Assembly: GCA_947474065.1 (NCBI GenBank)
Contig: CANJHD010000001.1
Location: 1-64,000 of the forward strand
Reading direction: 5' to 3'
Source: Planctomycetaceae bacterium
GTDB lineage: Bacteria > Planctomycetota > Phycisphaerae > Phycisphaerales > SM1A02
DNA length: 64,000 nucleotides
Shown here piece by piece: positions 1-64,000 of the stretch. Every line of letters begins with the position of its first letter. Within the stretch, counting starts at the first letter, position 1. The position numbers and the translations under genes were made by a program. The notes below the pieces were generated by a model. The model saw nothing but the letters and a program-made list of their open reading frames with translations, did no database searches and had not been told where the DNA came from.

Positions 1-366
1 AAGGTCATCTCGATCAAGGACTTCGGTTGCTTCATCGAACTCGTCCCTGGAACCGACGGCATGTGCCACGTGTCGGAACTGGCGCACGGCTTCGTGATGA
101 ACGTCACTGAAGTCGTCAAGATCGGCGACGTCGTCAAGGTCAAGGTCATCAACGTCGACGACAGCGGTCGCATCAAGCTGAGCCGCAAGGCCCTGCTTGA
201 GGCCCCAGCCGGCGGCGGCGGTGGCGAAGGCGGCGGTGGCGGCAGTGGTGGTGGCGGCGGCAGCGGTGGCGGTGGCGGTCGTCGCGACGGCGGAGACCGC
301 GGTGGACGCGATGGCGGTCGCGACGGTGGACGCCGCGACCGTGAAGGCGCTCCAGCCCAGTACTGA
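1..366 (+). CDS. pnp: Polyribonucleotide nucleotidyltransferase, C-terminal S1 domain and Gly/Arg-rich tail (5' truncated by window)
   Basis: Frame 1 is open from base 1: KVISIKDFGCFIELVPGTDGMCHVSELAHGFV...VGDVVKVKVINVDDSGRIKLSRKALLE is a PNPase-type S1 domain, followed by a GGGGGS/RGG-like tail. Confidence 0.85.
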   Translation, partial: KVISIKDFGCFIELVPGTDGMCHVSELAHGFVMNVTEVVKIGDVVKVKVINVDDSGRIKLSRKALLEAPAGGGGGEGGGGGSGGGGGSGGGGGRRDGGDRGGRDGGRDGGRRDREGAPAQY

Positions 367-390
367 TCGGGCAGTGAGATAGTAAATTTC

Positions 391-429
391 CCTGAGGCCG
401 CCCAAATCTTGGGCGGCCTCAGTGTTTTT
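391..429 (+). terminator. Rho-independent terminator after pnp
   Basis: CTGAGGCCGCCCAA-atct-TTGGGCGGCCTCAG followed by TGTTTTTTG. Confidence 0.85.
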
Positions 430-541
430 TGAAAGAAACTTATTTGAACACGCAGACGGGCTTCGCCCTAAACCCTTTACCTGTAACGATCTATGGAGCA
501 CGTCCCTTTTGAGGCGATATCACTCGTTTGAAACTCAGAAA

Positions 542-589
542 GTATTGATTGTTCAGACTTGCATAAGTCCGGAAACCGGAGCACAATAC
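542..589 (+). promoter_or_regulatory. Candidate structured 5' leader (three-way junction) of the cold-shock gene
   Basis: GTATTG (542-547) pairs with CAATAC (584-589), enclosing GACTT-gcat-AAGTC (556-569) and TCCGG-aaa-CCGGA (568-580). Confidence 0.35.
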
Positions 590-684
590 GATCCGCCTCG
601 GTTTGTTTGGGGCAAGCGGCTCACACAACCGCACCTTCCTGCGTCTTCAACTGTAGGAATGTCTCCAAGACGGAGCGAGCAACC

Positions 685-939
685 ATGTCCAACACCACTC
701 TCGAAAACGTAGAAGGCCAAGTGAAATGGTTCGATCCCCGCAAGGGATTCGGATTCATCGTTGGACCTCAAGGCCAGGACATTTTCGTTCACTTCTCAGT
801 GATCGATCAGGAGGGCGGATTCCGCACCCTGAATGACGCTGAAATGGTCATGTATTCCGCGACTGAAGGCGCCAAGGGATGGGCAGCTACCAAGGCTCGT
901 TCGCTGACCCGCGTCCCAGCCGCCGGCAGCAGCACATGA
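685..939 (+). CDS. Cold-shock domain protein
   Basis: GQVKWFDPRKGFGFIVGPQGQDIFVHFSVI contains RNP1 and RNP2 motifs. Start MSNTTLEN is preceded by GGAGCGAGCAACC. Confidence 0.92.
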   Translation: MSNTTLENVEGQVKWFDPRKGFGFIVGPQGQDIFVHFSVIDQEGGFRTLNDAEMVMYSATEGAKGWAATKARSLTRVPAAGSST

Positions 940-964
940 TCTGTCGCCCAATGCGGCGCGCCTG

Positions 965-2053
965 ATGCATATTCAAATGTCTACTCCCCTGCTGACCGCA
1001 GGTCTGTTGCCTGCCCGACACCTTCGCGTGCCGGGCGCTTCTGTTCAGGGCGGCGCCACTGAGGTGGCTGCCGTTCACGGGGTGCCAAGCCAACCGATTG
1101 CCACGCATCCCTCCGCAAGTGAGTCGCTCCCCGGATGGGCGTTTCTCACGATTGCACTGTGCTCTGTCCTTTGCATCGTTGCACTTGCGTGGTGGATTCC
1201 CTTCCGCATGATGCGCGTGCAACGCACGCGAGTTCGAAACGCGGAGCGGGCGGCCGCTGAGGGTGCTCGCAACGCGGAGATTGCTTCCATGACGCGCGGT
1301 CTTGCGCACGAGATCAAGAACCCGCTCTCCACCGTGGTCTTGAATGCGCAACTCCTGCGCGAAGAAATCCTCGACTCACCTCTCGGCGAATCAGACCGCG
1401 CCAGCATGTCTCGTCGCGTCGACACGCTGGCGCGCGAAGCTGCGCGCCTCCGTGACATCCTCACTGACTTCCTGCGCTACGCGGGTCGCATGCAACTTGA
1501 TCGCCGGCACTGTGACCTACGTGATGCAGTTGGGGAAATCAGCGACTTCTTCATGCCGCAAGCTGAACAAGCGGGCGTTCGATTCATTCTTCATGCTGAC
1601 AGCCATCCGGTCATTGTTGATGCCGATCCATCACTTATCAAGCAAGCGCTACTCAACTTGCTCCTGAATTCAGTGCAGGCGATGCAAGACCTTCCAGAAG
1701 ATCGCGCGCGCACCCTTCAGCTTTCAGTGCATATCGACCACGCAGATAATCGGAGCGGGCAGCCCCGCTGCGCTGCCATCGATGTCGAAGACACTGGTCC
1801 AGGATTGCCTGCCGAGACGATTCAGCACGCCTTCGAGCCGTATCACACCACCAAACCGGGTGGAAATGGCCTTGGACTTGCTACCGCACGGCGCATTGTT
1901 GAAGCGCACGGCGGAAGTATTGAGGCGCTCCAGGCTGTCACTGGCAATGGCGCGCGATTTCGCATCACGCTGCCGCTCGCGCGGCACACCCCACCACGCG
2001 TCACTCCAACCAGTCTTTCGCCTTCAGACGCTCTGGAACATAGGTCTCCGTGA
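965..2053 (+). CDS. Sensor histidine kinase (one TM helix, HisKA + HATPase)
   Basis: TM segment WAFLTIALCSVLCIVALAWW; H-box RGLAHEIKNPLSTV; N-box NLLLNSVQAM; DTGPGLP; NGLGLATARRIVEAHGG. Confidence 0.88.
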   Translation: MHIQMSTPLLTAGLLPARHLRVPGASVQGGATEVAAVHGVPSQPIATHPSASESLPGWAFLTIALCSVLCIVALAWWIPFRMMRVQRTRVRNAERAAAEGARNAEIASMTRGLAHEIKNPLSTVVLNAQLLREEILDSPLGESDRASMSRRVDTLAREAARLRDILTDFLRYAGRMQLDRRHCDLRDAVGEISDFFMPQAEQAGVRFILHADSHPVIVDADPSLIKQALLNLLLNSVQAMQDLPEDRARTLQLSVHIDHADNRSGQPRCAAIDVEDTGPGLPAETIQHAFEPYHTTKPGGNGLGLATARRIVEAHGGSIEALQAVTGNGARFRITLPLARHTPPRVTPTSLSPSDALEHRSP

Positions 2054-3137
2054 CATATGAGATGTCCTTGGTGATCAATGACTCCACTTCCATCTTGAAA
2101 CCATTGTTGAGCATGCCAGCAATCTCGCGCTGCCAACCCTTGTGTCCTTCAAACCACGGATAGGCCGCAATTTCCTTGGCGCGCTTGATATCAGTGTCAT
2201 TCAGCGCAATCTGCACATCATCACTCAAACCACAAGCGCGGTAATCACTGGCGCGGATGCCTAAGTATTTGACATCCGGGATCGCCAAGCGCTCACTTTC
2301 GAATGCCAGGGAGATACTGCCCTGCTTGATCACGCTGTAGATGTAGTGCCCCCACGGATCGCAGTCGAGCAGGCAATAAACGGGCAGGCCAAGTTCTTCG
2401 TTCAGCCGACGTAGCAAGCGGCGAACTCCCCGCGGCGGCTGTCCGCCACCTTCGGTCAAGATGCAATTGTGCTTCTCCCAGAAGCGATCCTCGTTGAAGC
2501 GACTCCAAACGGTGTTCTTCTCCACATGCAGAACGAATTTCGCATCGCACTTCTTGAATTTGATGACATCCGGTTCCACAATCGATGGGATGGCATATCC
2601 ACCGGAGCCCATGCGTCGGCAGTCAATTTCATCGCCCGAGTCAATGATGGTGATGTTGCCCACCATCGTGCCCGCCTTCTTGGCGAAGATGTGCAATTCC
2701 TCGCGGAGCGCCGCGAGTGAGACTTCGAGATCTTCCAAAATGCCGTCCGACTCGTCCTGGTCAGCGAAGGTCTTTTCCTTCGTGCCCGCCACGGTGTGCA
2801 GACCCTTGTAGAACATTCCACGCAAACTGAGCGTCTTCTCGGCTGCAATCAAGTCTTTGATGCTTGAAGAATGCAGCATCGTCTGCATAAAGCTCTTCGC
2901 CTGACTCAGGTTGAAGAGACCGCGCTCTTGCGCAGCGGGCCCCATTTGCAGAATGCCCTTCTTCTTGTTCCAAAGCGTGTTGCTCTTGGTACGCGTTGGG
3001 ACGCGAACGATCGGTTCATTCCCAGCAAGCGAACGCTTGGCTACATCCGTTGCAAGTGTGACAATCTTCTTCTCAGTAGCGGCGTCGCGCTCCTTCTTGG
3101 TGCGAGCGGGCGCGCTGGGTGTCTTCTGCTTTGCCAT
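2001..3137 (-). CDS. top6A: DNA topoisomerase VI subunit A (Spo11-like)
   Basis: Spo11/TopoVIA-type sequence: LRGMFYKG (Tyr region), DEIDCRRMGSGGYAIPS, VEKNTVWSRFNEDRFWEKHNCILTEGGGQPPRGVRRLLRRL, toprim-like PVYCLLDCDPWGHYIYSVIKQGS. Confidence 0.9.
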   Translation of the reverse strand: MAKQKTPSAPARTKKERDAATEKKIVTLATDVAKRSLAGNEPIVRVPTRTKSNTLWNKKKGILQMGPAAQERGLFNLSQAKSFMQTMLHSSSIKDLIAAEKTLSLRGMFYKGLHTVAGTKEKTFADQDESDGILEDLEVSLAALREELHIFAKKAGTMVGNITIIDSGDEIDCRRMGSGGYAIPSIVEPDVIKFKKCDAKFVLHVEKNTVWSRFNEDRFWEKHNCILTEGGGQPPRGVRRLLRRLNEELGLPVYCLLDCDPWGHYIYSVIKQGSISLAFESERLAIPDVKYLGIRASDYRACGLSDDVQIALNDTDIKRAKEIAAYPWFEGHKGWQREIAGMLNNGFKMEVESLITKDISYVTETYVPERLKAKDWLE

Positions 3138-3166
3138 GGTGTCGTTCCTATTTCGGTAGTAAATGA

Positions 3167-5374
3167 TCAGAAGAGGCGTGGGCCGTCATTGCTCGACTTG
3201 TTGCTGCCAGGCTTGCGACTGGCTGCCTTGGCGGCACGAGCACGAAGTTCCGTTCGAGCAGCCGACTCCGGTGCCTTCTTCGCAGTCCGCTTGGGGCTCG
3301 CTGCGGAATCTGGCTTGGAGTTCGCCCGAGCGGCGGACTTGCTGCCGCTCTTACTGCTTGCCTTACTGCCTGCCTTGCTGCTGGTATTCGATTTCCCGGT
3401 CACACCCGCGCCCGACTGCTTCTTGGCGGTGTTTCCGAAGTCAAGCGGCGCAAACGGCGTAGATGAAAGCTGCGCAACCGCTGGCGCGATGGCATCGTGC
3501 ACGATGAGCACGCCATCATCATCCGGTCCGGATGGCTCCTCGTCCTTGATCACCTTGCCATCTTCGTCGAGCACTTGATCCGCCACTGCAGTTCGTGCGT
3601 TGGCTTGTTCCAAGAGCGCGTCATAAATCGCCTTCGGATCAGCACCCATGATGGCATGCACCGCCTTGGCAATCTCGCCGATGTAACGCTCAAACACATC
3701 GCGGCGCAAACCCTCGCGACGCATGCGCTGTCGCTTACGCAGATAGGTGCCAAGCTTGCGCCCGCACTCCATCAACGCCAGTTTCATTTCCTTGCGAATC
3801 TCGTCATAGTCCGCAATGGCTTCCTTGCTCTCGCTGGTGAATGGCACCCAGACGGACGCCATGTGAATCATGATCACCAGTGGTCCAACAGGAATTCCAC
3901 CGCGCGGCTGTGACAAGTTGTAGTTCTTCCAACCCGTTTCGCTCACGGCTTTGAAGCTCGAACACGCACTCTGCTGAAAGAGCAGCGGAACGCGGTTGGC
4001 AAAGCGAATCACACGCGCCGTTTCGTCGCCCGGCAACTCGCCACCAAACGCAATGGCGGCTTCGATCTGGAATGGTCGACCACGATAAACATCCGCTTCA
4101 CGGCTCGACGCCGCGTAGAACTCTGCACGCACACCCTTGAGCATGCCTGCAAGTAATTGTCGAACACCGATCGGCGCGAGGCAATCCGTTGGCGGCGGGG
4201 CTAACTTCGATTCCTGAAAGACTTTGAAGAGCTTCTCGGCCTGCGGCGGACCGATGTCCGCAACCTTCGTGCGGCTCGTCAGCCCAATTGACTCACACAT
4301 GCCACTCGCCGTGGATGCGCTCACGCGACAGAAACATTCCTGCAGGAATTTGAAGAGCGTGCCGCCCTTCTCAGTTGCCTCGTAATCCTTCAGCATTTGC
4401 AGAAGGATTCCCAACTCGATTCCCTTCGGATGCGGCTGGATTTCCTTGGTTTCGCGTGGCAATTCATGCACCCCGCGCGGAAAGACAATGACTCCGTTGG
4501 TCTCGGTGGTGACCTTTGCAACCGCAGCTGCACTCGCCTCTGCGGCGGTCAACACATCGGGCTCATCATCTTCAGTGACGCGGGTCGGCGGCACAAAGAC
4601 AATGCGCGCATGTGGGTTAGCAATCGCGGTCAGTTCGAGGAATTCATCCACCGAACCACGACCGCGCTGGTACTTGCCATCAAGTTCAATGCTGACAGAC
4701 GTGCCAGTTGGGAATTCTTCGGCCGTGAGGAATCCACTCTGCTCAGCAAGCGCGCGCGTTCCCGCGGTCAAGTTGCGAAGACGATCCGGCGGAAAGACCT
4801 TGACTTCCTTATCGAACGTCACTTCAGCGCGGTTGGTCTTCGTATTCATCGCCAACTCGATGTGGTGCGTTGGTTGACCAGCCTTCGGCTTCGTAAAGAT
4901 CGCCATCGGACGACCGGTGGTGATCAGTCCGTACATCCCGGCGGCACTGATACCGATGCCCTGCTGACCGCGGCTCATTTTTAAACGGTGAAACTTTGAT
5001 CCATAGAGCAGACGACCAAAGATGTTCTCCACCTGCTTGCGAACAATGCCCGGCCCGTTGTCGACCACCGTCACGCGGTAGCGCGAACTCTTGGCCGTTG
5101 CTGGGCGCGTTGGCTCAAGGTCCTCAATGATCACCGCGATCTCCGGCAGGATCTCTGCTTCTTCGCACGCATCAAGCGAGTTGTCCACCGCTTCCTTGAT
5201 CGTGGTGAGCATCGCCTTGCGCGGGTTGTCAAAACCCAGCAAGTGGCGGTTCTTGGCAAAGAATTCGCTGACCGAAATGTCCCGCTGCCGAGTGGCCATG
5301 GACTCCGCGTCGACCTTGGGCGTAGCGGACTTCTTCTTCGGTTCAGCCACTACAGCTGCTTCCTTGGCTGCCAT
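3167..5374 (-). CDS. top6B: DNA topoisomerase VI subunit B (GHKL ATPase) with basic Ser/Lys/Ala-rich C-terminal tail
   Basis: FFAKNRHLLGFDNPRKAMLTTIKEAVDNSLDACEEA, VVDNGPGI, GQQGIGISAAGMYGLITTG. AAAGGAGG lies upstream of the ATG at 5374; the supplied ORF extends to 5422. Confidence 0.92.
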   Translation of the reverse strand: MAAKEAAVVAEPKKKSATPKVDAESMATRQRDISVSEFFAKNRHLLGFDNPRKAMLTTIKEAVDNSLDACEEAEILPEIAVIIEDLEPTRPATAKSSRYRVTVVDNGPGIVRKQVENIFGRLLYGSKFHRLKMSRGQQGIGISAAGMYGLITTGRPMAIFTKPKAGQPTHHIELAMNTKTNRAEVTFDKEVKVFPPDRLRNLTAGTRALAEQSGFLTAEEFPTGTSVSIELDGKYQRGRGSVDEFLELTAIANPHARIVFVPPTRVTEDDEPDVLTAAEASAAAVAKVTTETNGVIVFPRGVHELPRETKEIQPHPKGIELGILLQMLKDYEATEKGGTLFKFLQECFCRVSASTASGMCESIGLTSRTKVADIGPPQAEKLFKVFQESKLAPPPTDCLAPIGVRQLLAGMLKGVRAEFYAASSREADVYRGRPFQIEAAIAFGGELPGDETARVIRFANRVPLLFQQSACSSFKAVSETGWKNYNLSQPRGGIPVGPLVIMIHMASVWVPFTSESKEAIADYDEIRKEMKLALMECGRKLGTYLRKRQRMRREGLRRDVFERYIGEIAKAVHAIMGADPKAIYDALLEQANARTAVADQVLDEDGKVIKDEEPSGPDDDGVLIVHDAIAPAVAQLSSTPFAPLDFGNTAKKQSGAGVTGKSNTSSKAGSKASSKSGSKSAARANSKPDSAASPKRTAKKAPESAARTELRARAAKAASRKPGSNKSSNDGPRLF

Positions 5375-5556
5375 TTCGGCCTCCTTTACGTGCGTTCGCG
5401 GTTCAATGCTTCCCGTGCCCAACGTCCTGGATCACGGGCCGCGTAATGCTTCGCCACTGAGGGGCGAAGGGCGGGTACGGTAGCAGGATCGGCTGAATGC
5501 CCTGCCGGACTAGGTTTTTTGCTATCCTCGCCGACCCTTAACTCACGGAGAACATC

Positions 5557-6027
5557 ATGGAAACAAGCCTCATCATTCTTAAGCCAGACGCCGTTCAGCG
5601 CGGTCTCATGGGTCGCATCATCAGCCGCTTTGAAGAGAAGGGCCTACAAATCGTGGGCGCCAAGCTCACGCAAATCAGCCAAGAGCTAGCAGCGGAGCAC
5701 TACAAGGATCACGCGGCGCGGCCGTTCTATCCTGGCCTCGTCAAGTTCATGACCTCAAGCCCGGTACTGGTTCTGGCCATTCGCGGGAACGGCGCCGTGG
5801 CGATTTGCCGCAACCTGATGGGCGCTACTTTCGGCTCAAAGGCCGCCGGCGGCACCATCCGGGGCGACTTTGGCGTTTCCAATAGTTTCAACCTGATCCA
5901 TGGCTCCGATAGCCCGGAAGCTGCCATCCGCGAGCTTTCGCTGTTCTTCAATAAGGGTGATGTCTTGGACTACAAGCGCCCGAGCGACGCGTGGGTCTAT
6001 GACATGTCGAGCGGAACGCCGGAATAA
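5557..6027 (+). CDS. ndk: Nucleoside diphosphate kinase
   Basis: METSLIILKPDAVQRGLMGRIISRFEEKGLQIV... and NLIHGSDSPEAAIRELSLFF (NDK active-site His motif). Confidence 0.97.
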   Translation: METSLIILKPDAVQRGLMGRIISRFEEKGLQIVGAKLTQISQELAAEHYKDHAARPFYPGLVKFMTSSPVLVLAIRGNGAVAICRNLMGATFGSKAAGGTIRGDFGVSNSFNLIHGSDSPEAAIRELSLFFNKGDVLDYKRPSDAWVYDMSSGTPE

Positions 6028-6063
6028 GCGGCACTCTGAGATCCCGTAACGTCTAATAATAAA

Positions 6064-6102
6064 AGCCAAGGCGCCCTTTAAAAGGCGCCTTGGCTGCTTT
6101 TT
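6064..6102 (+). terminator. Rho-independent terminator after ndk
   Basis: AGCCAAGGCGCC-ctttaaaa-GGCGCCTTGGCT followed by GCTTTTTG. Confidence 0.9.
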
Positions 6103-6303
6103 GAACACCATCCGGAATATTCCAGAACCGGCACGAGGGACGGTGCATCTCAACACCAGACTGCCACGGACAACTTCCCGGGGAGGAAAATTCAAAGCGA
6201 ATCGATCACCAGACTCGGGGGTTTCAACCTCAATTGAATCCGCGATGAACTCCTTGCGAAATCTTTCGTAGGACAACAAGCGGACCCCACCCGCCACACA
6301 CCC

Positions 6304-7404
6304 ATGACCACACTTCCTCACAGCATCTTGGACGGAGAAGGTCGGCTTCCTCAGGCACGAGCTCGTCATCGCCGGGAGCGCACCCCTGCCGGAGGCGGCT
6401 CTGGCGCCACACCTCCCACGCCGACCGAGCGTCCCGCGCGCGTCGAGCCCAAAGCCACGCGAGCACAGCGCAGCCGAGCGGATGCCGCGACCCTGAGCGA
6501 GTTGCTGTCTGAGGAAATCGATTTCATGGATCACCCCGACTTTCACAAGTCTGGTGCCGAACGACGCATCTACACGGATGCAGCCGATGTCCCTCGCCCC
6601 ACCGTCACGTGGTATCGACCCATGATGGATGACATCGGCATCACTTCGCCGCGCCGACATGAAGGCGTGGTACTGACTGGTGCACAAGAGCGGGTGATCT
6701 TCATGCAGTTCAACTACGCGCGCTACCGCATGAATCGCATCCAGAAGGGGCTGCGTGGTCGTGCTCCAAGCCCAGAAGATGCGCGGGAGTTGCTGCGCTG
6801 GAACCGCATTGCGACTGGGTATCGCGAACAAATCGCCGAAACGAATCTAGCACTTGTCTTGGCTATGGCCAAGCGCGTTCGACTCGGCGAAGGCGAATAC
6901 GCCGATCTGATCGGCGAAGGCAACATGGCGCTCATGCGCTCTGTTGACAAGTTCGACTGCGGTCGCGGATTCAAGTTCAGCACCTACGCATGTCGATCGA
7001 TTCTGAAGGCATTCAGCCGCCACGGAATCAAGATTGCCAAGCACAAGCAGCGCTTCCCGGTTGAATTTGATCCAGCGCTCGAACAAGGCGATGGTGTTGC
7101 TTCCATCCGAGCAGCCTCAGAACGACAAGATGCTGCAGAAGTCCGCGAAATCGTTGAATCAAACCGCGCTGCACTCAGCGATGTCGAGCGCGAAGTAGTC
7201 ATGCACCGCTTTGCATTCCAAGGCCTTGATCAGGGTCGCGCGCCAACGCTCGCGCAGATTGGTCTCCTCATCGGGCTCACCAAGGAACGCGTTCGACAGA
7301 TTCAAAATCAGGCGCTCGCCAAGATTCGCATGACCCTCGAAGGATCCTCGTCGGGCAAAGGCTCACGAGGCGACAGGCACTCCCCGTCCGTCGGCATGAA
7401 CTGA
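6304..7404 (+). CDS. RNA polymerase sigma-70 family factor with atypical N-terminal extension
   Basis: Region 2: LIGEGNMALMRSVDKFDCGRGFKFSTYACRSILKAFSR. Region 4: AQIGLLIGLTKERVRQIQNQALAKIR. Confidence 0.88.
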   Translation: MTTLPHSILDGEGRLPQARARHRRERTPAGGGSGATPPTPTERPARVEPKATRAQRSRADAATLSELLSEEIDFMDHPDFHKSGAERRIYTDAADVPRPTVTWYRPMMDDIGITSPRRHEGVVLTGAQERVIFMQFNYARYRMNRIQKGLRGRAPSPEDARELLRWNRIATGYREQIAETNLALVLAMAKRVRLGEGEYADLIGEGNMALMRSVDKFDCGRGFKFSTYACRSILKAFSRHGIKIAKHKQRFPVEFDPALEQGDGVASIRAASERQDAAEVREIVESNRAALSDVEREVVMHRFAFQGLDQGRAPTLAQIGLLIGLTKERVRQIQNQALAKIRMTLEGSSSGKGSRGDRHSPSVGMN

Positions 7405-7420
7405 AGAACCTGTCACGCTG

Positions 7421-8698
7421 CTAGTTCGAACGCAATGCACTTGCCTTGCGTGCCGAAAGAACGGCGCTGACGGCTATAGCCACCGTACTCGCTGCATGAG
7501 CCGCGGCAAATAGCACGATGACATAAGCGTAATCCGCGTAACCGGGAGCTGCCTCGTTACCAATGGCACTCGCTAGCACGATCGACAGTGTGGTGCCGGC
7601 GAAGAAACCAACATCGCCGACCGCTCGGAATGAACCGAGTGCAACCGTTGATCCTCCGCTCTCTGCGGCAATCGCAAGCGAACTTGAAAACAGCGCGCCA
7701 GCACTGATGCCGACTGCAAACATGGTCACGGCCATCGCCGCTTGATTCGATGCTGCAAACGGAATGATGGCAAACGCTATTGCGTACACCAAGCCCGCTG
7801 AGATCCGTACGCGCAAACTTCCAATACGGTCGCAGAGCGCTCCTGCTGGGCCCGTACAGAGCGCCATCAGGAGCAGTGGAATTCCGATCAGCCAACCCCG
7901 CTGACCCTTTGTGTATCCAAGGAATCCAGCCAATACCAACGGAAGCGTGGTGGTAATCAGCCCGCCAGTAGCGCGGTCAAAGAATGCCATGACACAACTC
8001 CAAACCAGCGGTCGCGGACGATCATCCAATCGCCCAAGCGGAACCCGTTGCGCATGCGCTGCACCGCTTGCAACCAAGGGACCGGACTCTGGCTCCACCG
8101 CGGCAATTCCGCCAAGCCAACGCCGAAACACGAGCGCTCCGATTGCCACCAAGACACTCGCAAGCGCGGATACCCCAAAGACAGCAAGTGCAACATCCGA
8201 TCCAGACGCCGCATCGTCACTCACGCCCGCAACACGCTGCGCGGCCAAGCCGCCAGCCACTGCGCCAAGACCAAGACCAAGCAGCAGCGGCGTTGATGCA
8301 AGACCCAGCCCCCGCGCAGCATGCGGCCCTGAATTACGTCGGACCAAATCAAAGAGCGAAGCAAAGACCACAACATCAGTGATGCCCTCCGCCGCGCGTA
8401 CGGCGAGCGATGACCATAGTCCGATGGGAGCCGCAAGAAGCCCCAACAGCACGGCGTCCGCAAGCGAACCAATGACGAGCATCCGAACTGGCCCGGACCG
8501 TCGGCGCCACCAGACGAGCAAAGGCACCGCCGCAACCGCGCCGAGCAGGTTGATCGCCATGAATATCTGCGCTTCCTTGACGGTTGCGCCGTAGCGATCG
8601 ACAAACAACTCCTTCAACACTGGTGCGGCCATGGTGTCCGGCATGGCCGAAAGCACCAGGAGCACAGCAATCAGAGACAGCGTCGATCGGCGGGTCAC
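7421..8698 (-). CDS. MFS transporter
   Basis: Multiple hydrophobic helices typical of MFS. The supplied ORF start (8785) overlaps scoA, so a GTG start at 8698 (VTRRSTLSLIAVLLVLSAMPDTM) is preferred. Confidence 0.75.
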   Translation of the reverse strand: MTRRSTLSLIAVLLVLSAMPDTMAAPVLKELFVDRYGATVKEAQIFMAINLLGAVAAVPLLVWWRRRSGPVRMLVIGSLADAVLLGLLAAPIGLWSSLAVRAAEGITDVVVFASLFDLVRRNSGPHAARGLGLASTPLLLGLGLGAVAGGLAAQRVAGVSDDAASGSDVALAVFGVSALASVLVAIGALVFRRWLGGIAAVEPESGPLVASGAAHAQRVPLGRLDDRPRPLVWSCVMAFFDRATGGLITTTLPLVLAGFLGYTKGQRGWLIGIPLLLMALCTGPAGALCDRIGSLRVRISAGLVYAIAFAIIPFAASNQAAMAVTMFAVGISAGALFSSSLAIAAESGGSTVALGSFRAVGDVGFFAGTTLSIVLASAIGNEAAPGYADYAYVIVLFAAAHAASTVAIAVSAVLSARKASALRSN

Positions 8699-8771
8699 GG
8701 GAACAACAAGCCTAGCCGCGCGGGGGTTACACTTCCGCACCGCACCGCGTGAAACGCAGGAGATCTGATAC

Positions 8772-9473
8772 ATGGCAGTAAGCAAGGTCTATGACTCACC
8801 CGCCAGCGCCCTCGCTGGCATCGTCCAGGACGGCATGAGCGTTGCTGTCGGCGGATTCGGCCTCTGCGGCATTCCGGAACACCTCATCATGGCGCTCCGG
8901 GATTCCGGCGCCCGCGAGTTGACCTGCGTTTCCAACAACGCCGGAGTGGATGACTGGGGACTTGGTCTCCTGCTGCAAACTCGCCAAATTCGCAAGATGG
9001 TCTCGAGTTACGTAGGCGAAAATGCAGAGTTTGAGCGGCAATACATGAGCGGAGAACTGCAATTGGAATTCACGCCGCAAGGAACGCTGGCGGAACGCAT
9101 GCGCGCTGGTGGCGCAGGAATCGCTGGCTTCTACACCAAGACCGGCGTGGGAACGGTGGTCGCCGAAGGCAAGCCGCACATGGACTTCGATGGCGCCGAA
9201 CACGTGCTCGAGCGGGGCATTCGCACGGATTTGTCATTGGTGAAGGCGTGGAAAGCTGACCCAGCAGGAAACTTGGTCTATCGAAAGACCGCTCGCAACT
9301 TCAACCCCATGGTTGCCACCTGCGGCGCGATCACCATTGCAGAAGTTGAGGAACTTGTCGGGCTTGGCGATATCGACCCGGATGATGTCGACACCCCGGG
9401 GATCTTCGTGCAACGGATCGTCGTTACCGTTTCCGTCAAGCGCATTGAGCAACGAACCGTCACTGCGGACTGA
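8772..9473 (+). CDS. scoA: 3-oxoacid (succinyl-CoA) CoA-transferase, subunit A
   Basis: IVQDGMSVAVGGFGLCGIPEHLIMALRDSGARELTCVSNNAGVDDWGLG..., ScoA/AtoD-type. Confidence 0.9.
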   Translation: MAVSKVYDSPASALAGIVQDGMSVAVGGFGLCGIPEHLIMALRDSGARELTCVSNNAGVDDWGLGLLLQTRQIRKMVSSYVGENAEFERQYMSGELQLEFTPQGTLAERMRAGGAGIAGFYTKTGVGTVVAEGKPHMDFDGAEHVLERGIRTDLSLVKAWKADPAGNLVYRKTARNFNPMVATCGAITIAEVEELVGLGDIDPDDVDTPGIFVQRIVVTVSVKRIEQRTVTAD

Positions 9474-9706
9474 GTTTGCCGCCACTCGCACGCACGTCCG
9501 ACTGGGTGAAGACCGCCACAACGAAGTGCGCAGCAATGTCCGCATGAGTTATCGGCCTAAATTTATTAAAGACGGCTGATGACTTTGGAAGTCCGAGTCG
9601 ATCACATGCGATAGCGACTGAACTCGCGCGTTCCACAACGGACACGAACCTCGAACCACGCTTCCTGCGACAATACTTCTTTCCCCGCCCCAATGGAGAC
9701 TAGACC

Positions 9707-11131
9707 GTGCCGCGCTCATCCCACCTGCTCGCCCGCATGAACCACATCGCTCCGCAACTGCGCACCTTGCTCATAGTGATAGCGGCGGTAGTGGCAGCGG
9801 GTTTCGCTGTGACGCCGGCCTCCGCACAGTTCGGTGGCCGCGCTAATTTTGGGGCGGCATTTCAGCCCGACATTATGCAGCGAGATGTGACGCTGATGAC
9901 TAGTTCGCTAGCGCTCGAGGAATGGCAGCGCCCCATAGTAGAAGCCCTGCTCCAGGATTACATGTCTAGCTTCAACACCGGAGTGGAAGCGCTCAAGGAC
10001 CGAATGAAAGTTGCATCAGAGGATGCCGTCCGCATCAATTCGACGAACATGTCGGCGAACGGGGACGCTGTACTCGAGAGAATCATGGCGCCGCTGAATG
10101 CGTGGCGCACTGAAAAGCAACAGATGCTTGAGAAGTTCATGTCCGACCTCAAGAGCCAACTCGGACCGCAGCAACTCGAGCGCTGGTCGGCATTCGAACG
10201 CGCGCTGCGTCGCGAAAGAATGCTGCCCGATGGCGATATCTCCGGCGAAAGTATTGACCTACTTGCTGTGCTCACACGCATGCAACTGACGCCGGCAGAA
10301 CAAGAGGCTGTAAAGCAGCCTGTCGCTGCGTATGAAGTGCTACTTGATGACGCACTAGTCAGCCGAGTGACGGAAATCACGAAGTTAGAACCCGAACTTT
10401 CAGACGCCATGCGCGCCATGAATTTTGAACGCGGCGCTGATGTCCAAGACAAGATCATGGTCGCCCGGGTGGCGGTGCGTTCAGCAAACGACCTCGGCAT
10501 TGAGTTGATCGCTGCAGCTCTCGGCGACCGAGGTGACGAGTTCCACGTGCGTGCGCTCGAAGCTGGTTACCCCGATGTGTTCCGACCGCACCCAGTAATG
10601 ATCTTGATGCAACAGGCTTATGCGCTGCCATCACTAACTCCTGACCAGACCGCGCAGATTGACGCGCTGATGACGGAATTCAGTGTGGCATGCAACGACG
10701 CCAACATGAAGATTTACGAGGCAGTGCGCACCGACCAGCCCAAAGCCCCACGCAAGCGAGTTCAGACGATGGCCGATCGCAAGTCCGGCGCCGCAGGAAG
10801 CGCGCCCAATACTCCGCAAGGAGCGAACTCATCGGACCCAGTTGTAAAGGCACGCGTTGACCGCGAGAGCATGGGAGCACCGTTCCGCGATCGTTTGCTA
10901 GCCATCCTGACGGATGCCCAACGCTCCGAATTGCCGGGAGGCGTGAAAGTTGACACCAACGAGAGTCGCAAGGATGAAGGCCCCAAAAAGGGCGCGAAGC
11001 CCGATCGAACTCCGAAGTTGTCTTCTTCGGAGGAGGTCGAAACCAAGTCACCTGATACCGGCCTAAGCAATGCAAAGACCCGCCCGGTCAAAGGAATGTC
11101 ACCCGCCGGACCCGCGACCAAGCCAGAGTAA
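9707..11131 (+). CDS. Secreted helical protein of unknown function (CpxP/LTxxQ-like segments)
   Basis: N-terminal signal segment TLLIVIAAVVAAGFAVTPASAQ; motifs LTPAEQEAV and LTPDQTAQIDALM; hydrophilic C-terminus. Confidence 0.55.
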   Translation: MPRSSHLLARMNHIAPQLRTLLIVIAAVVAAGFAVTPASAQFGGRANFGAAFQPDIMQRDVTLMTSSLALEEWQRPIVEALLQDYMSSFNTGVEALKDRMKVASEDAVRINSTNMSANGDAVLERIMAPLNAWRTEKQQMLEKFMSDLKSQLGPQQLERWSAFERALRRERMLPDGDISGESIDLLAVLTRMQLTPAEQEAVKQPVAAYEVLLDDALVSRVTEITKLEPELSDAMRAMNFERGADVQDKIMVARVAVRSANDLGIELIAAALGDRGDEFHVRALEAGYPDVFRPHPVMILMQQAYALPSLTPDQTAQIDALMTEFSVACNDANMKIYEAVRTDQPKAPRKRVQTMADRKSGAAGSAPNTPQGANSSDPVVKARVDRESMGAPFRDRLLAILTDAQRSELPGGVKVDTNESRKDEGPKKGAKPDRTPKLSSSEEVETKSPDTGLSNAKTRPVKGMSPAGPATKPE

Positions 11132-11142
11132 ATCGAGAATCG

Positions 11143-12780
11143 ATGGACCACGACCTTCAGGGAATTCCCACTCCGACCGCTCCTTTCGATGCTGCGGCAT
11201 TCGCATCGATTGGAGGGGACGCCTCGCTGCGCGATCGCTGCAAGATGTTCGGCATCGAATGGGCGGAGGCTGTGCCGGAATCGAGTGATGACGCAGCCGC
11301 ACGCATTCCACCTGATGTAGCTGTGCGGCTGCGCGTTGTTCCACTGCGCATTGAGCGCGGCAAACTGTTCGTGGCGATGATTGACCCGCTTGATATCGCT
11401 GCTGTTGACGAAACCGCAGCGCATGCACGCATGCCGGTTGCCCGCATCGGACTTGATGGCGGGCTATTCAGCGAATTGATGCGCACGGTCTATGGAACCA
11501 CCGCTGCCCGCATGGCGGAAAGCCTCGCAGAAGACAGCGGCGTTGGCGGTGGAGAGGTCGACCACAACCTTGATGCCATCGAGGCTGATGATGTGCACCG
11601 GATGGCTGAGCAACCGACGCTCATCAACCTCGTCAACCTCATCATCCTCGAGGCGATTCAGAATCGGACTTCGGACATCCATATCGAACCCTTTGAGACC
11701 GAACTCAAGGTCAAGTATCGGATCGACGGCGTGCTCATTGAGCAGCAATCCCCGCCAAAACACTTGCAGCCAGCGCTTCTTGGCCGCGTGAAGATCATGG
11801 CGAATATGAATATTGCTGAGCGCTATGTGCCTCAGGATGGACACATCACGCTGCGATTTGAAGGTCGCAAAGTCGATATCCGCGTCAGCACCGTCCCCAC
11901 CGTATACGGCGAGAGCGTGGTGATGCGTATCTTGGACAAGAGCTCGCTGCCACTCGACTTGATCAGCCTCGGCATGCGCGACCAGATGCGGGACATCATG
12001 GATCGCATGATTCAGAAGCCGCACGGAATGGTGCTCGTCACTGGGCCGACTGGTAGCGGCAAGACCACCACGCTGTACGCGTGTCTGAACAAGTTGTACG
12101 ACCCACGCAAGAAGATCATCACTATTGAGGATCCTGTTGAGTATGAACTGAATGGCATCAACCAGATTCCGGTGAATCCCAAGCGAGGTCTAACATTTGC
12201 AACAGGATTGCGCGCCATTCTGCGCCAAGACCCTGATGTCATCTTCGTCGGCGAAGTGCGCGACAACGAGACTGTCGACATTGCCATCCGCTCCGCACTC
12301 ACTGGTCACTTGCTCTTCTCAACACTGCATACCAACGACTCGATTTCTTCCGTCGGACGACTTGTCGACATGGGAGCAGAGCCGTTCCTTATTGCGAGCG
12401 TTCTTGAAGGGCTACTCGCGCAACGCCTCGGACGTCGACTATGTCGCGAGTGCACAGTGCGAATCCCGCTCTCCGAGGAGACCGCGGCACGAATCTCTGA
12501 GGAAGAACGCGATCTTTTTGTCAACGGCGTTGCCATCGGCAAGGGATGCGAAAAGTGCAACGGTTCAGGCTTCCGCGGTCGAATGGGCTTCTATGAGATT
12601 GCCCGCATCAATGCGCGGCTTCGCGAGGGAATCAGCAAGAACAAGCCCGCGCTCGACCTGCGCGGCATGGTCGGTTCTGATTTTCAGCCCATGCGATTCG
12701 ATGGCATGGCAAAGGCCGCCGCTGGCCTCACAACAATCGAAGAAGTCCTCCGCGCCACTCAGGACATCGACGACGCCTGA
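11143..12780 (+). CDS. gspE: GspE/PilB-family secretion ATPase
   Basis: Walker A GPTGSGKTTTLYACL; Asp/His boxes; EDPVEYELNGINQIPVN; C-x2-C zinc motifs CREC...CEKC. Confidence 0.93.
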   Translation: MDHDLQGIPTPTAPFDAAAFASIGGDASLRDRCKMFGIEWAEAVPESSDDAAARIPPDVAVRLRVVPLRIERGKLFVAMIDPLDIAAVDETAAHARMPVARIGLDGGLFSELMRTVYGTTAARMAESLAEDSGVGGGEVDHNLDAIEADDVHRMAEQPTLINLVNLIILEAIQNRTSDIHIEPFETELKVKYRIDGVLIEQQSPPKHLQPALLGRVKIMANMNIAERYVPQDGHITLRFEGRKVDIRVSTVPTVYGESVVMRILDKSSLPLDLISLGMRDQMRDIMDRMIQKPHGMVLVTGPTGSGKTTTLYACLNKLYDPRKKIITIEDPVEYELNGINQIPVNPKRGLTFATGLRAILRQDPDVIFVGEVRDNETVDIAIRSALTGHLLFSTLHTNDSISSVGRLVDMGAEPFLIASVLEGLLAQRLGRRLCRECTVRIPLSEETAARISEEERDLFVNGVAIGKGCEKCNGSGFRGRMGFYEIARINARLREGISKNKPALDLRGMVGSDFQPMRFDGMAKAAAGLTTIEEVLRATQDIDDA

Positions 12781-12799
12781 CGTCTAACACGATTCACCA

Positions 12800-14098
12800 A
12801 TGCCGACATACCGTCATCAATCCATGGACAGCGGAGGCGTGGTTGCCTCTGGCGTGTTAGTAGCAGCCGATCGCGCAACAGCTATGCGACTCTTGCAAGC
12901 ACAAGGATTGCTGCCGATGCAATTGAGTGCCACTGATACCGAAGTGGTACAGAAGCCAACCACCGCTCGACGCAATGCGCAGGGCAGCACGGAAGCCACA
13001 GGAACTGATCCGATTGCCTATGTGAAAGGCCTGTTTCGCACCGGCACGGGTCGACCAAGTCTGAAGCGCACGGAGTTGGCGAACATCATCCGCGAACTCG
13101 CCACCGCCATCGAAGCAGGGCTTCCGCTTCTCAACGCGCTCAAAACTGTGCGCCGCCAAGCGAGTGGCAAATCGCAGCCAGTAATTCTTGATTTCATCAT
13201 CGAACGAGTGGAGTCCGGTCGCCCCCTGCATGAAGCAATGGAGGAGTATGGACCGCCGTTTGATGACATGATCATCGGCATGGTGCGCGCATCCGACGCG
13301 TCCGGGCGCATGAGCGAAGTCATGCACCAGCTTGCAGACCTCCTCGATCGTTCCGTAGAACTTCGTCGAGAACTCGTTGGAGCAACCATCTATCCACTGA
13401 TCGTTGCATGCATGATTGGCGTAAGCATCATCATTGCGGTGACATTCCTTCTGCCAAGACTGATGGCGCCCATCATCGGACAGCCCGGTGTGACGCTGCC
13501 CTTCCCCACCAAGGTGCTGCTCGGCTTTGCGGACTTCATGTACGCATGGTGGTGGCTCGTACTGATTCTGACCGTTGCCGGAGTGATTGGCTTCCGCCGC
13601 TGGGTTGCCGCTCCAAAGAATCGACGCAAGGTCGACCTCATGCTGCTTAAGGCCCCGATCGTCGGTAACCTCGTGCGCGACATTGCGGTGGCCCGCTTCA
13701 CTCGTACCCTCGGAACCCTTGTGTCGGCAGGTCTCCCGATTCTGAGCGCACTGAACATCGTGCGCGACACACTCGGGAACACCGTCCTCATGGACGCCAT
13801 CGACGGAGTTCAGGAAAAAGTCACCACCGGACAGTCGCTCGCTGAGCCACTCGAAAAATGCGGCTTCTTTCCGCCACTCCTCGTGCAGATTGTGAACATC
13901 GGCGAGCGATCCGGGCGGCTCGAGCCCATGCTTCTGCACGCCGCCACCGCGTTCGACCGCCAAGTGAACACATCCCTGAAACTGTTCACAAAACTGCTGC
14001 CGCCCGTGCTATTGGTGGGCATGGCCATGATTGCGGCGTTCGTCCTTGCTGCCATCTTGCTTCCCCTGCTGGAGATGCAAAAAGCGCTCGGCGGGTGA
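12800..14098 (+). CDS. gspF: GspF/PilC-family inner-membrane protein
   Basis: MPTYRHQSMDSGGVVASGVLVAADRATAMRLLQAQGLLPMQL; repeated T2SSF-type membrane domains. Confidence 0.92.
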   Translation: MPTYRHQSMDSGGVVASGVLVAADRATAMRLLQAQGLLPMQLSATDTEVVQKPTTARRNAQGSTEATGTDPIAYVKGLFRTGTGRPSLKRTELANIIRELATAIEAGLPLLNALKTVRRQASGKSQPVILDFIIERVESGRPLHEAMEEYGPPFDDMIIGMVRASDASGRMSEVMHQLADLLDRSVELRRELVGATIYPLIVACMIGVSIIIAVTFLLPRLMAPIIGQPGVTLPFPTKVLLGFADFMYAWWWLVLILTVAGVIGFRRWVAAPKNRRKVDLMLLKAPIVGNLVRDIAVARFTRTLGTLVSAGLPILSALNIVRDTLGNTVLMDAIDGVQEKVTTGQSLAEPLEKCGFFPPLLVQIVNIGERSGRLEPMLLHAATAFDRQVNTSLKLFTKLLPPVLLVGMAMIAAFVLAAILLPLLEMQKALGG

Positions 14099-14234
14099 CC
14101 TTGTTCAGGTTATTGGACATTACTCAGATTCACAGCGATGGTCGATGTCAGATCGGTCCGACTCGTGCGTTCAATGCGTACAACACGCACCCGTCCGCAT
14201 CTCCCCCACTCTTGACTTGAATTCATTGAAACCC

Positions 14235-14669
14235 ATGCGAACTCACCGCTTCCGCCGCCCCGCACGCCACGCACACCGCGCCTTCTCGCTCGTCGAGTTG
14301 ATCGTTGCCGTCACCATCATGGCCATCCTCGCGGCACTGGTGGTTCCGCGCGTCTCGCAGTGGATCGGTTTCACCAAAGGCAAGACCGCGCGGGCCGACG
14401 CCGAAACCATCTCCAACCAAGTGCGCATGTACATGACTGCCAAGGGGATGAGCACCCTGCCGAGCGACTTTGAACTGATCGAACTCACCGAGGGCGACGG
14501 AGCACTGCTCAACAAGAATCAAGTGATGGATCCCTGGAACAACCCATACCAGATCCGTATCCCTGGCGAAATAAACCTCGACTTCGACGTTTACAGCTTT
14601 GGCGCCGACGGCCAAGCGGGCGGCGAGGGAGAAGGCGCCGATGTCGTCGCGGGCGACAAGCGCAACTAA
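14235..14669 (+). CDS. gspG: Major pseudopilin GspG-like
   Basis: AFSLVELIVAVTIMAILAALVVPRV N-terminus; MDPWNNPYQIRIPGE...DFDVYSFGADGQAGGEGEGADV C-terminus typical of GspG. Confidence 0.9.
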   Translation: MRTHRFRRPARHAHRAFSLVELIVAVTIMAILAALVVPRVSQWIGFTKGKTARADAETISNQVRMYMTAKGMSTLPSDFELIELTEGDGALLNKNQVMDPWNNPYQIRIPGEINLDFDVYSFGADGQAGGEGEGADVVAGDKRN

Positions 14670-14684
14670 ATTACACGCGCGCGC

Positions 14685-15296
14685 GTGCCTACTTTCATGA
14701 CCCCTGCACGCCGAATCCACTCTTCAACAACAATCGCTTCCCGGCGAGCTTTCACACTCATCGAGTTGATCGTGGTTGTTGTTGTGTTGGGGATCGCTGC
14801 GGCAGCCATCGTGCCGAAGTTCACGGGGACTGCGCGGCAGGAAGCTGACAACTCTGTTGACCAAGTTGCTGAACTGTTGCGACTCTTTGCGTATCGGCAG
14901 TCGCTCAGTTCGCAACAAGTAGCACTCTGGCGCGATGGAAACGATGGTCGAATTCACTTACTCGTGATGGACATCGACCCCGAGGAGCCTGACGCTCCCG
15001 CCGCGTGGCGACCAGACCGATTTGCATCACCAGTCAGCCTTCCTTTAGGCGTGGAACTAGTAGAGATTCAGAACAACGACCAGCGCGTTGACCCAGTGGA
15101 ATGGACGATCGCAAGCATTCCTGGTGGCGAACGTCCAAAGATCGCCATTCGGATTGTTGGGTTCGGAGTTGACTCCACGGTTGCGCTTCCACAAGGCTCG
15201 CCAAGCGTCGTGCGTGTTGACGCAGATAAGCCTGCCCCCTTCGCACGCGAGCCAATCGACCTGAGCCGGGCGGGACGGGACTACGAGCCATGGTGA
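14685..15296 (+). CDS. Minor pseudopilin GspH-like
   Basis: RRAFTLIELIVVVVVLGIAAAAIVPKFTG prepilin N-terminus; operon position. Start may be GTG 14685 or ATG 14697. Confidence 0.78.
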   Translation: MPTFMTPARRIHSSTTIASRRAFTLIELIVVVVVLGIAAAAIVPKFTGTARQEADNSVDQVAELLRLFAYRQSLSSQQVALWRDGNDGRIHLLVMDIDPEEPDAPAAWRPDRFASPVSLPLGVELVEIQNNDQRVDPVEWTIASIPGGERPKIAIRIVGFGVDSTVALPQGSPSVVRVDADKPAPFAREPIDLSRAGRDYEPW

Positions 15297-15763
15297 TGCG
15301 CACTCTGCCATCCGTACATCGCTTGCGATCAGCACGCCGAGGGTGGGCGCTGATTGATGTCATCATTGGCGGCGTGATTCTTGGCATTGGTCTCGCTGCG
15401 GTCATTTCCATCGCGGAGCGTTCACTTGCGATGCAGCAGCGCTCCGAACGGGAACTTGTAGCCGCGCAACTATTAGACGGATTACTCAACGAAGTCCTCG
15501 CTGTTGGCGTGGTCGAGTGGCAAATGTCCCGCGCCTCTGATGGGGCATTCGATGCCCCGTTCGATAAGTGGCAATGGCAACTTGATATCCAGAAACACGG
15601 CCTCGGCGATCCATACTCCGTGATGGCCATTGCGCGTGACGATCGCAATCTCGAGTATCGCGTAGACACACTGCTGGCACCGCGTCCAGAGAACACCACC
15701 GATCCAGTGCGAACACCAGAAACGCCCATTGATCGCGAGGCTCGCTATGAAGCGCAACAGTAA
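15290..15763 (+). CDS. Minor pseudopilin GspI-like
   Basis: RRGWALIDVIIGGVILGIGLAAVISIAERSL; overlaps the preceding stop; operon position. Confidence 0.68.
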   Translation: MVMRTLPSVHRLRSARRGWALIDVIIGGVILGIGLAAVISIAERSLAMQQRSERELVAAQLLDGLLNEVLAVGVVEWQMSRASDGAFDAPFDKWQWQLDIQKHGLGDPYSVMAIARDDRNLEYRVDTLLAPRPENTTDPVRTPETPIDREARYEAQQ

Positions 15764-16769
15764 GCGCTATTCACAGCTTGGTTTCACGCTGATCGAACTG
15801 GTCGTCGCTGGCACGATCGCGGCCATGGTGTTGATGTCTGTCACCTTCGCACTCTCGCAGCTCAGCAAGACGCGGAACATCGCGCGCGAGCGGGTTGAAG
15901 CTTTCCAACGCGCCAGCATGTCCATCGAAGCATTGCGCCGCGATATTGCCGCAATCATTCGTACTGATGATCTCTTTGACACTCGCTTCCTACTGACTAC
16001 GCGCGAAGCAAGTGGGCGCACAGGTGGGCATGAACGAAGCAACCTACTGATCTTCAGCGTTTCAATGCGACCGATTCATCCCATCGAGTACCAAGGCGAG
16101 GGCCGCGAGTACGAGACGCAGTACCGCGTCGAGGACGACGAACTTGGTTCCGCACTGTGGCGCCGCCGCGACATGGTTCCCGATGAACGCCCCGATGGCG
16201 GCGGCGTTGCTGAGCCCATCGCGGACGGCGTTGTTGGATTCTTGGCGGAAGCGAGCGACGGCGACGGCGGGTGGCGCACCGAGTGGGACTCTGACGTAGA
16301 TGGATTGCCAAAGTTAGTGCGCGTCACGGTAACGGCGACTGGCATTCCTGTTGGTGCAGAAAAAGTTGGTCTTACCCCCGATGTTGAGCTCCGAACCGTG
16401 GTTGCCATCGATCGATTGATAGCACCGAAACCCGACCCAGCTCCCGAAGAAGAAACTCCTACAAATGGAGCCGCTGGTGCAGATGCCGTCGCAGGAGCAG
16501 GCAGTGGTGCTGGCCAGACCGGCGGCGCTCTGAGCGGGAATACCGGCGGTGGCGGCGCAGGAACGCTCACGCCCACTACTGGCGGCGGAGCGAGACCAAC
16601 AACGGGCGGACGTGGACCAGGTGGTCCAGGAATGGGGCCTGGTCAAGGAATGGGGCCCGGTCAAGGAATGGGCGGTGGTCGCGGGGGGCAAGGTATGGGC
16701 GGTGGTCGCGGCGGGCAGGGAATGGGTGGTGGTCGCGGGCGACCGGGCGGCCAGGGAGGCGCGCAATGA
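15747..16769 (+). CDS. Minor pseudopilin GspJ-like with Gly/Met/Arg repeat tail
   Basis: QLGFTLIELVVAGTIAAMVLMSVTFALSQL; C-terminal GPGMGPGQGMGPGQGMGGGRGGQGMGGGRG repeats. Confidence 0.8.
   Translation: MKRNSKRYSQLGFTLIELVVAGTIAAMVLMSVTFALSQLSKTRNIARERVEAFQRASMSIEALRRDIAAIIRTDDLFDTRFLLTTREASGRTGGHERSNLLIFSVSMRPIHPIEYQGEGREYETQYRVEDDELGSALWRRRDMVPDERPDGGGVAEPIADGVVGFLAEASDGDGGWRTEWDSDVDGLPKLVRVTVTATGIPVGAEKVGLTPDVELRTVVAIDRLIAPKPDPAPEEETPTNGAAGADAVAGAGSGAGQTGGALSGNTGGGGAGTLTPTTGGGARPTTGGRGPGGPGMGPGQGMGPGQGMGGGRGGQGMGGGRGGQGMGGGRGRPGGQGGAQ
16615..16765 (+). repeat. Tandem Gly-Gln-Gly-Met / Gly-Gly-Arg-Gly coding repeat in the GspJ tail
   Basis: Repeated ggacaaggaatgggcggtggtcgcggc-type units. 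Confidence 0.8.
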
Positions 16770-18403
16770 TTCCTGCGACCAAAGTGCCTTCCTCACCCGT
16801 ACCAATGCGCGCTCAACGCGGCAGCGTTGTGGTGGTTGTCGTGTGGGCCGTGGCAGTAGCCGCAGTCCTCGTTTCTGCAACACAGATCGTCACATTCCGC
16901 CAAGCCGTCGTTGGTCGCGAGACGCTCGCGCGTGTTCAAGCGCGTTGGGCTGCACGCGCTGGTGTTGAGCAAATGGTGGCAATCATGGAGTTTCACCTCC
17001 AGAACGCCGACCCTGATGATCCGATGGCTGTTGTGCGCGATATGGAAGAGCATGCCATTGGAACGACTGCCACGGGTGGTTGGGATATTCGTCATTTCCT
17101 CGACGGAATCGAGTGGGCTGGACCGCTTGATGAGGGTGCCAAACTCAACATCAATGTTGCGACAAATACGCAACTCCTCAACTTGCCAAATATGACGCCG
17201 GATGTTGTCGACGCCATTGTTGACTGGCGCGATGCAGACGACAATGTCGGGACACTTGGTGCCGAGAGCGACTACTACAGCAACCGTACCCTCGGCTACA
17301 AACCTCGGAATGGAAACTTTCGCAGCTTCGCCGAACTGGAACTCGTTGCAGGTGCTTGGCCGCAATATGTTCGCGGCGAGGACTGGAATCTCAACGGTCG
17401 ACTCGATCCAAATGAGAACGATGGCAACAAGAGCTTTCCGAACGACAAGCCGGACGGCAAGCTTGATGGTGGATGGTCCAAGTACCTGACCGCAAGTTCC
17501 GTGCAGAGCCCAGTGTCGCTGAGTGGTGAAGACAAACTGCCACTCAAGGGCGCTGATTCAGAATCACTCACCAAGCGCCTCGGTATCACTGCCGATCAGG
17601 CCAAGGCTTTGACAACGTATGGAAACCAGCCGAATGCAAAGCCGGAAACTCTGATCGGTACGCCGCTGAGTCAGCTTGCATCGGGCGGAACTGGCGCCGC
17701 GGGCGGAACCGGCGCCGCGGGCGGAACCGGCGGCAAAGGCGGAACGGGCGGAACGGGCGGAACGGGCGGCAAAGGCTCCGGCGGAACTGGCGGGCGTGGC
17801 TCAAGCGGCGGCTCTGGCGGAAGAGGCGGCAGCAGCGGCGGAGTGAGCGTCGAGAGCGGCGCAAGCGCCGCGAGCAGCACCGGCGCGAGCGGCGGAGGCG
17901 CGAGCAGCAGCAGAGGATCTGGTGGATCTACACCCGCTGCTGGGGGCGGATCGAGCGGACGTTCAAGCAGCGGTCGATCGAGCGCTGGCACAGCGGGCGC
18001 GGCGGCTGTCGCCGACCTGACAAATGCGCAACTCCGAGCCGTGCTGCGCGAAATCACCGCGGATGACTTCACCAAACCAGTGCCCGGTCGGATGAACATC
18101 AACACCGTGCCGGACACCGTCCTCAAGGAAGTACTGGAACTTGATCCACGCCTTGCCGACGCCATCATCGCTCGCCGGCGCGCCAAGCCCGAAGGAATCA
18201 CGAGCCTTGCCGACCTATCTGACATGTCCGGCGTGAATCCCACTGTCCTGACACAACTGGCGACGCAATTTGATGTAACTAGCAGCGTGTATACCGTGAC
18301 GAGCCGCGGTAGAGCCGCATCAACTGGGGCCGAGATTGAGATTGAAGTGGTCGTCGATAAGTCTCAGCTCCCTGCCAAAATAATCTCTTACCGCGAACAG
18401 TGA
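16766..18403 (+). CDS. gspK: Minor pseudopilin GspK-like with Gly/Thr/Ser low-complexity insert
   Basis: Hydrophobic N-terminus RGSVVVVVVWAVAVAAVLVSATQ; two helix-hairpin-helix-like segments (KLNINVATNTQLLNLPNMTPDVVDAIVDWRD; MNINTVPDTVLKEVLELDPRLADAIIARR). Confidence 0.85.
   Translation: MIPATKVPSSPVPMRAQRGSVVVVVVWAVAVAAVLVSATQIVTFRQAVVGRETLARVQARWAARAGVEQMVAIMEFHLQNADPDDPMAVVRDMEEHAIGTTATGGWDIRHFLDGIEWAGPLDEGAKLNINVATNTQLLNLPNMTPDVVDAIVDWRDADDNVGTLGAESDYYSNRTLGYKPRNGNFRSFAELELVAGAWPQYVRGEDWNLNGRLDPNENDGNKSFPNDKPDGKLDGGWSKYLTASSVQSPVSLSGEDKLPLKGADSESLTKRLGITADQAKALTTYGNQPNAKPETLIGTPLSQLASGGTGAAGGTGAAGGTGGKGGTGGTGGTGGKGSGGTGGRGSSGGSGGRGGSSGGVSVESGASAASSTGASGGGASSSRGSGGSTPAAGGGSSGRSSSGRSSAGTAGAAAVADLTNAQLRAVLREITADDFTKPVPGRMNINTVPDTVLKEVLELDPRLADAIIARRRAKPEGITSLADLSDMSGVNPTVLTQLATQFDVTSSVYTVTSRGRAASTGAEIEIEVVVDKSQLPAKIISYREQ
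17683..17800 (+). repeat. Short tandem ggcggaac(c/g)ggcgg coding repeat within gspK
   Basis: GGTGAAGGTGAAGGTGGKGGTGGTGGTGGKG. Confidence 0.8.
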
Positions 18404-18410
18404 AATACGA

Positions 18411-20534
18411 ATGAAGAAGGACAATCGAAAGCCCGTAGCCCCCGACCTCCAACGCGATCCGCGCGTGGTGGCAGTAGTCCGCGCGACGCGTGACGGATTC
18501 GAATTGTCAGCGCTTCGTTCAATTGACGGCGCGGTCAACATGTTGGCCGCACAGCACTTTCTTGCTGAAGATGAGCGCGTTGGGAAATGGATCGAATCAC
18601 AGCGTGCCGCGCGTACCGTTATTGCGCTTCCCGGTGCCGATGTCATCGTTCGAGCTGTACAGTTGCCGAGCGCCGACGAATCGCGACTTGAAGGCGCGTT
18701 ACAACTCAACGCGAGCGCGTTTGTGCAGGGTCGTACTTCCGACTGGCGTGTGGCATCAGCGCTGCTCCCGCGCGAACGCGGCGAGGGGGTCCGGACTGGG
18801 CTCGTTGCCGAGTGGCCAGAGGATGCAAATCGGGCTGACATGCCCCAGGGACTAACCGAAGGTCCGATGGTTTCATTCGCACCAGCGATCGCGGGCCTAG
18901 CAGCCATTGCGTCAGTCGCGGATGTTCCGCTCCTCTGGGTGGATTCAGCCAATGGCGTGCTATCCGTATGCATTCCAACAAGCCGTGGACTTCTTGCGCG
19001 CGTCATCCGAGCTGGTGGCAACGGCGAGGACATTGAAATTTCCGAAGTTGCTCAAGCAGTTGGCGAAGCATGCGTGCATGCTGGTGTGCCCGGCGCAGAA
19101 ATTCCATCCGCGATTGAGCGCACCGTGGATGCTGCACGCGGAGCGCTCGCGGGTGGTTTCGGATGCGCCGATGCAGATCTCGCCAAACTCTCAACGCTGG
19201 TGCGCAATTGTGATGAATCCTCAGACGCGCAGTGGTGGCGCAACAATGGTCTTGCTGTTGGCATCGCGCTCGCGGCGAGTGGTCCGGCGATGCCATTGAC
19301 ACGACTGCAATGGACTGATCTAAGCGCACGACCCGATCGATTTGGTGCATTGATCAATCGCATCTCAGAGCCCCGCACTGCGCGCCGGCTGATGCTGGCT
19401 GGAATCTTGACGCTGGCACTTGCACCGATCGCGGTGGAAGGCGCGCGCTTGCTGTTGCTGCGCTGGAAGTTGCCGGACCTCGAGGGGTACATGAAGGCAG
19501 AGGAACTCGATCGCAAGAAGCAGGCGATGTACCGGGTGCTCGGTCGACAAGGCGCGTCAATGACCAAGACACTCTCGGATCTTGCCTGCAGCGCGCCGGA
19601 CGGTATCGAGGTCGAATTCATCAATGTAACGCAATCTGCCAAAGGACAAGCTGTCACCGTACGCGGGAAAGCTCGCGCCGCCGGCGGTCTTCAGGGCACC
19701 GAGATCATGCTGCAGATGGAGAAGCAGATGCGTGAAAGCGGTGCGTTCGAGGCAATTCAAAGGAATTCCGAAGCTCCTGACACCCGCGGATATCAGGAAT
19801 TTTCAATCAATGCCACTGCGGTGCGCCCCACCTACAGCGTGGCCTTCCCAGAAGCACAAGACTTTGCGCGTACATCCATGCGGGTCCGTCGCTACGGACC
19901 TCCGCCGGATGATGTCGACGCGGTTGCATCGGGACTCGATGCGCGAACATCTGCTTCGCCGAGCAGCGAAGCCGCCGCATCAAGCGGAACTCGCGAGAGT
20001 TCGGGCACAGCGGGCAAAGGATCACTGACGGGAACGACCTCTTCCGGAGCCGCTACTGAGAGCACGGCGCAATCGAACACCGAAACCGCCGATGCCGATA
20101 GCAACCGCCGCTCAGCACGTGGCTCCAACCGTGGTCGGTCATCGTCGCGCGGCGATAATGGAACCACGGCCCCCGCAACGACGGTCGTCGGCACGAGCGC
20201 GGGTGCCGCAAGTACCGGTGCCGCATCCGCTGACACGAGTGAACCCACCGCGACGGGAACGGATAGCAAGGCCACCGCACGTGGAACACGCGCGGCTGGT
20301 GCTAGCACGCGCGGCGGCCTAGCCACACGGAGCAACATTGGTGGAAGCAGTGAAGCAGAGCCACCACCGCCGGCGCTGAGTGAGAATGAAATTAAGCGCA
20401 TGAGTAAAGAAGAAGCACGCGAGGCCCTTATGAAGGTGTCTCGGGCACGACAGCGCGCTGATCTTGATGATGCAGTGAAAACACGTCTAAAGACGGAGTT
20501 CGATCTCTTGCTCGAGCGGTGCAAGCACGAATGA
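18411..20534 (+). CDS. GspL/PilM-N-like assembly protein with long Ser/Thr/Ala-rich region
   Basis: Operon position; single TM LMLAGILTLALAPIAVEGARLLLL followed by a PilN-like domain. Confidence 0.6.
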   Translation: MKKDNRKPVAPDLQRDPRVVAVVRATRDGFELSALRSIDGAVNMLAAQHFLAEDERVGKWIESQRAARTVIALPGADVIVRAVQLPSADESRLEGALQLNASAFVQGRTSDWRVASALLPRERGEGVRTGLVAEWPEDANRADMPQGLTEGPMVSFAPAIAGLAAIASVADVPLLWVDSANGVLSVCIPTSRGLLARVIRAGGNGEDIEISEVAQAVGEACVHAGVPGAEIPSAIERTVDAARGALAGGFGCADADLAKLSTLVRNCDESSDAQWWRNNGLAVGIALAASGPAMPLTRLQWTDLSARPDRFGALINRISEPRTARRLMLAGILTLALAPIAVEGARLLLLRWKLPDLEGYMKAEELDRKKQAMYRVLGRQGASMTKTLSDLACSAPDGIEVEFINVTQSAKGQAVTVRGKARAAGGLQGTEIMLQMEKQMRESGAFEAIQRNSEAPDTRGYQEFSINATAVRPTYSVAFPEAQDFARTSMRVRRYGPPPDDVDAVASGLDARTSASPSSEAAASSGTRESSGTAGKGSLTGTTSSGAATESTAQSNTETADADSNRRSARGSNRGRSSSRGDNGTTAPATTVVGTSAGAASTGAASADTSEPTATGTDSKATARGTRAAGASTRGGLATRSNIGGSSEAEPPPPALSENEIKRMSKEEAREALMKVSRARQRADLDDAVKTRLKTEFDLLLERCKHE

Positions 20535-20556
20535 GAATCAACGCCGCAATACACAT

Positions 20557-21219
20557 ATGACCAATCTTCCCGCCAATCTCGAGAGCAACGCTCCATCATC
20601 TGCACCGAAAGCATCGCGACGGCCGCTCCGCAGCCAGGTCGCCGATCTCCGCATGCGCTATGACTCGCTGCCGCGCCGCCAACAGTGGCTAGTGGTTGCC
20701 GTGCTTGTTGTCATTGCCTGGTTCGCGGTTGATGAATTGCTCTGGTCACGCGCACGTGAATGGTCTTCTGAAAGCGGGCGCATCGAAGCTGCCTTGGACC
20801 GCGGAGCTAAGCGAAGCAGCACAGTGAGCGCAGACCTGCGTCGCTCCGTAGCAACATTCGGCCCCGTGGCACCACCCGGACCAGCAGCTCCTGGTCGCGA
20901 AGACCTTGCGCGGGCGATTGATGAAGTGGCCCGAAAGCACAAGGTGGCGGGATACAGTTACGAAGCCCGAACCGGACAGCGCGTCAAAGACACCGATGCG
21001 TCGATTCTCGGCTCATCAATCGATCGCATGCAAGCTGAAGTGAAGTTTGAAACAACGGCTGACGAGTTACCGAAATTCATCGCTGATCTTGAATCACACC
21101 CGATGATCGATGGCATCACTTCGCTCAGACTGCAGAAAAATGAACAGAATCGCAAGGTAATAGTGCAGGCCACCATTGAGACATGGGTGATCTCTGCCGG
21201 CGGAAGGGGTGCGCGATGA
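20557..21219 (+). CDS. GspM/PilO-like assembly protein
   Basis: Operon position; N-terminal TM WLVVAVLVVIAWFAVDELLW plus coiled region. Confidence 0.6.
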   Translation: MTNLPANLESNAPSSAPKASRRPLRSQVADLRMRYDSLPRRQQWLVVAVLVVIAWFAVDELLWSRAREWSSESGRIEAALDRGAKRSSTVSADLRRSVATFGPVAPPGPAAPGREDLARAIDEVARKHKVAGYSYEARTGQRVKDTDASILGSSIDRMQAEVKFETTADELPKFIADLESHPMIDGITSLRLQKNEQNRKVIVQATIETWVISAGGRGAR

Positions 21220-22265
21220 GCCTGAATATTCGACTCCCTTCTGGTGTCCGCTGGTCAGGCATGTTGGTCGCTACCGTCCTGTGCGCCACTGCAGGTGCGG
21301 TGGTGTTGATTCAGCATGCAGGTCCTTTGCTCCTTGATGCCTTTCGCCCGTCGACATCCGTTGATGCTGTTGACGTAACTACGCCGCTACTTGCGCAACA
21401 CGAGACAACGCAAGGAATGTACGAATCGCGCTTCGCGGGTCGCTCGCTGTTCTTCGCGCCACAGGACTGGAAACGCAAGATTCCGCCACCGCCGCCGCCA
21501 CCGCCACCGTCACCGCCGCCACCGATCCCTCCGCCACCGACCGACTACACCGGTCCGAAGGTGGTCGGCATGCTTGGCAACACCGTCTACCTCGAAGGTG
21601 CTCGCACGATCGAGATCGGGAAGGACGCTGAGGGGATCACACTTTTGGAAATCGTCTCCCCTTGGATGGTGAAGATCCGTCACAAGGGCAAGGAGTACGA
21701 GGTTGCGGTTGGTCTGAAGACCAACGACGCGAATTTCAAACCGATCACAAGCGCCAATACGCCGTCCGGCGTCACAGTGGAACCGGCCGCCGGTGCTGTC
21801 GGCTCCGAGGGTGGCACGCGTGGTGGCGCCTCGGCCCTCGGCGGTAGTTCTGCCGCCAGCCGAAACGGACCAGGTACCGCAGCGACCATGGCAACAAAGT
21901 CTGGAGCACCCTCCAGTGCCGCAGCAAGCGCAGCCGCGGTTGCAGCGGCGGCGGGCACAGGTGCCGCTGGGCTCCCAAGCGCAGCAAACGGTGCTCCTGG
22001 TGGTGCTCCGGGCGCCGCAGACGGCAGCGCGGGCGCCCCTGCTGATGGGGCACCGCCAACCCTGAACGCCACGGCGGCGGTCCCGCCGATTCCGGCAGCA
22101 ATAACCCAGGTAGCGGTATCCCGGCTCGAATTGGAAGCCGCCCGGACCGCTCTGTCACAGGTTGCTGCAGCTCGCGGCAGGCCAGACTTGAATGACGCCA
22201 CCCGCCAGCGCCTCGAAGCCGAGGAGCAATGGCTGGTTCAGCGCATTGAGGATCTGACCCGCTAG
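21216..22265 (+). CDS. GspC/PilP-like periplasmic protein with Pro-rich linker
   Basis: ATGA overlap with the preceding ORF; N-terminal TM; PPPPPPPPPSPPPPIPPPPTDY linker; HR-like domain KVVGMLGNTVYLEGARTIEIGKDAEGITLLEI. Confidence 0.55.
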   Translation: MSLNIRLPSGVRWSGMLVATVLCATAGAVVLIQHAGPLLLDAFRPSTSVDAVDVTTPLLAQHETTQGMYESRFAGRSLFFAPQDWKRKIPPPPPPPPPSPPPPIPPPPTDYTGPKVVGMLGNTVYLEGARTIEIGKDAEGITLLEIVSPWMVKIRHKGKEYEVAVGLKTNDANFKPITSANTPSGVTVEPAAGAVGSEGGTRGGASALGGSSAASRNGPGTAATMATKSGAPSSAAASAAAVAAAAGTGAAGLPSAANGAPGGAPGAADGSAGAPADGAPPTLNATAAVPPIPAAITQVAVSRLELEAARTALSQVAAARGRPDLNDATRQRLEAEEQWLVQRIEDLTR

Positions 22266-22324
22266 GGTCCTGTTAGCTGCGGATTCCCGTAATTTATGGC
22301 AGTTTTTACTGCCCGAACGGGCGA

Positions 22325-22369
22325 GAAACGGTGTCTTGGTGGCAATCTGCCATCAGGCACGGGCGTTTC
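22325..22369 (+). promoter_or_regulatory. Candidate leader hairpin upstream of the secretin gene
   Basis: TGGTGGCA-atc-TGCCATCA (22337-22355) nested within GAAACG (22325-22330)/CGTTTC (22364-22369). Confidence 0.3.
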
Positions 22370-22494
22370 TTAGTCAACGGCGCCACACAGCCGATAGACC
22401 CTACAAGACCTTTCGTGGCCCTGTTAGCCGCTACTGGTTCTTGTCCCGACGGACCCCGTGCCGAGCACTCTGGCACATCGCTTGGAGAACACAT

Positions 22495-25332
22495 TTGCAG
22501 ACCCGACACACCACCTCCGTTGCCCTACTTATAGCGATGCTCGCATCACCCGTGGGGCATGCCGCAACGGTTGCGTTCCAAGATCCACCGCAAGATCCCG
22601 GAAGCACCGGTGGCGACGGGATGAACCAGCCAATGGATCTGCCGCCGGACGATGCGCCCGCCGCGGAACCAACTGCGCCGCCAGTGCCGACCGTTCCGCC
22701 GGTGGCGACTGTGCCAGCGGTTCCCATCCCGCCAGACCGCGGACCCGGATCAGGACGCAAGGCTGTGGTCACCGATGAACTTGTTGGACTCCAGTTCCGC
22801 GATCAGGAAATCAAGACGCTCATTGACACCATCTCACTGTGGACTGGCAAGGTGGTGATACCGAAGCAGACCGCGCTCACGCCGATCAAGATCACCATCG
22901 TGAGCGATCGCAAGATGCACAAGAGCGAGGCGCTCAATTTGATCTTCCAGGCATTCCGCCTGAATGGACTTGGCGTCGTTGAAACCGAGGACATGATTCT
23001 TATCGACAGTCTGACGGAACTCAATCAGCTGCAGCCCGCAAAGGTGCTTGGGCCCGATGTTGACATTTCGCCGCTTCCTGAAAACGGAAACATCGTCATC
23101 AAAGTGTTCCGAATCAAGAACACCAAGGCTTCGCAAGTGTTTGAGCGATTGCAGGATTCGCTGCCAAGTTACGCAACGCTGCAAGTCGACAACAACTCCA
23201 ACCAGATCATCTTGGAAGGCGATATCGCGCTTGCAAAGCGCGTGCAGCACATGATCGATCTGCTTGATGTGGCCGCGTACGTTGATGTGCGCACCAAGAC
23301 CATTCGACTGCTTTACCAAGACGCGCAGACGATTCAAGGCATCATTACCGAACTGTTCTCTTCGCGCGGTCCATCGGGTGGGGCATCCACTCCGCGAGCT
23401 GGTGGCGGTCAGCCGCAGCAGCCTGGACAGAATCGCGGTCGTGCGCCGGGTGCTGCTCAGGGTGGCGCGAGCGAACTCGTCGGAACCAGCGAGCAGTTGG
23501 TGGTGACCGTGCTTCCGGCTACCAACAGCATGACGATCCGCGCTGAGCCGAGCATCATGAAAGAGATCGAGTCGCTGATCGCAGTGCTCGATGCTCCGTC
23601 ATCAGAAACAACTGGTGGCATCTTTCGACTCTATGACTTGAAGTACACCGACCCACTCAAAGTGCAGACTGTGTTGCAGTCGCTGCTTGAAGGGGGAGGA
23701 GGAAGTAGCGCGCGTCGCCCCGGCGGTGGTGGTGGAAATACTGGCGCATCGCGAGTGCAAGGACTTGGCGGCGGTGGTGGTGGCGGATCATCGGGCGCGG
23801 ATGTGGCCATCGCCAACATCTTCCGGATCGAGGCATACCCAGACTCCAATCGCCTGATCGTTGTCAGTAAGACTCCCGACAACTTCAAATGGCTCGACGA
23901 GTTGATTGCCGAAATCGACCGCCCGCTGCAAGCGGGCATGCCAAAGAACATTCCTCTCAAACACGCCAGCGCAGTGGAATTGGCTGAAATTCTCAACGCG
24001 CTGCTGGCGCAGTCCGGTTCGACGGCCTCAATCCGTGCCCCTGCAGAAGGTCTCTCTGGTATTGACTTTAATGTGGCCAGCGGCGGAGCCAATGGGTCGT
24101 CAAATACCAACGGATTCACCAGCGGCAACACCAATCTTCCAGGCGGCGCTGGCGGCTCAAGCGGTGGCATTCAGTTCCCATGGCAGTCGGGTCGTGGTGC
24201 TGGAGATACGACCACCGAAGTGAGTGCACTCGTCGGAAAGAGCCGTGTTGTACCGAATGCCGGCCAGAATTCACTCTTGATCTTGGCCCCACCGGAGATC
24301 CAAGAAAGTTTGGCAACCATCGTTCATGATCTCGATCAACCTGGGCGCCAGGTGATGATCTCGGTTGTCCTTGCAGAAGTCCAGCTTGGAGATGACTTCC
24401 AGCTCGGTATCAAGTGGGGTCAGGGCGTGGGACCAGTCAACCCGAACAACGCCGTTGTGGTCGGAACGACTTTCGATGGTGAGAAGAGTGACATCTTCCC
24501 GCCGGATCTCAACAAGTCCATCTTTGCGTTTGGAATTGACGCCAATGTCATCCTGCAGGCATTGTCTGAGGAGACATCGGTGCGCATTCTTCAGCAACCG
24601 CGCGTCTTTACGAGCGACAACAAGGAAGCGAAGTTCTTCCAAGGACAAGACGTTCCCTTCCAGAGCTCAAGTTTGAGTGATCTGAACACGGGTGGTGGCG
24701 TGAACGCCACATTCGATCAGATTCCCGTTGGAATCGGTCTGAATGTGCGACCGCGCATCACCAAGGATCGCAACGTCAATATGGAGATTGAAGTACTGCT
24801 CTCCAACATCAATGTGACGAGCCCCGAAGGCGTTGGTGGTAACCCAATCGTCGACCGCCGACAGACGAACACTACGGTGACGGTCAAGAACAATCAGACC
24901 ATCGTGCTTTCCGGTATCCGCAAGGAGACGGAGAACAAGATCAAGAGCAAGATGCCGTTGCTTGGAGACATTCCGGTGCTTGACTGGGTGTTTGCCAATA
25001 CCAGCGAGACCAAGGCCGTGACTGAGCTCTTGGTGTTTGTTACGCCAACCGTGGTTGACAATCCGGATGAGAACGACACCAACTACAACGCAGGCGAACG
25101 GATCCGCCTGCGAGAACTGGCGAAGCCGATCGCCGACATGTCGAAAGAGCTCATCAAGAAGCGTGACATCCTGAGCACTGATGGCACGGTGACTGCTGGA
25201 CCGGGCAATCCGCTTCAACCGATCGACATTCCTAATGACACGAAGCAGTTACCTGCACCAACACCAACTGGCGCGACAACGCCTGCGCCTGTGCCTGCCG
25301 GCACACCGAGCACAGCGCCGGTACCGCGCTGA
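22495..25332 (+). CDS. gspD: GspD/PilQ-family secretin
   Basis: Secretin domains: VLAEVQLGDDFQLGIKWG, RILQQPRVFTSDNKEAKFFQGQDVPF, VGIGLNVRPRI, TTVTVKNNQTIVLSGIRKE, MPLLGDIPVLDWVF. TTG start after CTTGGAG gives a signal peptide (LQTRHTTSVALLIAMLASPVGHAATVA). Confidence 0.92.
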   Translation: MQTRHTTSVALLIAMLASPVGHAATVAFQDPPQDPGSTGGDGMNQPMDLPPDDAPAAEPTAPPVPTVPPVATVPAVPIPPDRGPGSGRKAVVTDELVGLQFRDQEIKTLIDTISLWTGKVVIPKQTALTPIKITIVSDRKMHKSEALNLIFQAFRLNGLGVVETEDMILIDSLTELNQLQPAKVLGPDVDISPLPENGNIVIKVFRIKNTKASQVFERLQDSLPSYATLQVDNNSNQIILEGDIALAKRVQHMIDLLDVAAYVDVRTKTIRLLYQDAQTIQGIITELFSSRGPSGGASTPRAGGGQPQQPGQNRGRAPGAAQGGASELVGTSEQLVVTVLPATNSMTIRAEPSIMKEIESLIAVLDAPSSETTGGIFRLYDLKYTDPLKVQTVLQSLLEGGGGSSARRPGGGGGNTGASRVQGLGGGGGGGSSGADVAIANIFRIEAYPDSNRLIVVSKTPDNFKWLDELIAEIDRPLQAGMPKNIPLKHASAVELAEILNALLAQSGSTASIRAPAEGLSGIDFNVASGGANGSSNTNGFTSGNTNLPGGAGGSSGGIQFPWQSGRGAGDTTTEVSALVGKSRVVPNAGQNSLLILAPPEIQESLATIVHDLDQPGRQVMISVVLAEVQLGDDFQLGIKWGQGVGPVNPNNAVVVGTTFDGEKSDIFPPDLNKSIFAFGIDANVILQALSEETSVRILQQPRVFTSDNKEAKFFQGQDVPFQSSSLSDLNTGGGVNATFDQIPVGIGLNVRPRITKDRNVNMEIEVLLSNINVTSPEGVGGNPIVDRRQTNTTVTVKNNQTIVLSGIRKETENKIKSKMPLLGDIPVLDWVFANTSETKAVTELLVFVTPTVVDNPDENDTNYNAGERIRLRELAKPIADMSKELIKKRDILSTDGTVTAGPGNPLQPIDIPNDTKQLPAPTPTGATTPAPVPAGTPSTAPVPR

Positions 25333-25336
25333 CCGT

Positions 25337-26602
25337 ATGTTGACCACGATGCACGGAACAGTCTGCAAAGTAACCACTGCAAGGGCGGCCCGAAAGGCCG
25401 CCCTTGTGCTTGCATTCACAGGTTGCTTGACTGGGGTGGGCTGCACCACGCAACGAATCTCCAGCAAAGACAACATCACTTTGACTTCGCAGCCAACTGC
25501 CGGCGCGGAGCGGACGGTGATCACAGACGATCGCGATCGATTCAAGTCCCATGCACTGATTGATGTGGAGCCACTCGCGCGAATTCCTTATGACGGTCAT
25601 ACCCTGCCGTTGATCTCGCCAGATGGTCGTAAGGCTGCGATTCAATCGCGCAGCACGGCATCGTGGGCGGTACGCGTGGGCGATCCGCTGCCACCGGATG
25701 GATTTGATTGCACCATTGATGTGATTTCTCTGGCGAAGGACGCCGCTGGGACGCCAATCTCAACACTCAAGGGACAGTGGATCCTTGGGCGAGGTGCCGA
25801 CGATGAGGGCTACTTGGTGGAGGGCCCGCGCGCGGATGGTGGTCGCGACATCGGACTTGCAACATGGTCTGGAACGGTACGAATTATTGCAAAGGACGAG
25901 TGGTGTAACGCCTTTGCCACCGTCGCCCCCAACGGCACCATGGCGTGGTGCAGGCGCAATGTGGAAGGCGGCGATTGGCAACTCGTCTGCGAGCACAACG
26001 GCGTGCGTCGGGTGCTGAGCACGTCGAACGGATCAAGTTGGTTGATGCCGGTCTTTGGGGGCGATGGCACTGGCATGTTCGCGTGGCGGCTGCAGGGTCA
26101 GTCTTTGGTACTCGCATGGCTTCCGTTTGCTGATGATGGACTGCCCGCAGACGATGCGACCGTTGCGCCGGAAATGCTGACCGTGGTATCGCTGCGCGCC
26201 AACCTGAGTTGGGCGGTTCGTTCGCTAGAGCCAGTATCCGGGCTAGCTGCATCACCACCGGGGCGAGAACGCATTGCATTCTTCAACCCTGAAGCAGGGC
26301 GAATGGCACTCTGGGGACCAGGTGGACGAATCGAATGGCTGACTGAGGGATCCTTTGCAGCCACCGTGGTGGATCCTGGCAATGCGCTGGTGACGCTGAA
26401 AGACTCGCTGATCCGCGAGCGTCTCGCTACTGAACCTCGCAAATCGGAACTCATGACTGACGGTGCGTGGATCACACGCCCAACGATCCTTTCTGCAAGT
26501 GAGCTGATCGGATTTCGAAACGATCAAACCGCGATGGCGTTTGCACGCATGGTTGTGAACCCCGAGGCGGCTACGAGCACCGGGTCACCGCAGCAACGCT
26601 GA
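25337..26602 (+). CDS. Putative lipoprotein, function unknown, last gene of the secretion cluster
   Basis: Signal/lipobox AALVLAFTGCLTGVGC near the N-terminus. Confidence 0.6.
   Translation: MLTTMHGTVCKVTTARAARKAALVLAFTGCLTGVGCTTQRISSKDNITLTSQPTAGAERTVITDDRDRFKSHALIDVEPLARIPYDGHTLPLISPDGRKAAIQSRSTASWAVRVGDPLPPDGFDCTIDVISLAKDAAGTPISTLKGQWILGRGADDEGYLVEGPRADGGRDIGLATWSGTVRIIAKDEWCNAFATVAPNGTMAWCRRNVEGGDWQLVCEHNGVRRVLSTSNGSSWLMPVFGGDGTGMFAWRLQGQSLVLAWLPFADDGLPADDATVAPEMLTVVSLRANLSWAVRSLEPVSGLAASPPGRERIAFFNPEAGRMALWGPGGRIEWLTEGSFAATVVDPGNALVTLKDSLIRERLATEPRKSELMTDGAWITRPTILSASELIGFRNDQTAMAFARMVVNPEAATSTGSPQQR
25381..25405 (+). terminator. Perfect 10-bp hairpin, terminator-like but without a U tract
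   Basis: AAGGGCGGCC-cgaaa-GGCCGCCCTT, overlapping the signal-peptide codons of the downstream lipoprotein. Confidence 0.35.
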
Positions 26603-26629
26603 GCATTCTGTTCATCACTAAAAATGAAA

Positions 26630-26664
26630 CGCGCGCTGCCGGACCAGTGGTCGGGCAGCGCGCG
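26630..26664. terminator. Long near-palindrome between convergent genes
   Basis: CGCGCGCTGCC-G-GACCA-G-TGGTC-G-GGCAGCGCGCG, with outer GAAAC/GTTTC. Confidence 0.5.
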
Positions 26665-26690
26665 GGTGGTTTCGTTGGTCTGCGTAGGAA

Positions 26691-27086
26691 TCAGACTTCT
26701 TCGTCTTCTTCTTCGTCTTCTTCTTCGTCTTCTTCTTCCTCTTCTTCTTCCTCTTCTTCTTCCTCTTCTTCTTCCTCTTCTTCGTCCTCGTCTTCGTCTT
26801 CTTCTTCCTCTTCTTCGTCCTCTTCTTCGTCCTCTTCTTCGTCCTCTTCTTCTTCCTCTTCTTCCTCTTCTTCTTCGTCTTCGTCCTCGTCTTCGTCCTC
26901 GTCTTCGTCCTCGTCTTCGTCGTCGTCGTCGTCATCATCGTCGTCGTCATCATCGTCGTCCTCGTCCTCCTCCTCGTCGTCGTCGGAAGCGAGGATGGTG
27001 GCGGGCGACAATGCGCCGTAGAAGGACGCGAGCGTGTCCTCGAGGAAAGGATCGGCCATGGTGGACGTGGAGCTGATGAATGTCAT
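26691..27086 (-). CDS. Small protein with an uninterrupted poly-Asp/Glu C-terminal tail
   Basis: MTFISSTSTMADPFLEDTLASFYGALSPATILAS followed by about 96 consecutive D/E residues, then V-stop. Confidence 0.6.
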   Translation of the reverse strand: MTFISSTSTMADPFLEDTLASFYGALSPATILASDDDEEEDEDDDDDDDDDDDDDDEDEDEDEDEDEDEDEEEEEEEEEEEDEEEDEEEDEEEEEEDEDEDEEEEEEEEEEEEEEEEEEDEEEDEEEDEEV

Positions 27087-27196
27087 GGGTATCTCGTCAG
27101 GAATTCGTGCGGTCACGGGGCACAACGGGCGGAAGTGTAGCGATCTGCAAATACCCCGGGAAACGGAGGGTGGGGGAATTCGCCGGCTGCCTCGCT

Positions 27197-30100
27197 TCAT
27201 CGACCAGAGGGGGGTTCTGCGTCAGAATATTCGATGACTTGGATCACCGACCCATTGGATACGGCGATGGCGCCCGTTTGGGCGGTCAATTCATTCAGGC
27301 GCTGCCCCAGCGAGCGCAACATGAGCGGGGGGGCGGATTCGAGGCCCCCGTGCCGGGCGTCGAGTTCCCGGAGAAGTATTCCGAAACGCAGGGGGACCGG
27401 GTCCCCCGCAACACCCGCGTCGAGCAGAAACAGACTGTCTGCACTTGCGATGGCGCGAACATAAGCGCGTTCCGTGCCGGGCGCGTCACGTCCAATCCAG
27501 GCTCCATCCGGCGAGAAGAAATCCGTCCGACCGTCGGCGATGAAGGCGACCCATGTCTTCCCATCGACGACCTCGCGAATCGGAGCCCCCGGTGTCGGAC
27601 TTGGCGCAACAAATGCACCCGCCGCCTGTCGCCCGGTCCACGGATCGATCGCCAACACGTCCTCCGAACGGGGGAGCACCACGACTTGGCGACCAACGTC
27701 CCAACACCGCGTTGAACCGCGTGCATCCGGCGAATCAATGAGCCAGTACGGGGAGCGATCATCACCCCCAGCAAGGCGCCGCGCTTCGATGCCGACGTCT
27801 GTGCCGACTACAAGAATCCCGCCATCCACAATCCGCATCCACCGGATTTCCGTGGCGGCATCGGCAATCCACGAGAGGATCGGCGTGCCGTCCGTCGCGT
27901 CGAGTGCGGTGATGCGCAGCACCTGGCCAGATCCATCATCGGACTCCGTACCAAGCGCCACTGCAAGAGGATCCCGCGCCCATGACAACAAGGTGCTGCC
28001 ATCAGTGGGATGACGCCACGCCTCCGCGCCGCCATCAACGCTGAACGCTGTCAGGCTGCCATCACGGCCAAGCACCGCAACGGCAGGCGCTGTGAGGAGC
28101 GGGACGAGCGATGGCCCGCGGCGGGTTTCCGATGCATCGAGCCCATCACCCTCGGTTGCCATGTCGGCGGGATCGATGACGCCGCGCGAAGTCCAACGAA
28201 CTACGCCTTCTGGAGAAATGCAGCAAACGGCCCCCGTGCCGCCCGGCGCATCGTCGCACGTGAGAATCTCTGGCACCGTGGCCACCACAGAACAGTCGCG
28301 CATGCCGATCGGGGCACGCCAAGTTGCGGCATATGAAGGTGCGGTACGCAGCACGAGGTCTGAACCCTGCAACGCAAGTATCCCGCGCGGAAAGCGCCCA
28401 GCATCAGGAACGATGCGCGGGAGTCGACCTGGGAATTCCACAACGCGCGATGCCGTACCCGCGATGCGCGGCAAGGTGGGCGCCACGCGAGTTGCGAGTG
28501 CAGGTCCCCAACGCGGGTCAAGTGTGCGAAGGAATGCATCGCCGCGCTCGGTTGCGCCGCTGTGCGCTGCGCACTCTCGCACGAGCCGAGCTGCTGCCAT
28601 GCGTGCGTGACCAGAATCCGCAGCACTGATGATCGAAGCGAGTGCCTCTGCGCCCGCACGCGTTCCGGCTCCAATGCGCGCAGCAGATCGAAGCGCAGTC
28701 GCGCGATCATCGCTACGAACGGCAGCGAGCGCTTCGGAGACCGCGGAACTGACGGCGTCGAGTGCACGCGCGTCCTTGGCACGGGCAATGGCAATGATGC
28801 GCAGCGCCTCAGCATCGGCACATGCCTGACCTGATCGATTCGCCACCATGTCCCCTGCCTTCGCAGTCATTGCCGCCTTCGCTGCAATCGTTGCGGCGGA
28901 GACTGGATCGCCGCGCCGGAGCGCACGATCTGCTCGCGCAAATCCGCCACGGAGTTCGCCGTCTGCCAGGGTCGCCGACTCATCAACCGCGGCATCAAGC
29001 GTGTCGCGATCGGCGCCCGATGCCAATTCCATGGCGTCGACATTCAAGAGAAGTTCTAGCAATTCGACGCGTACTGCATCATTGGCGGGAAGTGCACGCA
29101 CACGACGCACCGATTCCTTGGCACCCTCGGCAGCAAGTGGTCCAGAGCGAATCTGTCGTGCCAAGTGAACAAGCGCGATGGCCGCATCGGGCGCAGCACT
29201 TGCCGACATTCGCGCGCGCACAATGCGCTCCGCGTCGGCAGTTGGCATCCATCCAGAGAGCGCCGTTGGAGATGCGGAAAGCAGCTGATTTCCAGCAAGA
29301 ATTGAGTTTGAATTTCCAGCGCCGGCAAGGCGCATGCGCTCGGCTCCGGTGCGCGCATCGCGGATGGAAACACTTGTTGCGTCAGGGATCAGGACCACCG
29401 GGGTTGCAGGGTCACTGGTCTGTGCAAACTGCACGCGACCATGCAGGCGCTCAGTAAACGGCGCATTGGCTGTCGGCAGGCACCACAACGTTGTGCTCGG
29501 TGCCGCTGCTGCAAAGCAAGCAACATGATCGCCGACTGCAAGCACGAGTCCGGACCGCTCGTCCCCGACGAGATACGAAGGCGCGCCGATAGAACCGTCG
29601 ACGCCAGTTGGAATCGAACCGCGTGGCGAGCCGTCGCGTGTATCGAAAGCATCGATCCGTGAACGGTCTGGACTGATGGCATAGATGCGGTCGCCAACGA
29701 CGGCCGGAGTCGACGCATCTGAGGGATCGAGGCGCGCTGCTGCATCGCGCACTGGCACTGGGAATCGTCGGAGCCAACGCACCAGCCCGTCCCATGGATC
29801 AATGGCAGCGATAGCGCCGGTTGATGTTGCTACATAGATCACGCCAGCTGCGAGTACAGGCGCATCAGCGGCGCGCGATGTTCCGCCCAGCCGGGCGCTG
29901 CCACTTGAGGCAACGACGCGCGCCCATGCTGCGGGGCGTGGCGCATCGAGGTCAATTGCCAAGAGCCAACTCACGGTTTCCATGCGCACGGACGTGCGGC
30001 GTGCAGCAATAATCACGCGACCATCAACAATCATGGGTGCGCCTTGCGGCTGCATACCGTCAAGATCAGCGCGTGTGTCCAATCGATCAAGCCGGGCTTC

Positions 30101-31228
30101 CCAGCGCAACATCCCCGTGGATGCGTCGAGGCATGCGATGCGGCCGGTGCCGCTTCCAAGGCGGTTTGCACCCAACTGCATCGGCGCCAAAGCAATCACC
30201 GCGTCGCTGGTGGCAGCGAGCATCCGCATCGATCCGCCGCTGGAATCAGCGCCCAAATCTGCGCCCGACCAGAGCGGGCGTCCACTGAGGCGATCAAATG
30301 CGCGGACCACGCCGTTGTCATCCACAAAGACGCGCTCACCAACACACGTGGGCGCAGTACGTGGCTGCAAGCGCTCTGGCTGCGCGCCGGGCAACCGCGC
30401 GACGCCGGCCTGCGCAAGCGTGGTTCCCGTGACATCAAGCGGTGCGCTCCATGTTTCGCTCCATGCTGACTGGGCTGCGGATAAATCAAACATGCCCGGC
30501 CCCAACGGACCAATGTTCAGTTCCGCGGGGACCGTCGGCGCGGCCGCGGCCGTGGCGCGGGCGCCGGCAATTTCCGTTGCGTCAAGTGCAGACGATCGAT
30601 CAGCAGCCAACGCGTCAATGCGGGCAAGCGCAAGGCGCGCACGCTCTGGTTGTCCAAGGCGCGCGGCAACCGTTGCGGTCATCGAGGCGTGATAAAGCGC
30701 GCGACGGCCGGCGAGCAAATCATGGTCTGCGATGCGATCAAGGTATGCAGATGCAGCCGCCACGCGCCCGTGTGTCAGACACGTCTCGGCCAAACGCAGT
30801 GATGCCTCTAAACCTGCCTCGGTATCGATACGCCGTGCAGCGAGTTCCAACAATTCGCCGCGCTCGAGTTGTGCGTCTGCGTCCGCCGAAAGTTCGCGCC
30901 GAAACGCGCTTCGCAATGAAGCGTCCGCGACCAGCATGGAATGCACACGACGCGCAACAGGAGCGAAGAGATCTGTATCAGCGCCAGCGCGCACCAAGCG
31001 ATCCGGTCCGGCATCAAGGACTTGCACCAACAACCGGACCGCCTCGCGTGGATTCGCCTTCGCCTGGTCAGTCGCCTGTTCAATCAACAGTTGTGCAGAC
31101 GGCGAGTCATCAACGGCCGGCAGCGCCAATTCTTGGGCTGCCACTACAGCCGTGAGCCACGCCGACAGCGCCGCTGCAATGCAGGCAGAGATCACGGGGT
31201 GGCGGCCAATGGGCGTTGGGTGCTGCAT
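27197..31228 (-). CDS. Large secreted PQQ-like beta-propeller repeat protein
   Basis: Signal region HPVISACIAAALSAWLTAVVAAQ; repeated propeller-like strands (VRAFDRLSGRPLWSG, IACLDASTGMLRWEARL, IAAIDPWDGLVRWLRRF, LAIDPWTGRQAAGAF). Confidence 0.75.
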   Translation of the reverse strand: MQHPTPIGRHPVISACIAAALSAWLTAVVAAQELALPAVDDSPSAQLLIEQATDQAKANPREAVRLLVQVLDAGPDRLVRAGADTDLFAPVARRVHSMLVADASLRSAFRRELSADADAQLERGELLELAARRIDTEAGLEASLRLAETCLTHGRVAAASAYLDRIADHDLLAGRRALYHASMTATVAARLGQPERARLALARIDALAADRSSALDATEIAGARATAAAAPTVPAELNIGPLGPGMFDLSAAQSAWSETWSAPLDVTGTTLAQAGVARLPGAQPERLQPRTAPTCVGERVFVDDNGVVRAFDRLSGRPLWSGADLGADSSGGSMRMLAATSDAVIALAPMQLGANRLGSGTGRIACLDASTGMLRWEARLDRLDTRADLDGMQPQGAPMIVDGRVIIAARRTSVRMETVSWLLAIDLDAPRPAAWARVVASSGSARLGGTSRAADAPVLAAGVIYVATSTGAIAAIDPWDGLVRWLRRFPVPVRDAAARLDPSDASTPAVVGDRIYAISPDRSRIDAFDTRDGSPRGSIPTGVDGSIGAPSYLVGDERSGLVLAVGDHVACFAAAAPSTTLWCLPTANAPFTERLHGRVQFAQTSDPATPVVLIPDATSVSIRDARTGAERMRLAGAGNSNSILAGNQLLSASPTALSGWMPTADAERIVRARMSASAAPDAAIALVHLARQIRSGPLAAEGAKESVRRVRALPANDAVRVELLELLLNVDAMELASGADRDTLDAAVDESATLADGELRGGFARADRALRRGDPVSAATIAAKAAMTAKAGDMVANRSGQACADAEALRIIAIARAKDARALDAVSSAVSEALAAVRSDDRATALRSAARIGAGTRAGAEALASIISAADSGHARMAAARLVRECAAHSGATERGDAFLRTLDPRWGPALATRVAPTLPRIAGTASRVVEFPGRLPRIVPDAGRFPRGILALQGSDLVLRTAPSYAATWRAPIGMRDCSVVATVPEILTCDDAPGGTGAVCCISPEGVVRWTSRGVIDPADMATEGDGLDASETRRGPSLVPLLTAPAVAVLGRDGSLTAFSVDGGAEAWRHPTDGSTLLSWARDPLAVALGTESDDGSGQVLRITALDATDGTPILSWIADAATEIRWMRIVDGGILVVGTDVGIEARRLAGGDDRSPYWLIDSPDARGSTRCWDVGRQVVVLPRSEDVLAIDPWTGRQAAGAFVAPSPTPGAPIREVVDGKTWVAFIADGRTDFFSPDGAWIGRDAPGTERAYVRAIASADSLFLLDAGVAGDPVPLRFGILLRELDARHGGLESAPPLMLRSLGQRLNELTAQTGAIAVSNGSVIQVIEYSDAEPPSGR

Positions 31229-31287
31229 GGGCTGGCAAATGGTTTCCGAACAGGCATCCACGCGGAAGGTGATACATTCTCGCACCG

Positions 31288-31827
31288 ATGCTGGAAGCGC
31301 GCCCAATGCCATTTCCTCAGATTGCCGCCGGCGCCCTGCTCTTGGCAGCCGCTGGGTGTGCGTCGAGCCCCCAGATTCAGGCCGTGAAGGCGCAAGAATC
31401 GCTCGTCAGTGCTGAGGGGTCCGAAATTGATGTCACTGTGGAATTACGTAATGCCAACGATGCCCCAGTGGAACTGACCACGTGGGAGTACTCCGTGATC
31501 ATCAACGACCGGGTGGCCTATACGGGGAGTTGGGTTGCGTCGCTCACACTTCCCCCAAATGACCGCATGTTGGCGGAGCTGCCGGCTTTCGTGCCGGCAT
31601 CATTTGGAGATCTGACTGGAGCGGAATGGCGAATCGGCGGACAGCTCACTTACCGCGCCACCGGCAAGCTTGATCGTCTGTTGTATCAACTTGGTGTGAA
31701 CCACCTGACCACTGGCTTTGGAACTGGCGGCACGGGCATCTCGAAGGCCGCGCCGGTTGCCCCGCCGAAGGTGAAAGCTGCGGCGTCAGAGTCAGCTCCT
31801 GCGCCCGCTCCCGCAACGTCAAAGTAA
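31288..31827 (+). CDS. Putative lipoprotein with Ig/LEA14-like fold
   Basis: Lipobox LLLAAAGCASS; IDVTVELRNANDAPVELTTWEYSVIINDRVAYTGSW. Confidence 0.55.
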   Translation: MLEARPMPFPQIAAGALLLAAAGCASSPQIQAVKAQESLVSAEGSEIDVTVELRNANDAPVELTTWEYSVIINDRVAYTGSWVASLTLPPNDRMLAELPAFVPASFGDLTGAEWRIGGQLTYRATGKLDRLLYQLGVNHLTTGFGTGGTGISKAAPVAPPKVKAAASESAPAPAPATSK

Positions 31828-31831
31828 AGAC

Positions 31832-34051
31832 TTACCCGCCGCGTATGGCTTGCGCCCGTGCCGCTGCGCGCTCAAGGTAGTACCCAGCCAATCGCGCATG
31901 GACACCGATAGCGCATGGATCTTCGGGTGAAAGTTCAGCGCAATCGATCTGCCGATAGGTTCCGTCGGTCTGCATTTGCCACGAGGATCGCCGATCATCA
32001 AGGCACATCTGCAGGATGTCCCACAGCGTGCTGCGCGCATCACGACTGCGCACCGGGGTTGCAGCTTCAACTCGCGTTTGCAAATTGCGATACATCCAGT
32101 CGGCACTTCCGATATAAAAATCCCCTTCAAGCGGATCAGAGTTCCCGGCGCCAAACCAGAAGATGCGGCTGTGCTCAAGGAAACGGCCGACCACGGAACG
32201 AATCCGAATGTTCTTACTGAGCCCGGGCATGGCGGGACGCAGGCAGCAGAAGCCGCGCACCACGAGGTCGATTTGCACGCCCGCCTCGCTCGCGCGATAT
32301 AACGCATCCATCACGCCACGATCCTCTAGCTGATTCATCTTGGCAATGATCCGTCCGGAACCGCCCGAAGCTGCGATCTGCGATTCGCGATCGATCAACT
32401 CCAGAAAGCGCTTCTTCATCGCCACTGGCGCCACCAACAATTGCCGATACTCGCGCTGACGCGAACGTCCAGTCATGTAGTTGAACAAATTGACAAGGTC
32501 GTCAGTGATTTCTGGATCAGCGGTCAGAAGACCAACATCTTCATACATCCGTGCAGTACGGCTGTTGTAATTTCCAGTACCGATGTGTGCATACGAACGA
32601 AGGGAGCCCTGCTCCTCGCGAACTACAAGCGCGGTCTTTGTGTGCGTCTTGTACCCAACAACTCCGTAGGCGACGTGCACGCCTGCATCTTCAAGCTTTC
32701 GCGCCCAGAGAATGTTGCGCGCCTCATCGAAACGCGCGCGCAACTCAACGAGCACTGCCACTTGCTTTCCACTCTCAGCGGCACGGATAAGACTGGCAAT
32801 GAAAGGGCTATCACCGGAGGTGCGGTACAAGCTCTGCTTGATGCAGACAACCTTGGGATCCGCAGCCGCGTCCTCAATGAATTTCTCCACCGAGCGCTCG
32901 AACGATTCATACGGATGGTGCAAGAGAATGTCGCCGGCACGGATGGCTGCAAAGATGTCCACGTGATCATCATCGAGACCAGCGGGCGGCAGAACTGTCA
33001 TGCGCGGCCAATGCAGTTCGGCAACATCGATGTCGGCAATCTCGTTCAGTGCTCCATAGTCCACGAGGCCTTCAGTCTCGTAGACATCATCCGCGTCCAC
33101 CTGTAATTCCTCCATAAGGAACTTAAGAATGCGAGGATTTGCGCCGGACGCAATTTCTAGGCGAACCACGCGAGCAAAGCGGCGCTCCTTGAGAAGATGC
33201 TGTGTTGCCTCGAGGAGATCCTCGGTGTCTTCACTGTCGCGCTCGACTTCGGCATTCCGAGTGACGCGGAATGCTAGAACTTTCAGGATCTCCATTCCGG
33301 GGAAGAGATCGTCAAGGTTGTGCTCAACGATGTCCTGGACCGTAATGAAATCATTCGTGTCCTGGAAACGGTAAAGACGCGATGGAATCTCAGGAACTTT
33401 GACACGCGCGAACAGTTGTTCACTTTCACCAGGACGCCGCAACATGACTCCAAGCGAAACGCTCATGTTGCTAATGAACGGGAAGCGATGACCAGGGTCA
33501 ACGGCGAGTGGCGTAAGAATCGGGAAGACGCTGCGTCGAAACCATGCTTCCGCTTCCACTCGCTGCGATTCGGTCAAGTGCTCCCAACGCAAGATCTGAA
33601 TGCCGTGCGGCATGAGCGCTGGCATGACGCGGTCGCGCAGAATGCTTGCCTGACGATGAGCGAGTGTGGCGACGCGTGCCCGAATTCCATCAAGTTGCTG
33701 CACTGGCGTGAGCGCCTCAGGTACCGGACCGGAGACGCCAGCTTCGATCTGTCGCTTTAGCACACCGACGCGCTTCATGAAGAATTCGTCGAGATTCGCT
33801 GAGTAAATCGAGAGGAATCGCAGGCGTTCAAGGAGTGGCGTGCGGGTATCGGCTGCGATATCGATGACACGCGCGTTGAACTCGAGCCATTCGATATCGC
33901 GATTGAGAAAGCGCGCCGGGTCATTGGCGTCCACCGTCATGACCGGAGGCACGGCCTGGACTGAAGCGCCGAGAGCGGTCGCAGCGGATGACGTGGCCCG
34001 TGTGGCGGGCTGCGTAGTTGCGGAAGATGCGCTTGGCGTGACGTCGGTCAT
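31832..34051 (-). CDS. ppk1: Polyphosphate kinase 1
   Basis: FLNRDIEWLEFNARV, LRFLSIYSANLDEFFMKRVG, HHPYESF, KQSLYRTSGDSPFIASLIRAAESGKQVAVLVELRARFDEARNI, GTGNYNSRTARMYEDVGLLT. Confidence 0.96.
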   Translation of the reverse strand: MTDVTPSASSATTQPATRATSSAATALGASVQAVPPVMTVDANDPARFLNRDIEWLEFNARVIDIAADTRTPLLERLRFLSIYSANLDEFFMKRVGVLKRQIEAGVSGPVPEALTPVQQLDGIRARVATLAHRQASILRDRVMPALMPHGIQILRWEHLTESQRVEAEAWFRRSVFPILTPLAVDPGHRFPFISNMSVSLGVMLRRPGESEQLFARVKVPEIPSRLYRFQDTNDFITVQDIVEHNLDDLFPGMEILKVLAFRVTRNAEVERDSEDTEDLLEATQHLLKERRFARVVRLEIASGANPRILKFLMEELQVDADDVYETEGLVDYGALNEIADIDVAELHWPRMTVLPPAGLDDDHVDIFAAIRAGDILLHHPYESFERSVEKFIEDAAADPKVVCIKQSLYRTSGDSPFIASLIRAAESGKQVAVLVELRARFDEARNILWARKLEDAGVHVAYGVVGYKTHTKTALVVREEQGSLRSYAHIGTGNYNSRTARMYEDVGLLTADPEITDDLVNLFNYMTGRSRQREYRQLLVAPVAMKKRFLELIDRESQIAASGGSGRIIAKMNQLEDRGVMDALYRASEAGVQIDLVVRGFCCLRPAMPGLSKNIRIRSVVGRFLEHSRIFWFGAGNSDPLEGDFYIGSADWMYRNLQTRVEAATPVRSRDARSTLWDILQMCLDDRRSSWQMQTDGTYRQIDCAELSPEDPCAIGVHARLAGYYLERAAARAQAIRGG

Positions 34052-34431
34052 CGTTCCGCGCCCTCAAATGGATTGATGTAGGTGGCTGTACAGCCGGGCG
34101 CTTCGCCAATACTTACTGACTGCACACGGACACCGTTCGGCAGCGATGGAACGATCTGAACAGCGATGTACTGCGCCACGAGCTCAGCCGATGGGTTGAT
34201 GCGATCGAACGGCGCAGTCGTATTCAGATTCTGATTATGGAAACGCCCGATGATGGCGTCAAGGGTGCGCTCGAGGGCATGGAAATCGACGAGTAATCCG
34301 TCGGTGTCAAGACTGGGGCCGGCGATAATGACGGACACGGACCAATTGTGGCCGTGGATAGCCTCCCGCACCCCGCCGATCTCCAGCGCGTGGGCGGCGC
34401 TGAAACTGCGCTCGATCTGGTTCAGATACAT
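34048..34431 (-). CDS. queD: 6-carboxytetrahydropterin synthase / PTPS family
   Basis: FSAAHALEIGGVREAIHGHNWSVSVII; LLVDFHALERTLDAIIGRFHNQNLN; ATGA overlap with ppk1. Confidence 0.85.
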   Translation of the reverse strand: MYLNQIERSFSAAHALEIGGVREAIHGHNWSVSVIIAGPSLDTDGLLVDFHALERTLDAIIGRFHNQNLNTTAPFDRINPSAELVAQYIAVQIVPSLPNGVRVQSVSIGEAPGCTATYINPFEGAER

Positions 34432-34486
34432 GACTTGCCGAGTATAGGCGGACTTTCCTGCCATTCCGATAGCCTGAGCACCCTCT

Positions 34487-35911
34487 ATGCAGATCACACA
34501 AACACCAGAAGCCCCGCTCATGCTCAGCGTTTCCGGCGCTCGCGGAATTGTTGGCCGCACCATGACCCCCGAGATCGCCGCCGCATACGGCGCTGCGTTC
34601 GGCTCATTTCTGAAGGTAACTACCGGCAAGGCACGACCGCTCCTCGTTGTGGGCCTCGACGGACGAATCAGCGGCCCGCCGCTTGCAGCTGCTGCGATCG
34701 GCGGGCTGATGGCCACCGGTTGCGACGTGATTGATATTGGCGTTGCGATGACACCAACCGTTGGCGTCATGATCAGCGAACGCAAAGCGGATGGCGGGCT
34801 AGCGATTACCGCAAGTCACAACCCGATTGAGTGGAACGGGATCAAGTGCTTGGACGGCGATGGACTTGCGCCGCCACCCGCGATCGCCAAGGAAATTGTT
34901 GATCGGTTCAAGGAGCGGCGCATCGATTGGTGCACCCCGCTTGAAACTGGCAAGCTTTCGCACGATGGCGGAGCAGCGCGCGTACACATTGATCGCGTCC
35001 TGAAGAACGTAGATGTAGCAGCGATCCGCGCCAAGAAGTTCACTGTTGTGCTTGACAGCGTGAATGGCAGCGGCTGCGTGCCGGGTCGCCTGATGCTTGA
35101 AGAACTCGGCTGCACGGTGGTGCACATTTACGGCGAGCAGACTGGCGTGTTTGGGCATGTTCCGGAACCGCTCGCGGAAAATCTGCTCGACTTAGCAAAG
35201 GCTGTACGAGAAGCGAAGGGCAATCACCCCGCCGGCGCTGCGTGTGGATTCGCACAGGATCCGGACGCTGATCGACTAGCGATCGTGGATGAGCGCGGAT
35301 CATTCATCGGCGAGGAATACACGCTTGTCCTGGCAGCATTGCGCATGTTGCAACGCACTGGCGGCGGCGCGTTGGCAACAAATCTCTCAACGAGTCGGAT
35401 GATCGATGACGTATCGGCAAAGTTTCCTGGTTCGCATGTCGTACGTACGGCGGTTGGGGAGGCGAACGTGGTGGCTGGGCTCCGCCCCGTGAACGGAATT
35501 CTTGGCGGCGAAGGCAACGGCGGCGTCATCCTGCCATCCGTCTGCTGGGTGCGTGACTCGCTCAGTGCGATGGCGCTGGTGCTGGAGTTGCTAGCACATG
35601 AGGGCAAGCCGCTCTCGGCGCTCGTTGCAGACATGCCGCGCTGGTCGATGGTGAAGAAGAAATTCGAGTTGTCCGCAATCGGCGGCATGGCAGCTGTCGC
35701 ACCAGCGCTCACCAAGGCACGCACCGCACTTGCGGGCGCACGCGTCAGCGACATAGACGGCGTGCGGCTCGATGTCGACGCGGGTTGGGTGCATTTGCGA
35801 GCAAGCAACACTGAACCCATCATCCGTCTCATTGCCGAAGGACGAACCCCCGCAGAGGCCGATGCCCTGATTGCAACCTGCGCAGCGGCGGTTGGCCTCT
35901 CCGTGAAGTAA
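34487..35911 (+). CDS. glmM: Phosphoglucosamine mutase / phosphohexomutase family
   Basis: SGARGIVG, GLDGRISGP, GLAITASHNPIEWNGIKC, DPDADRLAIVDE, RASNTEPIIRLIAEG. Confidence 0.85.
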   Translation: MQITQTPEAPLMLSVSGARGIVGRTMTPEIAAAYGAAFGSFLKVTTGKARPLLVVGLDGRISGPPLAAAAIGGLMATGCDVIDIGVAMTPTVGVMISERKADGGLAITASHNPIEWNGIKCLDGDGLAPPPAIAKEIVDRFKERRIDWCTPLETGKLSHDGGAARVHIDRVLKNVDVAAIRAKKFTVVLDSVNGSGCVPGRLMLEELGCTVVHIYGEQTGVFGHVPEPLAENLLDLAKAVREAKGNHPAGAACGFAQDPDADRLAIVDERGSFIGEEYTLVLAALRMLQRTGGGALATNLSTSRMIDDVSAKFPGSHVVRTAVGEANVVAGLRPVNGILGGEGNGGVILPSVCWVRDSLSAMALVLELLAHEGKPLSALVADMPRWSMVKKKFELSAIGGMAAVAPALTKARTALAGARVSDIDGVRLDVDAGWVHLRASNTEPIIRLIAEGRTPAEADALIATCAAAVGLSVK

Positions 35912-35980
35912 GGGGATTGTGGTGCAAGTGAGTTGAGTCGTCCACCGCCACCTCCGTTGCTCGCCAACGCAACACACATG

Positions 35981-36043
35981 CATGCGCGCTCTGGAACCCG
36001 CGCCCCTGGCCGCACGCGCCGGAGAGGACTGGGCCGCGCTCAG
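35981..36043 (+). repeat. Interspersed hairpin repeat, copy 1 (right arm lost or degenerate)
   Basis: catgcgcgctctggaacccgcgcccCTGGCCGCACGCGCCGGAGAGGACTGGGCCGCGCTCAG; matches copies at 50464 and 54875. Confidence 0.8.
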
Positions 36044-36573
36044 GCTGGCCGGGTCTCACGCACACGATGTGACATCGGCTGCGTACTGCAATCGATGTCG
36101 ACGCTGAAGTACCCGCCCCGATGAGCGCGCACCAATGGCCACATGATTTCGCGATCCGTGATCGGGATCGGCAACTTCTCAACATCGGCTCCAACGATCC
36201 ACTCGAGGCGACCTTCGTCAAATTCTGTCATGGGAATCTCTTCCGCACGAACATGGCGCGTGCACTCGAAGAGGAAGATCAACCAATGCATCTCGCCTTG
36301 ATACGCGCGTTCACTCACCATTCCGAACATGCGCATCTCTTCGTCCGCGAGCGCCAACCCGGTCTCTTCATGCAGTTCACGAATTGCACATTCGTGCGGG
36401 CTCTCGCCGCGACTGATTTCTAATTTTCCGCCAACGGGCGAGTACATGTCTATGTTCGGTGGCTTCTTGCGGTGCAGCATCAGGATGCGGCCCTCCGCGT
36501 CCCATAGGTAGCAAAGGACAGCAACCTTGTAGGGAAGGTTGGCGGTGTCGTACTGCGCTGCGTGCAAATTCAA
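36040..36573 (-). CDS. NUDIX hydrolase
   Basis: Nudix box GGKLEISRGESPHECAIRELHEETGL. TTG start overlapping the dapA stop (TTGA) is preferred over the extended ORF. Confidence 0.82.
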   Translation of the reverse strand: MNLHAAQYDTANLPYKVAVLCYLWDAEGRILMLHRKKPPNIDMYSPVGGKLEISRGESPHECAIRELHEETGLALADEEMRMFGMVSERAYQGEMHWLIFLFECTRHVRAEEIPMTEFDEGRLEWIVGADVEKLPIPITDREIMWPLVRAHRGGYFSVDIDCSTQPMSHRVRETRPA

Positions 36574-37496
36574 CGGCCTACCCCAGCATGCGTGCCGGCC
36601 GTCGCGCCGATACCAGCATTGGTGATGAGCTCGCGGATGCGCGCCACAGCCTGCGCAGATGCGGGCGCGAGCGGCAATCGCACTGCACCAGAATCGAGAC
36701 CAAGCGCGGCAAGCGCGCACTTCACAGGCACTGGATTGACGTCGATTGACAGCAATCCCTTGGAAAGCGGCAACATAGACATGTGAACATCAAGAGCAGC
36801 GCTGAAGTTGTTCGCGGCGAGCAAGCAGCAAAGTTCTGCAACACGCGCGGGCACCAAATTACTCACCACGCTGACTACGCCCTTTGCACCAACCGCCGCA
36901 AAGCTCGGAGTAAGACTGTCGTCGCCAGAGAGAACAGTGATGTTGCAACGTTGACGAATCTCGCTCGCGGAATCCATCGATCCGGTTGCTTCCTTGATTG
37001 CCTGAATGTTTGGATGCTGAGCCAGGCGCTCAACAGTTTCCGGCGCGATTGCAACTGCTGCACGACCCGGGATGTTGTAGAGCATCACTGGTAAATCGCA
37101 GGAGTCGGCCACGGTCATGAAGTGTCGGTAGATGCCCTCTTGCGATGGCTTGTTGTAGTAGGGAGTGACCTGCAAGCCAGCATCCGCACCAAGTTGCCGC
37201 GCTAGTTTCTGCAGATGAACGGCATGCGCAGTGCAATTGGAACCGGCTCCAGCAATGACCTGCAAACCAGCGGCGCGACCAACGCGCACTGCAGTCTCCA
37301 CGACTCGCGCGTGTTCCTCTTCGGTGAGCGTTGGGCTCTCGCCCGTGGTACCGCACGGGACAATGCCTGTTACGCCTCCCGCTGCTTGGCGACGAACGCC
37401 TTCTTCAAGCCAAGCAAGATCAACTGTGGATCCATCCGCTGAAAAAGGCGTGACGATTGCGGTGTAACAGCCGTGGAACGAGATGCGTGCGGTCAT
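36570..37496 (-). CDS. dapA: 4-hydroxy-tetrahydrodipicolinate synthase
   Basis: GCYTAIVTPFSADGSTVDLAWLEE, GTTGESPTLTEEEHARV, MLYNIPGRAAV, IQAIKEATGSM, VLSGDDSLT. Confidence 0.94.
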   Translation of the reverse strand: MTARISFHGCYTAIVTPFSADGSTVDLAWLEEGVRRQAAGGVTGIVPCGTTGESPTLTEEEHARVVETAVRVGRAAGLQVIAGAGSNCTAHAVHLQKLARQLGADAGLQVTPYYNKPSQEGIYRHFMTVADSCDLPVMLYNIPGRAAVAIAPETVERLAQHPNIQAIKEATGSMDSASEIRQRCNITVLSGDDSLTPSFAAVGAKGVVSVVSNLVPARVAELCCLLAANNFSAALDVHMSMLPLSKGLLSIDVNPVPVKCALAALGLDSGAVRLPLAPASAQAVARIRELITNAGIGATAGTHAGVGR

Positions 37497-37501
37497 ACAA
37501 A

Positions 37502-38257
37502 TCAGTGTACGGTCAGGGCGGCGCTATCGATGCAGGAGCGCATGCGCGCGACGGCTGCTCGGAGCCCAAGGAACACGGCGCTACTGATGATGGCATGACC
37601 GATGTGCAGTTCGCCCAACCCCGGGAGCGCGGCGACTGGTCCGACATTGAGATAGTTGAGCGCATGCCCTGCGTTGAACTGCATCCCAAGGGACTGAATT
37701 GTTTCGCCAGCAAGGCGAACCTTGCCAAGTTCAATCATGGCAGCGGCGGATCGGCAGTCATCGCCGTGATCATGGACGGCGTGCGCCCATGGCCCGGTAT
37801 GCACCTCGCACACTGCGGCACCGCAGCGGCGTGCCGCCTCGATCTGCGCAGGCACTGCATCGATGAAAATACTCGCGCGCACGCCGCCAGCGTTCAACTT
37901 CGCGATCACCTCGCGAACACGCTGCTCCTGAGCAAGAACATCAAGCCCGCCTTCGGTGGTGACTTCGTGGCGACCCTCCGGAACAAGCATCGCCATGACC
38001 GGTCGAATGCGAAGTGCCATTGCCACCATTTCATCCGTAGCGGCCATCTCAAAGTTGAGCAGCCCGGGAAATGCGTCCGCGATTGCGACAACATCTGCGT
38101 CTTGAATGTGCCGCCGATCTTCGCGCAGATGCACCGTGATGCCATGTGCACCGCCAGCCATCGCTTCATGGGCCGCGGCGATGGGGCTTGGCTCATAGGT
38201 ACGCCGCGCTTGGCGCACAGTAGCGACATGATCGATGTTCACGCAAAGTCGTGCCAT
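37502..38257 (-). CDS. pdxJ: Pyridoxine 5'-phosphate synthase
   Basis: MARLCVNIDHVATVRQARRTYEPSPIAAAHEAMAGGAHGITVHLREDRRHIQ. Confidence 0.96.
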   Translation of the reverse strand: MARLCVNIDHVATVRQARRTYEPSPIAAAHEAMAGGAHGITVHLREDRRHIQDADVVAIADAFPGLLNFEMAATDEMVAMALRIRPVMAMLVPEGRHEVTTEGGLDVLAQEQRVREVIAKLNAGGVRASIFIDAVPAQIEAARRCGAAVCEVHTGPWAHAVHDHGDDCRSAAAMIELGKVRLAGETIQSLGMQFNAGHALNYLNVGPVAALPGLGELHIGHAIISSAVFLGLRAAVARMRSCIDSAALTVH

Positions 38258-38320
38258 TGTGATAGGAAGTATAGGAGTGCGTGTGTCATGCGATGCGCAG
38301 GGCGATGTACGATCCCGTCC

Positions 38321-39001
38321 ATGCACACCTTTCAAGAGCGGCTCAGCGCGCTCGAGCACGATATGGTCCTACAGGGAGCGCGGGTCCTCAATCTCTGCAC
38401 TCTTGCTGTGGAGAGTTACTTTGACCTTGACCTTGTAAAGGCGATGGGGATCGAAACGCTCGATACCGAAATTGATCGCATTGACGTTGAGATTGAAAAA
38501 CTCTCCGTCCCACTCCTTGGCATGGGGCAGACCGACGAGCATTCGATTCGATCCGTGCTAACGATCGTGAAGTGCAACAATGAATACGAGCGAATCGCCG
38601 ATTGCGGCGTGAACATTGCAGAACGGGTTCTCGAAGAGCGCACGCGACACATGCGCGTTCCAGACACATTCCGCGTGATGTCCAACAGCGTGATCGGCAT
38701 GTTGCGCGACACCAACCGTGCGCTGCTCCGCCATGATGCGAACCTCGCACGACAAGTGCTTCTCTTTGATGACACGGTCGATCGCTTTAAGAAAGAGATA
38801 GTGATGAATGCGCAGGAGCAGGTAGCCGCTGGCCATCTGACCGTTGGCTTCGCATTTGGACTGATGAGCGTGACGAAGAGCGTCGAGCGCATTGCCGACC
38901 ACTGCACCAATGTGTGCGAGCAAGTGATCTACCTTGAGAGCGGCCTCATCGTCCGCCATCGACCAGAGGGCTGGAGCGCCCCAGTCGAACCAAAGGTGTG
39001 A
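38321..39001 (+). CDS. phoU: PhoU-domain protein
   Basis: MHTFQERLSALEHDMVLQGARVLNLCTLAVESYFDLDLVKA...; NEYERIADCGVNIAERV; VERIADHCTNVCEQVIYL. Confidence 0.9.
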   Translation: MHTFQERLSALEHDMVLQGARVLNLCTLAVESYFDLDLVKAMGIETLDTEIDRIDVEIEKLSVPLLGMGQTDEHSIRSVLTIVKCNNEYERIADCGVNIAERVLEERTRHMRVPDTFRVMSNSVIGMLRDTNRALLRHDANLARQVLLFDDTVDRFKKEIVMNAQEQVAAGHLTVGFAFGLMSVTKSVERIADHCTNVCEQVIYLESGLIVRHRPEGWSAPVEPKV

Positions 39002-39031
39002 CACCGATACCCGAGCTAGGAAGAACGACCG

Positions 39032-40444
39032 ATGCGTACAACACCATCAGTGGCGGAAACAAAGCAGCGCCTGGAACGAACCGGTCAGCAGCATCTGCTG
39101 ACGTTCTGGGATTCGCTTGACGAAGCGCGGCGCGAGGCACTCCTTGAATCAATAGTGCACCTTCCGCTTGAGCACCTCAGCTCCATGCTTTCGCAAGCTG
39201 CTTCGCTGGCACGGCCAGCCGCGGCGGACATTCGTCCGGTGCGCCCCTACCTACGCAACATGGCTGAGGCCAGCAAGTTTCGCGCCATCGGCGACGACTT
39301 GGTGAAGCGCGGCAAAGTAGCTGCATTCATCGTCGCTGGTGGTCAAGGAACGCGTCTTGGATGGCGCGGACCCAAGGGCACATATCCAGCAACGCCGGTG
39401 GCAGGCAAGCCGCTCTTTCGAGTGTTTGCAGAGCAAATCATGGCCGCCGAGCGCGCATACGGAGTGCGGATTCCATGGTTCGTGATGACCAGCGAAGCGA
39501 ACCACCACGAGACCGAGCGATTCTTTGATGACAACCGCTGGTTCGGGCGCCCGCGCGGCGACACCATGCTCTTTGCGCAGGGCATGGTGCCGAGCGTCTC
39601 GCTTGATGGCCAGGTGCTCCTCGAGCAAGCATGGCAACCCGCGCTCAATCCAGATGGACACGGCGGCTCACTGAAAGCGTTGCGTCAAGCAGGCGCGATC
39701 GACCACATGCAAGCCTCTGGAATTGAGCATCTCTGCTACTTCCAAGTGGACAACCCGAACGTGCACGTCATTGATCCGCTGTTCCTTGGACTGCACGTGG
39801 CAGCGCCGGATTCCAGCGCAGAGATGAGTTCCAAGAGCGTACTGAAGCGCGACGTCACTGAGAAAGTGGGCGTCTTCGTCAAGGCACCACGGCTCACCGT
39901 TCTTGAGTACAGCGATGCCCCAAAGGAAATTGCCGAGGCGCGCGATGCCTCAGGCGAGATCGTGTACGGCGAGGGTTCAATAGCGATCCATGTAATCGGT
40001 GTCGAGTTCATCCGAAAGCTGACGGACCATCCGCTCGGCTCGGTGCTGCCATGGCACCGCGCGATCAAGAAGGTTCCTTTCGTTGACCCAATCACTGGTC
40101 AGCGCACTGATCCGACCGAGCCAAACGCCATCAAACTTGAAAGTTTCGTATTTGACGCACTACACGAAGCTGAAAGCCCAATAGTGCTACGCACGGACCG
40201 CGTTGAAGAATTCGCTCCGATCAAAAACGCTACCGGTGAAGACAGTCCCTCGACGAGTAAAGCGATCCAAGTTGAACGCGCCGCCCGTTGGTTAAAGGAA
40301 GCCGGTATTGCGGTGCCATGCCACGCAAATGGCCAACCAGACTGCATTGTTGAAATCTCGCCACTCACCGCACGCGGTCCCGAAGACTTACGCCGAATGA
40401 TGCACGGCAAGTCCATCACCGCCGGCAGCGAAGTACTGCTCTAA
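39032..40444 (+). CDS. UDPGP-family uridylyltransferase (UDP-GlcNAc/UDP-sugar pyrophosphorylase-like)
   Basis: FIVAGGQGTRLGWRGPKGTYPATPVAGKPLFRVFAEQI; HGGSLKALRQAGAIDHM; YFQVDNPNVHVIDPLFLG. Confidence 0.88.
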   Translation: MRTTPSVAETKQRLERTGQQHLLTFWDSLDEARREALLESIVHLPLEHLSSMLSQAASLARPAAADIRPVRPYLRNMAEASKFRAIGDDLVKRGKVAAFIVAGGQGTRLGWRGPKGTYPATPVAGKPLFRVFAEQIMAAERAYGVRIPWFVMTSEANHHETERFFDDNRWFGRPRGDTMLFAQGMVPSVSLDGQVLLEQAWQPALNPDGHGGSLKALRQAGAIDHMQASGIEHLCYFQVDNPNVHVIDPLFLGLHVAAPDSSAEMSSKSVLKRDVTEKVGVFVKAPRLTVLEYSDAPKEIAEARDASGEIVYGEGSIAIHVIGVEFIRKLTDHPLGSVLPWHRAIKKVPFVDPITGQRTDPTEPNAIKLESFVFDALHEAESPIVLRTDRVEEFAPIKNATGEDSPSTSKAIQVERAARWLKEAGIAVPCHANGQPDCIVEISPLTARGPEDLRRMMHGKSITAGSEVLL

Positions 40445-40476
40445 AGTCACAAGACTCGGTTTGCAATCCGCCGGAC

Positions 40477-42195
40477 TCACGTCGCCAGGCGAATGTCCTG
40501 CACCACGAGTTGTACTCGTCGCACCCCGCGATAAACCTCGATGGACGGCTTCACAATCAGGTCGATTGGAACGCCCTGCCGCACCATGCTCGAGCGATCG
40601 ACTGCGCTCCACCAGATGCAGCGCGAGCCGCCAGGAAGGAAAAACTCCACATGGTTCTTCGCCGAACCAAAGAGTGTCGGAGCAGATACCGGCCTGACAT
40701 TGCGAATGAGAAATGCCGGCTCCGGGTTGCCACGACCGAACGGACGAAGAATTTCCAGTGGTTTGAGCTCGGTTGCCGTCATTTCCGCTGGCTCTGCCTC
40801 TGCGTCGTAGCGGCGGATCGGCCCAACCGCTGCACCAGCTGTGACAGCGACGCACGCAGCACTCATTCGGCGCGCAAACTCAGCGACATCCTCCCCGCGG
40901 ACCGTGAGGCCCAATGCAAATGCATGACCTCCGCCGCGAATCATGAGGTCGGAGGCAACCCGCTTGACGATCGCCAAAATGTCTATGCCTTCAACACTCC
41001 GACCACTGCCCTTCGCGGTGCCGTCAGTGCGTAGCGCCATAAGAATGGCTGGCTTCCCATGCCGCTCGGCAATCTTGGCTGCCACGATTCCAACAACGCC
41101 CTCGTGCCAGCGCTCATCCGCAAGGACGATAGCTCCAGCATCAGCAATCGCCGGATCCGCATCGATGCGCTCACACGCTTGGTCAAAGTACAGCCGGTCC
41201 ATCTTTCGACGCTGCTCGTTGAGATCCGCCAACGTCTTGACGATGGCGCGCGCACGTGCGGGATCTTCAGTGATCAGAAGTTCAACCGCTTCCTTTGCAT
41301 GGCCAAGTCTGCCGACTGCATTCAGTCGTGGTCCAAGTCGAAATCCAACATCGGATGCGTCTACACGACGTCCCTTCTCGATCTCTGCATCGTCAAGAAG
41401 TGCACGCAATCCAGCCACTTCGACGGATTGAATCGTTGCTAAGCCGCGCGCCACGAAGACGCGATTCTCATCAACAAGCGGAACAACATCTGCGATCGAT
41501 CCAACCGCCACCATTGGAATGCACGCCATCAACGCGTCTTTGAGTACCACAGCAACATTCTCGCCGCCGCACCACAGGCGCGCGAATTCCGATGCCACTT
41601 TGAAAGCAACCGCGGCACCGCATAAATCAACGAACGGCGCACCTTCGCGCCCCGGCAGCGCCGGATGCGCAATCGCGATCGCCTCGGCTACCGAGCCTTC
41701 GTCCACATGATGGTGATCAGTGATGAGTAACTCAAGCCCCAGTTCGCGGGCATGTCGCGATGGTCCCAGCGCGGACGCTCCGCAATCCACGGTCACTACA
41801 GTGCTGACGCCATCAGCAGCAAGCGTGGCGAGCGCCGCGTCATTCAGGCCGTATCCCTCATCAATACGATCAGGGACATAGAAGCAGAGATTCGCGTCGG
41901 CACGAGCGGCCTTGATCACGCGCCACAGGATTGCCGTTGCCGTAATGCCGTCCGCGTCATAGTCGCCGTAAATGGCAACACGCCGACCCGCCCGCACTGC
42001 CGATTCGAGGCGCTCTGCTACCGCTGTAGCACCCGGAAGCGTGCGCGCCTGGTGCAGCAAATTGGCGCGCGGAGCATTGAGCAGTTCACGACCACGAGCA
42101 TCCATTGGATATTCACGTGCCGCCATCACTCGGTCAAGGAGGCTTCCAGACTGGTCTTTTTCGGCCCCCAACCAACGGCTCTCGATCGCTGTCAT
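40477..42195 (-). CDS. recJ: Single-stranded-DNA-specific exonuclease
   Basis: VAIYGDYDADGITATAIL, LELLITDHHHVDE, ALPGREGAPFVDLCGAAVAFKVA, DERWHEGVVGIVAAKIAERHGKPA, RGGGHAFALG. Confidence 0.95.
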   Translation of the reverse strand: MTAIESRWLGAEKDQSGSLLDRVMAAREYPMDARGRELLNAPRANLLHQARTLPGATAVAERLESAVRAGRRVAIYGDYDADGITATAILWRVIKAARADANLCFYVPDRIDEGYGLNDAALATLAADGVSTVVTVDCGASALGPSRHARELGLELLITDHHHVDEGSVAEAIAIAHPALPGREGAPFVDLCGAAVAFKVASEFARLWCGGENVAVVLKDALMACIPMVAVGSIADVVPLVDENRVFVARGLATIQSVEVAGLRALLDDAEIEKGRRVDASDVGFRLGPRLNAVGRLGHAKEAVELLITEDPARARAIVKTLADLNEQRRKMDRLYFDQACERIDADPAIADAGAIVLADERWHEGVVGIVAAKIAERHGKPAILMALRTDGTAKGSGRSVEGIDILAIVKRVASDLMIRGGGHAFALGLTVRGEDVAEFARRMSAACVAVTAGAAVGPIRRYDAEAEPAEMTATELKPLEILRPFGRGNPEPAFLIRNVRPVSAPTLFGSAKNHVEFFLPGGSRCIWWSAVDRSSMVRQGVPIDLIVKPSIEVYRGVRRVQLVVQDIRLAT

Positions 42196-42328
42196 CCCCG
42201 CAGAGTATCGGGTTCGCCGGGCGAAGTGATCCCGACGGTATTTAGAGCAATATGGAGTGAATTTCTCTGCAGCACCCACCTTCGCTACTAGCAGCCCACT
42301 CACCCCGGGCTGTAGGCTGACGTCACAT

Positions 42329-42958
42329 ATGGACCGCTACAAGACCATCTTGCTCTTCGGAGCGCCCGGAGTAGGCAAAGGAACGCAAGGCAAGATTCTC
42401 GGGCATATCCCCGGCTTCTACCACTTGGCGTGCGGCGATGTGTTTCGCTCGCTCGACATGACGAGTGCCCTTGGCAAGAAGTTCTTGGAGTGCAGCTCCA
42501 AAGGCGAACTCGTTCCGGACGAGCTGACCATTGCAATGTGGAAGCAAAATATCCACGCACAGACCATTCTGAGCATCTACAAGCCCCAACAAGATCTACT
42601 CGTCCTTGACGGCATTCCGCGTAGCACTGGACAGGCAGTGGCACTTGATCCGTACCTTGAGGTATTGAATGTCATCCATCTGGTGTGCCGAGATGTAGAC
42701 GCCATGATCATGCGCATGAGGCGCCGCGCGCTCAAAGAAAATCGCCTTGACGACGCAGACGAGAAGGTCATTCGTAGACGCTTTGAGGTGTATAAAAAGG
42801 AAACCGCACCCGTCCTGAATCACTACCCAACGAGCATCGTCCATGAGGTGGATGCGGTGGGGCCACCAGCAGTGATTCTGCAACGGATTCTGGAGATCCT
42901 TGCCCCAATTCAGGATGGGCATTTCCGGAATCCACTCGCTGGCGATCCGAAATTGTGA
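42329..42958 (+). CDS. adk: Adenylate kinase family nucleoside monophosphate kinase
   Basis: ILLFGAPGVGKGTQGKIL P-loop; HLACGDVFRSL; VLDGIPRSTGQAVAL. Confidence 0.9.
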   Translation: MDRYKTILLFGAPGVGKGTQGKILGHIPGFYHLACGDVFRSLDMTSALGKKFLECSSKGELVPDELTIAMWKQNIHAQTILSIYKPQQDLLVLDGIPRSTGQAVALDPYLEVLNVIHLVCRDVDAMIMRMRRRALKENRLDDADEKVIRRRFEVYKKETAPVLNHYPTSIVHEVDAVGPPAVILQRILEILAPIQDGHFRNPLAGDPKL

Positions 42959-43093
42959 GCAAATTTCGGAGCACCGATTTGACAACGCGAGCCATCAGGT
43001 CTTTACTCTTACTAGTCGGATTTCGGTAGTCACTCCATCCAAGCCCCCGGAAGCTCGTTGTGTTGACTTTACGGTCCACAACGAGTTTTTATT

Positions 43094-44275
43094 TCAGCGC
43101 GACTTTGACTGCGGCACCACGATCGATTCCGGGCGCAACTCTTCGGGAATGAGTTCGCGATATCGCTCTGCTACTGCTTTGAACCACGCGCGCTCATCAT
43201 CATTCAGACCAGGTGCTCGAGCCGATGCCTCGAGTGCATCGAGCCGCGCGCGCAGAACAGATCGCACGCCGGCACCCAAACCCAGCCCATCGGGCCGGGC
43301 GAGCTGTTCCTTCAATTGGACGATGTCCGGATGCGAATCAACGGCGATTGATTCGCCAGGCACTTGCTCCACGCGCACCATTCGCACTGGCGCGGGAAAT
43401 GTGTCAAGAAGCAGTTGCGACATGCGGTCACGCCCGGAGTCGAAGATGGGTGAATCCATCCCCCCACCGCCGAACTTTTCAAGATCAACGCGGGAACCCA
43501 CCTCAAGTTCCAACTCATGACGAGTCTCGACAGGCCGTCCGTCTGGTCCACCAACCACTCGTCCGACTGCATCACGCTGGCCACGCATGACCACGAGCCC
43601 AATGCGCTCACCAGGACGCTTGGTTTGCACGATCGCCGAAAGTTCCTGGCTCACTTGAATTCGCTTCCCATCAAGTTCCACAATGCGGTCCCCGGCACGC
43701 AGGACCTTCTGCGCTGGCATGTTTGGAATCAGCGCCGTCACAGTAACGCCATCGAATTCACCCATTCGAGGTGCCATCTGAATTCCCAACGCCCCGCGCG
43801 GCGCGTCTTTGATACGCGCGTACCCAATATCAAGAAGTCGCGCATGAGCCTCATAGGAGAGCCCGCCGGGCGTACTAGAAAGGTGAATCCAAATCTGCTC
43901 GTCTGGCACCTTCGGATCGCGGAGTGCAGCGTTTGCGGCCTCGCGCTTGGCAGCATCAGTTGCTCCAAGCGCACGCACCATGGCGGTGACCGCTGGATCA
44001 GCGACAACCGTACGCATACGCGCCGCTGCCCATGGCGGCGTTTCCTCAGTGGGTAGGAATATTCGATCGAGGCGACCAGTGCTCCCAACTATCCGGGGAA
44101 TATCACCGCGCAACTTTCCTTGTGGCAGCAACTGTGGCAGCAACTGTGGCGGCACCTGCGGCGGCACTTGTGGCAGCGGCTGCTGCGCATCGCGCACCGG
44201 GGCGTCCTGAATAACCTGAACATTTCCGAACGCCGACGCCCCGGCGACCGCAATAGCGAGCGCGCCTAACTTCAC
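43094..44275 (-). CDS. Secreted PDZ-domain protein
   Basis: ALGIQMAPRMGEFDGVTVTALIPNMPAQKVLRAGDRIVELDGKRIQVSQELSAIVQTKRPGERIGLVV; GTG start overlaps the upstream stop (GTGA). Confidence 0.7.
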   Translation of the reverse strand: MKLGALAIAVAGASAFGNVQVIQDAPVRDAQQPLPQVPPQVPPQLLPQLLPQGKLRGDIPRIVGSTGRLDRIFLPTEETPPWAAARMRTVVADPAVTAMVRALGATDAAKREAANAALRDPKVPDEQIWIHLSSTPGGLSYEAHARLLDIGYARIKDAPRGALGIQMAPRMGEFDGVTVTALIPNMPAQKVLRAGDRIVELDGKRIQVSQELSAIVQTKRPGERIGLVVMRGQRDAVGRVVGGPDGRPVETRHELELEVGSRVDLEKFGGGGMDSPIFDSGRDRMSQLLLDTFPAPVRMVRVEQVPGESIAVDSHPDIVQLKEQLARPDGLGLGAGVRSVLRARLDALEASARAPGLNDDERAWFKAVAERYRELIPEELRPESIVVPQSKSR

Positions 44276-45312
44276 AGCGCTTCGATGAGCTCGGCGTTCG
44301 CTTCGATCCATGCGGTCTTTCGTTCAATGAATTCCAAGAAGCCGTCCGCGCGGAGATGCGCAAATCGACCCGTGCGGGCAATCGGCACGATGCTCTCGAG
44401 CGTGCACGACTCAATCATAAGCCAGGGCAGCGCCTTTCGTTCCTCCGGCTGGAGCATTGCGCCCATGCCATGACCGATGCCGGATACCACCGCTGCCATG
44501 CGCCGCACATCAAGTTCAGCGCGCCAACCCTCAACTGGAACCCCCGCAATTGGATCATTTCCAAAGTGAACCAAGGCATTCGCCGCTTCGCAGGCGCGAT
44601 AGTCAAGGCGGGCGCTGTCAAAGTCAAGAAGTGCCCGCACCGTTCCAGCATCAAACAACGCATTGCCGGGATGAGTATCGCCGTGCACACAGATGCGAGC
44701 GGACGGGTCGAGGCCGAGCGCTTCGACGCACGCATACGCACGCGTTCCCCGCTCGAGCAACGCTTCGGTGGTTGTACGGAGGGCGGCTTCATTAGTATCG
44801 GGGTCAGTCCGCATTGCCGCGGCGACGATTGGCGCGGCTGCACCCTCGAAGGTGCCCGCGCGGTGAAATGAAATCGCCGGCACATGCGCACCAGGAATGA
44901 ATGAACGCGAAGACTTCAGCATGCTTCCAAGCGCTGCACCCATCGCCGCTGCTTCCACCAATTGTTGCGACCAGCGAGTGCCATCAACCCACTCAAAGAG
45001 TTCGTATGTTCCTAAGGGACCAACCACCGCAGTAGTCCCTGAAGCCGTGCGCACAAGGCGCGGCACGGGGACTCCGGAATCAGAGAGATGCAATTGAAAC
45101 GCATGCAGAAATGACAAGCGATCCGGGCCGCCCATGTCCGCCGCGCGGCGCTTCAGCATGAACCGACCGCCCGGCGTGCGCAGACTGCTTTTTGCACTAT
45201 TGCGCGATCCGCGCCCGATCGGCTCAGCCTCAATCGGACGCCGAAGACCGAACTGTCGAGAAACTTCACGCACTTCCTCAAGAGAGAGGAGCTGGCGCTG
45301 ATGAGCTTTCAT
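44272..45312 (-). CDS. Phosphotransferase (APH/HSK-type kinase)
   Basis: ICVHGDTHPGNALFDAGTVRALLDFDSARLDYRACEAANALVHFG. Confidence 0.82.
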   Translation of the reverse strand: MKAHQRQLLSLEEVREVSRQFGLRRPIEAEPIGRGSRNSAKSSLRTPGGRFMLKRRAADMGGPDRLSFLHAFQLHLSDSGVPVPRLVRTASGTTAVVGPLGTYELFEWVDGTRWSQQLVEAAAMGAALGSMLKSSRSFIPGAHVPAISFHRAGTFEGAAAPIVAAAMRTDPDTNEAALRTTTEALLERGTRAYACVEALGLDPSARICVHGDTHPGNALFDAGTVRALLDFDSARLDYRACEAANALVHFGNDPIAGVPVEGWRAELDVRRMAAVVSGIGHGMGAMLQPEERKALPWLMIESCTLESIVPIARTGRFAHLRADGFLEFIERKTAWIEANAELIEAL

Positions 45313-46193
45313 TCAGCGTTCTGTGCCTGTTCCTTGATGCGATCGATGGCGGTCTTTATTTCCACCACGCGGCGACTGATTTCAACGTCGCCGCTCTTTG
45401 AGGCGATCGTGTTCGCCTCGCGCAGCATTTCTTGGGCAAGAAAGTCGAGCGCACGTCCTGCAGGTTGCGGGTTTGCAGGCTCAATGATCGAACGGAACTG
45501 TTCGACATGTCCGCCGAGGCGGGCGATCTCTTCGGCAATGTCGGAACGCTCGGCGAAGATAGCGACTTCGCGAATCACATCCGCGTCGCTGACGGTCGAG
45601 CCTAACTCCTTCAGTGCCGCGGCGAGACGCACACGGAGCCGATCCTGATAGCTAGCCACAACTGCCGGGGCTCGAACGCGCACTGCATCGAGGCGCTCTT
45701 GAATCTGTTCGCCAAATTCGCAAAGGAGCGCGCGCAGCGCATCCCCTTCCCGCTCACGCATCACGATCAGCGCATCGCATGCTTCGGACAGAAGCTTCAT
45801 CACCATCGGACGAGCTGACTCCGACACTGCGGCGGATCGATCATCAGAAACAACGCCCGGCAGTGCTAGAAGATCTGCAATACGAATCTCCTGCGACAAG
45901 CCCGCAGGCGCTGCGTTGCGCAGTTGTTCGGCATATGCCTCAAGCGCTGCCACATTGATGCGCGCCACATTGCGCGTCGCAATCTCGGTCCAACGAATGG
46001 TGATCGTCACGCTGCCGCGCGTCAAGCGGCGCATCACGACTGACTCGATGTCTGGCTCAAGCCCGTCAAAGTCCGAAGGCAACCGCATGGTCGCCTTGAA
46101 GAACCGATTGTTCACGGAACGAATTTCAACGGAACAACGCGCACCATCCTGCTCGCGTGCAGCAGAACCGAAGCCAGTCATCGATCGAATCAC
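45309..46193 (-). CDS. yicC: YicC-family protein
   Basis: MIRSMTGFGSAAREQDGARCSVEIRSVNNRFFKATMRLP...; C-terminal LDFLAQEMLREANTIASKSGDVEISRRVVEIKTAIDRIKEQAQNAE. Confidence 0.95.
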   Translation of the reverse strand: MIRSMTGFGSAAREQDGARCSVEIRSVNNRFFKATMRLPSDFDGLEPDIESVVMRRLTRGSVTITIRWTEIATRNVARINVAALEAYAEQLRNAAPAGLSQEIRIADLLALPGVVSDDRSAAVSESARPMVMKLLSEACDALIVMREREGDALRALLCEFGEQIQERLDAVRVRAPAVVASYQDRLRVRLAAALKELGSTVSDADVIREVAIFAERSDIAEEIARLGGHVEQFRSIIEPANPQPAGRALDFLAQEMLREANTIASKSGDVEISRRVVEIKTAIDRIKEQAQNAE

Positions 46194-46225
46194 TGTGGTG
46201 CCTCGCGAGTCAGGTCAGGGCGATA

Positions 46226-46705
46226 TCAGGGAGCAGAGGGAGCCGGTGCGGCCGGTGCTGGTGCGGCCGGTGCAACAGTCGCTGGAGCCGCACTCGCCGG
46301 CGCAGTGCTCGGTGCTACTGGCGCAGGCGTCGCCGCGGGCGCCAATGGAACGGTCACTGAAGTTGTGCCTGGCTCAGTTGCGGGCGCCGGGGTGGCGGGA
46401 GTCGAAACTGGCGCGGTCGCTGCCTGATTTGCAGCGGGCTTCTCTTCTTTACTGCCCTTCTGCAACTTGAGGTCAATGATGTTCAGCGAGATAGCCAAGG
46501 CAAGGTAGAGGCCGAATGCCGTGACCGTTGCATAGGTCAGTGCGTCGCCAGTACGACCGCCGAAGGCCGTGTCTGTGCCGCCGCCACCGCCGCCGAATGC
46601 CTGCGCGAGTCCGCCACCTTGCGGCCGCTGGACCAGAATGATCAGGACGAGGCAGACGGAGACAACGAGGAAGAGGATGGTGAGGAGCGTGAATGCGACG
46701 CCCAT
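46226..46705 (-). CDS. secG: Preprotein translocase subunit SecG with Ala/Pro-rich tail
   Basis: VCLVLIILVQRPQGGGLAQAFGGGGGGTDTAFGGRTGDALTYATVTAFGLYLALAISLNII. Confidence 0.93.
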   Translation of the reverse strand: MGVAFTLLTILFLVVSVCLVLIILVQRPQGGGLAQAFGGGGGGTDTAFGGRTGDALTYATVTAFGLYLALAISLNIIDLKLQKGSKEEKPAANQAATAPVSTPATPAPATEPGTTSVTVPLAPAATPAPVAPSTAPASAAPATVAPAAPAPAAPAPSAP

Positions 46706-46717
46706 TGTGGTAGTCCT

Positions 46718-47518
46718 TCAGTGCCCACCAGCTGCGGACCAAGCCTCCGCCGCGGCGCGGCAGATCGAAGCGAAGTCATCAGCCTTCAGGCTAGCGCCGC
46801 CGATCAGCCCCCCATCGACGTCCGGTTCCACGAAGATCGCCTGTGCGTTCTTCGCGTTGACCGAACCGCCATAAATGATGCGGGTCTGCGCGGCGAATCG
46901 AGAATCATACAGGTCTGCCAACACTCCACGGATCGATGAGTGCATGGACTGCGCATCATGGGGCGTGGCGGTTCGCCCGGTGCCAATCGCCCAGACCGGC
47001 TCGTAGGCCACCACCACGCGATCGGCGGTCTCGGCAGTGAGTGTCCCGAAACATCCGCGCAATTGCTTCGCCACGACCGCTTCGGCGTTGCCACCATCGC
47101 GCTGCGTGAGCGTTTCACCCACGCAGAGGACCGCCTGAAGCCCGCTTTCGAGCGCGATCGCAAGTTTGCCGTGCAACAATTCATCGCCTTCCGCCAAACC
47201 GTGTCGGCGTTCAGAGTGTCCAATAATAACAGATCGGCACCCAATATCGCAGAGCATGTCGGCACTGACTTGGCCGGTGAAAGCACCGCTCGCCTCGGCG
47301 GCGCAGTCCTGACCCCCAAGAAGCACCTGCGAGTGCCCAAGCGTGCGACCCACTGTGAAGAGATAGGGAAACGGCGGATAGACCGCAGCGTCGATCACCC
47401 CTTCTGCGCCCGCGGCCACCAATGCCGCAAGAAGTGCGTCGGCAAGCTCGGTGCCGGACGCAAGGTCAGTGTTCATCTTCCAATTTCCGCCGACAAAGGG
47501 TCTGCGTGAAGCGTGCAT
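46718..47518 (-). CDS. tpiA: Triose-phosphate isomerase
   Basis: RPFVGGNWKMNTD; SVIIGHSERRHGLAE; VVVAYEPVWAIGTGRTATPHDAQSMHSSIR; IIYGGSVNAKNA. Confidence 0.96.
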   Translation of the reverse strand: MHASRRPFVGGNWKMNTDLASGTELADALLAALVAAGAEGVIDAAVYPPFPYLFTVGRTLGHSQVLLGGQDCAAEASGAFTGQVSADMLCDIGCRSVIIGHSERRHGLAEGDELLHGKLAIALESGLQAVLCVGETLTQRDGGNAEAVVAKQLRGCFGTLTAETADRVVVAYEPVWAIGTGRTATPHDAQSMHSSIRGVLADLYDSRFAAQTRIIYGGSVNAKNAQAIFVEPDVDGGLIGGASLKADDFASICRAAAEAWSAAGGH

Positions 47519-47617
47519 TGCCGCAGTCTACGTCCGGAATGGACCGGGCCGCCAACTCCGCGCCAGCCTGCCGGCAAGCCAAAGTGCTGCAAGCGCCGTC
47601 CATACACTGCGCCTCCC

Positions 47618-50446
47618 ATGCACACGCCCGCCCGTAATGCCGCCGATGTCCGCCGCGCCTTCCTCGCGTTCTTCCAGGAGAAGGCTGGCCACACCGTTGT
47701 GCCATCGAGCCCGGCGATCCCGTTCGAGGATCCCACCCTGCTCTTCACCAACGCAGGCATGAACCAATTCAAGGATGTGTTCCTTGGTCAAGGAACGCGC
47801 AACTACACGCGCGCCGTGGACACCCAGAAGTGCATCCGCGCCGGCGGCAAGCACAACGACCTTGAGGATGTGGGTCGCGATACATACCACCACACATTCT
47901 TTGAGATGCTCGGCAACTGGTCGTTCGGCGACTACTTCAAAGTGGAGTCGATTGGCTGGGCGATGGAATTGCTCACCAAGGTGTATGGACTCGATCCGAA
48001 TCGCCTCTATGCAACGTGGTGCGCTGGCGATCCGAAGCAAGCGGTCGCGCCTGATGATGAAAGCCGAAATCTATGGCTGAAATACTTGCCAGCTGACCAT
48101 GTGATCCCTGGCAGCATGAAAGACAACTTCTGGGAGATGGGCGAGACGGGACCGTGCGGCCCATGCACTGAGATTCATTACGACCGCATCGGCGGGCGCA
48201 ATGCCGCAAGTCTTGTCAACAGTGGCGATCCCGATGTACTTGAAGTTTGGAATCTGGTGTTCATTCAGTTCAATCGCGAGCCGGGTGGAAAGTTGGTTCC
48301 GCTGCCAGCGCGCCATGTCGATACTGGCATGGGACTCGAACGACTCGTGAGCGTGCTGCAGGACAAGCGCAGCAACTACGACACTGATTTATTCACACCG
48401 ATCTTTGATCTCACCGCAAAGGTCACCGGCGCACGCGCCTATGCAGGCACGCTCGAAGGCGCGGCAGATATCGCTTACCGGGTCATTGCAGACCATGTTC
48501 GTTGCATTTCCATTGCTGTAGCCGATGGCGCGGCACCCGGAAGCGAAGGACGAAATTATGTTCTGCGCCGCATCTTGCGTCGCGCAATTCGTGCCGGTCA
48601 TCAACATTTGGGCGCGCGCGAGCCGTTCATGTTCAAGCTTGTGCCAGCAGTGATCGAGACACTTGGCGAAACATTCCCGACATTGGTGCAACAGGCGACG
48701 AAGGTTGTGCACACCATTCGCGAAGAGGAAATTGCCTTCGGCAAGACACTCGAGCGCGGCATTGCGCTGTTCGACGAAGCCGCCAAGCGCGCGGGTGCCG
48801 CAAAGTGCATCTCTGCTCGGGACGCATTCAGTCTGCATGACACGTTCGGATTTCCTGTTGACCTCACGCAAGTGATGGCCGAAGAACGCGGCTTCACAGT
48901 TGATGTGGCCGGCTACGAAAAGTTAATGGAAACCGCACGGGAGCGAAGTCGCGAGGGCGGCAGCAAGGCTGAGGGAATGCGCATGCCGCCACCTGATGCC
49001 CTAGAAAAACTGCGGACAGCCCTGCACATTTCTGGCACTGACGATTCCGGTCGCAATGAGCCAAAACCAACCAACACCGACATCGCTGCTATCTGGGATG
49101 GCCATGCGCTGATCAACAAGGCGATCGAAGAACAACGCGTCGCGTTGATCACGCGCAAGACTCCGTTCTATGCGGAAGGCGGCGGACAAGTTGGCGACGC
49201 TGGCTTCTTTGAGGTTTCATCCAATGCTGGAAGAACCCACCGCTTTAAAGTAGAGGACACCCAACGCTCTGGTGAATTCGTGATGCACCTTGGCCGCATC
49301 GAGCACGGGACGGTCTCGGTTGGTGAGCATGCAACACTCACGGTTGAGCGCGGGCGCCGCGAGCGCATTGCCGCCAATCACACGGGGACGCATCTCATGA
49401 ATCATGCGCTGCGCGAAGTGCTTGGCGAAGATGTCGAGCAGCGCGGATCACTTGTATCTGATGATCGGCTGCGCTTCGATTTCACGCACTCCAAAGCGAT
49501 GAGTGCTGACGAATTGGCGCGTGTCGAAATGTTGGTGAATGCGGCGATCGCGCGCACCATGTTGGTGGATGCTGTGGTAGTTCCGCTTGAACTAGCCAAG
49601 GGAATTCACGGAGTGCGCGCGGTGTTCGGCGAACGCTATCCAGACCCGGTGCGAGTGGTCTCCGTGGGTGCCAAGGTAGCGGACATGCTTGCCGACCCAA
49701 CCAATCCGAAGTGGCGGCGATGCTCCGTTGAATTCTGCGGCGGCACGCACACGCGTAATTCAGAAGAGGTTCAGCATTTCGCCATCCTGAATGAAGGAGC
49801 ATCAAGTGCTGGCGTACGAAGAATCTTCGCGGTCACTGGTACCGCGGCACATGCTGCAGAAGCAACGGCGACTAACATTGAGCAGCGCCTTGCAGCGGCG
49901 CGCAAGTTGACCGGCGAAGAACTGACCGAAGAAGTGACGGCAATCGCTGGAGCGCTCGCGGAACTTCCAGTCTCCACCGTGTTCCGCCACCGCATGGAAC
50001 CGGCTGTTGCGGAACTACGCGAACGGGCGAAGGAATGGCGCAAGGCACAAGAAGGCGCAAATCGCGATGTCGTTGTGAGTCAGGCTCGCGCGATCGCTGA
50101 CGAAATGACTACTGGCGCAATGATTGTGGCGAGCATCAGCGGTGCTGATCCTGCAGCACTGCTGTCAGCACTCAGTGCTGTGCGCGCCAAGCGACCAGAG
50201 AGCGCGATCCTCCTCATGAGCGCCGACGATGTCGAAGGCAAAGTGGCTATCGCAGCGGACGTCCCAAAGTCGATCCAGGACAAGGGCCTCAAAGCCGGAG
50301 ACTGGGTGCGCGCAGCTGCGGAAGCATGCGGCGGCAAAGGCGGTGGACGGCCTGACTTCGCGCAAGCGGGTGGCAAAGAGCCAGCGCGCCTGCCGGAAGC
50401 ATTGCGCGCCGCAAAGGCGTTTGCCAGCGCACGCATTGGTGAATGA
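47618..50446 (+). CDS. alaS: Alanyl-tRNA synthetase
   Basis: MHTPARNAADVRRAFLAFFQEKAGHTVVPSSPAIPFEDPTLLFTNAGMNQFKDVFLG; HTGTHLMNHALREVLG; CGGTHTRNSEEV; GGKGGGRPDFAQAGG. Confidence 0.98.
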   Translation: MHTPARNAADVRRAFLAFFQEKAGHTVVPSSPAIPFEDPTLLFTNAGMNQFKDVFLGQGTRNYTRAVDTQKCIRAGGKHNDLEDVGRDTYHHTFFEMLGNWSFGDYFKVESIGWAMELLTKVYGLDPNRLYATWCAGDPKQAVAPDDESRNLWLKYLPADHVIPGSMKDNFWEMGETGPCGPCTEIHYDRIGGRNAASLVNSGDPDVLEVWNLVFIQFNREPGGKLVPLPARHVDTGMGLERLVSVLQDKRSNYDTDLFTPIFDLTAKVTGARAYAGTLEGAADIAYRVIADHVRCISIAVADGAAPGSEGRNYVLRRILRRAIRAGHQHLGAREPFMFKLVPAVIETLGETFPTLVQQATKVVHTIREEEIAFGKTLERGIALFDEAAKRAGAAKCISARDAFSLHDTFGFPVDLTQVMAEERGFTVDVAGYEKLMETARERSREGGSKAEGMRMPPPDALEKLRTALHISGTDDSGRNEPKPTNTDIAAIWDGHALINKAIEEQRVALITRKTPFYAEGGGQVGDAGFFEVSSNAGRTHRFKVEDTQRSGEFVMHLGRIEHGTVSVGEHATLTVERGRRERIAANHTGTHLMNHALREVLGEDVEQRGSLVSDDRLRFDFTHSKAMSADELARVEMLVNAAIARTMLVDAVVVPLELAKGIHGVRAVFGERYPDPVRVVSVGAKVADMLADPTNPKWRRCSVEFCGGTHTRNSEEVQHFAILNEGASSAGVRRIFAVTGTAAHAAEATATNIEQRLAAARKLTGEELTEEVTAIAGALAELPVSTVFRHRMEPAVAELRERAKEWRKAQEGANRDVVVSQARAIADEMTTGAMIVASISGADPAALLSALSAVRAKRPESAILLMSADDVEGKVAIAADVPKSIQDKGLKAGDWVRAAAEACGGKGGGRPDFAQAGGKEPARLPEALRAAKAFASARIGE

Positions 50447-50463
50447 AGCAGACGCAAGACTCC

Positions 50464-50574
50464 CGCATGCGCTGCTTGGAACCCGCTCACCTGGCCGCAC
50501 TCGCCGGAGAGGACAAAGCCGCGCTCAGCGGCTGTCCTCGTAAGGCGATTGCGGGCCAGTAAGAAGGCGTGATC
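50464..50574 (+). repeat. Interspersed hairpin repeat, copy 2 (full length)
   Basis: CTGGCC-GCACTCGCC / GGCGATTGCGGGCCAG outer stem; GAGGAC/GTCCTC; AGCCGC-gctca-GCGGCT inner stem. Core hairpin 50491-50559. Confidence 0.85.
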
Positions 50575-50609
50575 GAAACCGCCCCGCCCAACGCGGTATC
50601 GTCGCAACT

Positions 50610-52601
50610 ATGTCGAACGACTCATCTATCCAGTCCGTCCAATCCGAGGACCGCATCTTCCCCCCGCCAACGGACTTCGCCGCGCGCATGGGAACCGTGC
50701 ATGTCCCAGACATGGAGGCGTACCGCGTCATGCACGAACGGTCGATCCGTGATCCGGAGGGATTCTGGGGCGAGGTTGCCGCCGATTTCCATTGGTACAA
50801 GCCGTGGAGCAAGGTGCTCGAATGGAATCTGCCGGACGCCAAGTGGTTTGTCGGTGGTACTACCAATGCGTGCTTCAATTCTGTAGACCGACAGGTAGAG
50901 AATGGATACGGTCATGAATTGGCGATCCTTTGGGAGGGTGAGCCAGTTGCAGGACACGGTCCAGAAATTCGCCGCATCACCTACAGCGAATTGCGTGACG
51001 ATGTTGCCCGCTGCGCGTCCGCACTCGAGTCGCTTGGTGTCAAGAAGGGCGATGTGGTCACCCTGTACATGGGCATGGTTCCGGAACTTGCAATTGCTGT
51101 ACTTGCCTGCGCCCGCATCGGTGCGCCGCACAGCGTGATCTTTGGTGGATTCGCGGCACAAGCGATCGTCGACCGCGTGCATGATGCTGGGAGCGCCGTG
51201 ATCGTGACATGTGATGGCGCATGGCGACGCGGTTCCGTGGTGCCACTCAAGGCAAATGTTGATGCGGCATGTGAGCAACTTCCAGGCGTGCGCAAGGTGC
51301 TCGTACTCAAGCGAACCAACAACGAAGTTGCCATGCATGCCGGCCGCGATGTCTGGTGGCACGATGTAGTTCCCGCACAGCCAAATACACGCGCATGCGA
51401 GCCCGTCGACAGCGAACATCCGCTCTTTCTTCTTTACACATCAGGAAGTACTGGCAAGCCCAAGGGCATCTTGCACACCACTGGTGGATACATGGTGTTC
51501 ACCGCAGCCACTGCGCGCTGGACCTTCAACTTGGTGCCCGAGCAGAAGCAGATGTATTTCTGCACGGCGGACATCGGCTGGATCACCGGGCACAGTTACA
51601 TCGTCTATGGCATGTTGCCCAACCGGGTGCCAACGCTCATGTATGAAGGGGCGCCAAACTTCCCGGCAGAGGATCGATTCTGGGCGATCATTGCTCGCCA
51701 CAACGTGACGCATTTCTATACAGCGCCGACCGCCATCCGCAGCTTCATGCGTTGGGGCGATATGCATCCCGCAAAGCACGACCTTTCGAGCCTGCGCGTC
51801 TTGGGAACCGTCGGCGAACCGATCAATCCGGAAGCGTGGATGTGGTACCACCAGATGATCGGTGGAAGTCGCTGCCCGATCGTTGACACGATGTGGCAGA
51901 CAGAGACTGGCGGCCACATCATCACCCCTCTTCCTGGTGCTACCCCGACCACGCCTGGAAGTTGCACGATGCCGATGTTCGGAATCGATGCTGCCGTGGT
52001 TGATGATGCTGGCAATGAGCAGCCTGCGAATACTGGCGGATTGCTCGTCATTCGCAAGCCATGGCCGGGCATGTTGCGCGGCGTGAATGGTGATCGGCAG
52101 CGATTTATTGAAACGTATTGGAGCCGAGTGCCCGGTATGTATCTCGCCGGCGACAGCGCGCGTCGCGATGCGCGCGGCTACTTCTGGATCATGGGCCGCA
52201 TTGATGATGTACTGAATGTCAGCGGCCACCGTCTCGGAACGGCCGAAGTTGAAAGTTCACTCGTGGGGAGCAAGTTGGTTGTGGAAGCAGCGGTCGTTGG
52301 CATGCCGCATGAGATAAAGGGCACAGGAATAACCGCATTCTGCGTACTGCATCCCGATCATGAGAATGACGCCAGCGACGCCATGCGCAAGCGGCTGATG
52401 GAATATGTTTCGAAGGACATCGGCCCGATTGCGCGCCCAGATGTGATTCGATTCACGACAGCCCTTCCAAAGACGCGAAGCGGAAAGATCATGCGCCGCC
52501 TGCTCCGCGATGTAGCTGCCGGTAAAGAAATCACGCAAGACACCACAACGCTTGATGATCTCGGCGTCTTGGCAAAGTTGCGTGCAAGCGACGGAGAATG
52601 A
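50610..52601 (+). CDS. acsA: Acetyl-CoA synthetase
   Basis: LFLLYTSGSTGKPKGILHTTGGYMV; DIGWITGHSYIVYGMLPNRV; DTMWQTETGGHIITPLPG; PKTRSGKIMRRLLRDVAAGKE. Confidence 0.97.
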   Translation: MSNDSSIQSVQSEDRIFPPPTDFAARMGTVHVPDMEAYRVMHERSIRDPEGFWGEVAADFHWYKPWSKVLEWNLPDAKWFVGGTTNACFNSVDRQVENGYGHELAILWEGEPVAGHGPEIRRITYSELRDDVARCASALESLGVKKGDVVTLYMGMVPELAIAVLACARIGAPHSVIFGGFAAQAIVDRVHDAGSAVIVTCDGAWRRGSVVPLKANVDAACEQLPGVRKVLVLKRTNNEVAMHAGRDVWWHDVVPAQPNTRACEPVDSEHPLFLLYTSGSTGKPKGILHTTGGYMVFTAATARWTFNLVPEQKQMYFCTADIGWITGHSYIVYGMLPNRVPTLMYEGAPNFPAEDRFWAIIARHNVTHFYTAPTAIRSFMRWGDMHPAKHDLSSLRVLGTVGEPINPEAWMWYHQMIGGSRCPIVDTMWQTETGGHIITPLPGATPTTPGSCTMPMFGIDAAVVDDAGNEQPANTGGLLVIRKPWPGMLRGVNGDRQRFIETYWSRVPGMYLAGDSARRDARGYFWIMGRIDDVLNVSGHRLGTAEVESSLVGSKLVVEAAVVGMPHEIKGTGITAFCVLHPDHENDASDAMRKRLMEYVSKDIGPIARPDVIRFTTALPKTRSGKIMRRLLRDVAAGKEITQDTTTLDDLGVLAKLRASDGE

Positions 52602-52680
52602 ATAGGCACGCCACTGCGCTTTGACAAACAAGGACGCGCAGCAACCGGCTACAAGCCGGTGCTATCACATTAATTACACA

Positions 52681-52764
52681 AATAAATCACAGGAACTGCG
52701 ATCCCCTGCAAAAACCATTGCGTAGGAATTCACGGGCTTGTCCCCTGCGTGACTGTGATTTATT
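52681..52764 (+). promoter_or_regulatory. Perfect 12-bp inverted repeat upstream of the GH5 gene
   Basis: AATAAATCACAG (52681-52692) ... CTGTGATTTATT (52753-52764), enclosing two TCCCCTGC direct repeats; about 32 nt before the preferred ATG. Confidence 0.45.
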
Positions 52765-52796
52765 CAGTTCGGCCGTCATTTACAACAAGGAAGACC

Positions 52797-54827
52797 ATGA
52801 TGAACAGAACCATCTGTACTGCGATTGGCTGCCTGCTTTCCGCATCCGTCAGCGCATTCGGCGATGCGACCTTCTCATTTACCAACCAATGGAGCGGCGG
52901 TGGCCAAGCCGCTTTCCGCATCACCAATAGTTCCACTCAGGCTTTACAGGGGTGGACGCTTGAATTTGATTGGAACGCGGACATTGGAAATCTGTGGAAC
53001 GGCGTGATTCAGAGCCATGTAGGCAACCATTATGTGGTTGCTCCTGCTGCATATAACGCCGCACTCCCCACTGGCGGCATCATTGACATCGGTTGCGTAG
53101 CTAGCTTCGCAACCGCGGGTTTGCTGCCAACATCATTGGTGTTTAGTGGCGGCGATAGTGGCGGTGGTGGCGGCGGCGGTGGCGGTGGCGGCGGTGGCGG
53201 TCCCGTCCCAACTATCAGCATTGCCGACGCTTCCTTGACCATTGCAACCACAAGCGGCAATTCACCCGCGAGCGGGTTCCTTTCAACGGTTGGAAACCAG
53301 ATTGTTGATTCCAATGGAAGCCCAGTGCGCATCTCGGGCGTGAACTGGTTCGGATTCGAAACAGCCAATAAGGTGTTCCACGGTTTATGGACGCGCGGCT
53401 ACAAGTCGATGCTCGACCAAGTGAAGCAACTTGGATTCAACACCCTTCGCATTCCATTCTCGAACGAGGCACTCCGGGCGGGCGCAACCACCAACAGCAT
53501 CAACTATGCGCAAAACCCTGATCTACAAGGACTGACACCGCTGCAATGCATGGACAAAGTGATTGAGTACTGCGGCAGCATTGGCTTGCGCGTGATCCTT
53601 GATCGACACTCGGCAAAGGCGGACAACTACCTGAGCGAGGACGTGTGGTTCGTTGCAGGCGACAGTTACTACACAGAGCAGCGCTGGATTTCTGATTGGG
53701 TCATGTTGGCGCAGCACTATGCAGGAAATCCAACCGTCATCGGTGCTGACTTGTTCAATGAGCCAAAGCGAAGTGCAACATGGGGAACAAGTTCGCCACT
53801 CACAGACTGGAACAAGGCAGCTGAACGATGCGGCAACGCGGTGCTTGCAGCGAACTCATCGTGGCTGATTATTGTTGAGGGCGTTGAGCGCTACAACAAT
53901 CAAACCACATGGTGGGGCGGAAATTTGAAGGGCGTCGCCACTGATCCCGTTCTATTGAGCGCCAACAACAAACTCGTCTATTCCATGCACGAATACCCAA
54001 AGAGCGTCTACGCGCAAACATGGTTTAGCGACCCAACCTATCCAAACAACATGGATGATGTCTGGAACGTGCATTGGGGCTACATCTTTAAGAACCAGAC
54101 CGCACCGCTCCTTCTTGGTGAATTTGGAAGCAAGCTAGAGACCACAAGCGACGCGCAATGGCTTGACAAGTTGACCGACTACATCGATGGTGACTTCAAC
54201 CTCGATGGCACTCGCGATTTGCCTGCTGGTCAACTCGGAATGAGCTGGACTTACTGGAGCCTGAATCCGAACAGTGGTGACACTGGCGGAATTCTGAAAG
54301 ATGACTGGACCACTGTGGATACGGCCAAGATGGCCTATATCCAAGCAAGCCAGGCACCACTGATTGGCTCCGGAGCTGCTGCCTCACAGCGAATTGATTT
54401 CCCCATCACTCTTTCGGTGGCTCCAACCAGCGCCGTCAGTGTGACCTGGGGTACCGCCAACGGAACCGCACTTGCGGGCACCAATTACCTATCGGCATCA
54501 GGCGTTCTCACCATCCCTGCTGGGCAGCTTCAAGGTCAAGTGTCGGTAGTGGTTCCTGCGCAGGCAGCGAGTGGCACAAAGCAATTCACTGTGCAACTCT
54601 CTGCACCGGTGGGTGCCACACTGGCGGATTCAATTGCCACGGGCACCTTGCGCACCGCATGCGCATCGGACCTCGATGGCAATGGAATCGTTGACGGTGC
54701 CGACTTGGGTCAACTGCTCGGCGCATGGGGTCCATGCTCCGGCTGCAACACCGACCTCGACGGTGACGGCGCAACAACTGGCGCAGACCTCGGATTGCTT
54801 CTCGGCGCATGGGGGCAATGCCCCTGA
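52797..54827 (+). CDS. Secreted GH5-like cellulase with CBM2-like domain, poly-Gly linker, Calx-beta-like domain and GC-type dockerin-like tail
   Basis: FSFTNQWSGGGQAAFRITNSSTQALQGWTLEFDW (CBM2-like); SGVNWFGFETANKVFHGLW, LGFNTLRIPFSNE, VIGADLFNEPKRSATWG (GH5); DLDGNGIVDGADLGQLLGAWG...DLDGDGATTGADLGLLLGAWG. Confidence 0.88.
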   Translation: MMNRTICTAIGCLLSASVSAFGDATFSFTNQWSGGGQAAFRITNSSTQALQGWTLEFDWNADIGNLWNGVIQSHVGNHYVVAPAAYNAALPTGGIIDIGCVASFATAGLLPTSLVFSGGDSGGGGGGGGGGGGGGPVPTISIADASLTIATTSGNSPASGFLSTVGNQIVDSNGSPVRISGVNWFGFETANKVFHGLWTRGYKSMLDQVKQLGFNTLRIPFSNEALRAGATTNSINYAQNPDLQGLTPLQCMDKVIEYCGSIGLRVILDRHSAKADNYLSEDVWFVAGDSYYTEQRWISDWVMLAQHYAGNPTVIGADLFNEPKRSATWGTSSPLTDWNKAAERCGNAVLAANSSWLIIVEGVERYNNQTTWWGGNLKGVATDPVLLSANNKLVYSMHEYPKSVYAQTWFSDPTYPNNMDDVWNVHWGYIFKNQTAPLLLGEFGSKLETTSDAQWLDKLTDYIDGDFNLDGTRDLPAGQLGMSWTYWSLNPNSGDTGGILKDDWTTVDTAKMAYIQASQAPLIGSGAAASQRIDFPITLSVAPTSAVSVTWGTANGTALAGTNYLSASGVLTIPAGQLQGQVSVVVPAQAASGTKQFTVQLSAPVGATLADSIATGTLRTACASDLDGNGIVDGADLGQLLGAWGPCSGCNTDLDGDGATTGADLGLLLGAWGQCP

Positions 54828-54842
54828 CAGGCGCACCAGCAA

Positions 54843-54870
54843 GGTGGGGCGGTTTAAACACCGCCCCACC
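54843..54870 (+). terminator. Strong hairpin after the GH5 gene (no U tract)
   Basis: GGTGGGGCGG-tttaaaca-CCGCCCCACC. Confidence 0.55.
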
Positions 54871-54874
54871 CTGA

Positions 54875-54960
54875 CCTGGCCGCACTCGCCGGAGAGGACT
54901 GGGCCGCGCTCAGCGGCCGTCCTCGTAAGGCGATTGCGAGCCAGTACGCAGGCGTGATGC
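54875..54960 (+). repeat. Interspersed hairpin repeat, copy 3 (left flank absent)
   Basis: CTGGCCGCACTCGCCGGAGAGGACTGGGCCGCGCTCAGCGGCCGTCCTCGTAAGGCGATTGCGAGCCAG (54876-54944) plus a right flank shared with copy 2. Confidence 0.85.
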
Positions 54961-55025
54961 AACAACGCCGACTACTTGCGCAGAACAAATCGTGCCCCCG
55001 TATCCAGGATGCAATTTAGGCGCGC

Positions 55026-55916
55026 TTACTTGCCAATCCACCACTCGCGCTCCGGCGCAAGATCGCACCAGCGCGTCATATTCCGCAGCGCATCGACTTG
55101 CACCAACTCGACGCCGCCATCGATCGTCCCGATGACTACTTCGTCGCCATGTCGCGCACTGACTGATCCAAAGCTCAACGAGTCATTCGGGTCGTATTCA
55201 GTCGCCCAGCGAGCCGCTGGCGTATTCAGCCACGGTGCATCGACGCGAAAGTAACCCTCGTTTATCACACCATCTGTCGTAGCGCCCGTGCGCGCGGAAG
55301 CAAACACAATGGTCTGCTGCGGCCGCTTCGCCGCGGATAGCCGGGTTACACAGTATTTCGCAAACGGATTGTCGATGCCATTGGGCAGAACCAGTTCGCT
55401 CGGAAAGCGAGCGTCATCTCCGCCCACAAATGCGCTGTTCATCCCAAAGCTCGGGTAGAGCGATGCAAAGTAGTAGTACTTGCTCCGATCGCCAGCCTGC
55501 AACTTAGCGAGCGTCTCCGCATTTGCGCCAACATAGAGGCGACGAAAGTCATCATCAAGCCATGGTGCAAGCCGCCAAGGGAATCGCTTCGAGATCTCAA
55601 TGTCGCCCCCGTATGCGTCGGTCGGAATGGCATTTCCGTTCTCGTCGCGAGCGATGTAACCCGCCTTGTAGCCCGGCAACACGAATCCATTCTGATCAGC
55701 CGCGTAGGAAATCCAACCAGTCATCACTCCGCGCAATGCCGATACCTCGGTCATCCGACCCGCAGCCCGACGGGCTCCGAGCGCTACCGGGACGATAATG
55801 GCCACAAGGACGCCGATAATGGCCAGAACGACCAACAGTTCCACCAGCGTGAAGCCACACAATCGCGGTGTTCGAGCCGTCTGGGGCGAACTAGTCGTCC
55901 CGCTCACGCGTTTCAT
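55026..55916 (-). CDS. Prepilin-type N-terminal cleavage/methylation domain protein (planctomycete pseudopilin type)
   Basis: CGFTLVELLVVLAIIGVLVAIIVPVALGARRAA; C-terminal SARHGDEVVIGTIDGGVELV. Confidence 0.82.
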   Translation of the reverse strand: MKRVSGTTSSPQTARTPRLCGFTLVELLVVLAIIGVLVAIIVPVALGARRAAGRMTEVSALRGVMTGWISYAADQNGFVLPGYKAGYIARDENGNAIPTDAYGGDIEISKRFPWRLAPWLDDDFRRLYVGANAETLAKLQAGDRSKYYYFASLYPSFGMNSAFVGGDDARFPSELVLPNGIDNPFAKYCVTRLSAAKRPQQTIVFASARTGATTDGVINEGYFRVDAPWLNTPAARWATEYDPNDSLSFGSVSARHGDEVVIGTIDGGVELVQVDALRNMTRWCDLAPEREWWIGK

Positions 55917-55974
55917 GGCATATTCACGTGTCGGCTGCATGCGGCCTCCATACTATTCGCTTCTCCCCTCTCCC

Positions 55975-57009
55975 ATGCAAACCGTCGCTCGAGCCTTCCT
56001 TGCTTCCGCCACCATCGCCACCGCGATCGCTGCTAGCACCGCGAACGCGGATGTGATCAACGCATCATTTCCGTCACCCACTCTCGATCGTTGGATGTAC
56101 CCATTCAATTCAACTCCGGGAACACGCCCCGTCATCAGTACATTCGGCAGCACGCCGGGCGCCACTGACTTTGATAGCCGCGACGGTCAGATGCTTGTTG
56201 GCTTCGATACCGTTTCGCAAGTCCCAAGCGGCCACGGCAGTGCACTCACTGTGACGCGCGCCACACTACTAGTGGAAGTTTCAAACGATCTGATCTTTCA
56301 ATACGACGATACGACCGATCCGTGGCAATGCTTCGTAGCGACCACTGATCCGGCATGGCGTGCCGATGCAGATGCCGGCCAACCGGTGGAGTGCTTTGGT
56401 GTCGGGTTCCGGAACGGATGGTCGCTGCAGACATTTCAGGAGAACACTGCCTTCGCCCCATCCGGAACGAATTTCATGGCTCCCGGCGTGCGCAATGCAT
56501 TCGCTGCGAGCATTGATGCCAACGGGGCGCTGATCGACGTATCGCAGAGCACACGCCAGCACTTTGATCCGAAAGTATTTGGCACTGGCAAGATTGTCGG
56601 TCTTGCCCCTGGTTCATTGGTTGCCGCTGGCTCCAGCATGCGATTTGAGATTGATGTGTCAGACCCGGGTGTTCAGGCATACCTACGAACTGGAATCGAT
56701 TCTGGTCGAGTGATGCTCGCGCTGTCGAGCTTGACTATGGTGCAGCAACAAGCGGGGCAATTCCCGGCGTTCATTGCCAAGGAAAATGTCTATGTTCAGC
56801 TTGGATTGGCTGCCCCAGCGCGACTTGAACTCGATGTCCAAATCGGGAACAGTTGTGCGCTCGCCGATATCAATTGCGACGGACATGTGAATGGAGCAGA
56901 CCTTGGGCTACTACTCGGCAACTGGGGCAATCCAGGTCCAAGCGACCTGAATAACAGCGGCACCACCGATGGCTCGGACCTTGGCCTATTGTTAGGCGAG
57001 TGGCACTAA
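55975..57009 (+). CDS. Secreted protein with GC-type dockerin-like C-terminal anchor
   Basis: Signal peptide MQTVARAFLASATIATAIAASTANA; tail CALADINCDGHVNGADLGLLLGNWGNPGPSDLNNSGTTDGSDLGLLLGEWH. Confidence 0.78.
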   Translation: MQTVARAFLASATIATAIAASTANADVINASFPSPTLDRWMYPFNSTPGTRPVISTFGSTPGATDFDSRDGQMLVGFDTVSQVPSGHGSALTVTRATLLVEVSNDLIFQYDDTTDPWQCFVATTDPAWRADADAGQPVECFGVGFRNGWSLQTFQENTAFAPSGTNFMAPGVRNAFAASIDANGALIDVSQSTRQHFDPKVFGTGKIVGLAPGSLVAAGSSMRFEIDVSDPGVQAYLRTGIDSGRVMLALSSLTMVQQQAGQFPAFIAKENVYVQLGLAAPARLELDVQIGNSCALADINCDGHVNGADLGLLLGNWGNPGPSDLNNSGTTDGSDLGLLLGEWH

Positions 57010-57375
57010 GCGCGACGACCGGCTCGGATTCGATGCCTCGACCATTGCCTCAATGAACACGCTTTGCGCTGCACGAATAGTGCGTTCAGCGGTATCAATC
57101 AAATCGCGAACGATCGTCTCCGGAAGATGCATGCGTGCAGCCACTGCATCAGGAGTCAGCCCATCACGATGACGAAGCCGCAGAGCCATACGCTCGTGGT
57201 GCGAAAGCAATTCAAGAACGCGTGACAGATATTCATCCGCTGAATTGAGCACTTCACTCGATTCGCTAACCAATGAACGTTCTGAACTTGGACGCTTTCG
57301 CGGCCGCACTGTTGGCTTGGTAAGAGTTACCACGCTGGTTTCTTCAGCTCTTTGAAATTGAAAATCATTGACCAT
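56992..57375 (-). CDS. Small sigma-70 region-4-like HTH protein
   Basis: YLSRVLELLSHHERMALRLRHRDGLTPDAVAARMHLPETIVRDLIDTAERTIRAA resembles sigma region 4; no region 2 seen. Confidence 0.5.
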   Translation of the reverse strand: MVNDFQFQRAEETSVVTLTKPTVRPRKRPSSERSLVSESSEVLNSADEYLSRVLELLSHHERMALRLRHRDGLTPDAVAARMHLPETIVRDLIDTAERTIRAAQSVFIEAMVEASNPSRSSRLVPLA

Positions 57376-57510
57376 GCGTGCACTCCTTTGCAACGCTTCG
57401 GCTATACGCCACGCCTCGAACAGTTGGCTGTACGTCAACATCCTTGTCGACTGTGCTCGGCGAGCACATGAGATCCGACGCCAACCGTCGTGCCCGAAGT
57501 TTAACCATAA

Positions 57511-58302
57511 TTACGCTGCAATAGGCAAGGATTCCATGTGGCTTGCAAGAGAAACCCATGAATCCTGAAATCCAGCGGAACCAACCAATGGACCAACAGT
57601 AGCAACGATGAGCGGATCAAACTGGGCTCCAGACTCGGATTCGAGCTCGTCAAATGCCTCATCAAGGCTGACCGGCTGGCAATAGGTGCGAACCGAAGTC
57701 ATGGCATCCAAAGCGTCGGCAACTGCCACAATTCGAGCGTAAAGGGGGATGGCATGGCCAACAATGCGGTCGGGATAGCCAAGGCCGTCCCATCGCTCAT
57801 GGTGCCAGCGAGCGGTGGATGCCGCAAATGCCAGCACCGGAATCCGGCGCAGGATTGCACCGCCGTACACCACATGGCGACGGACTTCCGCAGTTTCACT
57901 ACTGTTCAATGACCCATTTTTCCTGAGAATTTCACTCGGAACGAGAATCTTGCCAACGTCATGAAGAAGCGCTGACACACGCAGTGCCCGCAGTTCCGTC
58001 ACATTCATACCGATCGAGGATCCGAGCATGGTGGCAAGGGCCGCAACGCGGACGGCGTGGCCGGCCTGCGATGGATCTGCACGGTCAACCTGCTCAACGA
58101 GCTCGCTGACGAGGGTCGTCAGTGGGCAATCGGCTAGCAGGGCTTCGCCTGAAAGCGACGTTGTATGGTCGCGCGGCTCGGCTCGCATCCATTGCACACC
58201 GCTGTTCGCTGTGGTCAGATCGGTAGCATTGCGCTGCTGAATCGCAGACACCAGGTCAGTTGGAACAAGTTCAAGACGGATACGAGGGAGCGGATTGGTC
58301 AC
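57511..58302 (-). CDS. HD-GYP domain protein
   Basis: AGHAVRVAALATMLG, SALLHDVGKILVPSEIL, HHERWDGLGYPDRIVGHAIPLYARIVAVADALDAMTS. GTG start after AGGAG. Confidence 0.87.
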   Translation of the reverse strand: MTNPLPRIRLELVPTDLVSAIQQRNATDLTTANSGVQWMRAEPRDHTTSLSGEALLADCPLTTLVSELVEQVDRADPSQAGHAVRVAALATMLGSSIGMNVTELRALRVSALLHDVGKILVPSEILRKNGSLNSSETAEVRRHVVYGGAILRRIPVLAFAASTARWHHERWDGLGYPDRIVGHAIPLYARIVAVADALDAMTSVRTYCQPVSLDEAFDELESESGAQFDPLIVATVGPLVGSAGFQDSWVSLASHMESLPIAA

Positions 58303-58481
58303 TTGTGTTCTCCTATGGTTCGCGGCAGAGTGGCCGCGCTGAGGGCATCGGCAGGAGGAGTAGGTGGCTGAAGCGCAACAGGTAAAAATCCGCAAAGTTC
58401 CCGACTCCCGTAGGGAAGTGCCCGTAAAAAACCCGAATTTCACCGTCCTGAAGAGGTTCGGGCTAGACTTCAGCCCCCCCG

Positions 58482-59174
58482 ATGCGAATCGCTGCACTAC
58501 CAATGTTCCGTCCCCCCAAGGCCCGTGCGGTCGAAGTGGCTTGCGCCCTCGACACCGCTGGCGATCTTTCTGCCCTGCCCGCCACCAACTTTGCGCATGT
58601 GTTGGGCGGCACTGCAGGCGGTACCGCCGTGCGTGCGGCATTGGATGCATTGGTCACACTAGGTGCGTTGGTAGCCGACCCGCTACCGCGCATGTTCGTT
58701 TACCGAGCAGCGCACGGCGGGAAACGCTGGATGGGTCTCGTCTGCGGCGTAGATACACGAGACTTGGTGCACCTCTTCCCAAATGCAGCGGCCGACGAGG
58801 CAATCTCTGCCGCAGAAGCCGATCTTGCAGTCGTTGATGCACAACTAGTACCGGGGCTCGTGTTCATCGACGCATCACCCGATCTTTCTTACCTCTTCGT
58901 CTGCGACACGAACGAGCGCCCCGCGTATCACTTCGTGGCGACAGACGGCGCAACCCACAGTGCATGGGAAGTGCGTCATCCTGATACCTATCTTCCCGCC
59001 CTTGCTGATCTTGCAGCAGATGAATTGAACGCAGGCGCAGCACAGGTAATTGCCGCGCATATGGCGGGGCAAATGCCACTGGTCATTCTGACATCTGACC
59101 GAGATATCGCCACTGCCACCGGGCCACTGGCACCCCGCTGCGGTCTGTTCGTACCGCGACCATCGCAGCGCTGA
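58482..59174 (+). CDS. Uncharacterised protein, possibly a short DUF1015-like protein
   Basis: ATNFAHVLGG...LGALVADPLPRMFVYRAAHGGKRWMGLVCGVDTRDLVHLF resembles DUF1015; adjacent to a serA-like gene. Confidence 0.45.
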   Translation: MRIAALPMFRPPKARAVEVACALDTAGDLSALPATNFAHVLGGTAGGTAVRAALDALVTLGALVADPLPRMFVYRAAHGGKRWMGLVCGVDTRDLVHLFPNAAADEAISAAEADLAVVDAQLVPGLVFIDASPDLSYLFVCDTNERPAYHFVATDGATHSAWEVRHPDTYLPALADLAADELNAGAAQVIAAHMAGQMPLVILTSDRDIATATGPLAPRCGLFVPRPSQR

Positions 59175-59198
59175 GCGGTACCGCACTACACTAAAGAC

Positions 59199-60464
59199 AT
59201 GACAGCGTTCGCAACGCCCGGCCCGTCTGCAAGCAATCTCGCCGGACCCGCCAAGGTCCTCGTCTGTGACACGCTCGCCAAAAGCGGGCTCGATGCACTG
59301 CGGGGCCTCGGGTGCATGGTGATGAACGACCCTGAACTCACCGAAGCCACCTTGGCACGCGCGGTAAAGGACACGAGTCCCGATGTACTCATCACTGGCA
59401 CCACATGCATTTCAGCAGAAGTCATTGAAGCTAGTCCGCGCCTTGCGATGATCGTTGTGGCAGGAACGAGTACCGATCATGTCGACATTGCAGCTGCAAG
59501 CCGGCGTGGCATCTTTGTTGCCAACTGCCCGGGACGCAATGCAACAGCCGTCGCGGAACTTGCCTGGGCATTGATCTTGGCGTGCGACCGACGAATTCCT
59601 GAGCAGGCGGCCGCACTACGAGCGGGACAATGGAAGCAGCGCGAATTTGCGCAAGCAGTTGGACTGCACGGGCGCACACTTGGAATCGTTGGGCTCGGCC
59701 AGGTTGGTCAGGAAGTAGCACAGATCGGCCGAGCATTCGGAATGGATGTGATCGCTTGGAGCCGAAATCTCACTGAAGAGAAAGCACTTGAACACGGCTG
59801 CGGCTTCTGCGCCAGCTTGATCAACCTTGCGAAACTCAGTGATGTAGTCAGCATCAGCGCCGGCGGCGGCGATGATTCCGACAACCTGATCAACGAGAAA
59901 TTCCTTGCCGCGCTGAAGCCCGGAGCGATCTTGGTGAATACCAGTCGTGGCGGCGTGATTGATCAAGCGGCACTCACGAACGCCGTGCGCACGCGCGGCC
60001 TGCGAGCCGGGCTTGATGTCTGGGCCAACGAACCAGACGGCACTGAAGGACCATTCGCTGATCCACTCGCGCAGGAGCCGGGCGCCATCGGTACGCATCA
60101 CATTGGAGCGCTCACTGAACAGGCGCAGCGTGCTGTTGCTGATGAAGTGGTCCGTGTCGTGCGCGCTTGGGCGGAACGCGGTCATGTTCCACATTGCGTC
60201 AACCGCGCGGTGGCAACCCCGGCGACAACGCTGCTTGCGGTGCGCCATGTGAATCGACCAGGTGTCCTTGCGCATGTGTTCGAAACGCTCGGGCAGGCAG
60301 GGATCAACGTCGAAGAGATGGAGAACATCGTGTACGCCGGCGGCGAGGCGGGCCTTGCGCGCATTCAGATGGATCGCGCTCCAAGCGAGGCGCAACTCAC
60401 CGCCATCCGCGAGAACACGAACATCCTGAGCGCAACGCTCAGCACGATCACCCGGCGGGTGTGA
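59199..60464 (+). CDS. serA: D-3-phosphoglycerate dehydrogenase-like 2-hydroxyacid dehydrogenase with C-terminal ACT-like domain
   Basis: LGIVGLGQVGQEVAQIGRAFGMDVIAWSRN; LKPGAILVNTSRGGVIDQAALTNAV; RPGVLAHVFETLGQAGINVEEMENIVY. Confidence 0.82.
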   Translation: MTAFATPGPSASNLAGPAKVLVCDTLAKSGLDALRGLGCMVMNDPELTEATLARAVKDTSPDVLITGTTCISAEVIEASPRLAMIVVAGTSTDHVDIAAASRRGIFVANCPGRNATAVAELAWALILACDRRIPEQAAALRAGQWKQREFAQAVGLHGRTLGIVGLGQVGQEVAQIGRAFGMDVIAWSRNLTEEKALEHGCGFCASLINLAKLSDVVSISAGGGDDSDNLINEKFLAALKPGAILVNTSRGGVIDQAALTNAVRTRGLRAGLDVWANEPDGTEGPFADPLAQEPGAIGTHHIGALTEQAQRAVADEVVRVVRAWAERGHVPHCVNRAVATPATTLLAVRHVNRPGVLAHVFETLGQAGINVEEMENIVYAGGEAGLARIQMDRAPSEAQLTAIRENTNILSATLSTITRRV

Positions 60465-60587
60465 CGAAGCCTTCGAAAGCAATGGCGAATTCACCGCCAG
60501 TGTGGCGACCGAAGGCAACACTGTGCGTGTCGTGGCGTGATGCGTCGCGGCATTTCAATCGCTGAGCAAGTATCACGCGCGGTTGCG

Positions 60588-61076
60588 CTACACGCCAAGC
60601 GCCGTGCGCTTGCCATCGGTGAACACGATGTGATTATCGAGGTGCTTGACGTAGATCTCAAGAATTTCACCAAGCGTTACTTTGCCGCGTTGCGTGTGAA
60701 TGCCGACACGTGCAAACGCTGCGGGTTCGAGCGTGCGAAGCCAACGCGCCGTGAATCGGCGATTTGCATCAAACAGTTCGAGCGCTTCATTGGCATCCAT
60801 AGATGCATTGTCAAGGCGTGCAATGAACGCGTTCTCGTCGTAGCTCACTAGTAGCGGCATGTCTTCGGCGGCAATGCGACGCATCCGGTGACTCGCTGCC
60901 TGATCGCTGTCGACCATGTGCACAATCACCTCTTGAATGCTCCATGTTCCAGGCGCTAGACGTGTATTCAGTTGCTTCGCAGTCAGTCCGCTTGCCGCAT
61001 TTCGGAGCGTTCTTGGACCGCGCTCATAGGCATCGATTGCGGCGGAGTACGGATGTGCTTGGGTAATCGTGGTCAT
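60588..61076 (-). CDS. DinB-family protein
   Basis: WSIQEVIVHMVDSDQAASHRMRRIAAED; TLGEILEIYVKHLDNHIVF. Confidence 0.82.
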   Translation of the reverse strand: MTTITQAHPYSAAIDAYERGPRTLRNAASGLTAKQLNTRLAPGTWSIQEVIVHMVDSDQAASHRMRRIAAEDMPLLVSYDENAFIARLDNASMDANEALELFDANRRFTARWLRTLEPAAFARVGIHTQRGKVTLGEILEIYVKHLDNHIVFTDGKRTALGV

Positions 61077-61181
61077 GGCGCAAGTTTAGGATGGAGCAGG
61101 GGTGGAATAACACCCCGCAGAATTCCTTGGACATCCTTCCGATTCAACCTATACTGTGATGTTCTGATTCTTTGACAATTT

Positions 61182-61531
61182 GGGGCCGTACCGGCATCGA
61201 CCGGACAGGCAACGCACAGTGTGGCGCGTCGTGGAGCATGCCGGCCACGTTAAAAAGCATGCAAATTCACAACTGCCAACAACACGCAGTACGCTCTCGC
61301 AGCCTAATTAGGCTGTGCAGTGAGTCCCCCCACGCCTGAATAAGGGGGCCGCTGTCAAAAATCAGGCTGGTTCCAATGGGCTGACATGCCTCGGCGGAAC
61401 GAGACTTCGCATGTCTTGGTTCGCACACCCCGTTGCGGGGGTCTGTGCGGTCGACAATCAATCCGCAAACACACTCGTAGAGGCATTGTGCGGACTGTTT
61501 CGGCACAGGGGTTCGACTCCCCTCGGCTCCA
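61182..61531 (+). ncRNA. ssrA: Transfer-messenger RNA (tmRNA), tag peptide ANNTQYALAA
   Basis: 5' GGGGCCGTACCGGCATCGACCGG; 3' GGGTTCGACTCCCCTCGGCTCCA; acceptor pairing GGGGCCG/CGGCTCC; tag gcc aac aac acg cag tac gct ctc gca gcc taa at 61275-61307. Confidence 0.95.
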
Positions 61532-61582
61532 TTTGATTGTTTGGTCATCGGTCTTCATCTGACCACTGACCATGTTTAGACC

Positions 61583-61620
61583 CCGCGGTGCCTTTTATGG
61601 GCACCGCGGTGGCGTTTTTA
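61583..61620 (+). terminator. Rho-independent terminator after tmRNA
   Basis: CCGCGGTGCC-ttttatg-GGCACCGCGG followed by TGGCGTTTTTA. Confidence 0.85.
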
Positions 61621-61695
61621 GGACAATACTGCTCGTGACCCCATGAGAAACGAACAACTTCTCTGGCACTTGCCGTATCTCCTTGCAGTGCTTTC

Positions 61696-62496
61696 ATGCA
61701 ACCCGTCCCGAAACATCAAATGACCGCGCCTCCCAACGAAGCACATGAATCAAACGATTCTCATGGTGCGCATGGTTCGCATGGCGCCAATGGTTCGCCC
61801 GATGCCGCCCGCGCCGAGCGCGAAATAGCGCCGCGAACAAGCGACGAAGCTGCGGTCCGCTACTGGGGGTCGATCTACGCGTACATCCGTCAGAGTGGCC
61901 GCCGAGACGAAGAGGCCCGCGAACTCACCCAGGGCTTCATCGCGGATGTGCTCCTCGGTCGGAATCTCTTGGGGCGCCTTGACGAGAACCGCGGGCAGTT
62001 TCGCACGCTTCTCCTGAGCGCTGTCCGCAACTATCTCGCTGATGTGTACCGATTCAATCACGCTGCGCGACGACATCCGGGCGAAGGGCGCGTCATCCAC
62101 AACGATGATGGCAGCAACGATGCGCTGCCGGATCGCCAGAATCCCGCTCCCGAATCTGCGTTTCACCGCGCGTGGATAAGCATGCTGATTCGTGATGCAG
62201 CCAAGGCAATGCACGCAGAGTGCACCGCCAACAAACGCGATATGCAGTGGGGCATCTTTGAATCCCGAATCCTGCGACCGATGCTCGAAGGCGCTCCGCC
62301 GCCGTCGTACGAATCACTCATGGCGCGCTGGGATCTCACCGCGCTGAGCCAAGTTTCCAACACCATCGTCTCTATGCGCCGCATGTTTGCAGCGCATCTC
62401 GTTCGCGGTGTTAGTGCGACAGTGGATACCTCGCCAGCCGGTGCGCGCGGCGAACTCCGTGAATTGTTGGCCCTACTTGAAGGACGAATGTCATGA
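61696..62496 (+). CDS. ECF-like RNA polymerase sigma factor (planctomycete type)
   Basis: AAVRYWGSIYAYIRQSGRRDEEARELTQGFIADVLLGRNLLGRLDENRGQFRTLLLSAVRNYLADVYR resembles sigma region 2. Confidence 0.65.
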   Translation: MQPVPKHQMTAPPNEAHESNDSHGAHGSHGANGSPDAARAEREIAPRTSDEAAVRYWGSIYAYIRQSGRRDEEARELTQGFIADVLLGRNLLGRLDENRGQFRTLLLSAVRNYLADVYRFNHAARRHPGEGRVIHNDDGSNDALPDRQNPAPESAFHRAWISMLIRDAAKAMHAECTANKRDMQWGIFESRILRPMLEGAPPPSYESLMARWDLTALSQVSNTIVSMRRMFAAHLVRGVSATVDTSPAGARGELRELLALLEGRMS

Positions 62497-62933
62497 CAAA
62501 TCCTGTTGATCCAACCACTCGTCCTGAGCCATTCCAAGACGGATCCTTGCGCGACACGCTGGCGTGGGTACTGCGCTCACTCGATCAGCCCGCCGTCGCC
62601 TCTGGCGACTGGATCGCGTACGAAGTGGACGCTTCCTGAGGCACGGCCGTTACACTGCTCACCGATCCGACCACGCCGCTGGCCCGTCTGCGCCGCGCCC
62701 GCATTCTCTGGGGTGCGTTGCGCTCCGAAGGCGAGCGAGCCGAAGATCGAACCATGGGCAGTCGCTTGGCGATCGCAGCTGCTGCTGCCGCGTATCTCTT
62801 CCACAGCGAACGCATCTCAAATCATGATGATCCGGCACTCCTTGCAGCTCTGCGTAGCGCTGTGGCAGACGATGCCGTCCCGGCCGAAGTGCGGATCATG
62901 ATGCAGATGGCGGAGCAAAAGTTGGCTCGGTAA
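62493..62933 (+). pseudogene. Small ORF coupled (ATGA) to the sigma-like gene, interrupted by one in-frame TGA at 62637-62639
   Basis: Same frame before and after the TGA: MTNPVDPTTRPEPFQDGSLRDTLAWVLRSLDQPAVASGDWIAYEVDAS*GTAVTLLTDPTTPLARLRRARILWGALRSEGERAEDRTMGSRLAIAAAAAAYLFHSERISNHDDPALLAALRSAVADDAVPAEVRIMMQMAEQKLAR. Confidence 0.6.
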
Positions 62934-62987
62934 ATCAGCTGGGTGCGCGATCGCGCGGGACGGCGACCGATCACACGGGGGCAGCGC

Positions 62988-64000
62988 TCAACTTGCTGGA
63001 ACCACAGCGGGCGCAGCCACGGGGGCGGCTTCCGGGGCGACTCTCGGAGTGGTCACTGGAACATTGACTGGCGCTGCAGCTTGGGGATTGGATGCCGCAG
63101 GCTGAAGCGTGGTCACAGGCTCAATCACTCCGTCGTTGCCGGTTTCCGGAACAACTGCTGGATCGCGCGCGCGCAATTCGTCCCACCGAACGCGCGAGCC
63201 ACCAACGACTGTGCCCGTAGCAAACGCGGCATCAATGAGCGCAATCTCATAGCCAGCGAGTGCATTCACTTCACGAGTCTGCGAATCACCGAGTTTGCTC
63301 GCTGCTTCAAGCACATCAGTACTAGTTCGCAGCCCGACATCAAACTGTCGCTTCTCTGCTTCGTAAGTGCGGGCAGCCAGAATCGATTCAAGGCGGGCCG
63401 CCAAAATGCGCTGCCATGATGTATCGATGGCATCGACCGCGTTGAGCACCTCTTGTCGAATAGCGAGCGCACGCGCATCTTTAGTAGCCATGCGCTGCAC
63501 GCGCTGTAGCACAGCGCGCCGCAATTGGCTCATGCGCGCTTCGTTGCCGATGGGGATCTCTGCATGGGCGGCGACCTGGTACTGGTCTGCGTCGCCCAGA
63601 TTTCCAAACGAATCGGATACTCCACTACCAGCACCGAGCATCTGGTAGGTGTAGTCAACGGTAAAGAGCGGAAGCGTTCCATTGCGCGCGACTTCCACAT
63701 TCGTGGCATCCACCGCGAGTTGCAATTCCAACTCCAACATTTCCATGCGATTGCGCACCGCGCCATCAGCAAGGGTATTGGCATCCAACTGCAAGCCGAG
63801 CGGATTCGGCTGGGTGGCTGGAATCAACGCACACCCGTCGGACATGGGCATGTCCGGATCATTCATGATTCGCTTCAGATCTCGCTGTCGATTTCGCAGC
63901 GCCGCATCAGCCAAGATCAGATTTTCCAATGTTGCCCCAACGCCACTCTGCGCTCGCAACACTTCCACTTGCGGCGCGTCGCCATTGTCAACGCGGCGCT
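62988..64000 (-). CDS. TolC-family outer-membrane efflux protein (N-terminus outside window)
   Basis: Long helical protein with ...NRMEMLELELQLAVDATNVEVARNGTLPLFTVDYTYQ... and AEKRQFDVGLRTSTDVLEAASKLGDSQTREVNALAGYEIALIDAAFATGT; the frame is still open at the window edge. Confidence 0.72.
   Translation of the reverse strand, partial: RRVDNGDAPQVEVLRAQSGVGATLENLILADAALRNRQRDLKRIMNDPDMPMSDGCALIPATQPNPLGLQLDANTLADGAVRNRMEMLELELQLAVDATNVEVARNGTLPLFTVDYTYQMLGAGSGVSDSFGNLGDADQYQVAAHAEIPIGNEARMSQLRRAVLQRVQRMATKDARALAIRQEVLNAVDAIDTSWQRILAARLESILAARTYEAEKRQFDVGLRTSTDVLEAASKLGDSQTREVNALAGYEIALIDAAFATGTVVGGSRVRWDELRARDPAVVPETGNDGVIEPVTTLQPAASNPQAAAPVNVPVTTPRVAPEAAPVAAPAVVPAS

Follow-up and report, generated by a model that had tools for sequence, protein, structure and literature searches.

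Tandem hairpins, a folded core and, at many sites, an end of RAYT type make up a modular, MITE/BIME-like repeat family in a genus of uncultured freshwater Phycisphaerales

The window, by which we mean the whole stretch of 64,000 nt analyzed from a Planctomycetaceae bacterium, carries two full copies and one truncated copy of a 69-nt hairpin, hereafter H, each with related sequence on one or both sides:

35967-36005, + strand: 5' leader of the truncated H (ACGCAACACACATGCATGCGC..CTGGAACCCGC); the same leader precedes H at other sites in the genome.
36006-36043, + strand: truncated H, 5' half only, flanked by a phosphoglucomutase-family gene and a convergent NUDIX gene.
50452-50490, + strand: 5' leader of the H at 50491; 82% identical to the copy at 35967 over 77 nt that include the start of H.
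50491-50559, + strand: hairpin module H, full copy, 69 nt, with alaS (ending at 50446) on the 5' side and an acetyl-CoA synthetase gene (starting at 50610) on the 3' side; R1 E-value 7e-18.
50560-50573, + strand: start of the 3' tail of the H at 50491 (TAAGAAGGCGTGAT), the tail being the linker that separates tandem H copies elsewhere.
54876-54944, + strand: hairpin module H, full copy, 69 nt, with a GH5 cellulase gene (ending at 54827) on the 5' side and a convergent gene (55026-55844, minus strand) on the 3' side; R1 E-value 3e-18.
54945-54958, + strand: start of the 3' tail of the H at 54876, the second full copy (TACGCAGGCGTGAT).

Among the other features of the window, the GH5 gene has at its 3' end a 45-nt segment in duplicate (54696-54824, + strand), which encodes, by inspection, dockerin-like repeats, and a tmRNA gene lies at 61182-61534 (+ strand; RF00023, 133 bits). 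A possible ORF of 141 aa at 26691-27116 (minus strand), consisting mostly of Asp/Glu runs that produce a 9/12-nt periodic DNA repeat, has no Pfam match and may not be a real gene.

The two full copies of H were found exactly where a preliminary description of this DNA had placed them, and the change from A-T to G-C that it reported at one inner-stem pair is present between them. The 88-nt repeat surrounding each of them is 91% identical, and the E-value of one copy against the other (1.8e-23) excludes a chance likeness. Folding of the copy at 50491 gives a z score of -5.0 as RNA and of -4.6 as DNA, with no shuffled sequence folding as well. The third, partial copy, originally set at 35981-36043, is genuine, but less of it is hairpin than had been thought: the 5' half of H occupies 36006-36043 and is preceded by the related leader from 35967. 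The distance from the upstream stop codons had been put at 20-70 nt; the measured starts of H lie 44, 48 and 94 nt downstream of them.

H recurs well beyond the window. The host MAG (G000; 2.58 Mb in 133 contigs) has about 30 copies, some of them clustered head-to-tail with a period of 98-99 nt and many at contig ends, as expected of repeats in short-read assemblies. Searches of related genomes recovered about 15-45 copies in each of six sister species (G002, G003 and G008-G011), a diverged form in G005 and weak matches only in the other genomes of the genus. A covariance model of H gave no hit in the 44 other genera of the family sampled, under stricter filters with which weak matches can be lost. 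When 85,462 genomes were scanned with a loose pattern, those with multiple copies among the matches listed were freshwater planctomycete MAGs from several lakes, some labelled Phycisphaerales; the single matches listed from unrelated phyla resemble chance. No match was found in 50,697 phage and 72,556 plasmid records. As far as sampled, H thus appears, by sequence, confined to one genus. At gathering scores, Rfam yielded nothing of relevance in the window, and there was no match over the element in six element loci at E-values up to 10; for repeats of this sort in this clade, only general work on REP, MITE and BOX sequences was found in the literature. The view of H as an undescribed family of interspersed hairpins is upheld.

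Alignment of the flanks revealed that the repeat does not stop at the hairpin, which is one module of a larger element. The arrangement T - (H) - C - H(-H)n is shared by many copies, in constant order and orientation; here, C is a conserved, folded core of about 160-190 nt and T is an end module, AAATAGGTGCCGTTCACC[CA]CTGTCCC. Matches to C number 12 in the host, 34 in G002, 22 in G010, 17 in G009, 14 in G005, 10 in G011 and 5 in G008. Tandem copies of H are separated by a linker of about 29 nt, by inspection an imperfect palindrome, which is occasionally doubled to give periods of 125-130 nt; the sequence following H is TA[CA]GAAGGCG or similar, and that preceding it is variable. T is found on the 5' side of 23 of the 64 arrays with enough upstream sequence, at a distance that peaks at 62-69 nt and is mostly about 67 nt, on the 3' side of none of 52 arrays, and in 7 of 600 random background windows. 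Its copies number 14-45 in just those seven genomes that have the main H type, and at most one in each of the other seven. Two ends of the kind that a MITE has are present in short T-T pairs, and the composites with H and C carry T at the 5' end only. Since T stands at about one third of the arrays and never at their 3' end, no classical two-ended mobilization was seen in these species. Arrays devoid of T may be truncated, or C-H may be independent; the copies in the window are, to judge from their sequence, reduced forms of the element with neither T nor C.

Elements with a core like C also occur in other contexts. In G004, C is located between other terminal repeats, with 49-nt arms that are 86% complementary, and the locus L298:1390-2126 (G004:C4) has long inverted ends of the AAATCCG..GGCACCA type around a C-like core. 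A near-perfect palindromic MITE of the AAATCCG..GGCACCA family is found in a spacer of G012 (L353; G012:C184), adjoining the gene that borders the 54876 site in the window. C-like elements with a different, long-hairpin 3' module were seen in G006 (L301, L304 and L307), in G046, of another genus (L300 and L306), and in G012 (L148); these hairpins have the motif AGCGAGTT ... CTGTCTGAGCGA in common. The C-like elements of G006, G046 and G012 may represent an older and wider family of structured spacer elements in this Phycisphaerales family.

In the host genome, T flanks the ORF of a 220-aa Y1 transposase as exact inverted repeats, in the spacer between leuS and a folC-like gene (L138:5154-5988; gene names by inspection); the transposase is encoded at L138:5178-5840 on the minus strand. 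The same T-RAYT-T layout is present in the sister species G002 and G011, the proteins being 93-94% identical; a transposase gene of this type was not found in G003, G008, G009 and G010, whose MAGs are 67-86% complete. The protein has, by inspection, an HUH motif (GNHFHL) and a tyrosine region (YIERNPV). It scores above the Pfam cut-off for Y1_Tnp and below that of its sole NCBIfam match, NF047646 (REP_Tyr_transpos; 54.3 bits against a cut-off of 80), and is therefore a divergent relative. Among the 15 RAYT-like loci examined across the genus, only one is without inverted ends, and several have ends of a similar AAAT-N-GGTGCC form; T is also found as singles and as short inverted pairs that form short palindromic MITEs. 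The search for a Y1 (RAYT) transposase suggested at the outset was thus rewarded, with a gene flanked by the very sequence that forms the 5' end of many copies of the element. The clue first offered for such a link, a GGAG before the inner stem of H, found no support. The tag of REP sequences is an unpaired GTAG outside the hairpin; the GGAG of H lies in its internal loop and stem, its GGA is often GAA, and the connection to RAYT runs through T instead. A second RAYT-like gene of the host (L139:5290-6057) has different inverted ends (AAATTGTGTCCGGGGTATCCCTGCACCTATTTA), and its ortholog in G008 has ends of the same type. As a rule, RAYT transposase genes are long-lived and present in a single copy; what benefit they bring and how they act are matters of debate.

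Comparison of orthologous sites, at the level of sequence, has shown an empty site and changes in copy number between sister species. The spacer between alaS and the acetyl-CoA synthetase gene is 44 nt long and empty in G010 and G011, contains one H in the host and three in G008; the spacers have diverged, such that the junction of the empty site is not fixable to the base and no target duplication is definable. At the 54876 site, five species carry the element beside the convergent gene in differing combinations of modules, and G005 has the same genes with no element. The convergent leuS/folC-like spacer is occupied by T-RAYT-T in the host (L138) and by a C-like element in G006 (L304), so that the same spacers recur as landing sites. 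Moreover, C is 98-99% identical between species in which alaS is 92-95% identical, and about 96% identical between these and the host, where alaS is at about 83%; relative to G005, C is at 72%, like alaS. That C is more conserved than alaS suggests that it spread recently, or came under strong constraint, once G005 had split off.

We consider it somewhat more probable than not that H repeats as the 3' module of a mobile element that is modular, non-coding and of the MITE/BIME type, T - ~67 nt - (H) - C - H(-H)n, with T corresponding to the terminal repeat at a RAYT-like (TIRYT) HUH/Y1 transposase locus. This is based on the family itself, its fixed polarity, the T-RAYT-T locus, the T MITEs, the covariation of H and C (see below), the empty site in two sister species and the changes in copy number, all of them properties of sequence. 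C would be the folded core of the element, about 190 nt long, and the 69-nt hairpin with its ~29-nt linker the unit that multiplies in tandem. The transposase would recognize T in folded, single-stranded form, and perhaps hairpins of H or C as well, and would move or copy elements in trans into spacers; arrays of H may then grow by slippage or unequal recombination. Of the mechanisms, we infer RAYT-driven mobilization as the best supported. Possibly, the element is a passenger, structured, polar and non-coding, picked up by a RAYT-type transposase, with the folded H arrays at the 3' side replacing the second terminal repeat as a one-ended or rolling-circle-like signal for processing; the element would then be an asymmetric REPtron/TIRtron derivative that grows by reiteration of a hairpin, a bolder proposal that we regard as unlikely.

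Alternatively, C and H could form an independent mobile or selfish element with a separate mover of its own, the link to T resulting from hitch-hiking or from nested insertion into common intergenic spacers, a scenario that we hold to be possible, if only tentatively. It would account for G005, where H and C are present and T is absent, for G004, where C lies inside a different pair of terminal repeats and no match to Y1_Tnp was found, and for the differences in the 3' module among G004, G006, G012 and G046; insertion of one repeat into another is likewise described for BOX, RUP and SPRITE (PMC3049150). However, random nesting would not produce the sharp peak in the spacing of T at 62-69 nt or the fixed polarity, and no other transposase sharing the boundaries of C or H was found among the RAYT-type genes.

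A functional role of H and C as RNA elements was also considered. They would act in 3'-end protection, termination or regulation, be kept by the host and spread by duplication, with the covariation reflecting selection on RNA folding. The structures themselves find support in covariation. Across 32 distinct sequences of H, 95.4% of the cells pair, double-sided changes affect 8 of the 26 pairs against a maximum of 4 in slid controls, and the covariation score was not attained by any shuffle; three of the eight pairs (columns 22-48, 25-45 and 28-44) vary inside the main clade when the divergent G005 sequences are excluded. The idea that the compensatory change seen in the window reflects a folded structure is therefore borne out in a larger alignment. 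The internal loop of H (GGA or GAA opposite GTAA or GCAA) is conserved, as are the bulges; that such specific loops and bulges have persisted would speak for a degree of selection on shape. For C, a fold with a long stem and two arms shows double-sided changes in 13 of 47 pairs against a maximum of 4 when slid, a result that partly favors itself because the fold was predicted from the same alignment. Covariation, however, is blind to the difference between RNA and folded single-stranded DNA, and the arms of a palindrome can also covary through template-switch correction of quasi-palindromes, with no need for selection on RNA.

The high conservation of C relative to alaS would fit such a role, and so would the location of many elements. 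None of the 62 distinct loci overlaps a confident gene (a home-made gene caller was used and the counts are approximate), and 30 of them lie between convergent genes. The remainder comprise 12 divergent spacers, 9 co-directional with the element and 11 in which both neighbors are opposite to it, so that the upstream gene is co-oriented with the element at 39 of the 62 loci and opposite to it at 23. The placement of H after genes of the same strand, as first described, is thus true of the window and not of the family as a whole, and a 3'-UTR location is not the rule. Nor is a preference for 3' ends clearly shown, since 8 of the 23 window spacers longer than 80 nt are likewise convergent (8 are co-directional and 7 divergent). 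In addition, no T-run follows the hairpin, which is therefore not a standard intrinsic terminator, and orthologous spacers can be without the element. Taken together, we find an RNA function quite unlikely as the explanation of the family. Of the two possibilities raised initially, a REP-like/MITE sequence or a 3'-UTR RNA element, the mobile kind is upheld by the repetition of H and by the RAYT-like gene with T, and the RNA kind, as a rule, is not.

Large imperfect palindromes in tandem at near-constant spacing recall attC-like integron recombination sites or CRISPR-like arrays, but the spacers are themselves repeats, neither cassettes nor unique sequences, and copies are dispersed singly through the genome, which leaves this reading with hardly any credibility; the ends of H are CTGGCC and GGCCAG, and no GTTRRRY or RYYYAAC core sites were seen in the copies read. 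Equally far-fetched is the origin of H in a conserved protein gene read in the LAALAGEDxAALSG frame, which is open through H in the window copies but is not conserved, as H forms of 68 and 70 nt shift it (and with it LAALAG), changes such as GCA-CTC to GCA-GGC and CGT to CAT alter residues, and no locus among the 62 falls under a confident gene call.

Among the closest known systems are those that Di Nocera and colleagues described as TIRtrons or TIRYTs, in which RAYT-like Y1 transposases have terminal inverted repeats, together with families of TIR repeats (PMC3733652). As there, inverted copies of T stand on both sides of a RAYT-like gene, and T makes up a family of moderate abundance, found as single copies and as inverted dimers; the arrangement of an HUH/Y1 gene between inverted repeats was found for T only (in the host, G002 and G011). 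A difference is that T here additionally provides the 5' end to a larger composite, which is non-coding and includes a folded core and tandem hairpins of 69 nt; no description of such T-core-hairpin composites was found in the consulted sections of PMC3733652. With REP, BIME and REPIN sequences (PMC3116915, PMC3733652 and PMC8266576), the family shares an intergenic location, palindromic structure, high copy number, clustering and a tie to a RAYT-type HUH transposase, and T pairs resemble REPINs. H is, like REPs, intergenic and of high copy number (about 30 in the genome), but at 69 nt it exceeds the 20-50 nt of a REP palindrome, its flanks have no conserved GTAG or CGTC as the unpaired tag, its copies run head-to-tail rather than in alternating orientation, and the composite is polar. 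The BOX elements of Streptococcus (boxA-boxBn-boxC; PMC3049150) are also modular, with a structured unit whose copy number differs from one intergenic site to another; in BOX this unit is the middle one, whereas tandem H lies at one end and the other end matches that of a known transposase locus, the comparison being one of architecture. Finally, the BrickBuilt MITE of Porphyromonas gingivalis contains a tandem minisatellite, of strain-variable copy number, but has IS5-type ends and a 23-nt repeat, in contrast to the HUH/Y1-type ends and the covarying 69-nt hairpin of the H element (PMC4596501). The family described here is modular and MITE/BIME-like, combining tandem hairpins and a folded core with, at many sites, an end of RAYT type; the variant is new, the kind of genome parasite is known.

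To our knowledge, RAYT transposases have so far been linked to short REPs, REPINs or TIRs. Here, a RAYT locus shares its end sequence with the 5' end of a folded composite of far greater size, and this composite has spread to at least seven species in one genus of uncultured freshwater Phycisphaerales. The family also has a practical bearing on the study of these bacteria, as it breaks the short-read assemblies of their MAGs, with many copies at contig ends. Because sites differ between sister species in the presence or absence of the element and in the number of hairpins, its movement should be testable in natural populations.
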